From an uncultured Bdellovibrionales bacterium (GTDB lineage Bacteria; Bdellovibrionota; Bdellovibrionia; Bdellovibrionales; Bdellovibrionaceae): a stretch of DNA of 64,000 nt. How positions within the stretch are numbered: position 1 is the stretch's first letter; each line of letters opens with the position of its first letter. Position numbers and translations under genes: made by a program. The stretch covers positions 72,242 through 136,241 of the forward strand of contig CAIYID010000060.1 in NCBI GenBank assembly GCA_903926205.1, read 5' to 3'. Under the pieces are notes generated by a model that worked only from the letters and a program-made list of their open reading frames with translations, had not been told where the DNA came from and did not search any database. Positions 1 to 64,000 of this stretch are shown here, one piece after another.

Positions 1-2
1 GT

Positions 3-515
3 GGAGAAAAAAATGTCGAAAAAAAAGATTTGCCTGAGTGGGTTGCTATTCAAACGCAAGTGAGTGCTTTAAATGCAAGGATTGAGCAAAAAAGAGAAGC
101 CATTGCTCGGCTGATCGCTGAGAAACACGACTTGCCAGCGAGCTCTCCTGAAATCAAATCTGTGATTGATCAAATGGTTTCCGAGCACAAAGAAATGTTG
201 AAGCTAACAGAAGAATTCCAAAAAAAATTGACGATTTTCAAATTTCGATACCCAGAAAAAGGCACCAAAGAAAGCCGTAAATATGGTTCTGTCGAAGTTA
301 AATCTCTAGATCAAATGGAGCAAGAATTAGGAATTGATGGAAGACTGAATCGAAATTCAAAAAAAATTCGATCTCAATACGGAGCGGCTCCTACTGAAGA
401 CTCCAGCTCCCTCGAAAAAACAGGAAAAAACTTCAAGTTAAAAAATGAAGCCAATGAGCCTCCTTCGCCTCAAAAATCCATCGACGAAACGGGTTCCATC
501 ATTTTAAAAAAGTGA
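3..515 (+). CDS. Hypothetical charged coiled-coil protein, 5' end cut by the window
   Basis: The reading frame is open from base 3, so the start lies outside the window; the first in-frame start codon inside it, TTG at 30, has no clear ribosome site and coding sense continues upstream. The visible 170 residues are highly charged and helical in the first half (likely coiled coil, about residues 10-75). A Ser/Pro/Lys-rich, probably disordered tail follows and ends in two lysines. No signal peptide or known motif is visible. The stop is only 2 bases from the stop of the convergent histidine kinase gene. Function unknown. Confidence 0.6.
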   Translation, partial: GEKNVEKKDLPEWVAIQTQVSALNARIEQKREAIARLIAEKHDLPASSPEIKSVIDQMVSEHKEMLKLTEEFQKKLTIFKFRYPEKGTKESRKYGSVEVKSLDQMEQELGIDGRLNRNSKKIRSQYGAAPTEDSSSLEKTGKNFKLKNEANEPPSPQKSIDETGSIILKK

Positions 516-517
516 GA

Positions 518-2227
518 TCAAGCGGCTGACGGAGCTCGAGTTTTTTGTCGTTTCGGAAGATCAATCACAAAACAAGTGTGCTTTTGTTCCTCTTGATAGC
601 GAAGTTGCCCTTGATGATTTTTCATAATTCCCATTGAAATACTTAGCCCAAGACCTGTGCCTTTTCCAATTTCTTTGGTGGTGAAAAAGGGATTCATCAT
701 CTTATCAATGATTGCCGATGGAATTCCATCACCACAGTCGATGACGAAAATATTCACCTTAGAATTAAGATCTTTGACTTTTATTTCTATCCATTTGTCT
801 TTGTTATCCTGAATGGCATCGAAAGAATTATTAAGTAAATTTAAAAGCACCTGTGAAATCTCAGTCGACCGACATTCGACGTCAAAATCCTTCAACAGTT
901 CAAATTTCAGAGTAACGCCACCGTTTTTAAGTCGTTCACCACAAAGATCCAAGGTTTCTTCGATGATTTGCTTCAAACTCACAATAAGCATCGGATCATT
1001 ATCGCTCACTCTCCCAATTGACCGAAGACCTTTAATGATTTTAGAAATCCTATCAATGGTACTGATCGCTTTTTCCAAGTTGAGCTTTACTTTATTTACA
1101 TCAAAGGAGCCTCTATTGATTATCTGCAAACTTTGAGAAATCTTCCCGTGTATAATCGCTAGTGGGTTATTGATCTCGTGGGCAACTCCAGCTGCCATTT
1201 CACCAATTGTTGCCAATCTTGAACTCTGAGCCATTTTCATTTGTTGATCCAGCACCATTGAATTCAACTTTATCTGCTCCGTGAAATCTTGAGCTGTCCC
1301 TGTAAAACGAATAACATTTTTTTCTGAGTCGAGACTCGGTTCTCCTCTGACTGAAATATACTTGGTTTCGCCCGTTTTCGAAATAATTCTGATTTCAAAT
1401 TCAAATCGTTGTTTTAATTCTAGTGCCGTTTTAAAAATTCGCGCCGGCATCGCGGCATCTTCGGGGTGAAATTTACTTTGAACTAAGTGTAAGAAATTTT
1501 CAGTATTAAGCTCCTCTACTTCAAATATTTTTAATTGTTCTTTTGAACAGTAAAAATGATGAGTTTTCAAGTCGAGGTCCCAGTTTCCGATTTTTGACAA
1601 TCGTTGAGCATTTTCTAAAAGGGCTTCCATTTGCTTTGATTTTTGAAGCTCTTGGCCCATAGTGTTTTTTAATTTTAAGGCATGCAGTCCAAAGTTCACC
1701 GAGAAAAAGGCGGTGATAGAGAACGCGCCTATAAAATTTACTGATTTAAACATGCTCTCGGGGAAATTGTCAGCATACCAAATATTTGACAGCTCTGGCG
1801 AAGGGCAGAATCGAATAAAAATCCATGATAAAAATATCGTTGATAAGCCAATAATGATTTCATCCTTTTCTCGCGAGTCGAATAAAATGAGACACATGAC
1901 CGTAAGTGGAATGCAGTAGAACTCAATGGTCACATCTTGTTTAACTCCGATATGAGTGGAACAAATATAGGAGAGACCAGAAAAAATAAATAACCACCGT
2001 GCCGCGAAATGGTATCTCTTTTTTTCAAAATACAAAATAAGTGGAGTTTGCAAAATTGGTGCAAGAAAAATAAATACAAACATAAAATAAGCACCGATAT
2101 ACAAATAAAAAAGTGAGTACAACTCCACAAGAAAAAATACCGCAAAGATATAGGTCTGCAGAAGAATTCTACCTTCATCTGATTGATTAGGACCCTTTAG
2201 AAATTGATCAAGCCTCTTCCAAAGCAT
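518..2227 (-). CDS. Membrane-bound PAS sensor histidine kinase
   Basis: This is a two-component sensor kinase that would autophosphorylate on histidine and pass the phosphate to a response regulator. About six hydrophobic segments span residues 22-185, followed by a short coiled linker, a PAS domain (about 205-320), and a dimerisation domain with the H-box around His350 (VAHEINNP). The ATPase domain has an N-box around Asn467 (LLNNSFDAI), a G1 box DCGDGIP near 497 and a G2 box GKGTGLGLS near 521. All catalytic boxes are intact. The ATG at 2227 is preceded by GGGAG. There is no receiver domain and no adjacent response regulator, so this is an orphan kinase with an unknown signal. Confidence 0.9.
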   Translation of the reverse strand: MLWKRLDQFLKGPNQSDEGRILLQTYIFAVFFLVELYSLFYLYIGAYFMFVFIFLAPILQTPLILYFEKKRYHFAARWLFIFSGLSYICSTHIGVKQDVTIEFYCIPLTVMCLILFDSREKDEIIIGLSTIFLSWIFIRFCPSPELSNIWYADNFPESMFKSVNFIGAFSITAFFSVNFGLHALKLKNTMGQELQKSKQMEALLENAQRLSKIGNWDLDLKTHHFYCSKEQLKIFEVEELNTENFLHLVQSKFHPEDAAMPARIFKTALELKQRFEFEIRIISKTGETKYISVRGEPSLDSEKNVIRFTGTAQDFTEQIKLNSMVLDQQMKMAQSSRLATIGEMAAGVAHEINNPLAIIHGKISQSLQIINRGSFDVNKVKLNLEKAISTIDRISKIIKGLRSIGRVSDNDPMLIVSLKQIIEETLDLCGERLKNGGVTLKFELLKDFDVECRSTEISQVLLNLLNNSFDAIQDNKDKWIEIKVKDLNSKVNIFVIDCGDGIPSAIIDKMMNPFFTTKEIGKGTGLGLSISMGIMKNHQGQLRYQEEQKHTCFVIDLPKRQKTRAPSAA

Positions 2228-2393
2228 TCGCGCTCCCGGAAAAATTTCCTAATTTCCTATCGGATTTCAGCAAGCTTTCTAAATCTTTTTGTAAAATAAC
2301 AGCATGTTCGATTAATTTATTTAAATTGCGACAAACTCTTTTACAGGCACATGGTCTAGACGAATCAAAATGAACCATCTTGGCAGGTCCAAT

Positions 2394-3341
2394 TTAAATT
2401 TTTTTAAAGATGCCCCAAAGCACTCCAAAAAAATAGGCGGCAGACGCCCAGGCAGGAAGAAATAATTTTGCTCCAAAAAAAGTTCTTCCTGGATTCTTTT
2501 TCAAATAAATCAGAATTGGAATAGAGGCTGCCGATAATAAAATATTTATGAACAGCCAAAATATTAATCCAATAAATGAACCTAAAATAAAAAACCCTGG
2601 ATGAATTTTTAGGAAATAGCCGCGACCTAAACCATATTTAAAAATTTGATTAAGAAAAACAAGCAGATCCTGTCGCCGAAAATGATACACAATTAATTTA
2701 GAAGAATAAAACGCACGACCTTGCGCCTGTTGCAACCGCCAAACTAATTCATTTTCTTCACCAAAGGGTAACTCCTTTGAGAACTTCAGTTCAGTAGATT
2801 TCTTTATCGCTAAATTACATAAAATCAACTCTGCCTCGTTAACATCTTGAAACTCCCCTTGCCCCTGATACCTCCGTCGGAACGGCCCACAAAACCAGGA
2901 TTTTAAAAACCAGTCAGAAAGTGTTTCTACATCCCCGCTTCCTGGGGGCAGCAGATTGGGTCCACCGATAATGCTAAACTCTGGATATTTTTTTATAATA
3001 TTAGAAAATTCTTGAAAATATTTTGTTTCATAGTAGGCGTCATCATCAATAAATAAATACCAAGTAAAGTTCGGAAATTTTTCCATCAGCTGATTTCTTG
3101 CTGAAGGAGCATCAATCGCCTCTTCGTTGCCATAGAGATGAATCTTTAAATTCGGTGTTTGCTTTTGAAAATTTTCAATAAATCCAGAATTATTTCCATC
3201 GATCGGATTTAAATTTAATAAGACTTCCACTGCGATTTCTTGTGAAAAATGATTAGCGTCAACAATAGACTGAAGGCATCTTTGAAGAAGAGGCAACCGT
3301 TGATGACTTACAATGACGATAGCAAGATTGATTTTCGGCAG
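2394..3341 (-). CDS. Family 2 glycosyltransferase with C-terminal membrane anchor
   Basis: This is a GT-A fold glycosyltransferase that likely adds a sugar to a cell-surface polysaccharide or lipid carrier. The metal-binding motif appears as FIDDDAYYE, and two hydrophobic segments near the C-terminus (about residues 245-290) anchor it to the membrane. The first conventional start codon (TTG at 3296) would remove the first beta strand of the nucleotide-binding fold. The sequence INLAIVIVSHQRLP, typical of GT2 N-termini, is encoded just upstream in the same frame. The frame opens after a stop at 3345-3347, leaving CTG at 3341 as the best start, with GGGTGATC in ribosome-site position. Substrate unknown. 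Confidence 0.8.
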   Translation of the reverse strand: MPKINLAIVIVSHQRLPLLQRCLQSIVDANHFSQEIAVEVLLNLNPIDGNNSGFIENFQKQTPNLKIHLYGNEEAIDAPSARNQLMEKFPNFTWYLFIDDDAYYETKYFQEFSNIIKKYPEFSIIGGPNLLPPGSGDVETLSDWFLKSWFCGPFRRRYQGQGEFQDVNEAELILCNLAIKKSTELKFSKELPFGEENELVWRLQQAQGRAFYSSKLIVYHFRRQDLLVFLNQIFKYGLGRGYFLKIHPGFFILGSFIGLIFWLFINILLSAASIPILIYLKKNPGRTFFGAKLFLPAWASAAYFFGVLWGIFKKI

Positions 3342-3342
3342 A

Positions 3343-3353
3343 GATCACCCTTT
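3343..3353 (-). promoter_or_regulatory. Ribosome binding site supporting a CTG start
   Basis: On the minus strand AAAGGGTGATC ends two bases before CTG at 3341. It matches the extended anti-Shine-Dalgarno consensus (AAGGAGGTGATC) closely, at the usual distance from the start. This favours the CTG over the downstream TTG at 3296. Confidence 0.45.
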
Positions 3354-3454
3354 GATTATTCAACAGATCTATGAAAATATCGAAATTGATTGTTTCGTAT
3401 TTTCCACAATGAGTTGCAACTTTTCAACCTTTATTAGCAAACAGGGAATTTAGA

Positions 3455-3976
3455 TTGGTCAAAAAAATTGTTATTATAGGAAATGCAGCAGGAGGGAAAT
3501 CAAAACTCAGCAGAAAATTAGGAAAACTTCACCAGCTTCCAGTCACTCACGTTGATAGTTTACAATTCTTACCTGGCCTCGCGCTCCGTCCTCACCAAGA
3601 TACATTAAAACTACTAAATGAGGTTTTATTACAAGAAAACTGGATCCTTGATGGCTACGGCCCTTTGGATAATCTGGAAAATCGATTTCAGCTCGCAGAC
3701 CGAATCATTTTTATTGATCTACCGTTGTGGCAACATTATTGGTGGCTCACAAAACGTCAAATTTTAAATCTCTGGAGTCGTCGTTCTGAGCTTCCAGAAA
3801 ACTGCAATGAACTCACATGGTCTCATTCGAAAAAAATGATTCTTACAATTTGGAAAACTCATCGGCTCATGAGACCAGAGCTATTAAGAATATTGAGTAG
3901 AGACTCTTTGAAAAACAAGGTTATCGTTATTCATAATTTAAGAGAGTGGAATTCGCTTTACCAACAAGGTTTCTAA
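3455..3976 (+). CDS. Small P-loop kinase of the adenylate kinase/FlaR-like type
   Basis: This small cytoplasmic P-loop NTPase resembles proteins annotated as DNA topology modulation protein FlaR and other adenylate-kinase-like enzymes. Walker A is GNAAGGKS at residues 9-16 and is followed by the typical LSRKLG helix. VDSLQFLPG lies about 20 residues further on, where this family binds the acceptor, and IIFIDLP is the likely Walker B strand (about residues 88-94). The start is TTG at 3455 with AGGGA seven to eight bases upstream. The length (173 aa) is normal for the family. The substrate is unknown, and the FlaR name should not be read as a proven role in DNA topology. Confidence 0.7.
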   Translation: MVKKIVIIGNAAGGKSKLSRKLGKLHQLPVTHVDSLQFLPGLALRPHQDTLKLLNEVLLQENWILDGYGPLDNLENRFQLADRIIFIDLPLWQHYWWLTKRQILNLWSRRSELPENCNELTWSHSKKMILTIWKTHRLMRPELLRILSRDSLKNKVIVIHNLREWNSLYQQGF

Positions 3977-3977
3977 T

Positions 3978-4649
3978 TCAAAGAGGAATTTCAAGGCCCA
4001 CTTCATTCAGTAGAAAATTTGCCATGACTTTAAAATTCACTTGAACTTCTCGCGATCGAAACAAATTGTAAGAATAGTGAAAAAATGGAAGAGGAATAAT
4101 ATCGACGGACTCACCATTAATGTAGGTGACTGTTTTAAAGGTAAAGCCATCGATCGCATAGCAACCGCTGAAGTTATTGGTGCCTGGGGCGCACACCAAG
4201 GGCGTCTCCCGAGCATAAACACCCAAGGTAAAGCCCCAATTGGAATCACGATTGATTCTGGAGTTGACACCGATTTGAATCGTTCCGGCTAAGTTATTAA
4301 AACAATCCTTGATCACGGCCCCCATCAACAAAAGGCCGTCGGGTATCTTGTATTCAAGACCAATTCCAGGAGTCAAAACCTCGTCGCCAGAGCTATTCAT
4401 TTTTCGAGGCATCGCCGCCGCTACGTCTGGCTCAGGCTGAAAACCATGAACAACAAAAGAGGGAATAACTAACTGAAGTCTGGACTGGGAGGCCGGATAA
4501 TACTCAGAATCACTGACTTGAGTTGTCGAACGACTGACGGAAACTGAATCACGCAAGTCTTCTGCTAAATAGCGGCTGCTTTGTGCCGAGTGAACATTGA
4601 TTGAAAAAAAAATTCCAACAAACAAAATCGCATATTTTTGGAAAACCAT
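3978..4649 (-). CDS. Secreted hypothetical protein, probable outer-membrane beta protein
   Basis: A clear signal peptide covers about residues 1-21 (hydrophobic core AILFVGIFFSINV, then HSAQ). The remaining 200 residues alternate polar and hydrophobic positions with several glycine-aromatic strand patterns, as in small outer-membrane barrels, and carry three cysteines in the second half. The ATG at 4649 is preceded by a G-rich ribosome site. The stop lies one base beyond the stop of the convergent P-loop kinase gene. Another probable barrel protein lies upstream on the same strand. No enzyme motif recognised. Confidence 0.55.
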   Translation of the reverse strand: MVFQKYAILFVGIFFSINVHSAQSSRYLAEDLRDSVSVSRSTTQVSDSEYYPASQSRLQLVIPSFVVHGFQPEPDVAAAMPRKMNSSGDEVLTPGIGLEYKIPDGLLLMGAVIKDCFNNLAGTIQIGVNSRINRDSNWGFTLGVYARETPLVCAPGTNNFSGCYAIDGFTFKTVTYINGESVDIIPLPFFHYSYNLFRSREVQVNFKVMANFLLNEVGLEIPL

Positions 4650-4745
4650 CCTAGTCCCCCGCTTCCATTACATGACACCAAAGTACTGCTCTTCGGTTCA
4701 CCATAATTTGCGCTGGACTGGATGTTGTTCGGACCTGGACCTAGA

Positions 4746-5780
4746 CTAAAGAACTGAAAAAATCATCGAAACGCTAAGTGTGGTTAAATCCGGGCTTAGC
4801 TTAGTCGGATAAGTTTGAAGTCCTGGACTGATATATATATCGCGGTTATAGGCCCAGCCTAAGCCAAGTGATGCTGTCGGAGAATTTGGTAAAAGCACTG
4901 AAATATCCTCTGACGCCATGGGATTGTAAAATGGAATACTCAAAAAAGTAGAAATATCCAAGCGATCTGTCACATGATATTTCATACCAGGGCCAGCCTC
5001 TATAGAATACTGCTGAGAATTTCCGTCTCCCCCGTTAGCTGGGCGACGAGAGCCGCCACCTTGGTGTTTTGCAGTACCTGGTGAATTGGAGCTCGCTTTT
5101 CCCCCATCATACCCACGATTATAAAACACTAATGTTCCGCGAGTCTCCATGGAAAAAGCAAAACGACTGGCTCCTAAATCTTTGACAAAATTAGCCATGA
5201 TAGTAGCACCCGCTACCTGGCCAACAGCTTGATTTTCAGGGGAAGTCGTTACACTTAAGCTCGGCGACAGCAGCATTTGTACATCTCGAACACGATTTGC
5301 AATATTGTAAGCAACAAAAGGCCTACTGATATCAGTTCGATCAACTCCTTGAAGTGGATGATTGAAAGACAAACCTGTACCAAAACCCAAAGAGTGATCT
5401 GAATCCAAGCGATACCGAGCACTCACATTACCAGACAAAGTTTGCGCTTCATTTTGTATTTTTTTATCTGGATTTGGAACACTTGAAGAGGAGGGCTCTC
5501 CAATTGTCGGTCCTTTTAAATTCATACTGGAACTCATGCTGTAACGAGAAAGAGACCCGCCTTGAGCGCGTAATCTCAGATCAGTTAATTTATTATCGTC
5601 TTTAAATTCTCTGTTATGTAAAATTTTATCGAGCTTTTCGTAATGCTTATTATATTCAAGAGAAGAATCGACCGTTGTCGTAGCAGAAATTTGAAGAGTG
5701 GTCGCCGAGGCTTGGCCTAACGCCGAAGAAGCGAAAGCAACACCAGCAAGCAAACAGCAGACGGCGAAAAACATATTCAT
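4746..5780 (-). CDS. Probable outer-membrane beta-barrel protein
   Basis: A signal peptide is evident if translation starts at ATG 5780 (MNMFFAVCCLLAGVAF, then ALGQA); a GGGGGG run sits just upstream. The longer frame from TTG at 5840 adds 20 polar residues before the signal and is less likely. The mature protein is rich in Ser, Gly and Asn with repeated amphipathic strands. It has a Gly/Ser-rich insert near the middle (GGGSRRPANGG region) and a C-terminal strand ending SVSMIFSVL, all consistent with a barrel of about 14-16 strands. Solute or role unknown. It may be co-transcribed with the smaller secreted protein downstream (gap about 96 bases). Confidence 0.6.
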   Translation of the reverse strand: MNMFFAVCCLLAGVAFASSALGQASATTLQISATTTVDSSLEYNKHYEKLDKILHNREFKDDNKLTDLRLRAQGGSLSRYSMSSSMNLKGPTIGEPSSSSVPNPDKKIQNEAQTLSGNVSARYRLDSDHSLGFGTGLSFNHPLQGVDRTDISRPFVAYNIANRVRDVQMLLSPSLSVTTSPENQAVGQVAGATIMANFVKDLGASRFAFSMETRGTLVFYNRGYDGGKASSNSPGTAKHQGGGSRRPANGGDGNSQQYSIEAGPGMKYHVTDRLDISTFLSIPFYNPMASEDISVLLPNSPTASLGLGWAYNRDIYISPGLQTYPTKLSPDLTTLSVSMIFSVL

Positions 5781-5964
5781 GAGCCCCCCAACAAAACGCA
5801 CCGAACAAATTTGATATTGCCTCTCTGTATGATTCGCCAATCATTGAGTCAATTTTAATTTCTCTTTTTGCTCACCTGAGAGCTCAAACTTGTGAAAATA
5901 AGTCTTATCAACCCGTTATTGCTGATATAATTTCAAACCATAATTTCTGATAAAAAATCATTGA

Positions 5965-7344
5965 TTATGAAAACGGCTCAAATCTTGCCGTAAAATGTTT
6001 AAGAATGGCGGGTTCATAACTGAATTTTAAACCCTTCAAAGAGTTTTTTCGTTCCGCTAACTCTCCCATTCCTTCTAAAATATAATCGACATGACTTTGT
6101 GTGTACACGCGACGAGGAAAAGCCAATCGCACAAGCTCCATTTTTGAGGGAATAAATTTATTGTTTTCTTTTTTACCAAACATCACTGAGCCAATTTCAC
6201 AAGCACGAACTCCCTCCGATAAATACAGTTCACAAACAAGAGCTTGTCCCGGAAATTGTTCTTGCGGAATATGCGGCAAAAAAGCTTTTGCATCAATATA
6301 AACAGCGTGCCCTCCGGCCGGCTGGAGAGTCGGGATTCCGGCTTTGTTCAAACCAGCTGCCATGTAACGGCTTACGGCCACTCGATAGGATAAGTAATCC
6401 TCATCCATGCCTTCCTCTAAACCCACCGCCATTGCTTCCAAATCTCGCGCAGCCAGGCCTCCATAAGTAGGAAAACCTTCTGTCAAAATCAAAAGACTGC
6501 GGAGTTTCTCTACCCACTCATCATTTTTCAGAGCAATAAATCCGCCGATATTTACCATTGCATCTTTTTTGGCACTCATCATACAACCGTCTGCTAAATC
6601 GAAGGTCATTTTAACAATCTCGCGAATAGATTTATCCGCCATTCCTTTTTCACGCTCTTTGATAAAGTAGCTATTTTCTGCAAATCGACAAACATCAAGA
6701 ATGAATGGAATTTTATAACGTTTGTAAATCTCTGAAGCCCCACGAAGATTTTCCATAGACACGGGCTGCCCGCCGCCGGTGTTATTTGTGATAGTGATCA
6801 TGCCGCAAGGAATGTGAGAAGCGTATTGCTTACAAAAATCTTCCAATTTTTGTAAGTTGATATTTCCTTTGAAAGGATAATTAAGCTGAGGGTCTTTACC
6901 TTCTTCAATCACAAGATCAACCGCTTCCGCTCCTTGATATTCAATATTGGCACGAGTCGTATCAAAGTGATTATTGGAAGGGACGAGGTCGCCTTTTTTC
7001 AGAAGGGAAGTGAATAATAATTTCTCTGCCGCGCGCCCTTGATGCGTTGGAAGAACAAATTTATAACCCATGATTTCTTGAATCTTTTTTTCAAATCTTT
7101 CGAAACTAGTGGAACCCGCGTAAACTTCATCGGCCACCATCATAGCGCCCCATTGTGCGGCACTCATGGCGGTGGTTCCAGAGTCAGTTAAAAAATCGAA
7201 GGTCACATTCTTCGCTTTGACTAAAAAAAGATTATAGCCAGCTTCCTTCAGCAAAGTCTCCCGCTGAGTTCTTGTTGTTTGAGGAAGCGGCTCTACAACT
7301 TTAATTCGAAATGGTTCGATAATTGTTTTTCTATTTGTTTTCAT
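5965..7344 (-). CDS. tnaA: Tryptophanase (PLP-dependent tryptophan indole-lyase)
   Basis: Cytoplasmic beta-eliminating lyase of fold type I that would convert tryptophan to indole, pyruvate and ammonia. The full-length protein (about 459 aa) carries the family landmarks EPFRIKVVEP, LTDSGT, PTHQGR, GGQPVSM, CRFAENSYFIKERE and SAKKDAMVNIGG; the second lysine of SAKKD (about residue 260) is the Schiff-base lysine. Tyrosine phenol-lyase is the close alternative. Where that enzyme has an Arg in its MERG motif this protein reads CEIGS, and the FDTTR site carries the tryptophanase-type Asp, so tryptophanase fits better. ATG at 7344 is preferred over TTG at 7350. No tnaC-like leader or tnaB permease is seen. 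Confidence 0.82.
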   Translation of the reverse strand: MKTNRKTIIEPFRIKVVEPLPQTTRTQRETLLKEAGYNLFLVKAKNVTFDFLTDSGTTAMSAAQWGAMMVADEVYAGSTSFERFEKKIQEIMGYKFVLPTHQGRAAEKLLFTSLLKKGDLVPSNNHFDTTRANIEYQGAEAVDLVIEEGKDPQLNYPFKGNINLQKLEDFCKQYASHIPCGMITITNNTGGGQPVSMENLRGASEIYKRYKIPFILDVCRFAENSYFIKEREKGMADKSIREIVKMTFDLADGCMMSAKKDAMVNIGGFIALKNDEWVEKLRSLLILTEGFPTYGGLAARDLEAMAVGLEEGMDEDYLSYRVAVSRYMAAGLNKAGIPTLQPAGGHAVYIDAKAFLPHIPQEQFPGQALVCELYLSEGVRACEIGSVMFGKKENNKFIPSKMELVRLAFPRRVYTQSHVDYILEGMGELAERKNSLKGLKFSYEPAILKHFTARFEPFS

Positions 7345-7363
7345 GGCCAAAGCCTAACAAGTT

Positions 7364-7392
7364 TTGACCGACTTGACAAAAGACTTTACAAA
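7364..7392 (+). promoter_or_regulatory. Weak candidate promoter for the PilZ gene
   Basis: TTGACC at 7364-7369 and TACAAA at 7387-7392 are separated by 17 bases, about 40 bases upstream of the PilZ gene start. The spacing fits a housekeeping promoter but the -10 match is only moderate. The region also serves as the upstream region of the divergent tryptophanase gene. Confidence 0.25.
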
Positions 7393-7433
7393 TCAACAGA
7401 CTCACTTAGAATTAAAACTTGAGGGCTTCACTT

Positions 7434-8135
7434 GTGTCAGAAAAACAAGAAACCATTTTTATTAAAATTAAGGATTTCGAGGAAAAAAGGAAACTTCTTG
7501 ATGGCCTTCTTTTGGAGCGAAAAGATCTCCTGATCAAATCAGCCTCCCCTTGTGATGACGTATTTTCTGTTGTGCCGATCAGCCTTGTGCGCAACCAGCT
7601 TAAATGCGAATTTGGAACCGCCACGACCAAAAAAACAAATTTTAATCAGGTTATTTTGCAATTTGGTGTCGGTGCCGAAAAATATCTGACTCTGTGTGAT
7701 TGTACTTTTTCTGAAAAAACAATCACACTAAGTCTAGATTCAGAAATTTTTAGAATACAAAGAAGAGAAGATTTTAGGCTCAAATTGCCCACAAGCTATG
7801 ATGCTCATTTTCAAGTTCTTTTTCACAACGAAAAAGAGTTAAAAAAACCGGTAAAAATTCCACTGATTGATTTGAGCGCTGGGGGCTGTCGCTTAAGTTT
7901 CAAAAAAAATGATTTTGAAATAAAAAAGAATGACCGATTGAGCGGGAAAATTCAGCTTGCAGGGCGAAAAGAAATTCTTGTTGACTCCACCGTCAAGCAC
8001 ATTGAAGAAAATCCTACTAATGATAAAATCCTCATGCTTGGAGCTCAATTCACTAAACTTTCAAATGCCTCAAAAACTCTTTTAACAGGAGTTGTAATGG
8101 ATGTTTACAAAAGACTTTTTTCAAGAATAGCGTGA
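7434..8135 (+). CDS. PilZ-domain protein, probable cyclic-di-GMP receptor
   Basis: The C-terminal half is a PilZ domain with both ligand motifs: an arginine motif QRREDFRLKLP (RRxxxR) and, about 40 residues later, DLSAGGCRL (DxSxxG). Proteins with these motifs bind cyclic di-GMP and usually affect motility, adhesion or surface behaviour. The N-terminal half (about 100 residues) resembles the YcgR-type N-terminal barrel in position and length, though not by a motif I can name. GTG at 7434 has GAGGG 8 bases upstream, and the earlier TTG at 7419 overlaps that ribosome site. The last 31 bases overlap the convergent transporter gene. Confidence 0.85.
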   Translation: MSEKQETIFIKIKDFEEKRKLLDGLLLERKDLLIKSASPCDDVFSVVPISLVRNQLKCEFGTATTKKTNFNQVILQFGVGAEKYLTLCDCTFSEKTITLSLDSEIFRIQRREDFRLKLPTSYDAHFQVLFHNEKELKKPVKIPLIDLSAGGCRLSFKKNDFEIKKNDRLSGKIQLAGRKEILVDSTVKHIEENPTNDKILMLGAQFTKLSNASKTLLTGVVMDVYKRLFSRIA

Positions 8136-9190
8136 CTGACAAGCCACCAGCTAAGACCACTGATGACAACTAAGGCCCAACTTGGAATATTTCGACGAAA
8201 ACTCAATCCCAATAAAAGAAATGGAATAATGAGTTGAGGTCCACGGATCGTCTCTAGCAAGGATAGTAAAACAATGACGATGCCTGCTGCTATCGCGGCC
8301 GTCGCTCCCACTGAAAAAGACTTCACCCACACCTGTCTTGAAAACCAATTGTAGGCACGAGGGAACCAAGTGGTCATATTGAAAAACCCTGGAAGGAAAA
8401 TTCCAACCGTCGCCACCAACGCCCCCAACCATCCGGCTAGCCGATAGCCCACAAAAGTTACGGTCACTGAAATTGGACCCGGAGTTAATTGTCCAAAGGA
8501 CAAGGCGTCCATAAACTGATCTTTTGTTACCCAGTGTTGTACTTCTACAAAATCTTTTTGCAAGAGAGGCAAGATGGCAAAACCAGTACCAAAAGCCAAA
8601 CCCCCAGCTTTCAGACAAATTAAAAAAAGATCTAAGCTGATATAAGAACTCAATTTTAATGGTCGCGGCTTAAAGTTCAAAAATAGAGAAAAGACACCTG
8701 CACCAATGATCACAAAGGGTTCAAATATTTTCAGTGGACCTAAAACTAAAAGTGAAATAACAAATAAAACCCAAAATCGATTTTGAGTAAAATTTCCTTT
8801 TGTTAGAGAGTACAAGGCCATCACTATTAAAACAAAAGCACCAGCCTGCATCCCCTCCAGCAGATTCAAAATTTCGGCGTTAGCGCGAAACTTATCGTAA
8901 TAAATTGCCAAACCCACCATCATTAAAGCAGACGGTAAGATAAAAAATGACAGAGAGAAAAACGCAGTCCAAAAACCACCTAATCGGTAAGCAATGAAAG
9001 TTAAGACCTGAGCCGCCGTTGGACCAGGCAAAGTTTTTATCAGTGCCAAGGACTTTTTAAACTCTTCCTCGGTAATGAGCTTTTGTTTATCAACTAAATC
9101 TCTTTGAATTTGCGCAATAATGGCCAAGGGGCCACCAAAAGCCGTGAATCCCATTCGTAAAAAATAGAAAATAATTTTGTAGTTAATCAA
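8105..9190 (-). CDS. chrA: ChrA-type chromate transporter
   Basis: Inner-membrane protein of the CHR family with the duplicated two-domain layout (361 aa, ten or more hydrophobic segments). Each half begins with the family signature: MGFTAFGGPLAII near residue 13 and KAGGLAFGTGFAILP near residue 200. Both halves carry a proline-glycine pair after a polar loop (TLPGPTAAQ and LTPGPISV). Characterised members export chromate; many relatives have no proven substrate. The start codon overlaps the stop of the upstream lipoprotein gene (ATGA), indicating co-transcription. The 3' end overlaps the PilZ gene by 31 bases. Confidence 0.88.
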   Translation of the reverse strand: MINYKIIFYFLRMGFTAFGGPLAIIAQIQRDLVDKQKLITEEEFKKSLALIKTLPGPTAAQVLTFIAYRLGGFWTAFFSLSFFILPSALMMVGLAIYYDKFRANAEILNLLEGMQAGAFVLIVMALYSLTKGNFTQNRFWVLFVISLLVLGPLKIFEPFVIIGAGVFSLFLNFKPRPLKLSSYISLDLFLICLKAGGLAFGTGFAILPLLQKDFVEVQHWVTKDQFMDALSFGQLTPGPISVTVTFVGYRLAGWLGALVATVGIFLPGFFNMTTWFPRAYNWFSRQVWVKSFSVGATAAIAAGIVIVLLSLLETIRGPQLIIPFLLLGLSFRRNIPSWALVVISGLSWWLVSHAILEKSLL

Positions 9191-9996
9191 TCACCGCTTT
9201 CAAGCTGAGTTCCTGGAACCGCTGGAATCTCCATAAATTCTTGTAAGAAAGATTTCACCTCTGGGGTCGTTTGCGGATCAGCCTTTAATTGGCCTGCTGG
9301 GGCGATCGATGGGCTTTTACTTGCTTCCGCTGCTATTTTTTTTTGTTTTTCCTTCTCTTTTTCGTAATCTTCATGCCGACGTTGAAAAGCTCGATACTCT
9401 TGTTGAAATTCCGAGGATTTACTTCGGGCATAATCTTCAAAATCTTTTCTGCGCTCTAAGACGTCTGCTTCAAAATCATTTCTGCGCTCGCGTTGATTTT
9501 CAAAATACTCTTTGCGCAGCTCTTCCTGATGATTGAAAAAATCATCCCGCTCCTCTTTTGTGTGTTTGGAACGCAAAAAATCTTTTCGATGATCTTCCAT
9601 TTGTTTTAAAAAGACTTCACGATCCTTACGTTCCTTTTTCGTAAAATCTTCACGTTCTTTTTGAATGTCTTTTGAAAATCGTTCTCTTTTTTTACCCAGC
9701 GTGGAGTCGAACTTTTCGCGAATATTCGAAGGCGTTTTGCTCGGATCGTTCATGAGTTGCATGATAAAGGCCACTTCGTCATTTTCAGTTTTCTTTTCAG
9801 ACGGAACTTGAGCTCGTATTTCATCAAATTTTTCTCGATCTGCCTTTAGTCGATATTTATCATCGACTAAAGGTCGAGTTTCCGACGATGAACCCTCCTT
9901 GGAATGATAAGTATTCGAAGAGTTAGAACTCGCACATCCGAACTGTAATCCTATACTCAAAACAAAAAGGAACATAGGACTCAACTTTATAAACAT
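9187..9996 (-). CDS. Lipoprotein with long 11-residue-repeat helical region
   Basis: The signal peptide ends in a lipobox (LQFGC, cysteine near residue 21), so this is likely a lipid-anchored envelope protein. Residues about 105-220 are almost entirely charged and consist of repeats of mostly 10-13 residues, typically 11, each ending in a basic/acidic pair plus an aromatic residue (EDF, EVF, KDF, DDF, EYF, NDF, KDF, SEF). An 11-residue period suggests a long, nearly straight coiled coil. The C-terminus is Pro/Ala-rich. ATG at 9996 follows GGAGGAATAA. It is translationally coupled to the chromate-type transporter gene. Function unknown; it could be a periplasmic spacer or tether. Confidence 0.7.
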   Translation of the reverse strand: MFIKLSPMFLFVLSIGLQFGCASSNSSNTYHSKEGSSSETRPLVDDKYRLKADREKFDEIRAQVPSEKKTENDEVAFIMQLMNDPSKTPSNIREKFDSTLGKKRERFSKDIQKEREDFTKKERKDREVFLKQMEDHRKDFLRSKHTKEERDDFFNHQEELRKEYFENQRERRNDFEADVLERRKDFEDYARSKSSEFQQEYRAFQRRHEDYEKEKEKQKKIAAEASKSPSIAPAGQLKADPQTTPEVKSFLQEFMEIPAVPGTQLESGD

Positions 9997-10119
9997 TTAT
10001 TCCTCCAAGACCTTCGACCACCCTAACGAGAGCGGCGATGACCTTAATACTGACTTATTCTTAGTCATTTTTCACTTAAAATCCCTTTCGAAAATCAATC
10101 GAGCAACCGATAAAGATTC

Positions 10120-10797
10120 ATGCTAAACACGAGCCATTTGCTACAAAGAAGACCAGAACTCGTTTTTCGGAATCGACCGGTGGGAAAAAGTGCATGGAAA
10201 GCCTCTCACAGATCATTTCAGTGGAAATACACAGGCTTTCTCGTTGCGGCTGTTTTTGGCACGGTGGCGCTGTTTCTTGGTGTTGCTTTTTATCAAGTGC
10301 AACAAAACTATGAAATTTTTAAACAATTGGCATTTGCTACAAACCCCGAATTGGTGATGCATTTGGATCGCGAGATCGTAGGATTTGGACTTTTTGCGCT
10401 GGCAACCCTTGGCGCGGTATTTGTTTTTTGTTTGGTCCTTGGCTTACGTTTTACTGCCAATGTGATTAAGCCGGTCATTCATCTTGAGCGTCATATGAAA
10501 AAAGTCACTCAAGGAGACTGGTCTCACCCTGATTTTCGTTTTCGCTCCAATGATGATCTTTCAGATCTCTTGGATACCTATTCTTATATGTACCGGTCCC
10601 TGCGCGCCCACACAGAACATGAAATCAAGCTATTAGAAAAAATTGCTATTGATCCCAACAATCGCGAATCCCTGGTTATTTGGAAAACTTTGGTTCAACA
10701 AAAGCGAGCTCAATTAAAATTACCAAACCGGCCGCCGTCTACCGGCGCGACCGTTGCAAAGATTTCGCGGTCTCCCGCTGCTCGTCGCGTTTCTTAA
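10120..10797 (+). CDS. Membrane protein with two TM helices and a HAMP-like region, no output domain
   Basis: About 35 cytoplasmic residues precede TM1 (about 37-62), a short periplasmic loop, TM2 (about 88-112) and a HAMP-like segment (VIKPVIHLERHMKKVTQGDW followed by a second amphipathic helix). It ends in a basic Pro/Ser/Arg tail. HAMP modules normally pass signals to a kinase or methyl-accepting domain, but here nothing follows. It may work by binding a partner or be a remnant. The final 59 bases overlap the 3' end of convergent smpB. Start ATG at 10120; no strong ribosome site seen. Confidence 0.65.
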   Translation: MLNTSHLLQRRPELVFRNRPVGKSAWKASHRSFQWKYTGFLVAAVFGTVALFLGVAFYQVQQNYEIFKQLAFATNPELVMHLDREIVGFGLFALATLGAVFVFCLVLGLRFTANVIKPVIHLERHMKKVTQGDWSHPDFRFRSNDDLSDLLDTYSYMYRSLRAHTEHEIKLLEKIAIDPNNRESLVIWKTLVQQKRAQLKLPNRPPSTGATVAKISRSPAARRVS

Positions 10798-11194
10798 TGG
10801 CTTCACGCTTATCGTGGGTTTTACGACCTTTAACAAGAGCGATCTCAATTTTGGCACGACCTTTTTTAAAGTAAACCTTCAGCGGAACGCATGAGAGTCC
10901 CTTTTCTCTTAAGGCGGCATAAATTTTATCAAGCTCATGGCGATGCATAATCAATTTTCGAAGTCTTTCTGGCACATGATTATTGTAAGAACTAGATTTG
11001 TATTCAGCAATGTGGGCATTTTGCAAGAAAGCTTCATTTCCTTTAAAAATCACATAGGAATCTTTCAATTGCATTTGTTTATCCCGCATAGACTTCACTT
11101 CACTACCAAGAAGTGCCATTCCAGCTTCATAAGTCTCGATGATATCATAGTCGTATCGAGCTTTACGATTTTCACAAATGATTTGAATACTCAT
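10739..11194 (-). CDS. smpB: SsrA-binding protein SmpB
   Basis: SmpB binds tmRNA and delivers it to stalled ribosomes for trans-translation. The protein has the conserved start ENRKARYDYDIIETYEAG, the GSEVKSMR motif, NAHIAEY and PLKVYFKKGRAKIEIALVKGRK, followed by the usual basic tail KTHDKREAIKKRD. Its length (151 aa) is standard. It is the last gene of the pal-to-smpB operon, 3 bases after rsmA. Its 3' end overlaps the convergent HAMP-type gene, so the basic tail is encoded opposite that gene's C-terminus. The tmRNA gene itself is not visible in this window. Confidence 0.97.
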   Translation of the reverse strand: MSIQIICENRKARYDYDIIETYEAGMALLGSEVKSMRDKQMQLKDSYVIFKGNEAFLQNAHIAEYKSSSYNNHVPERLRKLIMHRHELDKIYAALREKGLSCVPLKVYFKKGRAKIEIALVKGRKTHDKREAIKKRDEQRETAKSLQRSRR

Positions 11195-11197
11195 ATG

Positions 11198-12007
11198 CTA
11201 CTTATATCCCAACACTTGATAAAGAGCGATGAATTGTTTCACGGAAACTTCCTGAGCTCGGATCTTTTCTTTGAGTTTCAACCTATCGAAACCAGCAATG
11301 ATTTCCTCTCGAGGTTGACCAGTCCCCTGCATTATATTCGAAACCATCAGTTTTCTGGGCTGAATAAAACAAGCTTTAATGTATTTCAAAAATTGACTTC
11401 GATCATTCACTAAAGATTCTTTTTTCTGAAAAACCAAAACCCGGCTCGCCACCTTCGGCGGTGGCATAAAATCTCCGCTACTCGCTTCAAGCAAGTTTTC
11501 CAAGTCCCAAAAAACCTGAGCAAAAACCGAAAGCATTCCATAATTTTCTGCAGTGACTTGCGCTTTCAAACGCTGAGCCACTTCTTTTTGAAACATCAAA
11601 ACCATGGCGTCTACCGACTGATCCAAAGTGCGATCAATCACTAAACTCGATGATATTTGATAGGGTAAATTGCTCACTAAAACCCTTTTTCGAGGCGAAG
11701 AAAGATTTCCCCAATCCCATTGCAAAGCATCTTGTTCAAACACAGGCAACGCCTGATCTCTCCAATACTGAGCAAATTTGGAATCGAGCTCGATCAAATC
11801 AAAGGGAACCTGCATTTCACGAAGCCCGAAGGTTAGTGCCCCTAAACCCGGCCCGACTTCAACTAGTGATTGCGGCTGTAATCCGACCACTCGATCAAGA
11901 ATTTTTTTAATCACATGATCGCTGATTAAAAAATTCTGCCCTAAACTTTTTTTGGGTTCGATCTGGAGCTCTCTCATAAGAGTAAGAATACGTTCTCTCG
12001 CCGTCAT
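11198..12007 (-). CDS. rsmA: 16S rRNA adenine dimethyltransferase RsmA (KsgA)
   Basis: This SAM-dependent enzyme dimethylates two adjacent adenines near the 3' end of 16S rRNA during small-subunit maturation. Motifs are KKSLGQNFL near residue 19, the SAM loop EVGPGLGALTFGL (about 51-63), ELDSKF and the catalytic NLPYQISS (NLPY, about residue 113). The C-terminal helical domain includes PPKVASRV. The start overlaps the tsaD stop by 4 bases, so the two are translationally coupled. The length (269 aa) is normal. Confidence 0.97.
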   Translation of the reverse strand: MTARERILTLMRELQIEPKKSLGQNFLISDHVIKKILDRVVGLQPQSLVEVGPGLGALTFGLREMQVPFDLIELDSKFAQYWRDQALPVFEQDALQWDWGNLSSPRKRVLVSNLPYQISSSLVIDRTLDQSVDAMVLMFQKEVAQRLKAQVTAENYGMLSVFAQVFWDLENLLEASSGDFMPPPKVASRVLVFQKKESLVNDRSQFLKYIKACFIQPRKLMVSNIMQGTGQPREEIIAGFDRLKLKEKIRAQEVSVKQFIALYQVLGYK

Positions 12008-13047
12008 GAAAAATCCTGCGGCCAGGAAGAGGGCGATGGCCCTAAAGTTAAATGGGAGGCTTCTCCCTTATTCAAACGACGAATACCAACCAAGCCAATC
12101 ATCGCCGCATTGTCTGTGCAATAGCGAAGCGGCGGGATTTGTAAAATAAGTTTTTTGTGTTTTGCCCATTCAGTGGCACGCTCACGCAGTCGTGAGTTCG
12201 CACTCACACCTCCCGTGATAACAACGTTTTTTATTTTTGTCTGGGTAACGGCTCGGTCCAGCTTGGATAAAAGAGCATCAACCACAGCTTCGCGAAAGGA
12301 AGCACAAAGATCCGGTAAATGCTTGGGAAGTTCTTCCGGATGGATTTTTTCAACCACTCTTTGTGCCGCGGACTTCAAACCAGAAAAACTCATTTGTAAG
12401 TTTTCCTCGTGAATTAATCCGCGCGGAAAAATATAAGCGTCTGATTTACCCAAAGCTGCCAACTGATCAACTTTCACTCCACCCGGAAAGCCCAGCCCCA
12501 ACATCTTTCCAAATTTATCAAAGGCCTCGCCAGCCGCGTCGTCTTTTGTCACGCCTAAAATTTCATATTCAGAAAAATCATTCGCTCGATAAATACTGGT
12601 GTGCCCGCCGCTGACGGCTAAAACAATCATCGGAAAAGAAAAATTTTCAGCTGGAGCATATTCTGAGTCTTTCAAAAAAGGAGCCATTATATGACCCTCT
12701 AAATGATTCACTCCAATCAATGGAATGTTTTTTGTCTGTGCCACTGTTTTAGCCACAACCAAACCAACAATCAAAGAGCCAACAAGACCCGGACGATTCG
12801 TGACGGCCACACCGTCGATTTGTGACCAATTCAATCCCGATTTTTTAAAAGTTTCTTCAATCAATGGAAGTATTTGAAGAGTGTGATTGCGGCTAGCAAT
12901 TTCAGGAACAACTCCGCCAAAGGGCGCATGTTGTAAATCTTGGTTTGCAGAAACCACAGCCTCCACCCAAGCATCATGGCGGACGATGGCCACCGAGGTA
13001 TCATCGCAACTTGTTTCAATGGCCAAAACTCGTTTAAATAAACTCAA
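12004..13047 (-). CDS. tsaD: tRNA N6-threonylcarbamoyladenosine transferase TsaD
   Basis: TsaD transfers the threonylcarbamoyl group to A37 of ANN-decoding tRNAs, together with TsaB and TsaE, which are not in this window. Landmarks are the ASKHA ATPase start LAIETSCDDTSVAIV, SRNHTLQ, the metal-binding histidines of NHLEGHIMAP, VSGGHTSIYR and the C-terminal TGGVSANSRLR. The length (347 aa) is normal. It starts one base after the stop of the CpoB-like gene and overlaps rsmA by 4 bases, in the middle of the pal-smpB operon. Confidence 0.97.
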   Translation of the reverse strand: MSLFKRVLAIETSCDDTSVAIVRHDAWVEAVVSANQDLQHAPFGGVVPEIASRNHTLQILPLIEETFKKSGLNWSQIDGVAVTNRPGLVGSLIVGLVVAKTVAQTKNIPLIGVNHLEGHIMAPFLKDSEYAPAENFSFPMIVLAVSGGHTSIYRANDFSEYEILGVTKDDAAGEAFDKFGKMLGLGFPGGVKVDQLAALGKSDAYIFPRGLIHEENLQMSFSGLKSAAQRVVEKIHPEELPKHLPDLCASFREAVVDALLSKLDRAVTQTKIKNVVITGGVSANSRLRERATEWAKHKKLILQIPPLRYCTDNAAMIGLVGIRRLNKGEASHLTLGPSPSSWPQDFS

Positions 13048-13758
13048 TCACTCTCTCTTTTTCTTTAGTTGATCCTTTGCCTGTTTCGCCAAAGCTGTAT
13101 CACGATAGTTTGAAATCACTTCTTCAAAGAAAGTTTTTGCTTCATCTTTCATTCCCAATTCTTTAAAACAAAGCCCTATTCGGTAGGTCGCAACGGCAAC
13201 ATGTCTTCCTTTTGGATAAAATTTTCGATAGTTTTCATATTGAAGGATCGCATTTCGCCAATCTTTTTTATTGAATGCGTCTTCTCCTAATTTGAAAGTA
13301 TCAGCTTTTTTCTCTCCTGCCTTGGGCTTATCGCCAGTGGAAACTGGTGCGGAGGCCGCGGTCGCCTGAACTTGTGACACTTTAATCAATTCTTGACTCA
13401 GAAAGCTCACTTGGTTTTCAAGTTTTTGGATTTCCTCATGAAGGAGAAGAACTTTTTTATTGGTCTCCGCTAACTGCTGATCATTCAAATTTTGGGTTTT
13501 TTCACGATCTCGTGCGACCGTTGTTTGACGATTTTCTAGAGACTCGATTTTACCATGAAGATCTCGAAGCTCTTCGTTCAACTCAGTGTAATGCGATTGC
13601 GCATCAGCATGACTTTTCTGCAAATTAGATACTTGTTGTTGAACAGCTTTCTTTTGCTCTTCGCCGGCAATTTCTTCTCTGGTCATCAAGCATCCAGACA
13701 AAGACAATGACAGAGACACTGAACCAAGAATAGCTAGGCCCAATATTTTCAATTTCAT
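13048..13758 (-). CDS. CpoB/YbgF-like lipoprotein: coiled coil plus TPR domain
   Basis: The signal peptide ends in a lipobox (LSLSGC). Next comes a long coiled coil (about residues 30-125, leucine/glutamine heptads), an Ala/Pro linker, and a C-terminal TPR-type domain (about 150-236) with AFNKKDWRNAILQYENYRKFYPKG and two further repeats. This is the layout of CpoB/YbgF, which coordinates Tol-Pal with septal peptidoglycan synthesis. The gene is in one operon with pal, supporting that role. It is lipid-anchored, whereas E. coli CpoB is periplasmic and soluble. It overlaps the DUF4398 gene by 4 bases. Confidence 0.8.
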   Translation of the reverse strand: MKLKILGLAILGSVSLSLSLSGCLMTREEIAGEEQKKAVQQQVSNLQKSHADAQSHYTELNEELRDLHGKIESLENRQTTVARDREKTQNLNDQQLAETNKKVLLLHEEIQKLENQVSFLSQELIKVSQVQATAASAPVSTGDKPKAGEKKADTFKLGEDAFNKKDWRNAILQYENYRKFYPKGRHVAVATYRIGLCFKELGMKDEAKTFFEEVISNYRDTALAKQAKDQLKKKRE

Positions 13759-14102
13759 AAAACCTCTCCGTTTTTAAATCGAGTCAAGCGCGCTGAATTT
13801 TCTGCTTTTTCTGCATATTCTCTGGCCGAACGAAATTCTTCAGAGGCCGTTTCATAATCACGATCTTCATAGGCTGTTTGTGCTGTTCGATAAGCTAATT
13901 CTGCCTTGTGAAAATATCCAGGAGAGTATCTCGCGGCATCGACCGCTTTTGCGGCATCAATCGCCGCTCGAGCTAAAGTGTATTGCTCTATAGGTGGTGG
14001 CGGAAGTGTCACGCAGGCATTCACTCCGCCAAAAAATAAGGTCAAAAAAAGATAGAGCGCGGCCAACTTCGATGATTTTTTTTCTACTGTCGGCCGAACC
14101 AT
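13755..14102 (-). CDS. DUF4398-like small lipoprotein
   Basis: A short envelope protein (115 aa) with a hydrophobic N-terminal segment ending at a likely lipobox cysteine (FGGVNAC, about residue 30). The rest is all-helical with the pattern ARAAIDAAKAVDAARYSPG and KAELAYRTAQTAYEDRDY, which matches the DUF4398 family as I know it. Such proteins are often encoded beside Pal/OmpA-type genes. It lies between pal (17-base gap) and the CpoB-like gene (ATGA overlap). The role is unknown; stabilising the Pal-peptidoglycan link is a guess from context. Confidence 0.7.
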   Translation of the reverse strand: MVRPTVEKKSSKLAALYLFLTLFFGGVNACVTLPPPPIEQYTLARAAIDAAKAVDAARYSPGYFHKAELAYRTAQTAYEDRDYETASEEFRSAREYAEKAENSARLTRFKNGEVL

Positions 14103-14119
14103 AAAATTTTCCTAATATC

Positions 14120-14641
14120 TTATTGTGCTAAAGGCACAAAATTTGCGCGACGGTTTTTTGAGTAAGCTGATTCGCTGTCTCCTGAAGAGATTGGCTTTTC
14201 TTTGCCATAGCTAATAATACTCAAACGAGAAGCCTCTATGCCCAAAGAAGTCATGTACTCACGAGCCGCTTTTGCACGTCGTTCACCGAGAGCTAAGTTA
14301 TACTCGATAGAACCTTTTGCGTCACAATGTCCTTCAATTTGAACATTGATTTTTGCATGAGACTTCATCCAAGCCGCATTACCTTCAATTTTCTTTTTTT
14401 CTTCGCCTTTTAAAGCCGCTTTATCATATTCAAAGTGGACAGTTTCCAATCCATCGATTTTTCCACTATCACTGCCCGCAGAATCAAAGTTCATCGGAGT
14501 GCTATCAATTTGTGGGGAAGCTGCAGGTGCAGAGCCCTCGGCATTAGTATCAGTTGAAACTTTTTTACTAGGGCAGCCCGCTAGAACTAAAACCATCAGA
14601 CCCATCGAAGAAAATTTCACAAGCGTTTTGAAAATCGTCAC
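14120..14641 (-). CDS. pal: Peptidoglycan-associated lipoprotein Pal
   Basis: Outer-membrane lipoprotein that grips peptidoglycan and receives the Tol machine during division. The signal peptide ends in LVLAGC (cysteine near residue 23), a flexible Ser/Ala linker follows, and an OmpA-like domain (about 65-172) starts at VHFEYDKAAL. It carries the peptidoglycan-binding signature IEGHCDAKGSIEYNLALGERRA and the conserved SYGKEKP. It is the first gene of a minus-strand operon running through smpB. Its tol partners lie 44 kb away at 58.4-61.8 kb. Confidence 0.95.
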   Translation of the reverse strand: MTIFKTLVKFSSMGLMVLVLAGCPSKKVSTDTNAEGSAPAASPQIDSTPMNFDSAGSDSGKIDGLETVHFEYDKAALKGEEKKKIEGNAAWMKSHAKINVQIEGHCDAKGSIEYNLALGERRAKAAREYMTSLGIEASRLSIISYGKEKPISSGDSESAYSKNRRANFVPLAQ

Positions 14642-14729
14642 TTTAAGAACCTCCTGTTTGTAACCCTGCCATTCTTGAATAGGGGAAGTTCTGTTGTCAA
14701 ATTGCTTTCCTCATGATGCAATCGGCGTC

Positions 14730-17705
14730 ATGTCGAAAAAAATAATATCTCTGTACTTTGGCCTTTTCATCTCATTATTGTCGTTCTCACTCTCGACAAA
14801 AGCGCAGGTTGATCCCAGCATTGAGTGGAAAACCCTGCACCTTCCTCACTTTGAGTTAGTATATGATGCGCGTCATCAGGAATTGGCGAATATCTACGCA
14901 GCAAGGCTGGAGGCGGCTTACGCAAATGTAGCGCCTTTATTTCCAGCAGGTCCAATAAAAACCACCGTGGTCCTTGATGATCATACCGATTTAACCAACG
15001 GCGCGGCCACCGTTTTTCCCTATCCGCTGATCATGGTTTATCCCGTGCTACCAGCTCCGCAAGAAAGCATCGGTGAGTACAACGATTGGGCTTCCGAACT
15101 TGTCACTCACGAATTCACACACATTCTTGCGATGAGCCCTCAGCGGGACACCGTGTTGGGCTTAAGTTATTTTTTCGGATCGCTGATGTCGCCAAATATT
15201 TTACTTCCGCGCTGGTGGCATGAGGGTTTGGCGGTGGAAATGGAAACTCGCTTTTCAACGGCGGGAAGATTGAGATCTCCACAGCAGGACGCTTGGTTAC
15301 GAAGTTATGTTCTGGATAATCACTGGAACGAAATGAAAATTTCTGAAGCCAATGAAGTGAACATTCCGACTTGGCCTTACGGCGCACGACCTTACTTAAT
15401 TGGTGCTGCGATGTGGTCCGAACTTATTGAAATGAAGACCCCAAAGATCGCCCATGATCTTTCTTGGGCTCACGGTGGACGGCTTCCTTATTTGATCAAT
15501 CAACCGGCTGAGAATTTGATCGGAATGACTTACTACGATCTGTTTGATCTTATGCACACAAAACTGGAAGTCCGTTTAAAGAATCAAATTTCTCAAATCA
15601 AGACTGTGCCTCCAACAAATTCAGAGAGTTTAAATTTCAAAGAGGTCGAGTCCTTCACTCCGAGCCTCAGCCCCGATGGACTTAAAATGGCCTTTATCGG
15701 CAAAGATGAAACCACAAAAAGATCTTTGCGCGTTTTGATTCGACCGGCTCTCGATATCGCCTTCAATCCTTCGCAAATGAAAGACGAATTGGAAACTCGA
15801 ACGGGAGAAACCTCCAGCGAGCTTCATTCTCCTCTGCCGCGTGTCCACCTTCATGGCATTGAAGAGTCCTCTGACGAAGATGGTCCCCCGGGAGGTTCCA
15901 TCAGTCGTCTTTCATGGTTTGCAGATTCCCAACGCATTGTTTTCGATAAAGTGGATGACCTCAATTGGTATCAAAACCTCTCAGATCTGTATATTTACAA
16001 CATCAAAACCGACAAAGTGGAACGTTTGAGCTCTGGCTTGCGCGCCCGAGAGCCCGTGGTCTCTCCCGATGGGAAATTTATTACCTTTGTGAAAGTGCTC
16101 CCAGGGAAAACTGAAATTGCTAATTTTGATCTCGAAAAAAAAATCGAAGTTGGAACTTTGATTTCGGCACCACTGCAAGCTCGTTGCAGTCACCCCACTT
16201 ACTTAGATGCCCAACACTTAATTTTTTCTTATCGAGAGCATGGACAAGAATTTTTGCAGATTTTGGATCTTCAAACACATCAAGTAAAAGTGATTTTACC
16301 AAAATTCACTAATTCTAATTTTCCAAGCATTGTGAATGGGAAACTTTTCTTCACGAGCTCAGTGAATGGCATTCATAATCTCTATGTGGCTAACGACACT
16401 TTGACTTCAGCAAAACCTGTCACACACTCATTGAGTGCCATTTTCGAAAGCACTTGGGATTGGTCACGTGATGAGTATTATCTCAGCGAGCAAACCTCCC
16501 AAGGTCTGAAAATGAATCGCTTGAATGCAAGAGCTTCAGCAGAACTACCTATTGAGCTCCCAATGGTCGGCCCGCTCTTTGTGGATCGCTATCCTGCCAA
16601 TCGCACTGATTTAAAAACTGTGGATGAGTCAGAAGTCGTCCATAAAGCTGAGAGTAAAGCCGAAATCGAAGACTATTCTTCTGCACAATATTTGTTGCCA
16701 AAATATTGGTTGCCCTGGTTTTCATGGGATTCTTTTTCCAGCTACCTGTCGGCCTCAACCTCCAGTCAAGACCCTCTGAACAAACATGCGTGGTCTGCGA
16801 ATGGTCTTTACGACATTGGCTTCAATCACTTGAGTTATTCCCTCAGTTATTTAAATATGCAAACTTCTGCCAAAGTACTCACCACCTTGAGCGACCTGAC
16901 GGTGACCTTGCCTGGAAACGTTCCTGAACGAAATGTTTTTGATAATATTCAAATCAATTGGGAATTCACTACGATGAGTCCTTATCTTCAAGGCGGCATT
17001 GGCTGGACAAAAATGAATCGTATTATTTCCCCTCTGACCACCAATCAAACTGGGCCAAGCTTACAAATGGCGTACTCAAATTTTGCAATGTCGGGTGCTC
17101 AAATTTCCCCGGAATCTGGTTTTGGCGGGGGGCTTATGCTCACCAGTTTTTTGCCAGGCGGTGGGCAGTTGGATTACAATCAAGCTGAATTGTCTCTCGT
17201 AAAATATTGGTCTTCTTTTTTGCCTAAACGACATGCTTTGATGGCAAAATTCCAAAGTTTTATGATGGATAAATCGATCTCTGCTAACTATGCCTACACT
17301 TTTTCACAACAAACTTTTGTCAATACTGCCATGCCGCAATACCTCATGCGAGCCTATCCGAGTGCGACCTTCCAAGGACGAGTTTTGAACAATTTGACTT
17401 TGGAATACCGCTTTCCAATCAAGAGACTTTATCACGGCTGGAAAACCACGCCGATTTTCTTTAAACAAGTTCATGCTGCTGTTATTGCTGACGGAGTTAA
17501 TCTTGATGGCTTTGCCTATAATTCCAATTCCCAAAATTATCAGAGAGTGCGGCTTTCAGAAAGTTTTTGGTCTGTGGGCGGCGAGGGAAGAGTTGATACC
17601 ACTTTGGGTTATCAATTTCCGCTCACTTTTTATGCGGGAGTTTACATTCCTTCCGACTTCTCGCTCACTTCAGGGCCAAATTTGGGCCTTGGAATTTACT
17701 TTTAA
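14730..17705 (+). CDS. Secreted metallopeptidase-like / TolB-like propeller / C-terminal barrel fusion
   Basis: A signal peptide follows ATG 14730 (IISLYFGLFISLLSF, then STKAQ); the TTG at 14694 would add 12 polar residues ahead of it. Module 1 (about 25-260) resembles peptidase MA-type gluzincins, with zinc motif HEFTH at residues 127-131 and a downstream WWHEGLAVEME giving the third ligand at about Glu165. Module 2 (about 285-610) contains TolB-like propeller blades (FTPSLSPDGLKMAFIG, SPDGKFITFVK). Module 3 (about 680-991) looks like an outer-membrane barrel with Gly/aromatic strands and a terminal phenylalanine (GLGIYF). It diverges from the pal operon. The substrate is unknown, and surface exposure is inferred. 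Confidence 0.75.
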   Translation: MSKKIISLYFGLFISLLSFSLSTKAQVDPSIEWKTLHLPHFELVYDARHQELANIYAARLEAAYANVAPLFPAGPIKTTVVLDDHTDLTNGAATVFPYPLIMVYPVLPAPQESIGEYNDWASELVTHEFTHILAMSPQRDTVLGLSYFFGSLMSPNILLPRWWHEGLAVEMETRFSTAGRLRSPQQDAWLRSYVLDNHWNEMKISEANEVNIPTWPYGARPYLIGAAMWSELIEMKTPKIAHDLSWAHGGRLPYLINQPAENLIGMTYYDLFDLMHTKLEVRLKNQISQIKTVPPTNSESLNFKEVESFTPSLSPDGLKMAFIGKDETTKRSLRVLIRPALDIAFNPSQMKDELETRTGETSSELHSPLPRVHLHGIEESSDEDGPPGGSISRLSWFADSQRIVFDKVDDLNWYQNLSDLYIYNIKTDKVERLSSGLRAREPVVSPDGKFITFVKVLPGKTEIANFDLEKKIEVGTLISAPLQARCSHPTYLDAQHLIFSYREHGQEFLQILDLQTHQVKVILPKFTNSNFPSIVNGKLFFTSSVNGIHNLYVANDTLTSAKPVTHSLSAIFESTWDWSRDEYYLSEQTSQGLKMNRLNARASAELPIELPMVGPLFVDRYPANRTDLKTVDESEVVHKAESKAEIEDYSSAQYLLPKYWLPWFSWDSFSSYLSASTSSQDPLNKHAWSANGLYDIGFNHLSYSLSYLNMQTSAKVLTTLSDLTVTLPGNVPERNVFDNIQINWEFTTMSPYLQGGIGWTKMNRIISPLTTNQTGPSLQMAYSNFAMSGAQISPESGFGGGLMLTSFLPGGGQLDYNQAELSLVKYWSSFLPKRHALMAKFQSFMMDKSISANYAYTFSQQTFVNTAMPQYLMRAYPSATFQGRVLNNLTLEYRFPIKRLYHGWKTTPIFFKQVHAAVIADGVNLDGFAYNSNSQNYQRVRLSESFWSVGGEGRVDTTLGYQFPLTFYAGVYIPSDFSLTSGPNLGLGIYF

Positions 17706-17781
17706 CGAGCGAGTGGCGCGACAACTTGCATTATGCTTGACATTATGATTCACAGTCAAAAATATGAGGCTAGGAGGATCT

Positions 17782-18306
17782 ATGGAGAAGGCCGGAGAGC
17801 GACTCAATTGGATCAAAGATTTAGTTAAGTCAGAACAACGCATGGAAGAGACTGGTGTGGTCGATATGTCGATTGGTTTCGATAATGATCAAATCCTGGC
17901 TCACGAGACCCTTCATTTTCTTCAATTATTAAAAAACGAAATGATCGAGTCTTCTAATGCCTTCAATGAATTGAAGTCTTCTCCTCTCGGAAGAATCAAG
18001 ATTTATGGAATTGCCAAAACTCAGGCGGATTTTATGTTATTCCGCAATGGCTATAAAATGATTTTCTCCATGAAATCCCCGGGTGTGATCAGCATTCGTT
18101 TTAATTTTTTAGGACCAAATCAATACATGCCCTCTACCGCCACCAACAGTGGCCAAGCTGCAACTCAACTAATGGAAGAACATTTGATTATTGCCAAACG
18201 AGGACCGTTCAAAGAATTACAATGGACTTTCCTTGATCAAAAAGTTGAATTCGATGCCATGGTTCGCTACCACATCTCACTTTTTGTTCGTGAGAGCGCG
18301 AAGTAG
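17782..18306 (+). CDS. Conserved-looking cytoplasmic protein of unknown function
   Basis: This protein of 174 residues has no signal peptide or membrane segment. ATG at 17782 is chosen because AGGAGG lies 4 bases upstream; the in-frame ATG at 17764 has no such site. The first third is helical and charged; the second half alternates as a beta-rich domain (LGRIKIYGIAKTQADFMLFRNGYKMIF) and ends in a polar helix. I do not recognise the family. It follows the large peptidase-propeller gene by 76 bases and may be independently expressed. Confidence 0.6.
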   Translation: MEKAGERLNWIKDLVKSEQRMEETGVVDMSIGFDNDQILAHETLHFLQLLKNEMIESSNAFNELKSSPLGRIKIYGIAKTQADFMLFRNGYKMIFSMKSPGVISIRFNFLGPNQYMPSTATNSGQAATQLMEEHLIIAKRGPFKELQWTFLDQKVEFDAMVRYHISLFVRESAK

Positions 18307-18624
18307 TCTTCTTTTATTCATTTTCAATCATGGCTTGAAACCTACACTGGAACCCCTAATGTGAAAGAGACGGCCAATGACCGTTGTGCCGCGACAAGGA
18401 TATGGAGAAATTCCAGGTCTTTATCTCTTAAAAAAAGATCACTAGAAGGGAATAGATTTTTCAGGGCACTTCCTAACGGAAGTAGCTTACGCTTTTGAGA
18501 TTCCTGCGTAGCTGGGAAGCGAGATAGCTATACTCATGTGCTAATTTTAATATTGACTGGTGACGTCTTTTTTAAAAAATAAGATTTCATAGTTTAATTC
18601 ATCACGCATCAAGTGGGATGAAAT
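18307..18624. other. 318-base intergenic region between the unknown gene and the RAYT
   Basis: No convincing gene. It contains the stem-loop cluster described at 18469-18519 and a 22-residue open frame at 18377-18445 that I do not consider coding. Both flanking genes point towards this region, so it holds both 3' ends. No intrinsic terminator with a U tract was found. Confidence 0.5.
18469..18519. repeat. Nested stem-loop cluster near the RAYT gene, possible REP-like element
   Basis: CTTCC-taac-GGAAG (18469-18482) is a perfect 5-bp hairpin. It is followed by AGCTTACGC (18484-18492) pairing with GCGTAGCT (18506-18513) through one bulged T. The second CTTCC partner, GGGAAG (18514-18519), offers an alternative outer stem. 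A GTAG tetranucleotide (18482-18485) sits at the foot of the second stem. REP elements mobilised by RAYTs typically combine a GTAG-like tetranucleotide with an imperfect palindrome. Only one copy is visible here, so assignment as a REP is tentative. Confidence 0.35.
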
Positions 18625-19194
18625 TTATGTCCATAAAATATCCCAATCGCTTGTCGAAAGACCTCGCAATCGATTTTTTCGATATAATATTTTTCCTTGA
18701 GCTTCCTTTTCATTGAGTTTGATATAATCTCTAACAATCTCGTAGGCTCGATAACTTTTAACTACTCGTGAAAAAGGTCTGTACTTCCAAAGACTTTTCT
18801 TCTTGTTACATGCCTTTTGGGTACCGGTCGCCATTTGCAGTTGCTGTGCAATTTGCCCTGCAAATACACGGAAAAAATAGTGAAATTGACATCGTCTGGG
18901 CGCGCGGAGGAGCAAGTGGAAATGATCGTGCTGAATCGAAACCTGGTCCACCTTAATGTAAAAATGAATGGAATATTTTTTGAGAAGCCGTTGAATCAGT
19001 GCAAAGCATTTGGGCGAGCGAAGACTTTTGATTGAAGGATGATTTTTATTGATTTTGAAAACAACGTGAACCGGATCGCGAGTGGAAAGTGGCCGTTGTC
19101 CTTTCCCGAGTCTTTTGTTCCGCAAAACTCCTCCATAGGAATAGCGATGATGGGACTTGATTTTAAAAAAGTTTTCTTGGCGACCGATACCCAT
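18625..19194 (-). CDS. REP-associated tyrosine transposase (RAYT, Y1/HUH family)
   Basis: Single-strand DNA transposase of the IS200/IS605-related Y1 family, RAYT branch. The metal-binding HUH motif is HFH at residues 91-93 (context QHDHFHLLL), and the probable nucleophile is Tyr157 in VRDYIKLNE. The N-terminal RDPVHVVFKI strand and the intermediate LIQRLLKKYSIHFY are typical. At 189 aa it is close to full length and the catalytic residues are present, so it may be active. No terminal repeats or target duplication are seen, in keeping with domesticated RAYTs, which act on REP sequences. A structured element lies about 105 bases past its 3' end. Confidence 0.85.
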   Translation of the reverse strand: MGIGRQENFFKIKSHHRYSYGGVLRNKRLGKGQRPLSTRDPVHVVFKINKNHPSIKSLRSPKCFALIQRLLKKYSIHFYIKVDQVSIQHDHFHLLLRAPRRCQFHYFFRVFAGQIAQQLQMATGTQKACNKKKSLWKYRPFSRVVKSYRAYEIVRDYIKLNEKEAQGKILYRKNRLRGLSTSDWDILWT

Positions 19195-19286
19195 AATGAG
19201 TGTGGAAGTGCAAAAAATGCGGAGGAGTGACGTGAACTTATGTTTGATTTAGAGGGCGATTCGATTCGAAACTTGGACTGGCCATA

Positions 19287-19363
19287 TTTAACAGTTGCGT
19301 AAAGATTTGTTCATCGTTTAAGGGCATGGGTCACGGCTTAGCCGTTCGCCGAAAGCTGTTAAA
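19287..19363. repeat. Long inverted repeat with internal hairpin upstream of pstS
   Basis: TTTAACAG at 19287-19294 is perfectly complementary to CTGTTAAA at 19356-19363. Within the enclosed 61 bases, ACGGC-tta-GCCGT (19333-19345) forms a second perfect hairpin. This could be a folded leader RNA, a REP-like remnant tied to the neighbouring RAYT, or an operator region. Confidence 0.4.
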
Positions 19364-19410
19364 TTACGAATGAGCTTTTTTATGGATTATAATTCGTGGG
19401 TCATGGCCTA
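19327..19410 (+). repeat. Two imperfect 14-base direct repeats
   Basis: TGGGTCACGGCTTA (19327-19340) and TGGGTCATGGCCTA (19397-19410) match at 12 of 14 positions and start exactly 70 bases apart. Neither matches a consensus I know. The first copy contains one arm of the ACGGC/GCCGT hairpin. Confidence 0.45.
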
Positions 19411-19563
19411 AAGAAAACCTGGCAGCCGGCAAATTTAAAGTTCCGAAACCAATAACCTACTGAAATTAATAGCTTTAATGTCATAAAAATATTCCTAACG
19501 ATTCCCTGACGTGACTCTCGACCTTGGTCGGTAGAAAATACGAAAACAACAAGAGGTAATATT

Positions 19564-20631
19564 ATGTATAGCAAGTCTTTTCGAAGAATAAGTCAGTACG
19601 TTAATTTGAATTTAATTCTTACATCCTTGGTGGCACTTGTCGCCCTGATCATTTCGATGAGAGCCATGGCGGCTCCGCTTTTGATCAATGGCGCGGGCTC
19701 AACTTTTGTGGAGCCGATCTATACTAAGTGGTTCACTGAATATCAAAAAATTGACAGTGGAGTGACTGTTAATTATCAAGGCATCGGCAGCGGCGGAGGA
19801 ATTCGCCAATTGATCGCAGGCACTGTTGATTTTGGTGCAAGTGATGCTCCCATGACTGCTGATGAAGAAAAATCCGCTCCAAAACCAGTGGTTCATATAC
19901 CGATGGTCATGGGTGCTGTGGTTGTTAGTTACAACTTAAAATTAGATCGACAAGTTAAATTGAGCGGTACTGTCATTGCTGATATTTTCTCTGGAAAAAT
20001 CACAAAATGGAATGATCCACAAATTGCAAAACTTAATGATGGTTTGAAATTGCCAGCGCTTGCGATTGTTGTTTCCACTCGCTCGGATGGTTCCGGAACA
20101 ACGGCGGTATTTTCTGACTACTTGGCGAAAGTTTCTCCAGCATGGCAAGGAAAAGCCGGAAAAACGGTTGATTGGTTCAAAGGCTCTTTGGGAGCCAAAG
20201 GCAATGCGGGAGTCGCAGGTTTGATTAAACAAACTGAAGGCGCCATTGGTTATGTTGAGTTGGTTTATGCTCTTGAAAATAAATTGGCCTATGCCTTGAT
20301 TCAAAACAAAAAAGGTGAATTTATTGATGCAAGCCCTCGCTCGGTTTCCGCCGCTGCTGGTGGAAAAGTCGTTGAGGAAATGGTAAAAAATAATTTCAAA
20401 GCTTCGATCACGGACTCAGATTCAAAAGGTGCTTATCCAATTTCTTCGTTCACTTGGATGTTGGTATACGACGGAATGTCTAAAGAAAAAGGCGATAAAT
20501 TATTAAAATTGGTTAAATGGGTATTGACTGAAAAAGCGCAGGCGTTAGCATCAGACATTAATTATGCTCCGCTGCCGCTAGAATTGCGCAAAAAAGTACT
20601 GAGCCAAGTAGAAAAGGTAAAAACCAATTAA
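19564..20631 (+). CDS. pstS: Phosphate ABC transporter substrate-binding protein PstS
   Basis: Periplasmic phosphate-binding protein. An N-terminal signal segment (LILTSLVALVALII, then RAMAAP) precedes the classic PstS start INGAGSTFVEPIYTKW. Phosphate-contacting loops GIGSGGGIRQL, FGASDAPM and STRSDGSGTTAVF are intact. The 355-aa length is normal. ATG at 19564 has AGAGGT upstream. An intrinsic terminator separates it from pstC, which would let the binding protein be made in excess over the membrane components. The operon has no phoU or phoB in this window. Confidence 0.96.
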   Translation: MYSKSFRRISQYVNLNLILTSLVALVALIISMRAMAAPLLINGAGSTFVEPIYTKWFTEYQKIDSGVTVNYQGIGSGGGIRQLIAGTVDFGASDAPMTADEEKSAPKPVVHIPMVMGAVVVSYNLKLDRQVKLSGTVIADIFSGKITKWNDPQIAKLNDGLKLPALAIVVSTRSDGSGTTAVFSDYLAKVSPAWQGKAGKTVDWFKGSLGAKGNAGVAGLIKQTEGAIGYVELVYALENKLAYALIQNKKGEFIDASPRSVSAAAGGKVVEEMVKNNFKASITDSDSKGAYPISSFTWMLVYDGMSKEKGDKLLKLVKWVLTEKAQALASDINYAPLPLELRKKVLSQVEKVKTN

Positions 20632-20657
20632 GCAGTTAAAACACTTCCTACAATCAA

Positions 20658-20698
20658 AAAAAAGACGTGAGGTCCGCTGGTCGGACCTTCTTTTTTTT
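20658..20698 (+). terminator. Intrinsic terminator between pstS and pstC
   Basis: AGGTCCG (20670-20676), loop CTGGT, CGGACCT (20682-20688) form a perfect 7-bp stem followed by TC and eight T residues (20691-20698); an A-run precedes it. It lies directly after pstS and just before the pstC coding frame, so it likely causes partial termination within the operon. Confidence 0.85.
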
Positions 20699-20722
20699 AA
20701 CGGCCTGAGAGGCCTAGCTCTT

Positions 20723-21577
20723 CTGATTATTTTTATTTTTCTAACGATTTTTATTTATCTTTATTCGAGCTCGGCAGAAACCTTTCAAGCTTTCGGTTGG
20801 CGATTTTTCTTCAGTCAAGAATGGAGTCCTAACCAAAATCATTTTGGAGCTTTGGCCTTTATTTATGGAACTCTGATATCATCCTTGATCGCGATTCTTA
20901 TGGCGACTCCCGTGGCCGTGGGTTCAGCTCTGTTTTTAACAGAAATTGGTCCGCGATTCTTGCGTCGACCGGTGCAAATGTTGATTGAACTTTTAGCAGC
21001 AATTCCGAGTGTAGTTTATGGTTTATGGGCAATTTTTATTTTGGCTCCTTTTGTAAAAGATTATATTCAGCCCGCATTAAAATCTTTAACTCCCGGCTTG
21101 GAACTTTTTCAGGGACCACCCTTTGGACTTGGTCTTTTTACATCGGGCCTAGTTTTAGCAATCATGATCACACCAACAATCACAGCAATTTGTGTTGAAG
21201 TTTTTCGCTCTATTCCACTCATTTATCGAGAGGGAGCAAAAGCATTGGGCGCGACAACATGGGAAACAATTATTTTAGCGGTGCTCCGACCAGGTTTGGC
21301 AGGAATTTTCTCCGCCGTGATTTTAGGATTAGGTCGCGCAATGGGCGAAACAATGGCTGTTACCATGGTGATCGGAAACCGCGCCGATATTTCAGCTTCA
21401 CTTTTTTCTCCGGCAGCGACTATGTCGAGTGTGATTGCCAACGAATACGCGGAAGCCAACGCCGGCTTGCACCTTTCAAGTTTATCAGCTATCGGATTAG
21501 GGCTACTCTTGGTTTCTATGGTGGTGAATGGATTTGCAAGACTCATCATTTGGCGCGTCACCAGGGGCTCACGATGA
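20723..21577 (+). CDS. pstC: Phosphate ABC transporter permease PstC
   Basis: Inner-membrane permease partner of PstA. The family landmarks are NHFGALAFIYGTLISSL, PSVVYGLW, the EAA-type cytoplasmic loop EGAKALGATTWETIILAVLRP and GRAMGETMAV. The first ATG, GTG or TTG in frame is TTG at 20852, which would delete TM1 and the conserved periplasmic segment encoded from about 20705 onward (LIIFIFLTIFIYLYSS then FQAFGWRFFF). I therefore place the start at CTG 20723, with GAGAGG about ten bases upstream; CTG 20705 or ATT 20726 are alternatives. The end overlaps pstA by 4 bases. Confidence 0.9.
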   Translation: MIIFIFLTIFIYLYSSSAETFQAFGWRFFFSQEWSPNQNHFGALAFIYGTLISSLIAILMATPVAVGSALFLTEIGPRFLRRPVQMLIELLAAIPSVVYGLWAIFILAPFVKDYIQPALKSLTPGLELFQGPPFGLGLFTSGLVLAIMITPTITAICVEVFRSIPLIYREGAKALGATTWETIILAVLRPGLAGIFSAVILGLGRAMGETMAVTMVIGNRADISASLFSPAATMSSVIANEYAEANAGLHLSSLSAIGLGLLLVSMVVNGFARLIIWRVTRGSR

Positions 21578-22449
21578 AACCCAGACACTCCTACTTGATG
21601 CTCGAATTATCGACCGAAAGAAAAATTCGAAATTGGGCCGCTCTCATCATTATTAGTGTGATGGCAATTTCAGCAATTGTGCCTTTATTTTTTGTTTTTG
21701 TACATGTGATTAAATCAGGCTTGCCCGCTTTGAATTGGGCGTTTTTTACTTCTCTTCCTACTCCTGTTGGTCAACCCGGTGGCGGCATGGCTAACTCACT
21801 GTGGGGCAGTTTGATTTTAGTTACCCTGGGCTCTATCATTGGAATTCCTATTGGAGTTTTTGGCGGAGTTTTTCTTTCAGAGTACGGCAAAGGGAAAATT
21901 GCTTTCATCATGAGATTTGTAGTCGATTTATTAACGAGCGTTCCCAGCATAGTGGTTGGACTCTATATTTATTCTGTGGTGGTGGTGCCCACAAAAACTT
22001 TTTCGGCTTATGCTGGCGGCTTAGCGCTTTCCATTTTGATGTTTCCTTTTGTCGTAAAAACCACAGAAGAAGTTTTACGCCTTATTCCTCAGCACATTCG
22101 AGAAGCCGGCTTGGCGCTTGGAATTCCTCGCTGGAGAGTCATTCTTTCAATTGTCTTAAAGGGTGCCCTGCCTTCTGTAACGACAGGAATCATGTTAGGA
22201 ATTGCCCGCATCGCTGGAGAAACCGCACCTTTGCTCTTCACGGCTTTTGGCAACCGCTTTTGGCCTCACGGGCTGGGTGAACCCATGCCAAGCCTTCCGG
22301 TGCAAATTTATAGCTATGCCATCAGTCCTTTTGATGAGTGGCACAATCAAGCCTGGGCGGGAGCATTTTTGCTGATGACGATGGTCTTTTGCTTCAATCT
22401 AGTTGCGCGCTTACTCATTTTTCGAGATAAACCTAGCCAGACGCTATGA
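21574..22449 (+). CDS. pstA: Phosphate ABC transporter permease PstA
   Basis: Second membrane subunit of the phosphate importer, with six predicted helices. Landmarks are GGGMANSLWGSL, the DLLTSVPSIVVGLY segment, the cytoplasmic coupling loop IREAGLALGIPRWRVILSIVL and GIARIAGETAPLLFTAFG. ATG at 21574 overlaps the pstC stop (ATGA). The frame extends further upstream but that part is simply pstC read out of frame. It overlaps pstB by 4 bases. Confidence 0.95.
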   Translation: MKPRHSYLMLELSTERKIRNWAALIIISVMAISAIVPLFFVFVHVIKSGLPALNWAFFTSLPTPVGQPGGGMANSLWGSLILVTLGSIIGIPIGVFGGVFLSEYGKGKIAFIMRFVVDLLTSVPSIVVGLYIYSVVVVPTKTFSAYAGGLALSILMFPFVVKTTEEVLRLIPQHIREAGLALGIPRWRVILSIVLKGALPSVTTGIMLGIARIAGETAPLLFTAFGNRFWPHGLGEPMPSLPVQIYSYAISPFDEWHNQAWAGAFLLMTMVFCFNLVARLLIFRDKPSQTL

Positions 22450-23213
22450 TTAACAAAGACTTAGTCCTCTCTATTAAAGAACTGCGAGCAGGTTTCGGTA
22501 ATGCCGAAATCGTCAAAGGTGTTTCGATGGATATCCATCGAAAAGATCTTGTGGCTTTGATTGGTCCGTCGGGTTGTGGAAAATCAACTTTCTTACGCTG
22601 CTTAAATCGCCTGCACGAGGAAACCGAAGGCGCTTGGGTTAAAGGAAAGGCTGAACTTTTTCAGCAAGATCTTTATGAGCGCGGCACCGACCCCGTGGAA
22701 ATTCGCGCCAAGATTGGAATGGTTTTTCAAAAACCAAATCCTTTTCCTTCGATGTCAATTTTTGACAATGTTGCGGCAGGCCTCACCATTCGTGGAATTA
22801 AAAAAAGATCATATGTCGCAGACGTCGTGGAATATTGCTTGAAACAAGCGGCCCTCTGGGAAGAGGTCAAAGACAAGTTGAAAGCTCCTGGGACAAGTTT
22901 ATCCGGTGGACAGCAACAACGCTTGTGCATCGCTCGCACTTTAGCCATCAGTCCGCCGGTGATTTTAATGGATGAACCCACCAGTGCGCTTGATCCAATT
23001 TCCACAGCTAAAATCGAAGAGCTCATCATGGAGCTTCGAAAACAAGTCACTATCATCATCGTGACTCACAATATGCAACAAGCCGCGCGGATATCTGATA
23101 AAACAGCTTTTTTCTTATTGGGTGAACTGATTGAATTCGGAGCTACCGCCGAGGTTTTCACCAAGCCTCAAGAGAAAAAAACTGAGAGCTATATCACGGG
23201 AAGATTTGGTTGA
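22446..23213 (+). CDS. pstB: Phosphate ABC transporter ATPase PstB
   Basis: ATP-binding subunit that powers phosphate import. Walker A is GPSGCGKST (about residues 38-46), followed by the PstB-specific CLNRLHEE. The Q-loop is MVFQKPNPFP, the ABC signature LSGGQQQRL, Walker B VILMDEPTSALD, and the switch histidine lies in IVTHNM. The length is normal (255 aa). ATG overlaps the pstA stop. No phoU follows; instead a 136-base gap leads to an unrelated secreted protein. Confidence 0.97.
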   Translation: MINKDLVLSIKELRAGFGNAEIVKGVSMDIHRKDLVALIGPSGCGKSTFLRCLNRLHEETEGAWVKGKAELFQQDLYERGTDPVEIRAKIGMVFQKPNPFPSMSIFDNVAAGLTIRGIKKRSYVADVVEYCLKQAALWEEVKDKLKAPGTSLSGGQQQRLCIARTLAISPPVILMDEPTSALDPISTAKIEELIMELRKQVTIIIVTHNMQQAARISDKTAFFLLGELIEFGATAEVFTKPQEKKTESYITGRFG

Positions 23214-23349
23214 GAGATTGCTTGATCGGCGATTTGCCGTTGTCTAATTTTGAGAATTTTACTTAAATTTTTTTGTTTATAGTTGAAATTTTAGAAGCTG
23301 TTAAAAACCGTGCCATAATGGATCACTGAAATTTAACATAGTCCTTAAT

Positions 23350-25128
23350 TTGCACGCTCAATTCTCCGTTAAGTATTCTGTGAAGCCATTAATTTCTTTC
23401 ATTTTTTTTCTTCATTTTTTTCTTTCTTTTTTTTCCTCGGCGCAAATTATCCAAAAAAAAACAGACGCCCCAGATTTCACTTACCAAATTCAAACTTATG
23501 CACACATCGAAAAAGATATCTCCAACTTGCTCAAAACCTTAGATCAGTTCTTTGTTGAGCGAGAACTTAATCAAATCGTTCTTCCAGAGGGTTTTTCGAA
23601 AACTAAAACTTCACTTGCTTCCATCAACCGTATTTACAGTGGGGATCTTGGCAAGACGGTCGTCTTTGTTAAAGCCGGAGTCATTCCTAGTGTTGACCTT
23701 CTTATGAAAAAACCAATTCAAATCGAAAACGGATATCTTGATCATATTAAGATGTCCAGTGGGCTTGTTATTGCTGTTTTTGTTCAAACAATAAATTTTG
23801 AAAATGCCTCTGAAATTTTTTTAAACCTTCGGTCCAAAGCCATCAGTTTTAATCGCACATGGAAACGACTCCCAGGAAAAATAGAATTATTAACCCAGCG
23901 ATTGTTAGAACCCGCACTCGCCCAAGAGGCTTACCACTGTAATTCGAATTTACTGGCTCTTAAAAATAATTTTGATCAACTCGCTACTGTTGCTGACTCT
24001 ATCGCAGCTGATTCTTTGCTTGGATCGCCAATTCAATACCTTACCAGCTGCATGATGAATTTTCGTGACGGAGTATGGGATGGATCTGGTGGCGTCATAG
24101 TTGGTGGATTGCAGAATGTTGGAGAATTCCTCTGCGATCCTGTTGAATCAGGAAAAAAATTTTGGGAAAGCACCACGAAATTATGGGGTGTCACTCAGCA
24201 CTTTTTCAATGATTTTGAAAATGAAGCCCGGAAACTTTATGCAAGTTTTGATTCCCTTCCTCCTTTAATTAAATACCAACTGGCCTGCCATACACTCGGA
24301 ATCCTTGGCGGAAGTGCTTTACTGACTTATTTAACAGCTGGTGCGATGAGCGGCAGCGTCTCTGCACAGCTCTTACTTAAAATTCGAGTCGCGATTACTG
24401 ATGCACTTAAATTAGCAAAATTTTCTCGAGCTGAAAAATTACTTAAAAGCTCGGCATCAGAAATCGTAAAAGCAAAAACACAGTTGAATATAAACCTATC
24501 AAAAATAAAAAAAGGATCTCCAACCTTTGCTCAGGAAAAAAATGCACAAGTGCTGAATGAACTCAATAGCCTTCGGGTTAATCCAATGCCAGGGCACCGG
24601 AAGGTCGGTTTAACTGATGACGAAATTCAGCAACTTTATCGTCAAGTTGCCGACCATCCCGTGGCTTCACTTGAAATAGTTAAGAAGTACGACAAAAAAG
24701 GTGAAATGGGTTTCTGCTTTGGACGAGCCACCACAGCTCATTACTCAGCACTGAGAAAGGGACTTGAAAAAAGTTCTATTCGTAAGGTTTGGGCAATTGG
24801 AGAACTCGGCTACGACGAACAAACAAAATGGAGCTACCACGTAACAACAATCGTCCGAGACACGAAAGGAAGTTGGTATGCTATTGATCCAGCCCTAGGA
24901 AGAGTTGAAACTGTAGAAAAATGGTACGATGAAGTTAAAAAAATGGACATGCAAGGAAATATGAGAATCTTTGATACGGAAGCTAAGCGCTTCCTACCTG
25001 TGAACGCTGACAAATATTCACCTAAAAATTTCGCAAAACCGGCTTACGAAAATTATTTCACTGATTTAATGAAGTCTTTTCGAGATGAAACGAATGAGCT
25101 TATGTCTACCAGAAACGTCGCTCCATGA
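23350..25128 (+). CDS. Secreted protein with C-terminal protein-glutaminase-like (Cys-His-Asp) domain
   Basis: A signal peptide (LISFIFFLHFFLSFF, then SSAQ) is followed by about 330 residues of unrecognised sequence that include a hydrophobic Gly-rich stretch near 315-345 (LGILGGSALLTYLTAG). The C-terminal domain (about 430-570) has CFGRATTAHYSALRKGL with Cys456, SYHVTTIV with His497 and YAIDPALG with Asp513. This order and spacing resemble papain-like protein-glutamine glutaminases, which deamidate glutamine in proteins. The start is TTG 23350 or, equally plausible, GTG 23380. It lies downstream of pstB in a separate transcription unit. The target and the effector role are inference. Confidence 0.65.
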   Translation: MHAQFSVKYSVKPLISFIFFLHFFLSFFSSAQIIQKKTDAPDFTYQIQTYAHIEKDISNLLKTLDQFFVERELNQIVLPEGFSKTKTSLASINRIYSGDLGKTVVFVKAGVIPSVDLLMKKPIQIENGYLDHIKMSSGLVIAVFVQTINFENASEIFLNLRSKAISFNRTWKRLPGKIELLTQRLLEPALAQEAYHCNSNLLALKNNFDQLATVADSIAADSLLGSPIQYLTSCMMNFRDGVWDGSGGVIVGGLQNVGEFLCDPVESGKKFWESTTKLWGVTQHFFNDFENEARKLYASFDSLPPLIKYQLACHTLGILGGSALLTYLTAGAMSGSVSAQLLLKIRVAITDALKLAKFSRAEKLLKSSASEIVKAKTQLNINLSKIKKGSPTFAQEKNAQVLNELNSLRVNPMPGHRKVGLTDDEIQQLYRQVADHPVASLEIVKKYDKKGEMGFCFGRATTAHYSALRKGLEKSSIRKVWAIGELGYDEQTKWSYHVTTIVRDTKGSWYAIDPALGRVETVEKWYDEVKKMDMQGNMRIFDTEAKRFLPVNADKYSPKNFAKPAYENYFTDLMKSFRDETNELMSTRNVAP

Positions 25129-25142
25129 AAATGAGAGAAAAA

Positions 25143-25673
25143 TTACTCTCGACGTTTCGTCTTATCTCTTTGTACTGGATTCTGATAAGCAAGTGAACCA
25201 AAATATTTTTTCGCTGCTTTATTGTAAGCTGTGGCCGCATCGACTTCGCGAGCATAATCTCCAAGATTGATTGTGCGTCCTTCCACTTCTATTCCAGCTC
25301 GCCATTTTTTTATTCGTTGATTGAATGAAACTCCACGATAAATAGAAGAGGTCTCTGTTCTTTTTTTGGGCAAAAGTCTTTGCCGTTCTTTCAGAGTACA
25401 AACAATTAAATTACTTTTTCGATAATCCATTTCTTCATTGAAACGACGAGGATAAACTTGTTTTCCTATTGGAGGATTTAATAAAAATTTCCCGAGAGTG
25501 ATCGAACGTACTTTTGCACCTTCACGCACAGAGGTCACAACTCGAGTTCTTCCCGACGAACCTTTTGTGACACGCCATGATCGCTCATTAATACGAGCGC
25601 GATCCTCTTGATCAATCCGAACTTTATAGCCAGGTGGCACCGTGATATAACAGGATTTTTTTTCTTTCGGCAT
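25143..25673 (-). CDS. AP2/ERF-type DNA-binding domain protein with HNH-like N-terminus
   Basis: The C-terminal 55 residues (about 110-165) match the AP2 DNA-binding fold: SSIYRGVSFNQRIKKWRAGI, then INLGDYAREVDAATAYNKAA and FGSLAYQN. In bacteria and phages AP2 domains usually follow an HNH homing endonuclease. The middle part here (DYRKSNLIVCTLKERQR) recalls the end of that module (NRRSNLRVVT), but the catalytic histidines are missing. The N-terminal 60 residues resemble those of such endonucleases (ERSWRVTKG). It may be a domesticated DNA-binding protein. A strong stem-loop lies 22-53 bases upstream of its start. Confidence 0.75.
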   Translation of the reverse strand: MPKEKKSCYITVPPGYKVRIDQEDRARINERSWRVTKGSSGRTRVVTSVREGAKVRSITLGKFLLNPPIGKQVYPRRFNEEMDYRKSNLIVCTLKERQRLLPKKRTETSSIYRGVSFNQRIKKWRAGIEVEGRTINLGDYAREVDAATAYNKAAKKYFGSLAYQNPVQRDKTKRRE

Positions 25674-25694
25674 CGGAAAACCTCAAAGCAGTTC

Positions 25695-25726
25695 GGTGAG
25701 GATCTCGAAAAACGAGATCCGTCACC
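25695..25726. repeat. Strong 13-bp stem-loop upstream of the AP2 gene
   Basis: GGTGA-GGATCTCG, loop AAAAA, CGAGATCC-g-TCACC: 13 base pairs interrupted by a single bulged G. It lies in the 5' leader of the AP2-domain gene and downstream of flgE. There is no U tract after it on either strand, so it is not a standard intrinsic terminator. It may regulate translation or be a binding palindrome. Confidence 0.6.
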
Positions 25727-25742
25727 AGGTCATGAGTTGAAT

Positions 25743-25776
25743 CTTAAGACCCCCTGACTGACTAGGAGATCTTAAG
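25743..25776 (-). terminator. Candidate end-of-transcript hairpin after flgE
   Basis: CTTAAGA (25743-25749) pairs with TCTTAAG (25770-25776), 14 bases past the flgE stop on the minus strand. The stem is A/T-rich with a 20-base loop and lacks a clear U tract, so termination here is only possible, not shown. Confidence 0.3.
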
Positions 25777-25789
25777 CTTTATTTATCTA

Positions 25790-27073
25790 TTAGCGTTTTA
25801 ATTGAATGATCTCGTTTAAAAGTTCATCCGTTGTTGTGATCGTTTTCGAGTTGGCCTGGAAGTTACGTTGTCCTTGAATCAATTGCACGAACTCAGAAGC
25901 TAAATCCACTGTTGATCGCTCCAAAGATTTTGCAAAAAGCTTACCGCGTCCTGCTCGATTGGGCTGACCAACTGCGGGCGAACCGGCTTCACGTGATTCC
26001 TTGAATCGATTGTTACCAACTTTATAGAGCGCTTCTGCGTTCTCAAACTTCGCTAAAACAATTTGTGCCAGATCGGCCGCTTGTCCATTGGAATACAGAG
26101 CAGTCAAAACCCCTTCATCATTGAAAGACAAGTTAGTGATCGTTCCTGCGGAAGCACCATCTTGACCCCAAGTAATGATATCTGATTCGCGACCATACTG
26201 TTTAGTTCCTTCAAGTCCTTTACCACCGTCAGCAAGAGCATCACCAAAGTTGAATTTTACTTTTTGGCCTTGCAAAGCGCCACCGGCAAAATTCATATTC
26301 GTATCTGTGATTTCTTGTGAATTTAATTTTCCATCAACAGAAAAGGTCAGTTTACCCTTAACGATTTCAGTCATCTTACCTGGATCGCCATCTTTGACTT
26401 CTTTTCCGTCAACAACTCCACGCCATTCCCATTCACGATCTTTTGTTTTATTGAAAAACGCAGTCACTAAATGTTTATTTCCTTGAGAGTCAAAAACTTC
26501 GATACCAGTTGAAAAATGAGAAGTATAATAAGGGTCTTTCAGATTGAATTTTTTTGTAGGTTCAACTCGTGAATCCAAATTCAAATCCATTCTTACTTCT
26601 TGAGTCGCTTTCGCTGGAATCAAAGCGCGAGGGAATCGAATATCAGCTGTTTTGTTAATGATACGTCCGCTTTCATCGGCCATGTATCCTTGAATTTTTT
26701 GATTATCATTTGTAGTTAAAAATCCATCACGATCGAAGTGGAAAGAGCCATCACGAGTGAAAGATTGTCCGTCAGAGCCTTTCAGAAGAAAATAGCCATC
26801 ACCGGAAATTGCAAGGTCAGTGACTTTCTCTGTTGAGTCCACGTTACCTTGATTGAGGATAGGATTGACCGCGCCAATTTTTACCCCGCGACCGATTTGA
26901 TTACCACCCAGAATCCCTTTTAAGTTTTTCGCGATGATGTCTTGAAATTCAGCACGTGACGCTTTAAATCCAGTGGTGTTTGCATTGGCGATATTATCTG
27001 CCGTAACACCCAGCGCCTCTCCGTGAGCGGTCAAACCCGACACGCCCGTATATAACGATGATAAAATACCCAT
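25790..27073 (-). CDS. flgE: Flagellar hook protein FlgE
   Basis: Structural subunit of the hook. The N-terminus LYTGVSGLTAHGEALGVTADNIANANTTGFKAS and the C-terminal VDLASEFVQLIQGQRNFQANSKTI form the paired axial helices shared by rod and hook proteins. The central FlgE domains carry GDGYFLL and RDGSFHFDRDGFL. At 427 aa it is a normal hook size. ATG at 27073 has GGAGG 4-5 bases upstream. It is the last gene of the minus-strand flagellar operon, and a 174-base gap before it may hold its own promoter. Confidence 0.97.
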   Translation of the reverse strand: MGILSSLYTGVSGLTAHGEALGVTADNIANANTTGFKASRAEFQDIIAKNLKGILGGNQIGRGVKIGAVNPILNQGNVDSTEKVTDLAISGDGYFLLKGSDGQSFTRDGSFHFDRDGFLTTNDNQKIQGYMADESGRIINKTADIRFPRALIPAKATQEVRMDLNLDSRVEPTKKFNLKDPYYTSHFSTGIEVFDSQGNKHLVTAFFNKTKDREWEWRGVVDGKEVKDGDPGKMTEIVKGKLTFSVDGKLNSQEITDTNMNFAGGALQGQKVKFNFGDALADGGKGLEGTKQYGRESDIITWGQDGASAGTITNLSFNDEGVLTALYSNGQAADLAQIVLAKFENAEALYKVGNNRFKESREAGSPAVGQPNRAGRGKLFAKSLERSTVDLASEFVQLIQGQRNFQANSKTITTTDELLNEIIQLKR

Positions 27074-27145
27074 ATGACCTCCATGTCATTTTGAAATTTT
27101 ACTCGCCTCAGTCAGTCGGCAAGTCAAACTTCAGTTATTGTTTGG

Positions 27146-27177
27146 AGGGCCCCCTCTACGAGGACCGGCCCTTTTTT
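27146..27177 (+). terminator. Plus-strand intrinsic terminator inside the minus-strand flagellar operon
   Basis: AGGGCC (27146-27151) pairs with GGCCCT (27167-27172), with an inner CCTC/GAGG stem (27153-27156 and 27160-27163), followed directly by TTTTTT on the plus strand. The adjacent genes on both sides are on the minus strand, so this would stop antisense transcription coming through flgE. On the minus strand no U tract follows. Confidence 0.6.
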
Positions 27178-27247
27178 ATTAAAATTTTCTAGCTCATCTG
27201 CTCAGTCCACGTTGGAGCTCCGCTCCTCTGCTTCCTTCGCATACTTT

Positions 27248-27691
27248 TTACATCACGATTGTTGAATCAATATTGGTGAACACATTCTCCTTTAACGCGT
27301 TCTTATCCATCACGGTCACAACCGTTTTGTTTTTAACACTCACGATCAGTGCCGAGTCATTCATCAAGATCAAAGAGTCTTTAGAACCTTTGGATGCGGC
27401 TCTTTGCACGGCCTCATTCAAACGATTCATATCGTCTTTGTTAAATTGAATGCCACGACTCATCATGCGTTCAATCGCATGATTCGAAAACTTCACAGGT
27501 TCAGCGTTCGATACCCCAGAAGAATTTAAGCCCTGCTGCAAACCTTGTAAGCCTTCTGCAGGAGAATTCTTCGGCGTTTGAATCTGCCCTAAAGTTTCCG
27601 CAAAACTAGGTCCACCAGGCGAGATACCTTGCGGGCGTCTCGATTCCGGAGTTACTATATTTTCTGTCTGCGAAACCTTTTTTATATCCAT
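27248..27691 (-). CDS. Flagellar operon protein of the TIGR02530 type
   Basis: Small protein (147 aa) with a disordered Pro/Gly/Ser-rich N-terminal third, then the conserved core FSNHAIERMMSRGIQF through DSALIVSVKNKTVVTVMD. That core is the pattern of the TIGR02530 flagellar operon family, typically encoded between flgD and flgE as here. The role is unproven; in other bacteria it is linked to hook assembly by position only. It starts 20 bases after flgD. Confidence 0.85.
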   Translation of the reverse strand: MDIKKVSQTENIVTPESRRPQGISPGGPSFAETLGQIQTPKNSPAEGLQGLQQGLNSSGVSNAEPVKFSNHAIERMMSRGIQFNKDDMNRLNEAVQRAASKGSKDSLILMNDSALIVSVKNKTVVTVMDKNALKENVFTNIDSTIVM

Positions 27692-27711
27692 CTTTTTCCT
27701 ACTTCCTTTAA

Positions 27712-28866
27712 CTACATGTTAACGGAAGGTATTGGGGACTTCGTTCCCGGCATTTTTCCACCTGATGGTAAACCTTTGCTTGTCGACTCAGCTTTTGCTT
27801 CCGGTTTTGTTTCCGGAATAATTTTCGCTGTCGCCGCTGAGGCCGTTCTTGCCTCTGCTTCTGGTTTCATCAGCGCTTCTTCAGGAGACGTTTCTTTTTT
27901 GAAACGTTCCATCATTCCATTCGACATCCCCACACTTGTCATCAAGTTGGATGGCGAAGGAGCCGCTTCCTCTGCACCCTTATCCTCAGTGTCTAATGCA
28001 GCCTGTCCTTTTTTCAAGTCCTGTGAAGAAGATGTTAATGATTTCTGGTCACTTGTCTTAATACTTGGGTCGACAATCTTCTTCACATCCTTCAATTTAA
28101 CAGTCTGAGTACCGACCATCAGCACCGGACCTTCCGCAGTATAAGAGACACCGCTAATTGTACCGCTAAAATCCGTTTTGACAAAAAGTTTTTTACCCGA
28201 TGAATTTTTTGCTTCAATTCCGATCATGTACTCACCGACCGGCGCATTATTTCCGGCTTCATTTTTGCCATTCCAAACCCATTTATTCTCACCTTTTTTC
28301 AGATCATGCAAATTCACTGTACGAACAACTTCACCTTCTTGATTGCGAACTTTTAGCTCAGCATCTTTCGCATCATCATTCAGGGCAAAATTATATTCAT
28401 GATTTTTATCGCCCTTCATGCGAATCACTTTTGCAGAATCGCCCTCGACGGCTTTTCCTATAAAGTTCAATGCTTGAAAACCCTCAGCCGGTTTTTGTCC
28501 TTTTTGCATATCTCCCAAAGTGGTATTGATATTTTGTAATTGCTCCACAGAAGAGAACTGCGCTAACTGCGCCGCCATTTCATGTGACTTCAATGGATTG
28601 GTCGGATCTTGATTTTTCATTTGGGCTAACATCAGTTTCATAAATGCGTCTTTGTCCATTTTGTCATTGCCCACAGCTCGAACCCTTTTCGAGGGATCCA
28701 CATAATTGGGATCAGCCACTTTATTGAGGAGATCCCCAACATCCTGGCCGTTCAAACGACTAAGATCTTGCGCGCTGTTGGTATTTCGACCATCACTTTT
28801 TGTGATCTCATTTTGTTGAGCATCACTCCAAGTTTTTGTTCCGATCTTGGCTCCGACGACTGACAT
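27712..28866 (-). CDS. flgD: Flagellar hook assembly scaffold FlgD, with long C-terminal extension
   Basis: Hook-capping protein. The conserved N-terminal part is KDAFMKLMLAQMKNQDPTNPLKSHEMAAQLAQFS, split here only by my listing. The Ig-like/tudor region includes KGENKWVWNGKNEAGNNAPVGEY. At about 384 aa it exceeds the usual 220-250. The first 70 residues and especially the last 120 are Lys/Glu/Ala/Pro-rich and probably disordered. ATG at 28866, with GGAG six bases upstream, is preferred over the in-frame GTG at 28872. It follows fliK by about 57 bases. Confidence 0.93.
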   Translation of the reverse strand: MSVVGAKIGTKTWSDAQQNEITKSDGRNTNSAQDLSRLNGQDVGDLLNKVADPNYVDPSKRVRAVGNDKMDKDAFMKLMLAQMKNQDPTNPLKSHEMAAQLAQFSSVEQLQNINTTLGDMQKGQKPAEGFQALNFIGKAVEGDSAKVIRMKGDKNHEYNFALNDDAKDAELKVRNQEGEVVRTVNLHDLKKGENKWVWNGKNEAGNNAPVGEYMIGIEAKNSSGKKLFVKTDFSGTISGVSYTAEGPVLMVGTQTVKLKDVKKIVDPSIKTSDQKSLTSSSQDLKKGQAALDTEDKGAEEAAPSPSNLMTSVGMSNGMMERFKKETSPEEALMKPEAEARTASAATAKIIPETKPEAKAESTSKGLPSGGKMPGTKSPIPSVNM

Positions 28867-28923
28867 AAACACTCCGTTTCAAACGGGGACCTTAGGCCCC
28901 CGTCATCTTTAAGAGTTACACAA

Positions 28924-30891
28924 TTATGCAACTAAGTTCAGACCAGTTCCTCTTCCCTCGCCCACATATCTGCGTGAAGACGCAGATTCAGGTGAAGGTT
29001 TTAAAGGTTCTGGACCTTTGTTGGGATTGTAAGCTTTCAAAGCTGTCGACTCGAAAAAGTTACTTCGATTCGACATATTGTCATCTTGAAAATTATTCAA
29101 GAATTGCCTTGCCTGCTCACGTCCTTGATCGAAATTGAAATTGCCTTGTTTATGAAGGTTTCCCTCGGTCGAAGACTGATTTCCCACGTCCACTTTAATC
29201 CGATCAATTTTCAAATTGTGCGCCCCCAAAGAAGATTGTAAATCTTTGATCGAACTTTCGATCAAATTTTTCGCTTCCTTGGTCTCTGCAGACATTTGCA
29301 AATTGACCTTGCCCTCGTTCACTGTCACGCGAAGGTGCACCTCACCCAGGCCTTCTGGATTAAGTTTCACGATGGCTTCACCACCACCCTTCTTAATGAC
29401 GTACTGAGCTTGGTTCATTAGTTGCTGAATATTTTCTGTCGACTCTGCTTTGGTCATTCCAGCTTTTCCTGCGAGAGCTCCACCGGAGATCCCTGCGGCT
29501 GCAAATTCAGGCTTAACTAGTGTATCTTTTTGTACAAAAAATTCACCAGCACCCTTGCTAGAACTCAAATCAAGAGAATCTTTGCTCGAGCCATTTCCGC
29601 TTTCCGAGAAAGACGAAAACTCCTCACCTGCTTCTGCGCTCGCCGCATTGCCATTCACGGCGTTGGCTCCTGCCAACAAAGAAAAACCATTTGGTCCTCC
29701 AAAGCTAGAGGCTCCACCCGCCTGACCCTGCAGTGCTTGCTCCATCTTAAGGGCTGCGCGATTCGCTGGATCACCTTTAATGGACTGATTCAGGGCTCCC
29801 GCCGTCACACCGACGGCAGCTAATTTCGCCGCTAAATCTTGGTAGCCATCGTTTGACAACTTAATTTGATTATTCATTCCCGGCATCGGCCGAGTTTGAG
29901 TGAAATCAACCGGCATCTTTTCATCCAAGCCTTGATTCGCAAGCGCACTTTCATTCATGCGATCTTTCATCAAATCTGGATTCATCCCTAGAGAGGCGTC
30001 TAATTTCCCATGAGGTTGGTCAGTGGAATTACCCATGCCCGCTTCCGCGCGGAGGGACTCACTGCCGCTCAAGAAAAACTTGTCACTGAGCTTCGCTAAG
30101 GAATCATTTAAAAGCATTCGACGGTCTTTCACTGTCACCATGAGTTGTTCGCCATTTTCACCTTTTTTCAAAGCGGCAATAGCACCTAAACCCGCCAATC
30201 CACCAGCAGCTTGCATCATTGCCAACTGATCAGCAGTGGGCTCCAACATTTTTTCCGGACGACGATTTTCAATGTCAGTGAGCTTCGACAACATTTGTAC
30301 GTATCGAGCTTCGACTTTGTCAGCCGATTCCGGTGGTAACTTTAAATCGCTAATAACCTGTGAGGCGGTTTCCTCAGGAGTCTTGAGAAGGGAGTTGTCA
30401 CTCAGCTTGGCCATGGCCTCCACCAATTTCTCGGGAGGGATGCCGAATTCACTCTCTGCTGAGTCCATAAATTCTTGCATCACCTTTTGCCGCGGTGACA
30501 AATTCCGCTTCGACTTTGCAGTCGCTATCTTCTCTTCAGACTTTTCAGTTTTATGTTCTTTCGATCCACTCGGCTCATCCTTATCAAATGAGTTTTGATC
30601 GTCCGAAGTTTTTGCTGAAGAATCTGAGCCGGACGTTTTTTCGCCCGTTCCTGAATCTTTCCGTTTCACAGAGAGGTCTTTTTCAGTTCGAGATCCTGCC
30701 TCATTTTTCCCATTCATGGGTTTCTGAGGAGCCTTCGCCCGTTCCTCAACACTGGATGGTTTTTCTTTTCCCATCAGCGTCGCGAACGAATCCGGTCCCC
30801 GCTCTTGAACATTGGTTCGGCGATTGAGTGCGCCCACCATGTTCAAGTCCCCCGTGTGGGAGGGCCCCGAACTCAGCCTTTCTGTAAACAA
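28924..30891 (-). CDS. fliK: Flagellar hook-length control protein FliK
   Basis: Secreted ruler that sets hook length and triggers the export switch. The first 550 residues are low-complexity (Ser, Lys, Glu, Ala, Gly), as expected for the unfolded ruler part. The C-terminal switch domain carries IVKLNPEGLGEVHLRVTV and LQSSLGAHNLKIDRIKVDV, the Flg_hook pattern. The start is placed at TTG 30891 because AAGGAGG lies exactly 8 bases upstream. The longest frame begins at TTG 30942 and would overlap the motE-like gene; ATG 30840 is another option. At about 655 aa it is long for the family. Confidence 0.9.
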   Translation of the reverse strand: MFTERLSSGPSHTGDLNMVGALNRRTNVQERGPDSFATLMGKEKPSSVEERAKAPQKPMNGKNEAGSRTEKDLSVKRKDSGTGEKTSGSDSSAKTSDDQNSFDKDEPSGSKEHKTEKSEEKIATAKSKRNLSPRQKVMQEFMDSAESEFGIPPEKLVEAMAKLSDNSLLKTPEETASQVISDLKLPPESADKVEARYVQMLSKLTDIENRRPEKMLEPTADQLAMMQAAGGLAGLGAIAALKKGENGEQLMVTVKDRRMLLNDSLAKLSDKFFLSGSESLRAEAGMGNSTDQPHGKLDASLGMNPDLMKDRMNESALANQGLDEKMPVDFTQTRPMPGMNNQIKLSNDGYQDLAAKLAAVGVTAGALNQSIKGDPANRAALKMEQALQGQAGGASSFGGPNGFSLLAGANAVNGNAASAEAGEEFSSFSESGNGSSKDSLDLSSSKGAGEFFVQKDTLVKPEFAAAGISGGALAGKAGMTKAESTENIQQLMNQAQYVIKKGGGEAIVKLNPEGLGEVHLRVTVNEGKVNLQMSAETKEAKNLIESSIKDLQSSLGAHNLKIDRIKVDVGNQSSTEGNLHKQGNFNFDQGREQARQFLNNFQDDNMSNRSNFFESTALKAYNPNKGPEPLKPSPESASSRRYVGEGRGTGLNLVA

Positions 30892-30899
30892 ACTCTTTT

Positions 30900-30906
30900 C
30901 CTCCTT
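30900..30906 (-). promoter_or_regulatory. Ribosome binding site deciding the fliK start
   Basis: AAGGAGG on the minus strand, 8 bases before TTG at 30891. It is one of the strongest ribosome sites in the window. It supports a start downstream of the motE-like stop rather than the overlapping longer frame. Confidence 0.6.
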
Positions 30907-30919
30907 CCTTGGAAAAAAA

Positions 30920-31855
30920 TTATGGTCGTTTATATCCCGCAAATTTCTCTGAAAGAACTTGCGCTTTTTCTGCTTTCACTAAATTTAAAATCTCTGCCGC
31001 TGGTTTTTTCTTCATTCGGCCCAAAATCTCAATAGCTAAATCCTCATCCATCGTTTCAAAAACCTTAGCCGCTTGTTGTGGCTTCATATTGCTGTACATT
31101 TGCACTAAAGAGTCCACTTTTTTATCATCTCCGTGAACCTTCTCTTCCAAGACACTGGAAATTTGGCGACGAGTCCCCTCCAAGTCTTTAAGACGTTGTG
31201 CCATTTCCGCTTTTTGCTTAGTCAGCTCTTGTTCCAAACGATTTAATTCTTCTTCGCGAGCATCCAATTCACGCTTTCGCTCATTCAATTTAGCAAAGTG
31301 ACTGATGTCTTCATCGGAAAATTCTTTTTTTACGACTTCGGAGGCCACTTCTTGTTTTTCATCTTTTCCAGTAACGGCTTTATCTTTTTTCTCGTCCGTC
31401 TTTTCGGTGATCTTTTCATTGGACTTCGCCTCTTTCACCACTGATTTCTCGTCAGCCCCAGCATAGCCCATGAGTGAAAATTCGACATGCTTTATATATT
31501 TTTCTACCAAATCAGCCTTGTAAAGACCACCCGCTGAAATTAATAATCCAATGAACGATGTCACTAGCACTCGAGCGGGAATTTTCTTTTTGGCTTTCAC
31601 TGGCTTTTGTTTTAAGCGCGTGTGTAATTCGTTCATCATCGTTTGACGAGTCTCTGATCGAGTGTTGCCTTCAAATTTGAGTGTCGCATCTGATTTATTT
31701 TTTTTTCGTTGATTGAGCGACTGATTAACGGCGGCAGAGGACGCTTCTAAGTTGAATTGCCGTTTAGGCTTTCCTTTGCTCTTAAATTGAGTCGGCCCTT
31801 CTTGTTCAGCCATCTCTCGAGCTTTTTTGAAAAACTGCTGGTAACCGTTTGTCAT
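30920..31855 (-). CDS. MotE-like flagellar protein (single TM, coiled coil, MgtE_N-like C-terminus)
   Basis: A basic cytoplasmic N-terminus (about 100 residues) is followed by one membrane helix (VLVTSFIGLLISAGGLY, about 105-121) and a Lys/Glu-rich linker. A long coiled coil (about 185-250) precedes the C-terminal MYSNMKPQQAAKVFETMDEDLAIEILGRMK, the helical repeat of magnesium-transporter N-domains. This is the layout of MotE, the periplasmic chaperone for MotC, and its place after fliJ fits. It overlaps fliJ by 4 bases. The long N-terminal extension is unusual. Confidence 0.75.
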   Translation of the reverse strand: MTNGYQQFFKKAREMAEQEGPTQFKSKGKPKRQFNLEASSAAVNQSLNQRKKNKSDATLKFEGNTRSETRQTMMNELHTRLKQKPVKAKKKIPARVLVTSFIGLLISAGGLYKADLVEKYIKHVEFSLMGYAGADEKSVVKEAKSNEKITEKTDEKKDKAVTGKDEKQEVASEVVKKEFSDEDISHFAKLNERKRELDAREEELNRLEQELTKQKAEMAQRLKDLEGTRRQISSVLEEKVHGDDKKVDSLVQMYSNMKPQQAAKVFETMDEDLAIEILGRMKKKPAAEILNLVKAEKAQVLSEKFAGYKRP

Positions 31856-32301
31856 TTCTTTCCTTCCGGACGAAAACGCATCATGTTCATATCATCGAGC
31901 TGTTTCTGTTCTAACTTCTTTTGCTCTAACTGAAACTGCTCATGCCGTCGATCCCGTAGTCCTTCTATAATCTTATAATCGATAGCTTTAGATCGCAAAA
32001 TTTCCCGCAATTCCTCGACTCGCTTTTCACATTCCTGGATCTTAGCCTGTTGACGTACAATTCTTAGGGCCTGTCCTTTAATAAAGTCCTCGGCCTGACC
32101 AAGAGCTGGCGCGGATTTCCCGCCTTCAATTTCTTTTTTGAATCTTGATTCCCGCGCCTCTACAATTTCTTTTTGTAAATTGTGCAAAATCAGATTGAGT
32201 TGTGCCAATTCACCAACCGTCTCTTGAAAATCACGTTGCGCGATATTCTCGAGTGTCTTTCTATAGTGCATGACATTTTGAAATGGAAATTTGAACTTCA
32301 T
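31852..32301 (-). CDS. fliJ: Flagellar export chaperone FliJ
   Basis: A short all-helical coiled-coil protein (149 aa) beginning FKFPFQNVMHYRKTLENIAQRDF, the usual FliJ opening, and ending in an EQKKLEQKQLDD tail. FliJ binds the FliI ATPase ring and links it to the export gate. Position directly after fliI and before the motE-like gene supports the call. ATG at 32301 has AGGA upstream. Sequence similarity in this family is weak, so the assignment relies on both pattern and context. Confidence 0.9.
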   Translation of the reverse strand: MKFKFPFQNVMHYRKTLENIAQRDFQETVGELAQLNLILHNLQKEIVEARESRFKKEIEGGKSAPALGQAEDFIKGQALRIVRQQAKIQECEKRVEELREILRSKAIDYKIIEGLRDRRHEQFQLEQKKLEQKQLDDMNMMRFRPEGKK

Positions 32302-32355
32302 CGAATTTCCTTATCCTTCTACTCACTGTTAAAAAATAGGATCCGACCTCACCGC

Positions 32356-33702
32356 TTATGCGTTAATCAGCAGTCCTTGCATTTCACGAATACAACGATT
32401 GAATTCTGCGGGCTCGGTTACGCTCTGTCGTAAATAATCTGTAAGCCCATCAATGAGTTTCACAGCTTTATCAATTTTTGGATTACTTCCCACTTTATAC
32501 GCGCCAATATTAATCAAATCTTCCGCTTCGCGATAAATCGCTAAATTCTCTCGAAATTTCTGCGCTAATTTTGCATGGTCAGGCGTGGTCACAGCGCGCG
32601 CCACCCGACTTGAACTTTGCAAAATATCAATGGCAGGAAAGTGTCCTTTTTGTGCCAGTTTTCTTGAAAGCACGATATGTCCATCGACGATAGATCGTAC
32701 CGAATCCCCGATCGGGTCATCCATATCATCGCCCTCAACAAGCACAGTGTACAAGCCGGTAATACTTCCCTCATTTTCGAAAGAGCCGGCTCGTTCCAAA
32801 AGTTTTGGCAAAGTGGAAAATACAGAAGGAGTATAACCTTTCGAGGCGGGCGGTTCTCCGGTGCTAAGTCCAATTTCACGTTGAGCCATTGCAAAACGAG
32901 TCACAGAATCCATCATTAAAAGAACATTTTTTCCAATGGAAGAAAAATACTCGGCAATAGCTGTAGCAACAAAAGCTCCACGCATCCTCAGCAGAGGACT
33001 TTGATCACTGGTCACCACTACCACCACAGAGCGTTTCATGCCCTCAGGTCCTAAATCATTTTCAATAAACTCGCGAAGCTCCCGGCCTCGTTCACCGATC
33101 AGCGCAATCACGTTGACGTCGGCTTTTGTATTTCGCGCCATCATACCAAGCAACACCGATTTACCAACACCAGAGCCCGCCATGATACCCACACGTTGCC
33201 CCATACCGATGGTCAGAATCCCATTGATAGCACGAATACCAAGATCCATGGGCTCGCGAATAGGTTTTCGATGAAGAGGATTTCTGACATCAGAATACAA
33301 AGAGACTTCATGCAGACCATCAATCTCCGCTTTCTCATCGATTGGCTTACCTAATCCATTGACAACACGACCCAACATTTCAACACCAACCCGAATTGTC
33401 GCATTTTGTTTTGAAAGAATAATTTTTGCACCTAAACCAACACCTCGAGCTTCACCCAAAGGCATCATCAAAACGGACTTGTCTTTGAAACCTACGACCT
33501 CTGCTAAAAAACCTTTTTCAGAGGCAATGGGCCGAATTTCACAAACTGAGCCAATGCTAGCGCCTGGCAGATATCCTTTGATGATCATGCCTGTCACTTC
33601 AGTGACCTTGCCTGAATCACGGGTAAGATGAGTCGTATCAACCAAGGTTTTAAAGCGATCCAAATTCATTGTGTACTCGTTAATGACACGAACGTCGTTC
33701 AC
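32356..33702 (-). CDS. fliI: Flagellum-specific ATPase FliI
   Basis: Hexameric ATPase of the type III flagellar export apparatus. The Walker A loop is GSGVGKSVLLG (about residues 165-175), followed by ALIGERGRELREF. Walker B is VLLMMDSVTRFAMAQREI, and the family signature GEPPASKGYTPSVF is complete. The 448-aa length is normal. The GTG start at 33702 overlaps the fliH stop (GTGA); an internal ATG at 33669 is an alternative. The 54-base gap to fliJ is among the larger ones in the operon. Confidence 0.97.
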   Translation of the reverse strand: MNDVRVINEYTMNLDRFKTLVDTTHLTRDSGKVTEVTGMIIKGYLPGASIGSVCEIRPIASEKGFLAEVVGFKDKSVLMMPLGEARGVGLGAKIILSKQNATIRVGVEMLGRVVNGLGKPIDEKAEIDGLHEVSLYSDVRNPLHRKPIREPMDLGIRAINGILTIGMGQRVGIMAGSGVGKSVLLGMMARNTKADVNVIALIGERGRELREFIENDLGPEGMKRSVVVVVTSDQSPLLRMRGAFVATAIAEYFSSIGKNVLLMMDSVTRFAMAQREIGLSTGEPPASKGYTPSVFSTLPKLLERAGSFENEGSITGLYTVLVEGDDMDDPIGDSVRSIVDGHIVLSRKLAQKGHFPAIDILQSSSRVARAVTTPDHAKLAQKFRENLAIYREAEDLINIGAYKVGSNPKIDKAVKLIDGLTDYLRQSVTEPAEFNRCIREMQGLLINA

Positions 33703-34472
33703 GCGACTCCTATCTTATCTTTCACTCGATAAAGATTTTCCGCCATCGATTCCCATAGCTTACTGATTCGCTCTTCAATACGAGCATCGATCACACCGTA
33801 GTTCGTTTCAATAATACAGCCGCCGTGGCCTATTGCTTCGATAGGAACTAATTTTACTTTTTTTAGAAATTCCAAGTTACGATCGGTTTCATTTTTTAAG
33901 CTTTCCAAAAATTCAAACTGAGTTGGTGAAACCTGTACCGTTACCTCTTCATCAATTTGAGCGGCTTCAATCGCGCGTCGCATGATATCTACAACACAAT
34001 CGTTGTTGACCTGAATTTCATGATGAGCCAAGCGAGTACCGACATGCAATAAAAGCTTTACCAAATGAGATTCGTTTTGCTTCAATAACTCCGATTTAAG
34101 ACTCTCAATATTTCCAACCAAAGTGGCGAGTTCAAGAAGACTGGTATCAATATCCTGAGCACTCTTAGCAAAGGCTTCTTTGCGTCCCTCTTCCAAACCC
34201 AGCTGATAAGCCTCTTGATAAGCGGCCTCTTGAATCTCTTTAAGTTTTTCAAGCGTGCGACGCTCAACAGCCTCTTCAGTTTCCTCTGCCTCTATTTTAC
34301 TCAAACCGGTTTGAATTCGCAAAACATCAGACATGCGAAAACTATTTTCCCGCTCTTTTTGTATTTCCTGAAAATCTCTAGCTGGCGCAGGAACACCAAT
34401 GTCGAATTTCCTCGGGGTGTAATCTAAAACTCTCTGTGCCGGATTGGCTTCGCGAACGACGGTCTTAGACAA
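33699..34472 (-). CDS. fliH: Flagellar export regulator FliH
   Basis: Stator-like partner that binds FliI and the C-ring. A long coiled coil (about residues 60-120, containing EEGRKEAFAKSAQD) precedes the conserved C-terminal domain with VTVQVSPTQFEFLESL and GGCIIETNYGVIDARIEERI. TTG at 34472 is chosen: GGAGGA lies 5-6 bases upstream and the overlap with fliG is then just 8 bases. The longest frame starts at 34499. It overlaps fliI by 4 bases. Confidence 0.92.
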   Translation of the reverse strand: MSKTVVREANPAQRVLDYTPRKFDIGVPAPARDFQEIQKERENSFRMSDVLRIQTGLSKIEAEETEEAVERRTLEKLKEIQEAAYQEAYQLGLEEGRKEAFAKSAQDIDTSLLELATLVGNIESLKSELLKQNESHLVKLLLHVGTRLAHHEIQVNNDCVVDIMRRAIEAAQIDEEVTVQVSPTQFEFLESLKNETDRNLEFLKKVKLVPIEAIGHGGCIIETNYGVIDARIEERISKLWESMAENLYRVKDKIGVA

Positions 34473-35502
34473 GAGCGTCCTCCGATCCACCACGAGCAAT
34501 GAGTAACTTACCTTCAGCCTCTAAACGTCGAGCTGCATTCACAATTTCCTGCTGAGCTCCCTCTACATCCGACAATCTGGATGGGCCCATATTGGTTAAA
34601 TCCTCGCGCAACATATCCGCTGCCCGTTGAGAAATATTTTTGAATACTTTTGTTTTGATATCCTCTCCGGCTGTTTTGAGAGCCAAAAGAAGTTTATCAT
34701 TTGGAATTTCTTTAAGAAGTGTTTGAATCCCACGATCATCAATTTTAGTAATATCATCAAAGACAAACATCAGTTTACGAATTTCTTCCGCCAACAACGG
34801 ATCTCGTTCTTCTAAACGGGACATAATTGATGACTCAGTATTTTTATCCATAACGTTCAACATTTCGGCCACTGGTTGAATGCCGCCCAAAGCTGCTTGC
34901 TCAACCGTCGACATGCTCGAAAGTTCTCGTTTCAACACTTGATCAATTTCTGCAATCAACTCCGGGGCTACGTGATCTAAATTCGCCATCCGCAAAACCA
35001 CCTCTGATTGCAAGGCATCCGGAAGTCGTTTCAGAACCTCACCTTTTTTCTCCGGCTCAAGATGCGCCAAAATAACCGACACGGTCTGAGGATGTTCGTT
35101 GATCAAGAATGTGGACAATGATTTTGCATCAACCATCTCCAAAGACTCCAGCGTCCGACTTCCTGAATTAACATTTACACCTCCAAGAATCGCGCGGGCG
35201 CGCTCTTCCCCTAAAGCCTCGACAATTGCATCCTTACTTCCGGCTTGATCAGAAAAAATATAATCTTGAGACTCACTGATAAGTTCGTAAAACTCTTCGA
35301 GGACTTTTTTTGTCACATGCACAGGAACGACACGATATCGTTGCATCACGTTCAAGGTTTTACGAATGTCCGCATCATCCAAATTTTTAAAAAGACCGCG
35401 AATTGAAGCTATTCCAAGATAATTAACTAGAATCGCAGCTTTTTCAAAACCTCGTAAATTTTCATATTCCAAATTTTCAATTTTTAATAATTTAACTGCC
35501 AT
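34465..35502 (-). CDS. fliG: Flagellar motor switch protein FliG
   Basis: C-ring component that contacts the stators. The N-terminal domain begins LRGFEKAAILVNYLG. The middle domain has NEHPQTVSVILAHLEPEK. The C-terminal domain contains FDDITKIDDRGIQTLLKEI and the charged helix ISQRAADMLREDL involved in torque generation. The 345-aa length is typical. It sits between fliF (4-base gap) and fliH (8-base overlap). Confidence 0.97.
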   Translation of the reverse strand: MAVKLLKIENLEYENLRGFEKAAILVNYLGIASIRGLFKNLDDADIRKTLNVMQRYRVVPVHVTKKVLEEFYELISESQDYIFSDQAGSKDAIVEALGEERARAILGGVNVNSGSRTLESLEMVDAKSLSTFLINEHPQTVSVILAHLEPEKKGEVLKRLPDALQSEVVLRMANLDHVAPELIAEIDQVLKRELSSMSTVEQAALGGIQPVAEMLNVMDKNTESSIMSRLEERDPLLAEEIRKLMFVFDDITKIDDRGIQTLLKEIPNDKLLLALKTAGEDIKTKVFKNISQRAADMLREDLTNMGPSRLSDVEGAQQEIVNAARRLEAEGKLLIARGGSEDALV

Positions 35503-35506
35503 GATT

Positions 35507-37153
35507 CTATTCCTTTCTTACCAACCACATGCTGAACGCATTGGCGACCTTGTCATCATCTTGTTCCATGATGGCCATAATGCGTTCTTTAAGAAGTTCA
35601 CTCTCCGCTTTGTCTGGATCAATTGATTCTTCGAGCACCGGCATTGCCGCTGACATTCCAGGAAGAGAATTGTCCACTGATTGCAGATCTTCTAACTCTT
35701 CAATTGTTCGCGGCAACATGTCCTCCACCGAATCTTGGAAGCTATCTGTGATCCATTGCATGAATGGTCGAACCACGATGAAAAAGAATAAGGCCAAAGA
35801 AAATCCTAACAAAATCCATTTAAACAGTGAGTGCAAAAGTTTCTTGCGCTCAAGTGTTGTTAAAAGACGTTCCGCTTCATTGAAGTCCTCTGGCACAAAG
35901 CGAATATTTTCAATTTTAACAATATCTCCACGAGTCGTATTAAATCCAATGGCTGACTTCACTAAAGATTCATACTTCGCTAAATCTTCTGGAGTTCTTG
36001 CAACCCATTTTGTATCAGATGTTCCGTCTTCTTTGGTTGTCGTTTGCTCAATACCATCGACTAACACGGCAACACTGACGCGCTCAAGAGCTCCTGCAAC
36101 CTCACGAATATTTTTTACCGTTTTTGGGACATCATAGTTAACGGTTTTAATTTCTTTTTTGACATCTTGCTTGAAACCCGTTTGACCGGCATCTTCCGCA
36201 CCTGGAAGATTTGATCGAGACCCGGGAACACCCGCAGGATTCGTGCGTGCGCCATCTAAACTTTCTTCTTCGGATTGCTGACTTCGAATCGCCGTTTTTT
36301 CAGGATCTACGGACTCTTCCACCGCTTGCACCATTTTATTATTAAGAGTTGCCTCTACACGAGCAATCACTCGAGCTTGGCCAACCACCCGAGACAACAT
36401 CACTTCGATGCGCTCTTGCAATTCACCCTCAACTTTTTTCTTTAAGTCCATGAGCTCTGAACTTCCAGCCGTAGTGCCATCAGTAGCTCTTGTGAGCATT
36501 TTACCACGATCATCCAAAACTGTTACTTTTTCTGGATCCATTCCTTCAATGGACGAAGATACCAAATATTGAATTCCTCTTACTTGATCAGGACCCAAAG
36601 TTTTACCAGGATAAAGCTCCAAAACAACAGAAGCCGACGGCTTTCCACCTTCTTCTAGAAAGGTTTTCTTAGCAGGTAAAGCCAAAATAACTTTTGATTG
36701 CTTAACTGCGCTCAGCGTATTTATTGCTCTCATGAGCTCGCCCTGAATGGCCCGTTGATAGTTAATTTTTTGAGAGTATGAATTCATACCAAAATCTTGT
36801 TTTTCAAAAATCTCAAGACCCACACTGCCAATTTTGCTTGAACCTATTTCTGCCATCAAAGACATCTGTGTCGAATGCAAAAGATCTTTCGGCACCGTGA
36901 TGGTTTTTCCATCATCGCGTAATTGAAAGGGCACATTCTTTTGATTAAGCTTTTCAACTATCATAGAAAGTTGATCGCTCGGCACATTCGTCAAAAGCGG
37001 AGTGTAATCCTTACCGCTGACCATCACTACCATAATGATGAGAGCCATCACTGCAACCAAACTGGCTGCAATCACACTCATCCTCTTGGTTGGACCAAGA
37101 TTTTTAAAGTAGTCACGAAACTGAACAATTAAACTTCCAAACACCTTGTTCAA
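35507..37153 (-). CDS. fliF: Flagellar MS-ring protein FliF
   Basis: Forms the MS ring in the inner membrane. TM1 (VIAASLVAVMALIIMVVMVSG, about 28-48) precedes the YscJ/FliF ring-building motifs YTPLLTNVPSDQL and NYQRAIQGELMRAI. A variable periplasmic insert is rich in Glu/Gly/Pro (PAGVPGSRSNLPGAED). TM2 (ILLGFSLALFFFIVVRPF, about 445-462) and a FliG-binding C-tail follow. TTG at 37153 has GGGGG at good spacing. The 548-aa length is normal. Confidence 0.97.
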   Translation of the reverse strand: MNKVFGSLIVQFRDYFKNLGPTKRMSVIAASLVAVMALIIMVVMVSGKDYTPLLTNVPSDQLSMIVEKLNQKNVPFQLRDDGKTITVPKDLLHSTQMSLMAEIGSSKIGSVGLEIFEKQDFGMNSYSQKINYQRAIQGELMRAINTLSAVKQSKVILALPAKKTFLEEGGKPSASVVLELYPGKTLGPDQVRGIQYLVSSSIEGMDPEKVTVLDDRGKMLTRATDGTTAGSSELMDLKKKVEGELQERIEVMLSRVVGQARVIARVEATLNNKMVQAVEESVDPEKTAIRSQQSEEESLDGARTNPAGVPGSRSNLPGAEDAGQTGFKQDVKKEIKTVNYDVPKTVKNIREVAGALERVSVAVLVDGIEQTTTKEDGTSDTKWVARTPEDLAKYESLVKSAIGFNTTRGDIVKIENIRFVPEDFNEAERLLTTLERKKLLHSLFKWILLGFSLALFFFIVVRPFMQWITDSFQDSVEDMLPRTIEELEDLQSVDNSLPGMSAAMPVLEESIDPDKAESELLKERIMAIMEQDDDKVANAFSMWLVRKE

Positions 37154-37168
37154 AGAAATCCCCCTCTA

Positions 37169-37519
37169 TCAAACTTGCATTTTCATGACTTCTTGATATG
37201 CATCAATAATTTTATTTCTTACCTGAACCATTAATTTCAATGCGATATCTGCTTTTTCCGTTGCGACCATCACATCTGCGACATTATCCGTGCGTCCAGT
37301 GGCTAATTCTTGGGCCGCTTTATCTGCAGATAATTGCATTGTATTAACTGAGCCGATTGCTTGTTTCAAAGTATCAGCAAAACTCAGTTGTGTGGTATTC
37401 TCGGAATTTTTTGCTCCACCAAGGGAAGGGATTCCGTCTGAATAGGACAAGGACTTCGTGTCACGAATTCCTCCTGCGTCCATCCATCTGTTTGCATTTG
37501 AAACCGTAAAACCGTCCAT
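37169..37519 (-). CDS. fliE: Flagellar hook-basal body protein FliE
   Basis: Small protein (116 aa) that joins the MS ring to the rod. The conserved C-terminal half has SFADTLKQAIGSVNTMQLSAD and KADIALKLMVQVRNKIIDAYQEVMKMQV-type helices (residues about 60-116). Its place between flgC and fliF is the standard one. ATG at 37519. A 67-base gap upstream separates it from flgC. Confidence 0.95.
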   Translation of the reverse strand: MDGFTVSNANRWMDAGGIRDTKSLSYSDGIPSLGGAKNSENTTQLSFADTLKQAIGSVNTMQLSADKAAQELATGRTDNVADVMVATEKADIALKLMVQVRNKIIDAYQEVMKMQV

Positions 37520-37586
37520 GGTTTCACCTGCCTCTCATTTAAAATTCTAAAACAAATTCAACCAAATATCTTCAAAATTTTAACAA

Positions 37587-38030
37587 TTACCTACCAATTT
37601 CAAGCGAGCTCATTGCCATGTCCTTCGCGGATTGCATGGCCGAGACGTTAGCCTCGTAAGATCTTGTCGCTTGAATCATATTTGTCATTTCTTCCATCAA
37701 ATTGATGTTTGGATAAGCAACGTAGCCCTCTTCATTTGCATCTGGATGATCCGGCTCATACTTAAGTAGAGGCGCTTTCCGGTCAGAAAGGATGTCAGTG
37801 ACCTGGACCCTCTGCACGTCAGCTTTTGGAGAATTTACACCCAAAATTTCTCCGAAATTTTTAACCTCCGGCATGGACTCAAAAACGACATCCTTCCTTC
37901 GATAGGGACCACCCTCTGGCGTTCGAGTGGTATTGATATTTGCGATATTCGAAGAAATGGTATTCATGCGCATTCTCTGCGCCGTCATACCACTTGAACT
38001 CACTCGAAATCCTGTTAAGAAATCAGCCAT
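37587..38030 (-). CDS. flgC: Flagellar proximal rod protein FlgC
   Basis: Proximal rod subunit (147 aa). The N-terminal rod signature is SSSGMTAQRMRMNTISSNIANINTTRTPEG, broken only by family-typical changes. The C-terminal helix reads MEEMTNMIQATRSYEANVSA. It follows flgB with a 10-base gap. It has the normal size and an ATG start. Confidence 0.97.
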   Translation of the reverse strand: MADFLTGFRVSSSGMTAQRMRMNTISSNIANINTTRTPEGGPYRRKDVVFESMPEVKNFGEILGVNSPKADVQRVQVTDILSDRKAPLLKYEPDHPDANEEGYVAYPNINLMEEMTNMIQATRSYEANVSAMQSAKDMAMSSLEIGR

Positions 38031-38040
38031 AAGTTACCTC

Positions 38041-38448
38041 TTACCTGTTCTCTGTGATCGCATATCTCAATGCGGCTAATTTTTTATTTATCAACTGAAG
38101 CGCGGCTCGATACATGATCGTGTTTTCGGCTAACGAAGACATTTCGCGCTCTAGATCCACTGTGTTTCCATCATTATTAATTGCACCTTCTGGATTTTCA
38201 TAAATATCGGGTGATACTTTGGTGCTTTTGCCACCCACCGCAAAATGATCACCATGAGAAGTACTCATTCCGCGCAACCCATCAATATCCAAGGCTCTGG
38301 AGAGAGCTTCTTCAAAATCTATTTTTTTTGCATGATAGTTAGGCGTTTCCGCATTGGCGATATTCGAAGAAATCACATTGTGTTTGAGCAATCGCATATT
38401 CAACGCCGTCGAAAGCGCCGACGTTGTCTTATCAAACATTTCACTCAT
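38041..38448 (-). CDS. flgB: Flagellar basal-body rod protein FlgB
   Basis: Proximal rod subunit (135 aa). The N-terminal signature includes LKHNVISSNIANAETPNYHAKKID and the C-terminal half ends with EMSSLAENTIMYRAALQLINKK, both typical. The start overlaps the stop of the upstream NtrC-like regulator by 8 bases, so regulator and first structural gene are translationally coupled. Confidence 0.97.
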   Translation of the reverse strand: MSEMFDKTTSALSTALNMRLLKHNVISSNIANAETPNYHAKKIDFEEALSRALDIDGLRGMSTSHGDHFAVGGKSTKVSPDIYENPEGAINNDGNTVDLEREMSSLAENTIMYRAALQLINKKLAALRYAITENR

Positions 38449-39283
38449 AGGAAACCTCCTGCGAATATTCGCGATTCAATTCGCCACGGTACTGAGACAA
38501 TTTATTTCGCAAAGTCCGAATGCTAATTCCAAGCAGTCGAGCCGCTTGGCTTTTATTGTTTTGAGTTAGCTCCAAAGTTTGCATAATCAACTTTCTTTCC
38601 ATCTCTGCTAAAGTAGAAATTTTTTGCGTTGATTTTTTTACTTCATGATTCAATTTTAAATGCTCAACTTCAATCAAAGAGCCCGTAGTCAAAAGAGCCG
38701 CAGATTCCAAGACCTGTTCTAATTCACGAATATTTTCCACGAAATGGTAGTGAGACAATAAGTTTTGTGCTTCCCGCGAAAGTCTCAGCACTCGCCCCAT
38801 CACCCAAGAAAGTGTCATTAAAATATGATCCATCAAAAAGACTCGATCTGCCGCGCGCTCCGCAAGAGAAGGTATTCTTAATTCTTTTTGAAATTGAGCC
38901 AATAAATCTTTTCTAATCAAACCGCGTCTTACCAATTCATGAAGATCAGTTTGAGCTGTTGCAATCCATATGGTTTTTGAACCTGATGACAGCATCTGCT
39001 CAATAAGGACTTCTTGCTCGCGAAAATTTAAAAACTGTAGTTCGGATACGAGAACAACGCCTTCAGGAATTGGTTTAATCTCATTTTTTCGATAAATTTC
39101 AATTTTTAAACCTGCCGCAAAAGAATTTTCATGAATCAACTGAGCCATCAACCGACGCCCAGAACCAACTTCTCCCAAAATTAAAAAAGACATGTGATTC
39201 CGTGCCAAAGTATTTAAGTTTGCAATGATTTTTTGCAATCCGAAGTGCCCGGTTTGAATTTTTCCAAAATCAACAATTTTCAT
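38441..39283 (-). CDS. Degenerate NtrC-family regulator with Fis-type HTH, flagellar operon
   Basis: Derived from sigma-54 activators. It has an AAA+ core (about 12-200) with landmarks GLIRKDLLAQFQ and ENIRELEQVLESAALL, then a Fis-type helix-turn-helix (NNKSQAARLLGISIRTLRNKL, near the C-terminus). It lacks a receiver domain. Key parts are altered: Walker A reads GEVGSGRR (lysine replaced by Arg43, counting from ATG 39283), Walker B reads VVLVSEL, and the segment that should hold GAFTGA is missing, since only about 30 residues separate the two Walker motifs. It may bind DNA without activating sigma-54. ATG at 39283; it couples into flgB. Confidence 0.8.
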   Translation of the reverse strand: MKIVDFGKIQTGHFGLQKIIANLNTLARNHMSFLILGEVGSGRRLMAQLIHENSFAAGLKIEIYRKNEIKPIPEGVVLVSELQFLNFREQEVLIEQMLSSGSKTIWIATAQTDLHELVRRGLIRKDLLAQFQKELRIPSLAERAADRVFLMDHILMTLSWVMGRVLRLSREAQNLLSHYHFVENIRELEQVLESAALLTTGSLIEVEHLKLNHEVKKSTQKISTLAEMERKLIMQTLELTQNNKSQAARLLGISIRTLRNKLSQYRGELNREYSQEVSYE

Positions 39284-39318
39284 CAATGCCCCATCACCCT
39301 TATAATTCTCAGTACGCC

Positions 39319-42180
39319 TTAGTTTTTCTCACTCATTGCAGGAATTCTTTTTATGTATTTCTTATACTCATTATTCCAATCAGAATTTTTTAACTGTTCT
39401 TGCGCCAAGTTGTACCAAACTTCGCTCTTTTCATTTTTCAAACCATTCCAAGTGTCTGCGGCTTTTTGCAAATCCCCTTTTTTAAAATAAATATTTCCGA
39501 CTTTATATCGAATGGAGGCTAACGGCTTGGCATTTTCATAAAGCTTCAATAATTTTTCATAAGTTTCTAAAGCTTTGACCGTCTGATTCTGTTCAAAGTA
39601 GATATTTCCCAATTGTTCGAGCGCACGAAAATGAACATATGATGTAACTTTATTTTGTGAATCGATCATCAGTTGATCGATTTTTAATAAAGACTGAACC
39701 GCATCATCTTTTTTCCCTAATTTGAATTCTAATTCTGCCAGTTGCAAATAAGGATCTGCCACCAAAGAAGGGATTCCTTTCCAAGTTTTTATCAACTCCA
39801 CCAAATAACGAGTTGCGGAATTTGAATCTCCTTTTTTCTCTAAAAGACGAGCCCCCAATTGCACTCTTTCTATTTGTTGAATTTCCGTTAATACCTCAGG
39901 ATTTTTAATTGCCTTCATATGTTCGTAAGCCTGAACATTATTTCCGAGTTGCATTTCGGTGGTCGCTAATCTTAATTCCACCTCATCAATTGAAGGTAAG
40001 CGCTCAAAAATATTTCTTTGTTTTTCATCCTTAGTGCCTTTAATTGCCATCATCTTGTTGAGTGAATCGCGATAAAGCTTTTCCGCTTCACCATAAACAC
40101 CCGCCAATTCAAACGCTATTGCCACATTGTACTTCGTATCAATTCGATCTGAGCCCTTCAAACGATTCTCGGCGTATTTATTATGAATTCGGAGCGCTTG
40201 AATAAAATCACCAGAGTCTACCAGCGCTTTAATCTCTAAATTAATATTTTTAACGATACGATTATTAAGCAATTGGGTGTCTGCCGTTGTTGGATGGGCC
40301 TGATAAAATTTAACCAATAAACTAATCGCATTTTCATATTCAGCACGACTAGCATATCCATCAGAAATCAAAACATTTGAAAACTGATCCATGTTTGGCA
40401 AGTTTGATTTTTTTGTTAGCTCTGTAATATCTTCGATGGCACGCTCAACTTCTTTTGGCTTCATTGTACGCATTCGACTAGACAACAAACGCAACCGTGC
40501 AACGACACTACTCGTGTTTTCACCATAACGAAATTGAGTTTCAAGAAAAGCGCCAACAGATCGCGACTTATCTGCACCCATCATATCTAAAAGTTCACCT
40601 ACACGAGTCATCGCATAACCTGCAAAATCGTGATTTGGAAATCTTTTTAAAAACTCTAAATAAACTTTTATTGCTTCACGCGGCTTTTCCAATTTGAAAT
40701 AGGCTTCGGCCTGATTATAAAAAGCATTGGGAAAGTCACTTGCCCCTTCAGGATACTTAGCAATAGCAGCTTTGTAATTATCTATGGATTTTTGCAAAGA
40801 CTCCGATTTGCTTTTTCCTATTGAAGCTTCTCCATTTTGAAAAGCCACATCTCCAAGAATGTATGAAGAAATAACCTGATATTTACTTGCGCCGTCTTTA
40901 GCAATCTCTTGATACATTGCTTCGGCATCATTGAATTGTGTTAACTTAAGATACGCGTTAGCAATAGCCAATCGAGCAATGTCTTTATTTGGGGACTGAG
41001 GTAAATCCTGGATATGTTTTTGAAATAATCGTAAAGTTCCCAAAAAATCTCCGCGATCGAGGCTCGCAAATCCCATCAACATGCGGGTTCTTTCCATTAA
41101 AGGACTTTTCGGAAATTTTTCCAAAGCTTGGCGATATCTGGTCATTGCAAAATCAAAATCTCTAGCATCGCGTTTTTGCATCCACATCGCAAAATGTGTA
41201 TCCGCCCACATAAAACGAATAATTTCGTCATACTGAGAATTCGGATATTTCTCATAAAACCACTCTACGGCTTTGAGAAATACATTGTATCTTTTGTTTT
41301 CATAAAGAGTGAGTAATAGTCGAGCTTGTTTGTTTTCATTATTATCTTGCGGAATTATTTCATAAATTGGCTGAGCTGAATTTAGCTTTGTTAGCTCATC
41401 ACTCTCTGAGCGTAGCATCGGAAAGTCAGTGTAATAGTTTTCCCGCGAGGCAATGATTGAGTCTTCTTTGATTTCATAATCTTTGATGTCGAATCGATCA
41501 AAATTAGGATCACCAGCATCAAAAATTCCGCTCATTTTTTCGTCTTTATTCTTGTCCCCATTCTTTTCTTCCTTGTTGCCAAAAGTCGCTGGCCGAGCTG
41601 TATTTTCACCATTATTATTAATCGTTAGAACGTCAGTGCTGGATGGCTTACGACCTCTTTTTTTCGGCAAAACGGTATTCGCATTTTTGGTGTCTTTTTC
41701 TTGAAACGTAGGAACTGATTTTTCTTCATCTTTGGCAACGTCATTCGGCTTTACTTTAGAACTAGGAGCGACCGCGGACTTTGTTTTTTTTGCTTCATCC
41801 GTAGATTGATAAATATCAATGATTAATCGTGAAGGTTGGTCAGTTAAATAATCAAAAGCTTCAAGATTTTTGCTTTTTACTTTTAGTATAATAAGATCTT
41901 TGCCATCAGCGCCCTCGTGACGAACGGTCATACTTTCCACCAAAGGATTTTGCCATTTTTTTAAGGCCATAATTCCAGGTTCACTCAAATGCGGAATTTC
42001 AATATTAAAAGTCGTGGAATTTTTTTCTGCTTTTTTATCTATATTGTAGTCCCACTGACTTTGACCTTTAAATTCAATGTGTAGAGACTCACCGACCTGA
42101 GAAATTTCAGCCGTCACGCCTGCTGCGTAAACACTTCGACCAATGACTAGTGCCAACAAACCGATGATGATAGATCTCAA
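39319..42180 (-). CDS. Large periplasmic TPR protein with AMIN-like N-terminal domain
   Basis: A signal peptide (IIIGLLALVIGRSVYA) precedes an AMIN-like beta domain (about 22-135; SRLIIDIY near its end), which in other proteins binds peptidoglycan or secretin-type machinery. A low-complexity basic stretch (about 135-225) follows. About 650 residues of TPR-type repeats then run to the C-terminus (for example FPKSPLMERTRMLMGFASLDRGD and FPNHDFAGYAMTRVGELLD). TTG at 42180 follows AGGAG. Only 35 bases separate it from the NtrC-like regulator, so it is probably the first gene of the flagellar transcript. A periplasmic scaffold for flagellar assembly is a guess. Confidence 0.75.
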   Translation of the reverse strand: MRSIIIGLLALVIGRSVYAAGVTAEISQVGESLHIEFKGQSQWDYNIDKKAEKNSTTFNIEIPHLSEPGIMALKKWQNPLVESMTVRHEGADGKDLIILKVKSKNLEAFDYLTDQPSRLIIDIYQSTDEAKKTKSAVAPSSKVKPNDVAKDEEKSVPTFQEKDTKNANTVLPKKRGRKPSSTDVLTINNNGENTARPATFGNKEEKNGDKNKDEKMSGIFDAGDPNFDRFDIKDYEIKEDSIIASRENYYTDFPMLRSESDELTKLNSAQPIYEIIPQDNNENKQARLLLTLYENKRYNVFLKAVEWFYEKYPNSQYDEIIRFMWADTHFAMWMQKRDARDFDFAMTRYRQALEKFPKSPLMERTRMLMGFASLDRGDFLGTLRLFQKHIQDLPQSPNKDIARLAIANAYLKLTQFNDAEAMYQEIAKDGASKYQVISSYILGDVAFQNGEASIGKSKSESLQKSIDNYKAAIAKYPEGASDFPNAFYNQAEAYFKLEKPREAIKVYLEFLKRFPNHDFAGYAMTRVGELLDMMGADKSRSVGAFLETQFRYGENTSSVVARLRLLSSRMRTMKPKEVERAIEDITELTKKSNLPNMDQFSNVLISDGYASRAEYENAISLLVKFYQAHPTTADTQLLNNRIVKNINLEIKALVDSGDFIQALRIHNKYAENRLKGSDRIDTKYNVAIAFELAGVYGEAEKLYRDSLNKMMAIKGTKDEKQRNIFERLPSIDEVELRLATTEMQLGNNVQAYEHMKAIKNPEVLTEIQQIERVQLGARLLEKKGDSNSATRYLVELIKTWKGIPSLVADPYLQLAELEFKLGKKDDAVQSLLKIDQLMIDSQNKVTSYVHFRALEQLGNIYFEQNQTVKALETYEKLLKLYENAKPLASIRYKVGNIYFKKGDLQKAADTWNGLKNEKSEVWYNLAQEQLKNSDWNNEYKKYIKRIPAMSEKN

Positions 42181-42485
42181 TCACTACTCCTATGCGTTTC
42201 CCGGCCATTCTAGCCGTCCAGTAATATCAAAAGCAGGAATGATGCCAACTCTGTTCTGGTCTGTCGGCAAAATATATCCATCTGGGAAAAATTTATCCGC
42301 GAAAAATTGTCAGTCCAGACGGAGCTTTGACACCGACATCTGACTGAAATTTTTTTAAATATTTTTTTAAACCCCGACCAATTGATAGATCTACTCTGAA
42401 CTTCTTACCCTCACTCGGATTGGACTTCAGAAGATCTCTAAAAATTCCGAGAACTTCCACGGAGTTACACAGCAAGGATTTCATC
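42181..42485. other. 305-base divergent intergenic region, flagellar cluster versus lipid-transport cluster
   Basis: No gene is supported here. The region carries a sigma-54 type promoter candidate for the minus strand (42231-42248). For the plus strand TTGACA occurs at 42327-42332, but no convincing -10 box lies 16-18 bases downstream. A/T-rich tracts occupy 42349-42373. Confidence 0.5.
42231..42248 (-). promoter_or_regulatory. Sigma-54 (-24/-12) promoter candidate for the flagellar TPR gene
   Basis: The minus strand reads TTGGCATC-ATTC-CTGCTT. The invariant GG (42246-42245) and GC (42234-42233) are separated by exactly 10 bases, as in the consensus TGGCAC-N5-TTGC. The predicted start of transcription is near 42221, about 40 bases before the TPR gene. 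Two consensus positions differ. The presence of an NtrC-family gene in the same cluster supports the reading. Confidence 0.5.
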
Positions 42486-42998
42486 ATGATGGGCCACCTT
42501 TTCAAATTGGGAATCGTTCTTGTTACCGCAGGATATTTATTCGCGGCGGGGTGCGTTTCAATCGACAACCCCTTAGCAGCGCCAATTCCTAAAAAGGCCA
42601 CTGACCTGTTTTTTACAGCGCCTGCACACGAATTTAAAGAAATCAAAAACAACACTGTCGATCGCGCCTGGCAAGACACTAAAAATGGAAATACAATTGC
42701 TTATCTTTCAGAATGCAATGCCAAAACAGAATCTTCCTTAAAGGGAATGGAAGCAGAAAATCTTGCTGCCTTAACGAATGTGGAAATCACGGATAGCAAG
42801 GAATACATCTTCAATGAGCGCGAAGCTTTAATGACCACCGTCAATGGTCAAGTCGACGGAGTCGATATCAAGCTTCGATTAGTTATTTTCAAGAAAAACG
42901 GCTGCAATTTTACTTTAAGTTTTGTTGGTCGCAAAAAGTTTTTTGGACAAGGTGAAAAAATCTTCAAAAGCTTTGTTGAGGATTTTAAAGCCCCATGA
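42486..42998 (+). CDS. Lipoprotein preceding the Mla-type transporter genes
   Basis: ATG at 42486 (AAGGA upstream) gives a signal peptide ending in the lipobox LFAAGC. The mature part (about 148 aa) is an alpha/beta domain with two cysteines (LSECNAK and KNGCNF) and a final FVEDFKAP. I do not recognise a named family. Its stop overlaps mlaE (ATGA), so it is made with the transporter. It could be the periplasmic or outer-membrane lipid-handling partner in place of MlaC or MlaA, neither of which is present. That role is inference from context. Confidence 0.65.
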   Translation: MMGHLFKLGIVLVTAGYLFAAGCVSIDNPLAAPIPKKATDLFFTAPAHEFKEIKNNTVDRAWQDTKNGNTIAYLSECNAKTESSLKGMEAENLAALTNVEITDSKEYIFNEREALMTTVNGQVDGVDIKLRLVIFKKNGCNFTLSFVGRKKFFGQGEKIFKSFVEDFKAP

Positions 42999-43777
42999 CA
43001 ACACCTGCTTTTCTCAGTCTATTTTATGCTGCACTAGAAATCTTAGGAGGAGTTGGCTTCCTCGTGAAGGATTTTTTTCATGAGGGGCTTAGAGGAAAAA
43101 TTGAAACACATCTTTTAATTGAACAAATTTACCAAATTGGCTCTCGTTCTTTTCCCCTCATCGCACTCACCGCCGTCTGCGAAGGCATGGTGATGACCTT
43201 ACAATTTGGGTTCAGTCTTTCAAAATTTGGTGGTCAGCCATATATTCCAAAAATTGTATCCCTTTCCATTTTGCGTGAAATGGGTCCAGTTTTTACGAGC
43301 TTAATGATTGCCGCTCGCGTGGGCGCTGGAATCGCCTCAGAAGTCGGCTCCATGGTTGTGACTCAACAAGTGGATGCGATGAGAGCCCTTGGAACCTCAC
43401 CGATCAAAAAAATTGTCGTGCCACGCGTTTTAGCGACGACTATTACTTTGCCCATTCTCGCTAGTCTAGCCAACGTTATCGGAATCCTAGGTGCAATTGT
43501 GATTGGCAAATCTGAGCTTCGTCTTGATAGCGGATTTTTTATTCAAAAGGTTTTATCAACTATCGTCTTGTCGGATTTCTATTCAGGCATTGGAAAAACG
43601 GTGGTTTTTGGAATCCTCATTTCTTTTGTTGCCTGTTATTACGGCTTAAATGTCAAAGAAGGTGCGAAAGAGGTTGGGATTTCTACAACAAAGGCTGTGG
43701 TAACGACCTCGATTTTGATTTTGATCGGTGATTTTTTTCTTACAAAATTATTTTGGATTATCGAACATGCATTTTAG
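42995..43777 (+). CDS. mlaE: MlaE-type ABC permease (phospholipid transport)
   Basis: Inner-membrane permease of the MCE/Mla lipid transport systems (260 aa, five to six helices). Conserved parts are LTAVCEGMVMTLQ, LREMGPVFTSLMIAARVGAGIASEVGSM and the cytoplasmic EVDAMRALG-type stretch (here QQVDAMRALGTSPIKKIVVPR). It is coupled to the upstream lipoprotein gene by a 4-base overlap, with mlaF 34 bases downstream. Confidence 0.93.
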   Translation: MTTPAFLSLFYAALEILGGVGFLVKDFFHEGLRGKIETHLLIEQIYQIGSRSFPLIALTAVCEGMVMTLQFGFSLSKFGGQPYIPKIVSLSILREMGPVFTSLMIAARVGAGIASEVGSMVVTQQVDAMRALGTSPIKKIVVPRVLATTITLPILASLANVIGILGAIVIGKSELRLDSGFFIQKVLSTIVLSDFYSGIGKTVVFGILISFVACYYGLNVKEGAKEVGISTTKAVVTTSILILIGDFFLTKLFWIIEHAF

Positions 43778-43811
43778 TAAAAACTTTTTATGAACTATAA
43801 AAGAGCGAATT

Positions 43812-44543
43812 ATGAATTTAATTGAAGTAAAAAATTTCTACAAAAGCTTCGGCAAAAAAATAGTTCATCAAGGCGTCGATTTCGCAGTAAAAAAAGGTGA
43901 GTGTTTAGGGCTTATCGGTGGTTCGGGAACAGGAAAATCTGTGCTTTTGCGAAGTTTAATTGGTTTAGAACACCCTGACCAAGGTCAAGTTCTCTTTGAA
44001 GGTCAAGACATCACCAAACTCAGCGAAAATCAACTCATTGATATTCGTAAAAAGATTGCTTACGTTTTTCAAGGTGGCGCACTGTTTGACTCAATGACTG
44101 TGTATGAAAACCTGGCTTATCCACTGCGGGCTCATACCAAATTGCCTGAATCAGAGATTCAAGAAAAAATCACTTTTCAACTTTCTGAATTTGGGCTTCA
44201 AGGCACAGAAAGTGTTTATCCCGCAAATCTTTCAGGTGGTATGCAAAAACGTGTAGGCCTTGCGCGCTCGATCATTTTGCATCCTGATATAATTCTTTAT
44301 GATGAGCCCACAGCAGGATTGGATCCTTTTAATACCAAACGAATTCAAGAAATGATTTTGCAAATGAAAAGCAAGGGCCATACTTCGATACTTGTGACTC
44401 ATGATATGCCGGTTGCTTTTGCCGTTTGCGATCGTATTGCTATGTTGATGAATGGACGCATTGAAGCCATCGGTAGCGTTGATGAAATTGAAGAGAAATC
44501 AAATCACCTGATTTTGCAATTTGTACAGGGGGAGATTCGCTAA
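43812..44543 (+). CDS. mlaF: MlaF-type ABC ATPase
   Basis: ATP-binding subunit for MlaE. Walker A is GGSGTGKSVL (about residues 36-45), the Q-loop is YVFQGGALFDSMTV, which is typical of MlaF, the signature is LSGGMQKRVGLAR, Walker B is IILYDEPTAGLDP and the switch region is LVTHDM. The length is normal (243 aa). The stop and the mlaD start share a base (TAATG). Confidence 0.95.
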   Translation: MNLIEVKNFYKSFGKKIVHQGVDFAVKKGECLGLIGGSGTGKSVLLRSLIGLEHPDQGQVLFEGQDITKLSENQLIDIRKKIAYVFQGGALFDSMTVYENLAYPLRAHTKLPESEIQEKITFQLSEFGLQGTESVYPANLSGGMQKRVGLARSIILHPDIILYDEPTAGLDPFNTKRIQEMILQMKSKGHTSILVTHDMPVAFAVCDRIAMLMNGRIEAIGSVDEIEEKSNHLILQFVQGEIR

Positions 44544-45352
44544 TGGAAAACTCAAAGAACAAAACTTTTCGGGTTGGCATATTTTTAGCCATTGGCGTCT
44601 TTGTGATTATGCTCTCCATCGTTTTACTTGGAGGTGACAAGGCCTTCTTCAGAACAAATGTGTTAATGTATGCAACTTTGGATCAGGTCCAAGGCTTAGA
44701 CCGCGGAAGCACCGTGAGCCTCTCAGGAATCGTGATCGGCAATGTGAAACAAATTAAATTTTCAAGTGAGAAAAAAAACCTCGTTGTTGAGATGAAAATT
44801 CAAGAAGATTTTTTGCCGATGTTAACTCAAGGCTCGCGCGCCGATGTGCGCACCCAAGGCGCCCTTGGTGATAAATACATCTATATTACTCCTGGGGAGA
44901 TCACCGCCCCACCTTTAAAAGCAGGTGACACCATTGAGACCAGCAAATCCGCAGATTTCATGGGAATCATTTCCGAAAAAGGCGGTGAAGCCGTGAAAAT
45001 ATTCGATATTATCAATGAAGTTTATAAACTCACGAAAATTATTAATGCTGACGGAAGATCCGAAAGGCTCATTACAAATTTTGTCGAAGCTAGTCAGAAC
45101 ATGAAAAGCATTTCAGAGGATGCAAAAAAGTTGATGTCAGAAATGCGCGGTCAGAACTCAGGAAAGCTAAAAGAATCCCTTGAACACTTAAATTCTGTTT
45201 TAACAAAAATTGATCGCGGAGATGGTTCCTTGGGTGCTTTAATTAACGACCCAACCTTACATGAGCGATTGAAAGCCATGCTGGGTGCCGACACTCACAA
45301 ACAATCCATTCAATCGCTCATTCGCACATCAATTCAAAAAAGCGGGAATTAG
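44543..45352 (+). CDS. mlaD: MlaD-type MCE-domain protein
   Basis: Membrane-anchored MCE protein that would form the periplasmic ring of the lipid transporter. One N-terminal helix (VGIFLAIGVFVIMLSIVLLG) is followed by an MCE domain (about 35-125) with DQVQGLDRGSTVSLSGIVIGNVKQI and GALGDKYIYITPG. A helical tail of about 100 residues ends in HERLKAMLGAD. It is longer than E. coli MlaD (269 against about 183 aa) because of that tail. No mlaC or mlaB follows. Confidence 0.92.
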   Translation: MENSKNKTFRVGIFLAIGVFVIMLSIVLLGGDKAFFRTNVLMYATLDQVQGLDRGSTVSLSGIVIGNVKQIKFSSEKKNLVVEMKIQEDFLPMLTQGSRADVRTQGALGDKYIYITPGEITAPPLKAGDTIETSKSADFMGIISEKGGEAVKIFDIINEVYKLTKIINADGRSERLITNFVEASQNMKSISEDAKKLMSEMRGQNSGKLKESLEHLNSVLTKIDRGDGSLGALINDPTLHERLKAMLGADTHKQSIQSLIRTSIQKSGN

Positions 45353-45521
45353 AAACGCTATTCTCCGCGTGGTCATTTTCCGCAACTGAGAGGAAAAAAG
45401 TCCCTATCACTTCTAAATATTATGAATCTCAAATTCAATCCCATTTTAGTAAACATCGATCACTGGTTTTTTCATGGCACGAAGAGTGCAAAAAAGAACC
45501 CAATCGAACCCGGAGGCTCAC

Positions 45522-46037
45522 TTGAAAATCTTATTATTAACTATACCTTTATTTGTTTACGCAACCCAGGTTTCCGCTGGCTGTATAAATGAGGAAACAA
45601 CAATTCATGCAAATGGTGGCGGTGTCATTTCATTAAATTCCCACGTTGATATAAAAGCTTTTGTCTCAGTCGATTCAAGTGTCTGTGGACAATCAACTAT
45701 CGGTCCAGACGCTCGAATCGAAAACAGAAGTTTTGCTTCTGGTTCTTCAAGTGTATTAGGCAATTCAAAAATTGTGAGCACTTCTCTTAATAGTCACGCT
45801 CTTGTAAAAAACTCAATTGTACAAGATTCGGTAATGAACGGAAGCTCCTCAATTACCAACTCTTCAGCTAGCAACTCAATATTAAACGGTAACGCAACCG
45901 TAAGTCGAAATTCTAAAATAATTGATTCCATCATGAATGGGAACTCACGAGCAGAAAATTCAACGATGAAGCGTTCAATCCTCAACGGCAATGCAGAATT
46001 AGTAAATAAAACAATTGAAGATCAGGTTTTAAATTAA
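45522..46037 (+). CDS. Secreted repeat protein, probable beta-helix
   Basis: TTG at 45522 has GGAGG 5 bases upstream and gives a clean signal peptide (ILLLTIPLFVYATQVSAG). The mature protein (about 150 aa) is almost all Asn, Ser, Ile, Val and Gly. It contains about four copies of a 16-17-residue repeat centred on (I/V)(L/M)NGN or NGS, each ending near a Ser (SVMNGSSSITN, SILNGNATVS, SIMNGNSRAEN, SILNGNAELVN). This looks like a solenoid (beta-helix) fold of a secreted or surface protein. Function unknown. It sits 21 bases ahead of a secreted metallopeptidase-like gene. Confidence 0.65.
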   Translation: MKILLLTIPLFVYATQVSAGCINEETTIHANGGGVISLNSHVDIKAFVSVDSSVCGQSTIGPDARIENRSFASGSSSVLGNSKIVSTSLNSHALVKNSIVQDSVMNGSSSITNSSASNSILNGNATVSRNSKIIDSIMNGNSRAENSTMKRSILNGNAELVNKTIEDQVLN

Positions 46038-46058
46038 TTTTTGAGTGGTGACATCAGA

Positions 46059-46634
46059 ATGAAAAACATATTACTAGGTCTTGGAATTTTTCTTTCAATC
46101 AATGGATGGTCGCAAGAACAGGAATCATTAGCGATGCTTGAAAATGAAGTGAAAGAAGCCGTGAATTGTTCCTTTGTTGTCATAAATGATAGCGTGTCAG
46201 AGCAAGAGGCCAAGTTCGTTCTTAATTCTATTCTTCAAATCAGAAATACTTTCGACTTCAAGATTCCTTACTTGAGAAGACTCGATATTTTAAACATCAA
46301 TAGCGGAGAGACTGAAATCAATTCAGGACACTTTGTCGGTATAGAACTGCCAAATACACGTGATCTACGTTTTCTCAGTTATGTCCTCAGACATGAAATT
46401 GGGCATGTTATTGACTACACCTATGATGCCCGAGGCTCAAAAGAATGGAATTCGGTAAAGCCACCCTGTCAAATCATTAGCAACTACGCCTGTACGAATG
46501 ACCAGGAGCTTTTCGCTGAAGCGATCGCATATAAGACCGATCCAGAATATGGAAAATCTCTTTTAATCTTGCCTGCAAATCTAGAAAAATTTCTTAATAA
46601 ATACTTGTATGACATGAAAGAGTTGGAGCCTTAA
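46059..46634 (+). CDS. Secreted putative zinc metallopeptidase (HEIGH motif)
   Basis: ATG at 46059 starts a signal peptide (NILLGLGIFLSINGWSQ). The HExxH zinc motif is HEIGH at residues 112-116, followed by DYTYDARG. Further on, DQELFAEAIAY supplies candidate third ligands Glu150 or Glu154. This arrangement fits a gluzincin-like or lethal-factor-like (ATLF) small peptidase. The size (about 191 aa) suggests a catalytic domain alone. It follows the beta-helix protein in the same direction with a short gap, so the two may be co-expressed. Substrate unknown. Confidence 0.65.
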   Translation: MKNILLGLGIFLSINGWSQEQESLAMLENEVKEAVNCSFVVINDSVSEQEAKFVLNSILQIRNTFDFKIPYLRRLDILNINSGETEINSGHFVGIELPNTRDLRFLSYVLRHEIGHVIDYTYDARGSKEWNSVKPPCQIISNYACTNDQELFAEAIAYKTDPEYGKSLLILPANLEKFLNKYLYDMKELEP

Positions 46635-46647
46635 ATAATGACTCTTC

Positions 46648-47058
46648 TCAGCTTTCATCCCCTTCTTTCATCAAACTTTCGACCGCCTGACGAAGTTCTT
46701 GCTTTTGGTGTTCATCAGAAGGAACCGCTTTACGGTCTAACGTAAGATGAATCCCCTTCACATAATTGATTCCTAATTTTTTATTGATGGAGGTTTTTAG
46801 CGGCTCCAACATAAAAATCAGTTGTTGCATCCAAGAAGCATTCTTGACCCAAACATAAAGTATTCCTCGGCGATAACCGACAGGCTCGCTGATTTCTCCG
46901 ATGGAGGGGCCTGTGAATTCTCCCCATTTACGCCATAACTTCCAGCGAATGAATTGCTCTGAGAGGGACGACTTGCCATTTTCGAAAAGTCCCTGTAGGA
47001 CCTCCGAACTGTTGGACAGTTTGGCCTTCGCATTCTTCTTTGATTGTGAGTCAGACAT
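46648..47058 (-). CDS. DUF721/DciA-like protein
   Basis: A small protein (about 136 aa) whose central part VGYRRGILYVWVKNASWMQQL and following LKTSINKKLG match the DUF721 family. DciA members of that family load the replicative helicase in bacteria lacking DnaC. The first 35 residues are basic and probably disordered. ATG at 47058 avoids overlap with the divergent trmFO start at 47093; a start at 47094 is also open. The 34-base divergent gap presumably holds both ribosome sites. Confidence 0.75.
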   Translation of the reverse strand: MSDSQSKKNAKAKLSNSSEVLQGLFENGKSSLSEQFIRWKLWRKWGEFTGPSIGEISEPVGYRRGILYVWVKNASWMQQLIFMLEPLKTSINKKLGINYVKGIHLTLDRKAVPSDEHQKQELRQAVESLMKEGDES

Positions 47059-47092
47059 ATTTCGATAATACACGCAGACGAGGTTTACAGTC

Positions 47093-48442
47093 ATGGGGAT
47101 TTCCTTTCAAGAAAAACCAAAAATTTCAGTGGTCGGAGCTGGACTTGCGGGCTCGGAATGCGCTCTGCAATTGGCAAACCTTGGATATCAGGTCGATTTG
47201 TACGAAATGCGCGATCAGACGATGACGCCAGCGCACAGAACTGGAAAATTCGCAGAAATTGTGTGTTCCAATTCTTTTGGCAGTCAAAGCGATGGTTCCG
47301 CCCCCCACCAACTCAAATGGGAGGCCGAGCGCCTCGGCAGTTTTATTTTAAAAGCCGCCCACCAATCCGCCGTACCAGCGGGTCAGGCGTTAGGAGTGGA
47401 TCGCGAAGTTTTTTCTGAAACTGTCACCCATTGGATTCGCGAAAATTCCAATATTACCGTGCACTCAAAATTAATTGAGAGCTTAGATCAAGTGCCTCGC
47501 CCAACGGTGATCGCCACGGGACCACTCACTCATGAAAAATTATCGGAATCTTTGCAAGCACATTTTGGCGGACAGTTTTTATACTTCTTCGATGCCATCG
47601 CACCCATCATTGATGTGGATTCCATCAACATGGAGATCGCTTGGAAACAAGATCGCTATGACAAGGGCACTGCTGATTATATCAACTGCCCGTTCAACAA
47701 AGATCAATATTTTGCTTTTATCAATGAAGTCACAGCCGCTCGAAAAATTGAACCCAAGCACTTCGAAACCACGCAATTTTTCGAAGGCTGCATGCCTATC
47801 GAGGTCATGGTGGAGCGAGGTCCTCACACCTTGCGCTTTGGTCCGATGAAGCCCGTGGGCCTCAAGCACCCAAAAGCTGAGCGTGAGCCCTATGCGGTCG
47901 TGCAACTTCGCCAAGATAACAAAGAAGGTACGGCTTACAATATGGTCGGCTTTCAAACTCGAATGGCCTATGGCGAGCAAACCCGCGTGTTTCAAATGAT
48001 TCCCGGCCTTGAGAAAGCGGAATTTTTAAAGCTCGGAAGTATTCACCGAAATTTATTTATCAATTCACCCAAGCTATTGAATAAGGATTTCTCAAGCAAA
48101 AAAGATCCCTGGCTTTTCTTTGCCGGACAAATGACCGGAGTGGAAGGTTACTTCGAATCCACTTGCACCGGAATTTTAGTCGCACGCTTTCTTCACTCAC
48201 GCTTGCAAACAAAATCTGAAATCTTACCGGACGAAGCCTTGCCACCACGTGTGTCTGCCTTAGGTTCCCTCACCAATGCACTTTCCGATACTTCTCGCGG
48301 TGATCACTTTCAGCCAACGAACATTAATTTCGGACTATTTTTACCTTTAGCAGAGGTAATAAAAGACAAAAAACTGAAAAAACAGAAACAGATCGATCTA
48401 GCCAGAAATGCGATTAATTCTTGGCTGGGAATTACAAACTAG
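47093..48442 (+). CDS. trmFO: Folate-dependent tRNA methyltransferase TrmFO
   Basis: This FAD and methylene-tetrahydrofolate dependent enzyme makes 5-methyluridine at position 54 of tRNA. The dinucleotide-binding start is ISVVGAGLAGSECALQLA, followed by YEMRD and the TrmFO signature FAEIVCSNSFGS. CPFNKDQYFAF and GQMTGVEGYFESTCTGILVA are also conserved; Cys residues in the first and last of these motifs contribute to the flavin-thiol chemistry. The 449-aa length is typical. E. coli uses the SAM enzyme TrmA instead, so this gene is a taxonomic hint away from gammaproteobacteria. Confidence 0.97.
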   Translation: MGISFQEKPKISVVGAGLAGSECALQLANLGYQVDLYEMRDQTMTPAHRTGKFAEIVCSNSFGSQSDGSAPHQLKWEAERLGSFILKAAHQSAVPAGQALGVDREVFSETVTHWIRENSNITVHSKLIESLDQVPRPTVIATGPLTHEKLSESLQAHFGGQFLYFFDAIAPIIDVDSINMEIAWKQDRYDKGTADYINCPFNKDQYFAFINEVTAARKIEPKHFETTQFFEGCMPIEVMVERGPHTLRFGPMKPVGLKHPKAEREPYAVVQLRQDNKEGTAYNMVGFQTRMAYGEQTRVFQMIPGLEKAEFLKLGSIHRNLFINSPKLLNKDFSSKKDPWLFFAGQMTGVEGYFESTCTGILVARFLHSRLQTKSEILPDEALPPRVSALGSLTNALSDTSRGDHFQPTNINFGLFLPLAEVIKDKKLKKQKQIDLARNAINSWLGITN

Positions 48443-48462
48443 TATTGATCAAACAAAACTAG

Positions 48463-49554
48463 TTATTGTCGGCCGCCGTTTTCACTAGCACCAACGCCGG
48501 TTGATCTTGTCGCTGACTTTTTTAAATAATTCTCTTTGAACTTAAGAACTTTTTCTTCGCAAGATTTTTCATGACAACACAAAAAGGCCTGACTCACCGG
48601 GGTTGAAAGTCCAATTTTAGTTAAGCCTTCGGGACCCGAAAAACCACATCTTTCAATTGTCGAAGCGGGTTGAATTTTAACGTCATGAGTTTTTTTATTA
48701 TAGATAAAATAGCATGTTCCTTTTTTAAACCCATTGGATTCTTCATAATTTTCGACTTTTATTTTTACTTCATCTGATCCTGACAAATAGAAGAATTCAT
48801 ACAGTGGTAATTTTTTTTCACCTTTTTCAGTTTCTAAGGCTTGAATTTTTTTTAGTTTTCCATTTTCACATTGGAATTCTTTTAATCCAAGATAATCATC
48901 TCCACTGAGCCGCTCTATAATTACGTCGGATTGAGAGAAAAATGGACAATCATTTATACCCTCCTTGCAGCGAATATATGTTTGCAGCGAATATAAAAAT
49001 ACAATTCCAGCTGCATCGCTGGCCTTAGCCCACGCGTTTGCGGCAAGCTTCTTCGTTTGTGTTACAATGTTTTGATCTGAGGTATTGAGTGGATACAACT
49101 TGCTGTTCTCTGCCTGTTGTGTCGGTGAAAGGTCCTCCGCATAGGATGTCTCCAGAAAAAAACGCCAAGACAGGTTCGGATGATATGCCTTGTTGAACTC
49201 CTCCATCCAATCCTTGTTTGTCTTTAAATCAAGAGTTTTCCCATTCACAATGACGATCAAATTTTGAAGTTGGGCAAAATCAATAATTAACTTGGGCTTC
49301 AAGTTAATTTCTAATTGAGAACCAATAACTTTTGCCGTGGGCACCGCCTGATCGGCAAGATGCTTTTCGCGAAGGTCTTTTACAAACTTTGACTTTTCTT
49401 CAAGGGTGCCTGGGATCTGAGTAACCAATTCACCTAGAGTTTTAGAATTATTAAGCTTAACCTTTAGGTGAAATAAATAGTCATTTAAATTGCACGACTC
49501 TGCTTTTGCGGAAAGCTCCAAAAGTATAAAAATTAGAAATACGATTTTTTTCAT
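48463..49554 (-). CDS. Secreted hypothetical protein with many cysteines
   Basis: A signal peptide (IVFLIFILLELSAKAES) is followed by about 345 residues with roughly ten cysteines, including the cluster AFLCCHEKSCEEK near the C-terminus. This implies disulphide bonds and an envelope or extracellular location. No known domain is recognised. ATG at 49554. It is convergent with trmFO (20-base gap) and follows the yej genes on the same strand with a 47-base gap. The Lys-rich C-terminus is followed by a short Gly/Ser tail. Confidence 0.6.
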   Translation of the reverse strand: MKKIVFLIFILLELSAKAESCNLNDYLFHLKVKLNNSKTLGELVTQIPGTLEEKSKFVKDLREKHLADQAVPTAKVIGSQLEINLKPKLIIDFAQLQNLIVIVNGKTLDLKTNKDWMEEFNKAYHPNLSWRFFLETSYAEDLSPTQQAENSKLYPLNTSDQNIVTQTKKLAANAWAKASDAAGIVFLYSLQTYIRCKEGINDCPFFSQSDVIIERLSGDDYLGLKEFQCENGKLKKIQALETEKGEKKLPLYEFFYLSGSDEVKIKVENYEESNGFKKGTCYFIYNKKTHDVKIQPASTIERCGFSGPEGLTKIGLSTPVSQAFLCCHEKSCEEKVLKFKENYLKKSATRSTGVGASENGGRQ

Positions 49555-49601
49555 GAAGCCTCTTGTTTTAAGGCTAACATAATGGAAAAAAAATAGCTAC
49601 C

Positions 49602-50630
49602 TCACCCAACCGCAGCTTTTGAATCGAAAGCATCACGAATGGCTAGACCAATGTTGATAAGTGCAATCATCGTTAAAAGCAACGCCGCTGATGGAAACCA
49701 CACCAGCCATTCTGAGGTCGTGAAGTACTGCTGCGCCTGGGACATGAGCTCACCCCAGCTTGGCGTTGGTGCCTCGATTCCTAAACCCAGATAATCCAAA
49801 AGTGCCAAGCCAGAAATATTTGCCGCAATCGCAAATGGCGAGAACGTCACCAGCGGAGTGAGGGCATTCGGCAAAATATGTTTTAATACAATTCTTCCGT
49901 GACTTGCGCCAATCGCACGAGCGGCCTCGACATAATCTCGTTTTCTGAGCTGCAAGAACTGGCTTCGCATTTGATGATAAATATCCGTCCAACCAAAGAC
50001 CACCGTAAAACTGATCAGCAAAGTCATGCTTGCGCCAAAAATGGAGATCATTGTGATCAGCAATAATAACCAAGGCATCATATCAATGATCTCTACCGCA
50101 CGAGAGCCAAGGAGATCGACTTTTCCACCAATATAACCATTCATTGCGCCGATCAAAGTTCCCAAAAGGTAAGACAAAAACCAAACACTAAAGGCATAAC
50201 CAATGGAGTAACGATAACCATAAAGTAAGCGAGCAAAAACATCGCGACCTCGGTCATCGGTTCCCATAAAGTTGTCTCTGGTTGGTGGGGAGGGATAATT
50301 AGCCACCGTTTTGTTGGATTCATAGGGATCCCAATGAATGATTGGCCAAAGCGCCCAATCATCATTTTCAAATTTCAATGATCGATAATCCATAACTTGA
50401 ATATCTTCGCGACCAAATAAAGTGGGATGATAATTTTTCACAAAAGGAACAAAGGTCTCCCCGTGCCACTTCATGATGAGCGGCTTTGAGTCAGCCCAAA
50501 GTCCCGCTGTAAAACTGAAAGTCGAAAAAGTGATCAGAACCCAACACCAAACCATGGCCGTTCGATTGCGCTTAAATCGGCGCCATCTTTTGAGAGTCAA
50601 ATCATTGCGAATAAAATATTTCTCAATCAT
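49602..50630 (-). CDS. yejE: Peptide ABC transporter permease, YejE/OppC type
   Basis: Inner-membrane permease (342 aa) with TM1 near residues 26-46, a large periplasmic loop containing KWHGETFVPFVKNYHPT typical of YejE, then five further helices. The OppC signature is NFMGTDDRGRDVFARLLYG, and the coupling loop is YVEAARAIGASHGRIVLKHILPN. YejABEF imports peptides, including microcin C in E. coli. The start overlaps the yejB stop (ATGA). No ATPase (yejF) follows in this window. Confidence 0.92.
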   Translation of the reverse strand: MIEKYFIRNDLTLKRWRRFKRNRTAMVWCWVLITFSTFSFTAGLWADSKPLIMKWHGETFVPFVKNYHPTLFGREDIQVMDYRSLKFENDDWALWPIIHWDPYESNKTVANYPSPPTRDNFMGTDDRGRDVFARLLYGYRYSIGYAFSVWFLSYLLGTLIGAMNGYIGGKVDLLGSRAVEIIDMMPWLLLLITMISIFGASMTLLISFTVVFGWTDIYHQMRSQFLQLRKRDYVEAARAIGASHGRIVLKHILPNALTPLVTFSPFAIAANISGLALLDYLGLGIEAPTPSWGELMSQAQQYFTTSEWLVWFPSAALLLTMIALINIGLAIRDAFDSKAAVG

Positions 50631-51661
50631 TTGAAATCAATCCTCGGGTCAATGGTGACATAAATAATATCAGAGACCAGACGTCCCACCATCAACGCAA
50701 CAGCCGACAAAAAGATAATCCCCATGATGACATTATAGTCTCTGACCAAGGCAGACTTGTAACTGAGAAGTCCAATTCCATCCAAATTAAATACGGCTTC
50801 AACAATAATTGAGCCCGCTAAAAACACGCGAAAAAAACCACCCAAACCTGTTGCGACCGGAATCAAAGCATTGCGAAGTGCATGCTTGTAAAGGACCACG
50901 CTCTCCTCAAGACCTTTTGCTCGTGCCGTGCGAACATAGTCTTGTTTGATCACATCCAACATGGAGTTTCTTGTGAGCATGGTGAGCTCCGTGAATCCAC
51001 CAATCATGTAGGTGGTCAGTGGCAGCACAAAGTGATGAATACGATCTCCAACTTTCCCCATAAAAGTGAGCATGTCGTAATCATCTGATTTAACAAGCCC
51101 AATGGGAAACCAATTGAAGTAACTTCCGCCAGCAAAAAAAGTGATCAGAAAAATTCCAAGAACGAGGGGCGGAACGGCATAAGCGGCGTAAAGAATCAGA
51201 CCAGAAATAGCGTCAAATTTAGTTCCAGCTCGAACCGCCTTAGCGACACCCAAAGGAATACAAACAATGTAACTTAAAATCAGTGAAGCAATACCAAATT
51301 GTAAGGAGACTGGAAACTTACTCGCAATGACGTCAATGACGGGCTCCCCGTAGGTGAAACTTTCTCCGAATTCTAAATGCGCCACATTTTTGAGCCAAAT
51401 CCAGTAGCGCACATGCACGGGTTTATCGAAGCCGTATTGTTTCTTCAAGGCCTCCAAAACTTCGTCGCTAATAACACTGGTGCCATTTCCACCTCGAGAG
51501 GAACCTCCGCCACCGCCGCCCTGGTTGCCCATCTTGAGCTGTTGAATCTTCTGTTCAATGGGCCCGCCAGGAGCCGCATTAATAACAAGAAAAGAAATCA
51601 GGGTAATCCCAATGAAGGTTGGTATAAGCAATAATATTCGACGTAAAATGTATATGAGCAA
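50627..51661 (-). CDS. yejB: Peptide ABC transporter permease, YejB/OppB type
   Basis: Inner-membrane permease (344 aa). It begins with a typical OppB/YejB helix (ILRRILLLIPTFIGITLISF) and the AAPGGPIEQ motif. A Gly/Ser-rich insert near residues 48-60 is also known in YejB proteins. The coupling loop is YVRTARAKGLEESVVLYKHALRNALIPV. TTG start at 51661, 18 bases after the binding-protein gene. It acts with YejE. Confidence 0.92.
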   Translation of the reverse strand: MLIYILRRILLLIPTFIGITLISFLVINAAPGGPIEQKIQQLKMGNQGGGGGGSSRGGNGTSVISDEVLEALKKQYGFDKPVHVRYWIWLKNVAHLEFGESFTYGEPVIDVIASKFPVSLQFGIASLILSYIVCIPLGVAKAVRAGTKFDAISGLILYAAYAVPPLVLGIFLITFFAGGSYFNWFPIGLVKSDDYDMLTFMGKVGDRIHHFVLPLTTYMIGGFTELTMLTRNSMLDVIKQDYVRTARAKGLEESVVLYKHALRNALIPVATGLGGFFRVFLAGSIIVEAVFNLDGIGLLSYKSALVRDYNVIMGIIFLSAVALMVGRLVSDIIYVTIDPRIDFK

Positions 51662-51679
51662 GTAAGACTCCCGCCAAGT

Positions 51680-53428
51680 TTAAGGCTTAGCAGCCGACCA
51701 CCAGATATCATTACCGACATCGTATTTCATCGTGGCCCCTGGCTTCACGACTTTGTTGGAGTTCGCATACAAATAGTACTTGTCATTAAACATGAAAATG
51801 TAAGGGACATCGTTGGCAATCATCTCATAAACTTTTCTCAACATCTGCATGCGTTTTGGTCGATCAATCTCAACCCGCGCTTTGTCGATCAATTTATCCA
51901 CTTCTATATTTTTGTAAGCGATGAAATTAGACCCACCAGGAATTGCATTTGATGAATGCCAAATTTGCTTTGGATCCCAATCAATCGTTCCTGACCAGCC
52001 CATCGCCATGGCGTCGAAGTTCCCCTCGTCAGTCAATTTCAAGAAGGAGTTCCACTCCAAAAGACGAATCTCCATATCGATACCAACTTTTTTCAAGTCC
52101 TCACGATACATAGTCCAATATTTTTCTCGATCTTTGGAAGCATGAATCAAGGTGAAGCGGAATTCCACTGGTTTTCCGTTGATGACTTTTTGTAAAACAC
52201 CTTTTTTCTCTGTGTCTTTCCAGCCAGCCTTATTCAAAAGTTCAACGGCTTTTGCTGGGTCAAAAGGAATTGGCTTCACACTTTTCGAAGCATAATCGCT
52301 CTGCAAATACTCAGGACCTGTCGCAAGATGCGACATTTCGTAGCGGAATTTCTTATTCATTTCTTCGCGATTCATCAAGTGAGCCATCGCCAAACGAACA
52401 TTTTTATCTTTAAAAAGATCTTTCCGGAAATTAAAACCCATGTAGAAGTAGCCTTTAGCTGCCGAGTTTTCTACTTGGTTTTTAAATACGGTCTGCCCCC
52501 AAGGAGCCCCTTGGGTTTTTTGCATATAAACTTCTGGTTGTAAAAACTCCATGAAATCGAAATCGCCTTTTTTCACCATCTCAAGAGCAACGTTTTCTTC
52601 TTTCACGAAGCGATAAACCATTTGATCAAAATTGTAATAACCTCTCCAGTGATCATCAGTGAAACCGTACCATTTATCGAAACGCTTCAAGACGAGCTTT
52701 TGACCTTTTTCAAATTTATCCAATGAGAAAGGACCTGAGCCAACCAATTGACGGGTCATCTTTTGTGATTTCTCAACATCACTATAGATGTGTTTTGGTA
52801 AAATCGACATTTGAGCAATTGAAATGAAGTTTTGAAAATAAGTGTCTTTTGTCGTGACCTTCACGGTGTAAGGATCAATCACTTCCACTTTATCAATGCC
52901 TTCGTAATAAGGACGTTTCTGAGCTGCTTTGTATTTAGGTTCAAAAATCGCATCAAAACTGAATTTTACGTCTTCTGCGGTGACAGGATGGCCATCATGA
53001 AAAAGAGAATTCTTGCGCAAATGAAAAGTAAAAACTTTTTTGTCTTTAGAAATTTCCCATTTTTCTGCCAATCGCGGCGCCCAATCCCAAGTATTCAGAT
53101 CGTTAATTAACAGGGTGTCCATGACATAACCTTGAACTAAGGCTGAATAATAGTCCGACGACATGATCGGATGAAGTGTTGGCGGCTCTTCTTGAAGATT
53201 CAAAGTGATTGTTCCACCTTTTGGCGCCGACACATTTGGCTGCGCAAACTGCGAAGATTCAGATTTTTTATCCGCCTTTTCTACTTTCTCTTTTTCAGCT
53301 GCATTCAAAGCGCTGGCCACAAGAATTGAGGCCAGACTTAAGCCAATCAAAGCCAGACGAAAATAGCCTGCGCTGCCTTTTGATCGTTTTAGTTTAGCGA
53401 TAAATTGAGATTGTCCCCGTGCATTCAT
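51680..53428 (-). CDS. yejA: Peptide ABC transporter substrate-binding protein, YejA/OppA type
   Basis: Periplasmic binding protein of family SBP_bac_5 (582 aa). A signal segment lies unusually far in (about residues 25-43, LALIGLSLASILVASALNA), after a basic start. The family pattern includes GGTITLNLQEEPPTLHP, KVFTFHLRKNSLFHDGHPVTAEDVKFSFD and GYFYMGFNFRKDLFKDKNVR. ATG at 53428 follows AGGAGA. It is the first gene of the yejA-yejB-yejE unit. Confidence 0.93.
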   Translation of the reverse strand: MNARGQSQFIAKLKRSKGSAGYFRLALIGLSLASILVASALNAAEKEKVEKADKKSESSQFAQPNVSAPKGGTITLNLQEEPPTLHPIMSSDYYSALVQGYVMDTLLINDLNTWDWAPRLAEKWEISKDKKVFTFHLRKNSLFHDGHPVTAEDVKFSFDAIFEPKYKAAQKRPYYEGIDKVEVIDPYTVKVTTKDTYFQNFISIAQMSILPKHIYSDVEKSQKMTRQLVGSGPFSLDKFEKGQKLVLKRFDKWYGFTDDHWRGYYNFDQMVYRFVKEENVALEMVKKGDFDFMEFLQPEVYMQKTQGAPWGQTVFKNQVENSAAKGYFYMGFNFRKDLFKDKNVRLAMAHLMNREEMNKKFRYEMSHLATGPEYLQSDYASKSVKPIPFDPAKAVELLNKAGWKDTEKKGVLQKVINGKPVEFRFTLIHASKDREKYWTMYREDLKKVGIDMEIRLLEWNSFLKLTDEGNFDAMAMGWSGTIDWDPKQIWHSSNAIPGGSNFIAYKNIEVDKLIDKARVEIDRPKRMQMLRKVYEMIANDVPYIFMFNDKYYLYANSNKVVKPGATMKYDVGNDIWWSAAKP

Positions 53429-53591
53429 TCAGCTTCTCCTGATTCTTATTTAAAAAAATCCTAGCAAGTTTGCTTCAATTGCAACAATCTCCGAAAAGAG
53501 TCCGCAATAATCAAGGGTTTGAACCCCTGTCACTCTGCGCAAATTTGAAATTGAGTGGCCTAAAACCCAACTTTCATTTTAGATCGATGTC

Positions 53592-54626
53592 ATGAATCAA
53601 CCAGAGAACTCAAACGACAAAATTGGAATTTTTGGGCTGCCCACAAATGAGGCTAAATCACAGATTATTCTGCTTCCAGTGCCCTGGGAGGTCACTACCA
53701 GCTATGGCCGTGGTGCTAGCCAAGGACCTCGAATCATTCTCCAAGCCAGCGAACAGGTTGATCTTTTTGATCTAGAAACTGGCAACGCTTACCATGCCGG
53801 ATATTTCTTACGAGATCTTCCTGAAGATCTTTGGCAGTTGAATGTCGTCAGCAAAGCCAAAGCTCAAGAAGTTATTCGCTCCATTAACTACGGTGACCAC
53901 GGTCCTCGGGTCCAAAGGCTACAGGAGCAAGTGAACCTCGCCTGTGAAGAAATGAGCCAATGGGTCTATCAACAATCAAAAAAAATCCTCGATCAAGGAA
54001 AGCTCTTAGGAATTATCGGCGGAGATCACTCCACCCCCTTGGGAGCCCTTCGTGCCCTCAGTGAAAAACACCAGGGCAATTACGGTGTGCTGCATTTCGA
54101 TGCTCATGCCGATTTACGTTGTGCCTATCAGGGCTTTCGACAATCTCATGCGAGCATCATGCACAATTTAATGACCTCGGGATTCAAACCCAAAACACTC
54201 GTACAAGTTGGAATTCGTGATTTTTGCGAGGAAGAGTTTGATTTTATCAAACACCATCCCAAACAGATCAAAACCTTCTTTGATCTTGAGAATAAAAAAA
54301 GGCTCTTCAAAGGTACAACTTGGGCACAAATCGCTGAAGAGATTGTTCATTCTCTGCCAGAAAATGTTTATGTTTCTTTTGATATTGATGGACTGGATCC
54401 TGCGCTTTGTCCGAACACGGGAACTCCCGTGGCTGGTGGCTTAAGCTTAGACCAAGCCTTCTTTGTTCTTGCAACACTGGTAGAGCAAAAAAAGAAAATC
54501 ATCGGCTTTGATTTGAATGAAGTTTCTTGCGGGGAACTTGAGAACGCAGAATGGGACGGCAACGTGGGGGCTCGTCTTTTATATAAACTTTGTGGTTGGT
54601 GCGCTCTGACAAATAAAAAGCCATAA
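53592..54626 (+). CDS. Agmatinase/arginase family ureohydrolase
   Basis: Binuclear manganese hydrolase of the ureohydrolase family. Metal ligands are all present: GGDHS (His146), HFDAHADLR (Asp170, His172, Asp174) and VSFDIDGLDP (Asp264, Asp266); GFDLNEVSC near the end is also typical. The family includes agmatinase (agmatine to putrescine and urea), arginase, guanidinobutyrase and formimidoylglutamase. The N-terminal layout (VPWEVTTSYGRGASQGP) fits agmatinase best, but specificity is not certain. ATG at 53592. It stands alone and diverges from yejA. Confidence 0.85.
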   Translation: MNQPENSNDKIGIFGLPTNEAKSQIILLPVPWEVTTSYGRGASQGPRIILQASEQVDLFDLETGNAYHAGYFLRDLPEDLWQLNVVSKAKAQEVIRSINYGDHGPRVQRLQEQVNLACEEMSQWVYQQSKKILDQGKLLGIIGGDHSTPLGALRALSEKHQGNYGVLHFDAHADLRCAYQGFRQSHASIMHNLMTSGFKPKTLVQVGIRDFCEEEFDFIKHHPKQIKTFFDLENKKRLFKGTTWAQIAEEIVHSLPENVYVSFDIDGLDPALCPNTGTPVAGGLSLDQAFFVLATLVEQKKKIIGFDLNEVSCGELENAEWDGNVGARLLYKLCGWCALTNKKP

Positions 54627-54704
54627 CTGACGGGCAACTTAGCCCTGAGTCTGAAATTTCCCACGGGCCTGCTTGCGCGCGCCCATGGAAAAAAATCTAA
54701 AATA

Positions 54705-55073
54705 TTATCTAGCGAAACGTTTTTTCATGGACTCGCGAATCTCAGCACCTTCAATACTCAGGCGTGTCCAAGGGATGGCGCGAAGTCTTTCGGACTCGAT
54801 GGCTTCTTCCGTTTCTTCACACACACCATAAGTGCCATTTTGAATACGACCCAAGGCACTTTCGATTTCTAGCAACTGAGTTCTGAGGCGCTCATTTTGC
54901 GAAAGCATTTCCGCCTCGGCAAGAACACGAACTGTTTGGTCGGCCTCATCGCCACCTTTATCATCGTTCGTAAACTCACTTCGAGCTTCCTTCACGCGAT
55001 TCAAGATGTCGGCTTTCGCCTGAAGAAGCTTTGATTTACACTCTTTGAGTAGCACTTCAGAAACTTGTGCCAT
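54705..55073 (-). CDS. DksA/TraR-like protein lacking most zinc cysteines
   Basis: A helical hairpin protein (122 aa) with the DksA-type pattern: an N-terminal coiled coil containing GDEADQ at its tip (DksA has DxxDxA) and the GxxGTYGxC start of the zinc finger. Only one of four zinc cysteines remains (Cys85); the other positions read Thr88, Ser106 and Gly109. The finger therefore probably does not bind zinc. DksA acts on RNA polymerase through its secondary channel, with ppGpp. ATG at 55073 has AAGGAGGAG upstream; a longer frame reaches 55124. Confidence 0.8.
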   Translation of the reverse strand: MAQVSEVLLKECKSKLLQAKADILNRVKEARSEFTNDDKGGDEADQTVRVLAEAEMLSQNERLRTQLLEIESALGRIQNGTYGVCEETEEAIESERLRAIPWTRLSIEGAEIRESMKKRFAR

Positions 55074-55384
55074 AAATCTCCTCCTTAAAAATTCCAAATT
55101 AGAGCATTTATTCGGTGGCTCCATTTTGGAACTGACCTATTAAATGGACTCTCAACTTAAATTGCAACAGAAATCTTAAACTAACTTAAACCGCGTCAAA
55201 TCATTGATTCAGTTTAATTTCTTAAAAATAGCTGAGTGATTCTTGAATCATGTTTGCAAAAAAGCACGTCAGATTAAGGACAGGATTCAACAGCTTTTGT
55301 ATTAGTCTATCATTCTCTTAAATATTTATACTGAGCGTTATTCATCATACTAGACCATTTTTCGACCAAAGTATTAATTATGTT
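55074..55384. other. 311-base intergenic region upstream of the DksA-like gene
   Basis: A/T-rich with no supported gene and no strong hairpin. It should contain the promoter of the DksA-like gene (minus strand) and the 3' end of the SH3 gene, but I cannot single out a convincing -35/-10 pair. Confidence 0.5.
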
Positions 55385-55882
55385 TCATTTTCCTTCAAAA
55401 CTGATTCGCATTTTATTTTTAGCTTTCCAGGTGTGATCTAAATCAACCCAGTATTTTGCCCCCGCACGATCTCTCACTTGAGTCCAACCATCCTCACCGC
55501 CCAAATCAATAAAAGCCTGTCTCTTTTGTGCAACTCGTAATTTCGCTAAAGAATATCTATTACCAGGCCCAGTCCTTAGTGGGGTGCGATCAACTGTCAC
55601 CACTAAGCAGCTCAATTTGGTCGTTAAATTCGATTTCTGAGTCCAATACTTTTGCGATTCTGCATCTAAAACCTCAGCCCACATTTCGCCGTGAATTTCT
55701 TTGTGATTTCCCGTGCCCATGAGTGACATGTAAAGGGGTGCCCTCATCAACAATTTCGATGCTTCATCGGCCCCCGCAAAAAGCTTGGAGCTTTCTATTC
55801 TCACGCAATAAGACTGAGCTAGAGACTCCGACGAATAAACCGACGAAAAAAACAAGCCCACAAAGATAAAAAAACCGATCAT
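55385..55882 (-). CDS. Secreted SH3-like domain protein
   Basis: ATG at 55882 gives a good signal peptide (MIGFFIFVGLFFSSVY, then SLAQ). The frame is open up to TTG 55930, which would add 16 residues. The mature protein has two bacterial SH3-like units: CVRIESSKLFAGADEASKLL onward, and CLVVTVDRTPLRTGPGNRYSLAKL onward, the second with the classic LRTGPG turn. Such domains bind peptidoglycan or peptides in the envelope. No catalytic domain is attached. Function unknown; a cell-wall adaptor is likely. Confidence 0.7.
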   Translation of the reverse strand: MIGFFIFVGLFFSSVYSSESLAQSYCVRIESSKLFAGADEASKLLMRAPLYMSLMGTGNHKEIHGEMWAEVLDAESQKYWTQKSNLTTKLSCLVVTVDRTPLRTGPGNRYSLAKLRVAQKRQAFIDLGGEDGWTQVRDRAGAKYWVDLDHTWKAKNKMRISFEGK

Positions 55883-56007
55883 GATAGGATTTATCGGAAA
55901 AAAGCCCACAAAGTTGAGCTTTTGAGACAAATCTGTAAACCGAACGCGAGGCTTACTTTAAGGATAAAAATCTAAAAATGAGACAGGATAAATAGCCAGC
56001 TTAACAA

Positions 56008-56610
56008 TTAATAAAATACAGAAAAATTCACAGGCATAATTTCAAGTTGAGCATCTAAATCTCCCAGCTTTTGAATGCTGGCATTTGGAGCGTAATAAAA
56101 ATGATCCCACAATGGAAATCTTTTCCCCGCACCTGCCTTAAAACCAATTTTAGTTTGTGAATTTCCGCTGACTCCGCCCGAAACTAAACCTAAACCACCG
56201 CGAATAAAAATTGCGTTCGAAAAATCTTCATCCAAATTATATGTTCCAAGAGCAAAAATAGTTGTTGTTGTGTAAGAAGTTCCGCTCGCACTCACTGTCT
56301 GAATGGTCGCTTGTCCCCCTACTTGAATTTTTTCTTTTAATAACCAGTGATAATCAGCTCCGATATCAAATTGAGTTCCACCACTTGACGTCGTGATTAT
56401 TCCTTTTGAGAGAGAGACGCTTCCCTCGTGCTGAAAGCTTGTGCTTTTTGAATTGGAAAAAACATCCGAAGTCTTGGTTGTCACAGTCGTCGTCGCCGAA
56501 AGTTCCGTTTTTTTCTTCGATTTCCCGTGTTGAGCCATTGCAGATAAAGATATCGCAGAAATAATAAACACAGAAATCAACAAAACACTTAAGTTCGCAC
56601 TTTTTTTCAC
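56008..56610 (-). CDS. Small outer-membrane barrel-like protein
   Basis: A signal peptide (VLLISVFIISAISLSAMAQ) is followed by a short basic stretch and Thr/Ser-rich amphipathic strands (ELSATTTVTTKTSDV, GTQFDIGADYHWLL, AIFIRGGLGLVSGG, KIGFKAGAGKRF). It ends in a terminal aromatic strand (NFSVFY), all typical of an eight-stranded outer-membrane barrel of OmpX/OmpW size. The start is GTG at 56610 with AAGGTGG upstream. Ligand and function unknown. Confidence 0.65.
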   Translation of the reverse strand: MKKSANLSVLLISVFIISAISLSAMAQHGKSKKKTELSATTTVTTKTSDVFSNSKSTSFQHEGSVSLSKGIITTSSGGTQFDIGADYHWLLKEKIQVGGQATIQTVSASGTSYTTTTIFALGTYNLDEDFSNAIFIRGGLGLVSGGVSGNSQTKIGFKAGAGKRFPLWDHFYYAPNASIQKLGDLDAQLEIMPVNFSVFY

Positions 56611-56752
56611 CTAAACCACCTTCGTTAATTAAAACCAACTTAGCCTAACTGAAAAAGTGCTAAAATCAAAACATAATTTTCAAGGTGTTTGATGCAAAAA
56701 GATTAAATGAAGAAGAAAGCAAGATTGAGTTAAACCGTCGGATTCAGATTTT

Positions 56753-57412
56753 TTACATCGTCATTGGCGCTTCACATTGAATGAAGTTATCCCTACTCGT
56801 TCCGACCCTATTACAGTGAGCCGCAGAACGTCCTGATTTGCAGTGGGAATCAACATTTTGAGACATACTATTATAATCAACTCGCGGAACAGTTCCTTGG
56901 CAACTGATGTAACTATAAACAACCCCAGCTTCAAAAGAAAATGCACTGAACGGTGAGTCCACCTGACCAGCAATCCCTTTCATCGTCGGACTCGCGTAAA
57001 AACAAACACCCCAGCTATTCGGATTTGCAGAGGGACAATTTGAACCGGGTAATCCACAAGACTGTCCACAACCTCCCCCAAGCGTACAAGCTTTTGGAGA
57101 ATATCCGAAACTATTTTTAACATCAGCATCGCAAGCGGCTTGTCCTCCGACAGTCACAAAATCTTGCAAAACTAAACCACTGATCAATTGGTAAGAATTC
57201 GCTGGATTGGCAGGATCTACAGGTCTTGGGCTCACCTGCACGGGCCCCATCGTTACAGTATCAGCATTATTTTGTATGTAGTACACGGGATCACTTGTCG
57301 CAGCCGCAGTTATTCCTGTTTTAGCGCAGTTTTGAAATCCAACAATAAGTGATAAAGAGACCAAGGCCATCGCACTAACAAAAAAAGCTCTTTTTCGCTT
57401 TGACGATTTCAT
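56753..57412 (-). CDS. Cysteine-rich lipoprotein with FQNC lipobox
   Basis: ATG at 57412 (GGGGGA upstream) gives a basic start, a hydrophobic stretch (FFVSAMALVSLSLIV) and the lipobox GFQNC. The longer frame to 57508 adds residues with no signal character. The mature part (about 190 aa) has ten or more cysteines in pairs (GGGCGQSCGLPGSNCP), implying an extracytoplasmic disulphide-bonded protein. The GFQNC lipobox is, in my experience, common in Bdellovibrio lipoproteins. Function unknown. Confidence 0.6.
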   Translation of the reverse strand: MKSSKRKRAFFVSAMALVSLSLIVGFQNCAKTGITAAATSDPVYYIQNNADTVTMGPVQVSPRPVDPANPANSYQLISGLVLQDFVTVGGQAACDADVKNSFGYSPKACTLGGGCGQSCGLPGSNCPSANPNSWGVCFYASPTMKGIAGQVDSPFSAFSFEAGVVYSYISCQGTVPRVDYNSMSQNVDSHCKSGRSAAHCNRVGTSRDNFIQCEAPMTM

Positions 57413-57631
57413 AGGATTCCCCCAAGAATATCTACTGCAATCAGAATGCCACAACCTACCTATAGGACTCAATTGCGGAGCACAAAAAATCTCTATTCCA
57501 GACGTCAAGAAACTGAACGCAAAAAATATTTTTACTAAGTTAACTCTTTAGTTAATAAGGACTATATTGATATTGAGTATCTGATGAGCATCGGAAAAAA
57601 TATGAACAGTGTTTCGTCTCAAATTGAAGCG

Positions 57632-57649
57632 TGGGGGCGCAGGCCCCCA
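57632..57649. terminator. GC-rich hairpin downstream of the cyclophilin gene
   Basis: TGGGGGC (57632-57638), loop GCAG, GCCCCCA (57643-57649): a perfect 7-bp G/C stem about 19 bases past the cyclophilin stop on the minus strand. A T5 run precedes the hairpin on the minus strand instead of following it, so it is only a tentative terminator. Confidence 0.4.
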
Positions 57650-57667
57650 AAAATGGTCTTGTAATCT

Positions 57668-58312
57668 TTATTTCTGAATTTTCAGTGTCTTAATCACGAT
57701 GTCTTCAAGGGGACGATTGTCAGGAGTCGCTTTCGCGACCGCAATTTTATCCACCACATCCATACCTTCAATGACTTCCCCGAAAATAGCATGCTTGCCA
57801 TCCAGCCAAGGAGTCGCCGCAACAGTCACAAAAAACTGACTCCCGTTAGTGTTCGGTCCCGCATTCGCCATTGATAACATTCCAGGCTTGGTGTGTTTTA
57901 GTCCCTCACCGAATTCATCGGCAAACTGATAACCAGGTCCGCCCGTTCCATTTCCACGTGGGTCTCCACCTTGAATCATAAAATTTGGAATCACTCGGTG
58001 AAATTTTAATCCATCATAAAAAGGTTTTTTTACTTTTTTGCCAGTCGAAGGATCGGTCCACTCTTTTGTGCCTTCAGCAAGACCCACAAAGTTTTCGACA
58101 GTTTTTGGAGCTTTGTCTGAGAATAATTTTACTTTGAATGTTCCTTGGTTGGTTTCAAATACTGCGATCATGTCTTTTTTTCCTTTTTTATTTTTTTCTT
58201 GTGATTGTGCTTCTGCCGCTTGTCCGCGAAAACTAAATAATGTCATCATCATTAACGCAGCCAAGTAAACCCATAGTATTTTAAATAAGTTACGACGATC
58301 AATTTTACTCAT
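57668..58312 (-). CDS. Cyclophilin-type peptidyl-prolyl isomerase, exported
   Basis: Proline isomerase of the cyclophilin family (214 aa). The N-terminal hydrophobic segment ([17 protein letters not shown], then GQAAEA) should export it to the periplasm. The catalytic core has [15 protein letters not shown] (active arginine in FHR), [18 protein letters not shown] and [12 protein letters not shown]. An insert [13 protein letters not shown] precedes the FHR motif, as in many bacterial cyclophilins. It lies 100 bases after tolB and may be transcribed with the tol genes. Confidence 0.92.
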
Positions 58313-58412
58313 TGATTTGACTCCTATACTTTTTAAAAGTGCAATATTAGCAGGAATAGTCGTAGGACCAAATCAGGTCAAGAAATTGTGAAGAGCGACG
58401 CGGCAACCGCTG

Positions 58413-59822
58413 TTATTCTATATTAACTGACCATTTTGGTTTGAAATAGTTAGAAGAATCATTGGTGATCCGATGCTCTTCAGAACCATCCAAATTCGAT
58501 ATATAAATCTGGTTAGAGCCCGAACGATTGCTTGTATACATCAATAATCGTCCATCGGGTGAGAACACCGGATCTTCATTCATCGCAGGACGCCCGTTGG
58601 GTTTTTTTGCTGAAGTGATGCGAACGATTTCCGTGCCATCCGTGTTCATCACAAAAACATCAAAATGATCTGCTTCCCATCCAGCAAAGGTGATTTTTTT
58701 CCCATCAGGTGAAAAGGCTGGTGTCGCATTGTAATGTCCTGCAAAGGTTAGACGCTTGATGTTTCCGCCATCGGCATCCATGGTGTAAATCATGGGTTGT
58801 CCGCTGCGGTCGGAAGAGAACGCAATTTTTTTCCCATCAGGAGAATAAACGGGCTCAATATTCATGGCGTTGCGGGGGCCACTAGTTAGACGAGAAATCA
58901 TCGCGCCATCCGTATCAATTTTGTAAATATCCGGATTTCCATTCTGCGAAAGCGTGAGCAAAAGGGCTTGGTCGTTTGGCGCAAAGGCAGAGCCCGAATT
59001 CAAGCCCTGTCGATAGGACACGAGCCAGCGCTTCCCAGACAAATACTCATAAATAAATAAGTCGGCGTTTCTCGTTTTCGTGCGAGTCCTTTGAACAAAG
59101 GCCGTATAGGAAATTTTTGTTCCATCATGCGACCACGCTGGAGACAGTGCCACAGACTTGTGATTGGTGATTTTTTGGATTTCGTTTCCATCCCAATCCA
59201 TCACGTAAATTTCGCGATAATTATTTCCCGAGCGATCACTGGCCGCAGCGACTTTAGAAAGAAAAAATCCCTTTTTCCCAGTTAGTGCTTCAAGTAAATC
59301 ATTACAAAAAGTATGTCCAATTCGACGCAAATTTCCCGAAGTCCCTTTGTACTTCTTAGCCAAAATGACCGTTGCTCGAGGGACGTGATAAGTAATAATC
59401 TCTAAAGAAATATCACTCCCGGAGATTGAAAAGTTACCGCGGACCAGGAACTCCGTGCCAATTTGCTTCCAACTTTCGAATTTGAAGCCATTCGGATCGT
59501 CTGGAAACGGACGAATGCTTTTTTTAGATACGTCCTCAAGAAAAGCGGTCTGACTAATAAACTGAAAATAGGAGGACATCATCAAATCATTTTGAATCAC
59601 CCGATAGAGGTCCCCACCGAGCGCTTGAAAATTGGGGGTGGCAGAAGGATTTCCTCCAAATTGAAAAGGCGGCAGCGCAATCAAGCTTTTTTTTGTGTGG
59701 GCATCGCCCATTTTAATATAAATCTGCGAGGAACTACTAGACACGGCAGGGGCAGAGGTTTCTTGCGCCAAAGCATTAACAAATAAAAAGCAGATACCTA
59801 TTAGAGAGATCAGATTTTTCAC
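58413..59822 (-). CDS. tolB: Tol-Pal system protein TolB
   Basis: Periplasmic TolB: signal peptide (LISLIGICFLFVNALA), an N-terminal alpha/beta domain (about 40-190, with PPFQFGGNP early and YKGTSGNLRRIGHTFCND), then a six-bladed propeller (about 195-469). Its blades carry SPAWSHDGTKISYTAF, YSPDGKKIAFSSDRSG and FSPDGRLLMYTSNRSG. TolB links TolA to Pal. GTG at 59822 has AGGAGGA upstream. It follows tolA by 31 bases. The length (469 aa) is slightly above the E. coli protein. Confidence 0.96.
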   Translation of the reverse strand: MKNLISLIGICFLFVNALAQETSAPAVSSSSSQIYIKMGDAHTKKSLIALPPFQFGGNPSATPNFQALGGDLYRVIQNDLMMSSYFQFISQTAFLEDVSKKSIRPFPDDPNGFKFESWKQIGTEFLVRGNFSISGSDISLEIITYHVPRATVILAKKYKGTSGNLRRIGHTFCNDLLEALTGKKGFFLSKVAAASDRSGNNYREIYVMDWDGNEIQKITNHKSVALSPAWSHDGTKISYTAFVQRTRTKTRNADLFIYEYLSGKRWLVSYRQGLNSGSAFAPNDQALLLTLSQNGNPDIYKIDTDGAMISRLTSGPRNAMNIEPVYSPDGKKIAFSSDRSGQPMIYTMDADGGNIKRLTFAGHYNATPAFSPDGKKITFAGWEADHFDVFVMNTDGTEIVRITSAKKPNGRPAMNEDPVFSPDGRLLMYTSNRSGSNQIYISNLDGSEEHRITNDSSNYFKPKWSVNIE

Positions 59823-59853
59823 TAGGGTCCTCCTTCAACGATTTAAACAAGAA

Positions 59854-60645
59854 CTATTCTGGGAATCCAATAAGAATTCCTTCTTGACCAATAATTTTAG
59901 TTAATTTTTCTGGTGGCACAGGCACGGGTGAAGATTTTTGCACAGCAGTCATTATAGCATCGTCGTAGCTGGGATTTCCGCTGGATTTTATTATTTGTTT
60001 ATAAATTAAATTCCCTCGCTCATCAAACCTTGCCAAAACTTGAGCTTTCAAGTCTTTATGCGCCAACCATTCTGGTAAATCCCAGTTTTGGTAAATTGTT
60101 TTTTTTACGTTGGCGATATAATTATCATGATCTAGCTTACTGAGACCATGAAGCTCTGTCCCGTTTGATAGCTGATTTCCTTTAAAAATTTTAGCAGCAG
60201 CTTTGATTCTTTGATCCGCTTCCAACTGTTTGCGAATTTTTTCAAACGCATCCATTTGTTTTAGCTTTTTCATGGCTGTTTGCTCTTTTTTTTCCCGGAC
60301 TTTTTCTAAATTGATAGCGTCTTCTTGTTTCGGCAGCTCTTTCGGCGGAGCTTTTTCTGCGCGCACGGGTGGCGAAGGTTTTACGTCCGGTGGAGGTGGA
60401 TCGACCGGCTGAGGCCTTGCTTCCTCCGCTGGCGGCAATTTGTCTGGCAATGCCACAAGATCCACTCGAATGGCATTTTCATAAACCATGGGTTCGCCCT
60501 TAAAAAATACATTTTTCACTGAAACTGTCACAAATAATACGGCATGAACACAGATGGATATCCAAACTGCACGAGAAAAAGAATCCCTCGGAATAAATTC
60601 TAATTGAGAGGGAGCTGCTTCCAGCTCAGTCAAAGTTAAACTCAC
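59854..60645 (-). CDS. tolA: TolA/TonB-type energy transducer, probable TolA
   Basis: One N-terminal membrane helix (AVWISICVHAVLFVTVSV, about 26-43) precedes a Pro-rich stretch (about 70-110) and a Lys/Glu/Ala helical stretch (about 110-160). The C-terminal TonB/TolA-type domain contains NYIANVKKTIYQNWDLPEW and IIKSSGNPSYDDAIMTAV. The protein couples the TolQR proton motor to TolB/Pal. The helical region is much shorter than in E. coli TolA (263 against about 421 aa). The GTG start overlaps tolR (GTGA). Confidence 0.9.
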   Translation of the reverse strand: MSLTLTELEAAPSQLEFIPRDSFSRAVWISICVHAVLFVTVSVKNVFFKGEPMVYENAIRVDLVALPDKLPPAEEARPQPVDPPPPDVKPSPPVRAEKAPPKELPKQEDAINLEKVREKKEQTAMKKLKQMDAFEKIRKQLEADQRIKAAAKIFKGNQLSNGTELHGLSKLDHDNYIANVKKTIYQNWDLPEWLAHKDLKAQVLARFDERGNLIYKQIIKSSGNPSYDDAIMTAVQKSSPVPVPPEKLTKIIGQEGILIGFPE

Positions 60646-61058
60646 GGGCCCTTCGGTATTGTGATCAATCCGATATTGAAAATTCCCGCTGCGCGAACAT
60701 CGGCCATGACTTCTGCAACGAACCCATATTCAACTTTTTTATCAGCTTGAATATAAATTTGTTTATTTTTACGAGTTTGAAAAATCGCTTTGAGCTTTTC
60801 TGCCAGCCCTTCTCGGACGAGATCCGTCGAACCAGATTTTAATTTTTGATCAGAAGTGATCATCAGAACAAAAGGCTCGTCATTCAGATTAACTCCAGAA
60901 GAAGAGGTCTTTGGCAAATCCACTTCCAACCCCTGTTGCATAAGAGGAGCCGTGACCATAAACATGATGAGTAGCACCAACATCACGTCCACTAAAGGCG
61001 TCACATTAATTTCGCTGACAATCATGCGACTTCCGCCGCTAGATCCACCCATTCCCAT
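60642..61058 (-). CDS. tolR: Tol-Pal motor protein TolR (ExbD family)
   Basis: One membrane helix near the N-terminus carries the proton-binding aspartate in NVTPLVDVMLVLLIMFMV (Asp about residue 23). A periplasmic domain has LMQQGLEVDLP and QIYIQADKKVEYGFVAEVM. The Gly-rich start MGMGGSSGG is common in this group. The length is 138 aa. It lies 3 bases after tolQ and overlaps tolA by 4 bases. Confidence 0.95.
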   Translation of the reverse strand: MGMGGSSGGSRMIVSEINVTPLVDVMLVLLIMFMVTAPLMQQGLEVDLPKTSSSGVNLNDEPFVLMITSDQKLKSGSTDLVREGLAEKLKAIFQTRKNKQIYIQADKKVEYGFVAEVMADVRAAGIFNIGLITIPKGP

Positions 61059-61061
61059 AAA

Positions 61062-61787
61062 TCACGACTCTTTAAAGAAATTGCGTTTAGTAATATTTAG
61101 AAAATCGCTGGAAAAAGTATTCATTGCGACTTCTTCTTTGCGAATGTGGGCGACAAAATTATTGTAGAGCACCACCGCCGGAATCGCGGCCGCCAAACCA
61201 ATCGCGGTGGCTATCAGAGCTTCAGAAATCCCAGGCGCCACCACCGCTAAACTCGCAGAGCCCATGGCTCCAATTTTGTGAAAGGATCCCATGATTCCCC
61301 AAACGGTTCCAAAGAGTCCAATAAATGGACCAGTACTTCCCGTGGTTGCAAGAAGAGTCAACCGGGACTCCATTGCGGCCATTTCGATATCAATGGCTTT
61401 ACGCAAAGTTCGCTCAAGGTTATCAATCCCGCTCAATTGAACAATGGATTGTTCTTTGTTTTGTGAAGAATCAGCGAGTTTTTGCATTTCCAAATATCCC
61501 GCTTTGAAAACTCGAGCAATGCTGCTACTGCGATATTCATCCAAACTTTCAAAAAGTGAATCCAAAGAAGTGGCCTTCCAAAAACGACTGAGAAAGCGAT
61601 TATTGGCTCCGTTGAGAGTGCGAAACTGTTTGAATTTTGCGATGCCAACAGCCCAGCAAAAAATCGAAAGCCCGACCAAAATCGCCAGAGTCACCTGGAC
61701 GACAATGCTTGCGTGAGCAATGGCATCAAATGCGTTAGTGTTAACTCCGACGGAAGTATTGCTTGTGATATTTGATAAATTTGACAT
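61062..61787 (-). CDS. tolQ: Tol-Pal motor protein TolQ (ExbB family)
   Basis: Three-helix proton-channel subunit (241 aa). TM1 lies at about 27-50 (IVVQVTLAILVGLSIFCWAV). The cytoplasmic loop has NLERTLRKAIDIEMAAMESRL. TM2 and TM3 carry the conserved TTGSTGPFIGLFGTVWGIMGSF and SEALIATAIGLAAAIPAVVLYN stretches. ATG at 61787. The upstream GDPD-like gene ends only 26 bases before it on the same strand. Confidence 0.95.
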   Translation of the reverse strand: MSNLSNITSNTSVGVNTNAFDAIAHASIVVQVTLAILVGLSIFCWAVGIAKFKQFRTLNGANNRFLSRFWKATSLDSLFESLDEYRSSSIARVFKAGYLEMQKLADSSQNKEQSIVQLSGIDNLERTLRKAIDIEMAAMESRLTLLATTGSTGPFIGLFGTVWGIMGSFHKIGAMGSASLAVVAPGISEALIATAIGLAAAIPAVVLYNNFVAHIRKEEVAMNTFSSDFLNITKRNFFKES

Positions 61788-61813
61788 ATTCGAAAAGGCT
61801 AGTCGGCTTTGAG

Positions 61814-62563
61814 CTAATGAGCAACCGTCAGAGAATGCAACGAGCCGAGAAGACTCATTTCTTTGGTAAAATATCCATCTGCACCAAGACTTTGGGCTTG
61901 CTGCAGCTCATCCTGATTGATGAGGGGCCCCAAAATCAAATATTTTTGCCGCCGATGAACCTCCTGAGCAACAACTTTATTGATCAGAGGAACGGCTCGC
62001 CATTTTAAAGGAGTGATAAACACATCACCCCGAAAAGGGGTGGCCGGAAGCAAACCGCCACTCCAAGGTGCCATTCCGGCGAAGGCATTCAAACGCAATC
62101 GGTCACTTTGACTCGAACCAAAAGGAAGATTGGCTAAACTTTCTTTCGTTGCACGCAAAACCACATCGAAATCGCTTTGCAACAAAATCGGTGTAGAATC
62201 CAAATACACTGGCAAAAATTCCGCCAACTGCCGATCAAGATCTTCCGTGTTGGAATCAATATTCAAAATGATTCGGCGGCCTTTAAGTGCGGTCAGAACC
62301 TCCGCAAGATTCATTTGGCTATCGACCTTATCAACGACCAAGGTTTTGTGACTGTCCTGGTACACTTCAACCCAAATAATATCCTCGGCATGAGTTGAAA
62401 TTTCTTCAGTGAAAGAGCGTGGTACAACAATCCAAGGTGGAGACTGTTTAAAAAAGGCATGATCATATTTTGGGTGAACCTGACCCAAGCCCCAAAAATA
62501 AATAACAGCAAGAGCCATCAAAACAAATACGGTCGTACCTAATATAATACTGATAAGTCGCAT
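61814..62563 (-). CDS. Membrane-anchored GDPD-like TIM-barrel protein, probably not catalytic
   Basis: ATG at 62563 (AGCAGG five bases upstream) gives an N-terminal membrane helix (LISIILGTTVFVLMALAVIYFW). The rest (about 210 aa) follows the strand order of glycerophosphodiester phosphodiesterases: WVEVYQDSHKTLVV, RRIILNIDS, PILLQSD, GDVFITPLKW, YLILGPL and a final SLGADGYFTKE. The N-terminal HRG and Glu-rich metal motifs of active GDPDs are missing, so catalysis is doubtful. It heads the tolQRAB unit by position. Role unknown. Confidence 0.65.
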   Translation of the reverse strand: MRLISIILGTTVFVLMALAVIYFWGLGQVHPKYDHAFFKQSPPWIVVPRSFTEEISTHAEDIIWVEVYQDSHKTLVVDKVDSQMNLAEVLTALKGRRIILNIDSNTEDLDRQLAEFLPVYLDSTPILLQSDFDVVLRATKESLANLPFGSSQSDRLRLNAFAGMAPWSGGLLPATPFRGDVFITPLKWRAVPLINKVVAQEVHRRQKYLILGPLINQDELQQAQSLGADGYFTKEMSLLGSLHSLTVAH

Positions 62564-62623
62564 AAAAACCTGCTCAATAAAGTTTCCCAATTCAACGAGA
62601 ACTGGTATAGGACCAACTAGCAA

Positions 62624-62653
62624 TTGACACAATCTCTATTTTTCTAATATATA
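62624..62653 (+). promoter_or_regulatory. Promoter candidate for the rrf2-sufB unit
   Basis: TTGACA at 62624-62629, an 18-base spacer, then TATATA at 62648-62653 (TAATAT at 62645 is an alternative with 15). This would start transcription near 62660, about 85 bases before the Rrf2 gene. Confidence 0.5.
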
Positions 62654-62684
62654 AGCCAAAAAAAAACGTATTTAATGGACTTTT

Positions 62685-62697
62685 ACGAAGCTTTCGT
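62685..62697. repeat. Small palindrome in the rrf2 leader, possible operator
   Basis: ACGAA-GCT-TTCGT is a 5-3-5 inverted repeat between the promoter candidate and the Rrf2 start codon. It could be an autoregulatory site. It does not match the IscR consensus I know, so this is only a candidate. Confidence 0.3.
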
Positions 62698-62744
62698 TTA
62701 AATCTTTTTAATACTCGCTAGAGAGACATATAGGGTCTACAATT

Positions 62745-63161
62745 ATGCAAAAAGTAAATCGAAAACTTGAATATTCTTTGATGGCGCTCAAACATATGAG
62801 TCAAAAAATGCCTGGAAAGCTCACGACAGCCAAAGAAGTTTCCGAACTGTGTCACTCCCCTTTTGATGCCACCGCAAGAGTCATGCAGTTGATGGCACAG
62901 CGAGGATGGCTCAAATCTGAACAAGGCGCTTTTGGTGGATATCAAATCACGAAAGATCTTTCACGCGTGACCCTGCTCGACTTGCTCAACGTGATTCAGG
63001 GACCAACAAATATTGCCAAATGCATGCATAAAGATGAGCCTTGCGAGATTCAAAGTAGCTGCAATATTATTTCTCCAATTCAGATTTTAAACTCGCGCTT
63101 GAATGATTTCTATAAAAGCTTATCCCTCCGGGATTTGCTCTTTGGAGCGCCCCATGACTGA
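62745..63161 (+). CDS. Rrf2-family iron-sulphur transcription regulator
   Basis: Winged-helix regulator (138 aa) of the IscR/SufR-like Rrf2 family. The DNA-binding half has [11 protein letters not shown] and [15 protein letters not shown], then [11 protein letters not shown], the wing motif. The cluster region holds three cysteines, [15 protein letters not shown], spaced x6 and x5 (IscR uses x5 and x5), which would hold a 2Fe-2S cluster. It overlaps the start of sufB by 8 bases and so probably controls the suf operon in response to iron-sulphur status. Confidence 0.92.
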
Positions 63162-64000
63162 CTCAAAAAACCTTGGCCAGGGTGATTATAAATACGGGTT
63201 TGTAACAGACATCGAAACAGAAGAAGTTCCCAAAGGGCTCAATGAAGGCATTATTCGCCTTATTTCCCAGAAAAAAAATGAACCCGAATGGATGTTGGAT
63301 TATCGACTCAAGGCTTTTCGCCATTGGCAAACCATGACGGAGCCTCACTGGGCTCATGTCACTTACAATAAAATAGATTTCCAAGATTTGAAGTATTATT
63401 CCGCACCGAAGAATAAGTCTGAAAAAAAATCTTTGGAAGACTTGGACCCCGAACTATTAAAAACTTTTGAAAGACTGGGAATTCCTCTCACAGAACAGAA
63501 ACGTATTTCTGGCGTCGCCGTGGATGTGGTTTTTGATTCTGTGTCGATTGGGCAAACTCACACAGAAGTTTTAGAAAAAGCGGGAGTGATATTTTGCTCC
63601 ATTTCAGAGGCCATTCAAAAGCATCCTGATTTAGTCAAAAAATATTTAGGCTCAGTGGTACCGATTTCAGATAATTTTTATGCCGCTCTCAACGCGGCCG
63701 TCTTCACGGATGGCAGTTTTTGTTATATTCCGAAAGGGGTTCGCTGTCCCATTGATCTTTCCACTTATTTTCGAATCAACGCCTCTGAAACCGGCCAATT
63801 TGAGCGCACTTTATTGATTGCGGACGAGGGAAGCTTTGTTAATTACCTTGAAGGCTGTACAGCTCCTCAAAGGGATGAAAACCAACTTCATGCAGCCGTT
63901 GTGGAATTAATCGCGATGGATCATGCGGAAATTAAATATTCCACTGTGCAGAATTGGTACACCGGCGACAAACAAGGGCGTGGTGGCATTTTCAATTTTG
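63154..64000 (+). CDS. sufB: Fe-S cluster assembly scaffold SufB, 3' end beyond the window
   Basis: The open frame runs from ATG 63154 to the window edge (282 codons seen of an expected 460-480). It has the SufB start region ([17 protein letters not shown]), [16 protein letters not shown], the [12 protein letters not shown] segment, [25 protein letters not shown] and [14 protein letters not shown]. SufB forms the scaffold with SufC and SufD for building iron-sulphur clusters. The start lies inside the 3' end of the Rrf2 gene, so expression is coupled. Confidence 0.96.

Follow-up and report, generated by a model that had tools for sequence, protein, structure and literature searches.

VpsR, TyrR, HupR and DhaR are proteins resembling enhancer-binding proteins (EBPs) that lack a working GAFTGA, and three of them (TyrR, DhaR and HupR) act at sigma-70 promoters (PMC3162934). 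In the NtrC proteins of R. capsulatus and Caulobacter, L1 with its GAFTGA is deleted and DNA binding is retained (PMC10274813). Among flagellar regulators, FlbD not only activates but also represses flagellar genes at ftr sites (PMC3930126), and Rhodobacter sphaeroides possesses a pair of stand-alone flagellar EBPs, FleQ and FleT, the latter encoded in an operon with fliEFGHIJ (PMC7277832, PMC9542535). The stretch of DNA analysed here (64,000 nucleotides; 'the window') carries, directly upstream of flgB, a degenerate protein of this kind, termed A. No paper on such a flgB-linked degenerate family was found in the open-licence literature.

Protein A and its neighbourhood

Counted from its ATG, A comprises 280 aa (38441..39283, minus strand), and a TTG one codon earlier would extend the frame to 38441..39286 on the same strand. 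The protein stands alone, without a receiver domain, and its gene is separated by 35 nt from a TPR-repeat gene encoding 953 aa. Downstream of flgB, the same strand carries flgC, fliE, fliF and fliG, as recognized by sequence, while Pfam identified fliH, fliI, fliJ, fliK, flgD and flgE as further flagellar genes on that strand. A divergent gene set at 42995-45352 (plus strand), with a small lipoprotein-like ORF at 42420 ahead of it, resembles a Mla-type lipid ABC transporter (permease, ATPase and substrate-binding protein).

38041..38448, minus strand: flgB, overlapping A by 8 nt (ATGAGTGA) and followed by flgC and fliE
38441..39283, minus strand: degenerate stand-alone sigma-54-activator-like protein A (AAA+ remnant, lid, Fis-type HTH)
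38489..38557, minus strand: HTH with recognition helix ISIRTLRNK, unchanged in 28 of 28 family members
38624..38860, minus strand: AAA+ lid domain (Pfam, AlphaFold)
39041..39061, minus strand: Walker B remnant VVLVSEL, Asp replaced by Ser
39071..39115, minus strand: approximate site of the L1 (GAFTGA) deletion, 14 residues versus 29-30 in other families
39152..39175, minus strand: P-loop remnant GEVGSGRR, Lys replaced by Arg, as also in the two nearest relatives (G015, G019)
39319..42180, minus strand: TPR-repeat gene, first gene of the operon, located upstream of A or flgB and conserved across the order

A sequence-only reading of the window had derived A from the sigma-54 activators, had reported a Walker A of GEVGSGRR, a Walker B of VVLVSEL and the missing GAFTGA, and had described A as translationally coupled to flgB. 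The descent is supported by ENIREL beside the Fis-type HTH and by a tree and synteny shared with intact orthologues (below), and the motif lesions are confirmed in the sequence, as is an overlap of 8 nt with flgB. By Pfam, A matches AAA_lid_14 (2.8e-14) and HTH_8 (3.6e-16), yet its Sigma54_activat match spans profile positions 8-48 of 168 only, that is, the N-terminal quarter. The Walker A Lys, Walker B Asp-Glu and sensor I Asn of a functional activator are replaced in the window by GSGRR, VSEL and ATAQ, respectively.

The AlphaFold2 model of A (mean pLDDT 82) retains an AAA+-like core, the lid and the HTH, and its best structural matches in PDB are ZraR (1ojl, top), NtrX, FlrC, NtrC1 and VpsR. 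The AAA+ lid and Fis-type HTH that mark an enhancer-binding protein are thus both present, by Pfam, by the model and by the match to ZraR. As modelled, the fold remains and the sigma-54 contact loops are gone.

Motif loss and repeated gene loss in the window's family

Among 60 related genomes, flgB was found in 57 and the region upstream of each was read; 36 of these genomes belong to the window's family (f1) and 21 to other families. In the other families, a stand-alone EBP of 309-382 aa is located upstream of flgB in 20 of 21 genomes, G042 (f7) being the sole exception outside f1. In f1, a shortened A is present in 28 of 36 genomes, mostly with 276-308 aa; in genus g3 it measures 233-240 aa in three genomes and 137-141 aa (a lid remnant plus the HTH) in two more, while in the eight f1 genomes without A the TPR gene lies directly against flgB. 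These orthologues are held together by shared synteny (TPR-A-flgB-flgC-fliE) and common ancestry, apart from a paralogue, B, described below. With intact A as query, no intact copy was found at E<=1e-90 in 66 f1 genomes, whereas 20 of 20 positive controls from other families were matched.

L1 with GAFTGA, on which a functional sigma-54 activator depends, is absent from A of the window and from 28 of 28 f1 orthologues, so that the deletion is conserved. The motif table gave, for f1 versus the other families, the L1 Phe in 0/28 versus 20/20, the Walker B Asp in 1/28 versus 19/20, the sensor I Asn in 0/28 versus 17/20 and the P-loop Lys in 22/28 versus 20/20; the recognition helix RTLRNK is present in 28/28 and 20/20. 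The P-loop Lys is replaced by Arg in the window and in its relatives G015 and G019, and also in G031 of g3. The L1 block is cut from 29-30 residues elsewhere to 4-14 in f1, and together with it the L2 block, a second sigma-54-facing loop whose shortening the sequence-only reading had missed, from 16 to 5-9 residues. The f1 proteins have thus lost the two loops with which known activators face sigma-54 and DNA.

In a tree of A with paralogue B as outgroup (f1 proteins of at least 260 aa), all f1 proteins form one clade (100/100) and A is separated from B (100/100); long branches call for caution on the order inside f1. Judged from this sequence tree, the motif loss is old, clade-wide and of single origin, and is not the decay of one copy. 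Early damage is seen in two of the three genera of f2, the family nearest to f1 in the tree: one flgB-linked EBP (L143; G037) carries GAFVGA and GAGKH, and another (L135; G045) carries NGF-GN and a KD Walker B and lacks the sensor I Asn. The same decay may be starting there in parallel.

Identity of the HTH is 0.76 inside f1 and among the other families alike, while that of the AAA+ domain is 0.30 in f1 versus 0.64 in the other families. In close species pairs of genera g7 and g6, to which the measurement applies rather than to the window's copy, dN/dS of the ATPase remnant is 0.01-0.06 (the window's close relative G001, 54% complete, does not include the region); in other pairs synonymous sites are too diverged or the values are higher (for example, 0.24 in g2). 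The low dN/dS and the conserved HTH indicate that A is kept by selection, though its ATPase domain has been freed from former constraints. A simple pseudogene or an assembly error is ruled out by the open frames in all 28 f1 genomes carrying A. The sequence-only reading had held that intact orthologues would mark A as merely decaying. Such orthologues exist, in other families only; decay is nevertheless not a general explanation, because the loss is family-wide and of single origin, with purifying selection where it is measurable.

On the tree of the TPR protein, about five switches between presence and absence of A are needed, and well-supported branches impose four of these; A was lost at least four times. 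Within the subclade of the window, A evolves fast, on long branches, and is gone from four of nine genomes; for these reasons the copy in the window may be heading for loss. Plain decay of A in general, with activation passed to another EBP and A persisting by inertia or by translational coupling to flgB, would accommodate the very long branches of this subclade, the stepwise shortening and the repeated loss, and the flgB overlap could keep the reading frame open. It is however improbable given a recognition helix unchanged in 28 of 28 members, an HTH as conserved as that of the intact proteins, low dN/dS even across the ATPase remnant and frames that are open throughout.

The sigma-54 promoter, its upstream site and candidate activators

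42232-42247, minus strand: sigma-54 -24/-12 promoter TGGCATCATTCCTGCT, ahead of the TPR gene and kept in 53 of 57 orthologous loci
42308..42333, minus strand: predicted upstream activator site GTGTCAAAGCTCCGTCTGGACTGACA, GTCA-rich, 60 bp above the -24 element

In the window alone, -24/-12 matches are not above chance (36 versus 32.5 expected). The candidate that the sequence-only reading had placed upstream of A is very probably real, as 53 of 57 loci retain it; three of the remaining four lie on contigs that end too early. This promoter is also present in nine of nine genomes without A. Loss of sigma-54 from f1 is ruled out, as rpoN was found in every genome at least 90% complete, and replacement of the operon's sigma-54 promoter is ruled out by its conservation across loci. 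Since A is unable to activate and the promoter persists even where A is missing, a different activator must fire it.

The upstream site was defined by an EM motif, an earlier spaced pattern having been so strict that most real sites fail to match it. The motif, gTGTCATnnnTTTGtCaGgncngnCA, scores above the 99% null in 39 of 41 genomes with A and in six of nine without. The distance from the site to the -24 element is mostly 60-62 bp, and the other distances are mostly helically phased, at steps of 11 bp (R=0.64 and p about 1e-3 with the main class left out). A motif trained on the other families only selects the same positions in f1, with lower scores; it exceeds the 99% null in 13 of 23 f1 genomes with A versus two of eight without, and a tie between loss of the site and loss of A, judged in f1 with this motif, is not significant (Fisher p=0.22). 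As six of nine genomes without A retain the site, it probably has another reader besides A.

Survival of the site in most genomes lacking A would likewise be expected if the site were another EBP's and A had moved to sigma-70-type control, activating or repressing other promoters in the classical way by analogy with R. capsulatus NtrC and TyrR; GAFTGA-less EBPs of such a type are documented. Yet a changed target is not indicated, since degenerate and intact A share an identical recognition helix, genomes with either form show the same site pattern, and the upstream context of A's own operon is a sigma-54 promoter. We therefore consider such a switch quite unlikely.

Between the upstream site and the -24 element lies a further T-rich element (42266-42291, minus strand: TTTTTCCCAGATGGATATATTTTGCC). 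Similar T-rich TTTTTGCC...TTTGCC stretches are found in many f1 members and, more weakly, in other families; the element might mark a bend or provide another binding site.

Complete activators elsewhere in the genome, which the sequence-only reading had surmised, are indeed encoded there, with 12 strong sigma-54 activation domains. Paralogue B (G000:C64:65130-66197; 356 aa) has GSFTGA and an HTH (ITIKTLYNKL) related to that of A. It is >65% identical in nearly all genomes and is present in one, G038 (83% complete), where neither flgB nor fliM was detected, so B is not purely flagellar; in G011 and G016, flagellar genes are present and B is missing or diverged. Paralogue B is thus not established as the only flagellar activator. 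A second candidate is L002, a response-regulator EBP adjoining a histidine kinase; EBPs similar to it are located 12-33 kb from flgB in many relatives, a matter of similarity that does not imply orthology.

Several observations touch sigma-54 elsewhere in the order. Two members, G038 and G039, without detected flgB and fliM, nonetheless harbour rpoN and the paralogue-B gene (diverged in G039). In the window's genome, the fliL-fliM operon (L214, G000:C91) has a sigma-54 promoter, TGGCAY-N6-TGCW, with GTCYTGT before it, which is kept in nearly all relatives examined, as well as GTCA-N6-TGAC-like elements. Genome-wide, TGGCAYNNNNNNTGCW has 47 matches versus seven for the reversed pattern, many of them ahead of genes with signal-peptide-like starts; the pattern suggests that sigma-54 controls a large set of genes for the cell exterior.

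Proposed action of A and comparison with known systems

With L1, L2, Walker B and sensor I lost or changed, and the P-loop Lys missing as well from the window's copy, A would be unable to contact or remodel the sigma-54 holoenzyme, and it cannot plausibly act as a sigma-54 activator alone. Our best explanation, to which we give about an even chance as a whole, is that an activation-dead A binds the upstream site of the operon and modulates an intact EBP, most likely lowering expression. A would then be the disarmed descendant of a flgB-linked flagellar sigma-54 activator, sitting as a dimer, via its unchanged HTH, on the conserved GTCA-rich site of its own operon. The promoter would be fired by an intact EBP, either paralogue B or the two-component activator with its histidine kinase. 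Modulation of that activator would most likely amount to product feedback that limits operon expression, by occupancy of the site or by insertion of dead subunits.

Alternatively, A could be an obligatory or helpful partner, whose hetero-oligomers anchor the intact activator at the enhancer while that activator supplies L1 and ATP hydrolysis, as suggested by analogy with FleQ/FleT and HrpR/HrpS. The P-loop Lys is retained in 22 of 28 f1 members, the structure model still folds the lid and AAA+ core, and FleT of R. sphaeroides, encoded with fliEFGHIJ, acts with FleQ. Such a partner is nevertheless unlikely: the sigma-54 promoter stayed through at least four losses of A, and in g3 the ATPase domain is mostly or wholly gone (137-240 aa), leaving little for oligomers. 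Repeated loss with persistence of the promoter and mostly of the site fits the dispensable modulator proposed above better than an obligatory co-activator.

In its boldest form, which we offer tentatively and hold to be less than evenly probable, this modulation would be a family-wide regulatory inversion, with the disarmed activator as a feedback antagonist that holds the enhancer against its intact paralogue and, in one genus, is pared to a DNA-binding protein of 137-141 aa; the stepwise series would then lead from an AAA+ activator to a simple repressor. One gene at one locus provides a replicated natural series, from full activator through a loop-less form with P-loop, a P-loop-less form and one of lid and HTH only to absence, along which the promoter, and mostly the enhancer, is constant. 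It allows asking which parts of an EBP non-activating regulation requires, and how a flagellar operon comes under another activator while its promoter is retained. For the whole f1 family, the automatic label 'sigma-54 activator' would mislead.

The 'new arrangement' of flagellar control claimed in the sequence-only reading is too strong, because GAFTGA-less EBPs (the NtrCs of R. capsulatus and Caulobacter, VpsR and TyrR) and an interacting flagellar EBP pair (FleQ/FleT) were already known. VpsR, TyrR, HupR and DhaR belong to different pathways, differ from A in domain make-up and have no link to a flagellar operon. FleQ and FleT act jointly as activators, whereas A seems to have lost ATPase activity and can be dispensed with in several genera. 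Caulobacter FlbD and Vibrio FlrC share the AAA+ core, lid and Fis-type HTH with A but have a receiver domain and an intact L1, both of which A of the window lacks. In the two NtrCs, as in A, L1 is missing and the DNA-binding part is retained; unlike A, both carry a receiver, work at sigma-70 promoters and require ATP binding, the Caulobacter protein needing its Walker A and B residues, and A goes beyond them in that its Walker B and sensor I have changed as well. The flgB-linked EBPs of the sister families resemble A in gene order (TPR-A-flgB-flgC-fliE), absence of a receiver, HTH, promoter and upstream site, and differ from it in having kept GAFTGA, P-loop, Walker B, sensor I and L2, with slight damage in two f2 genera.
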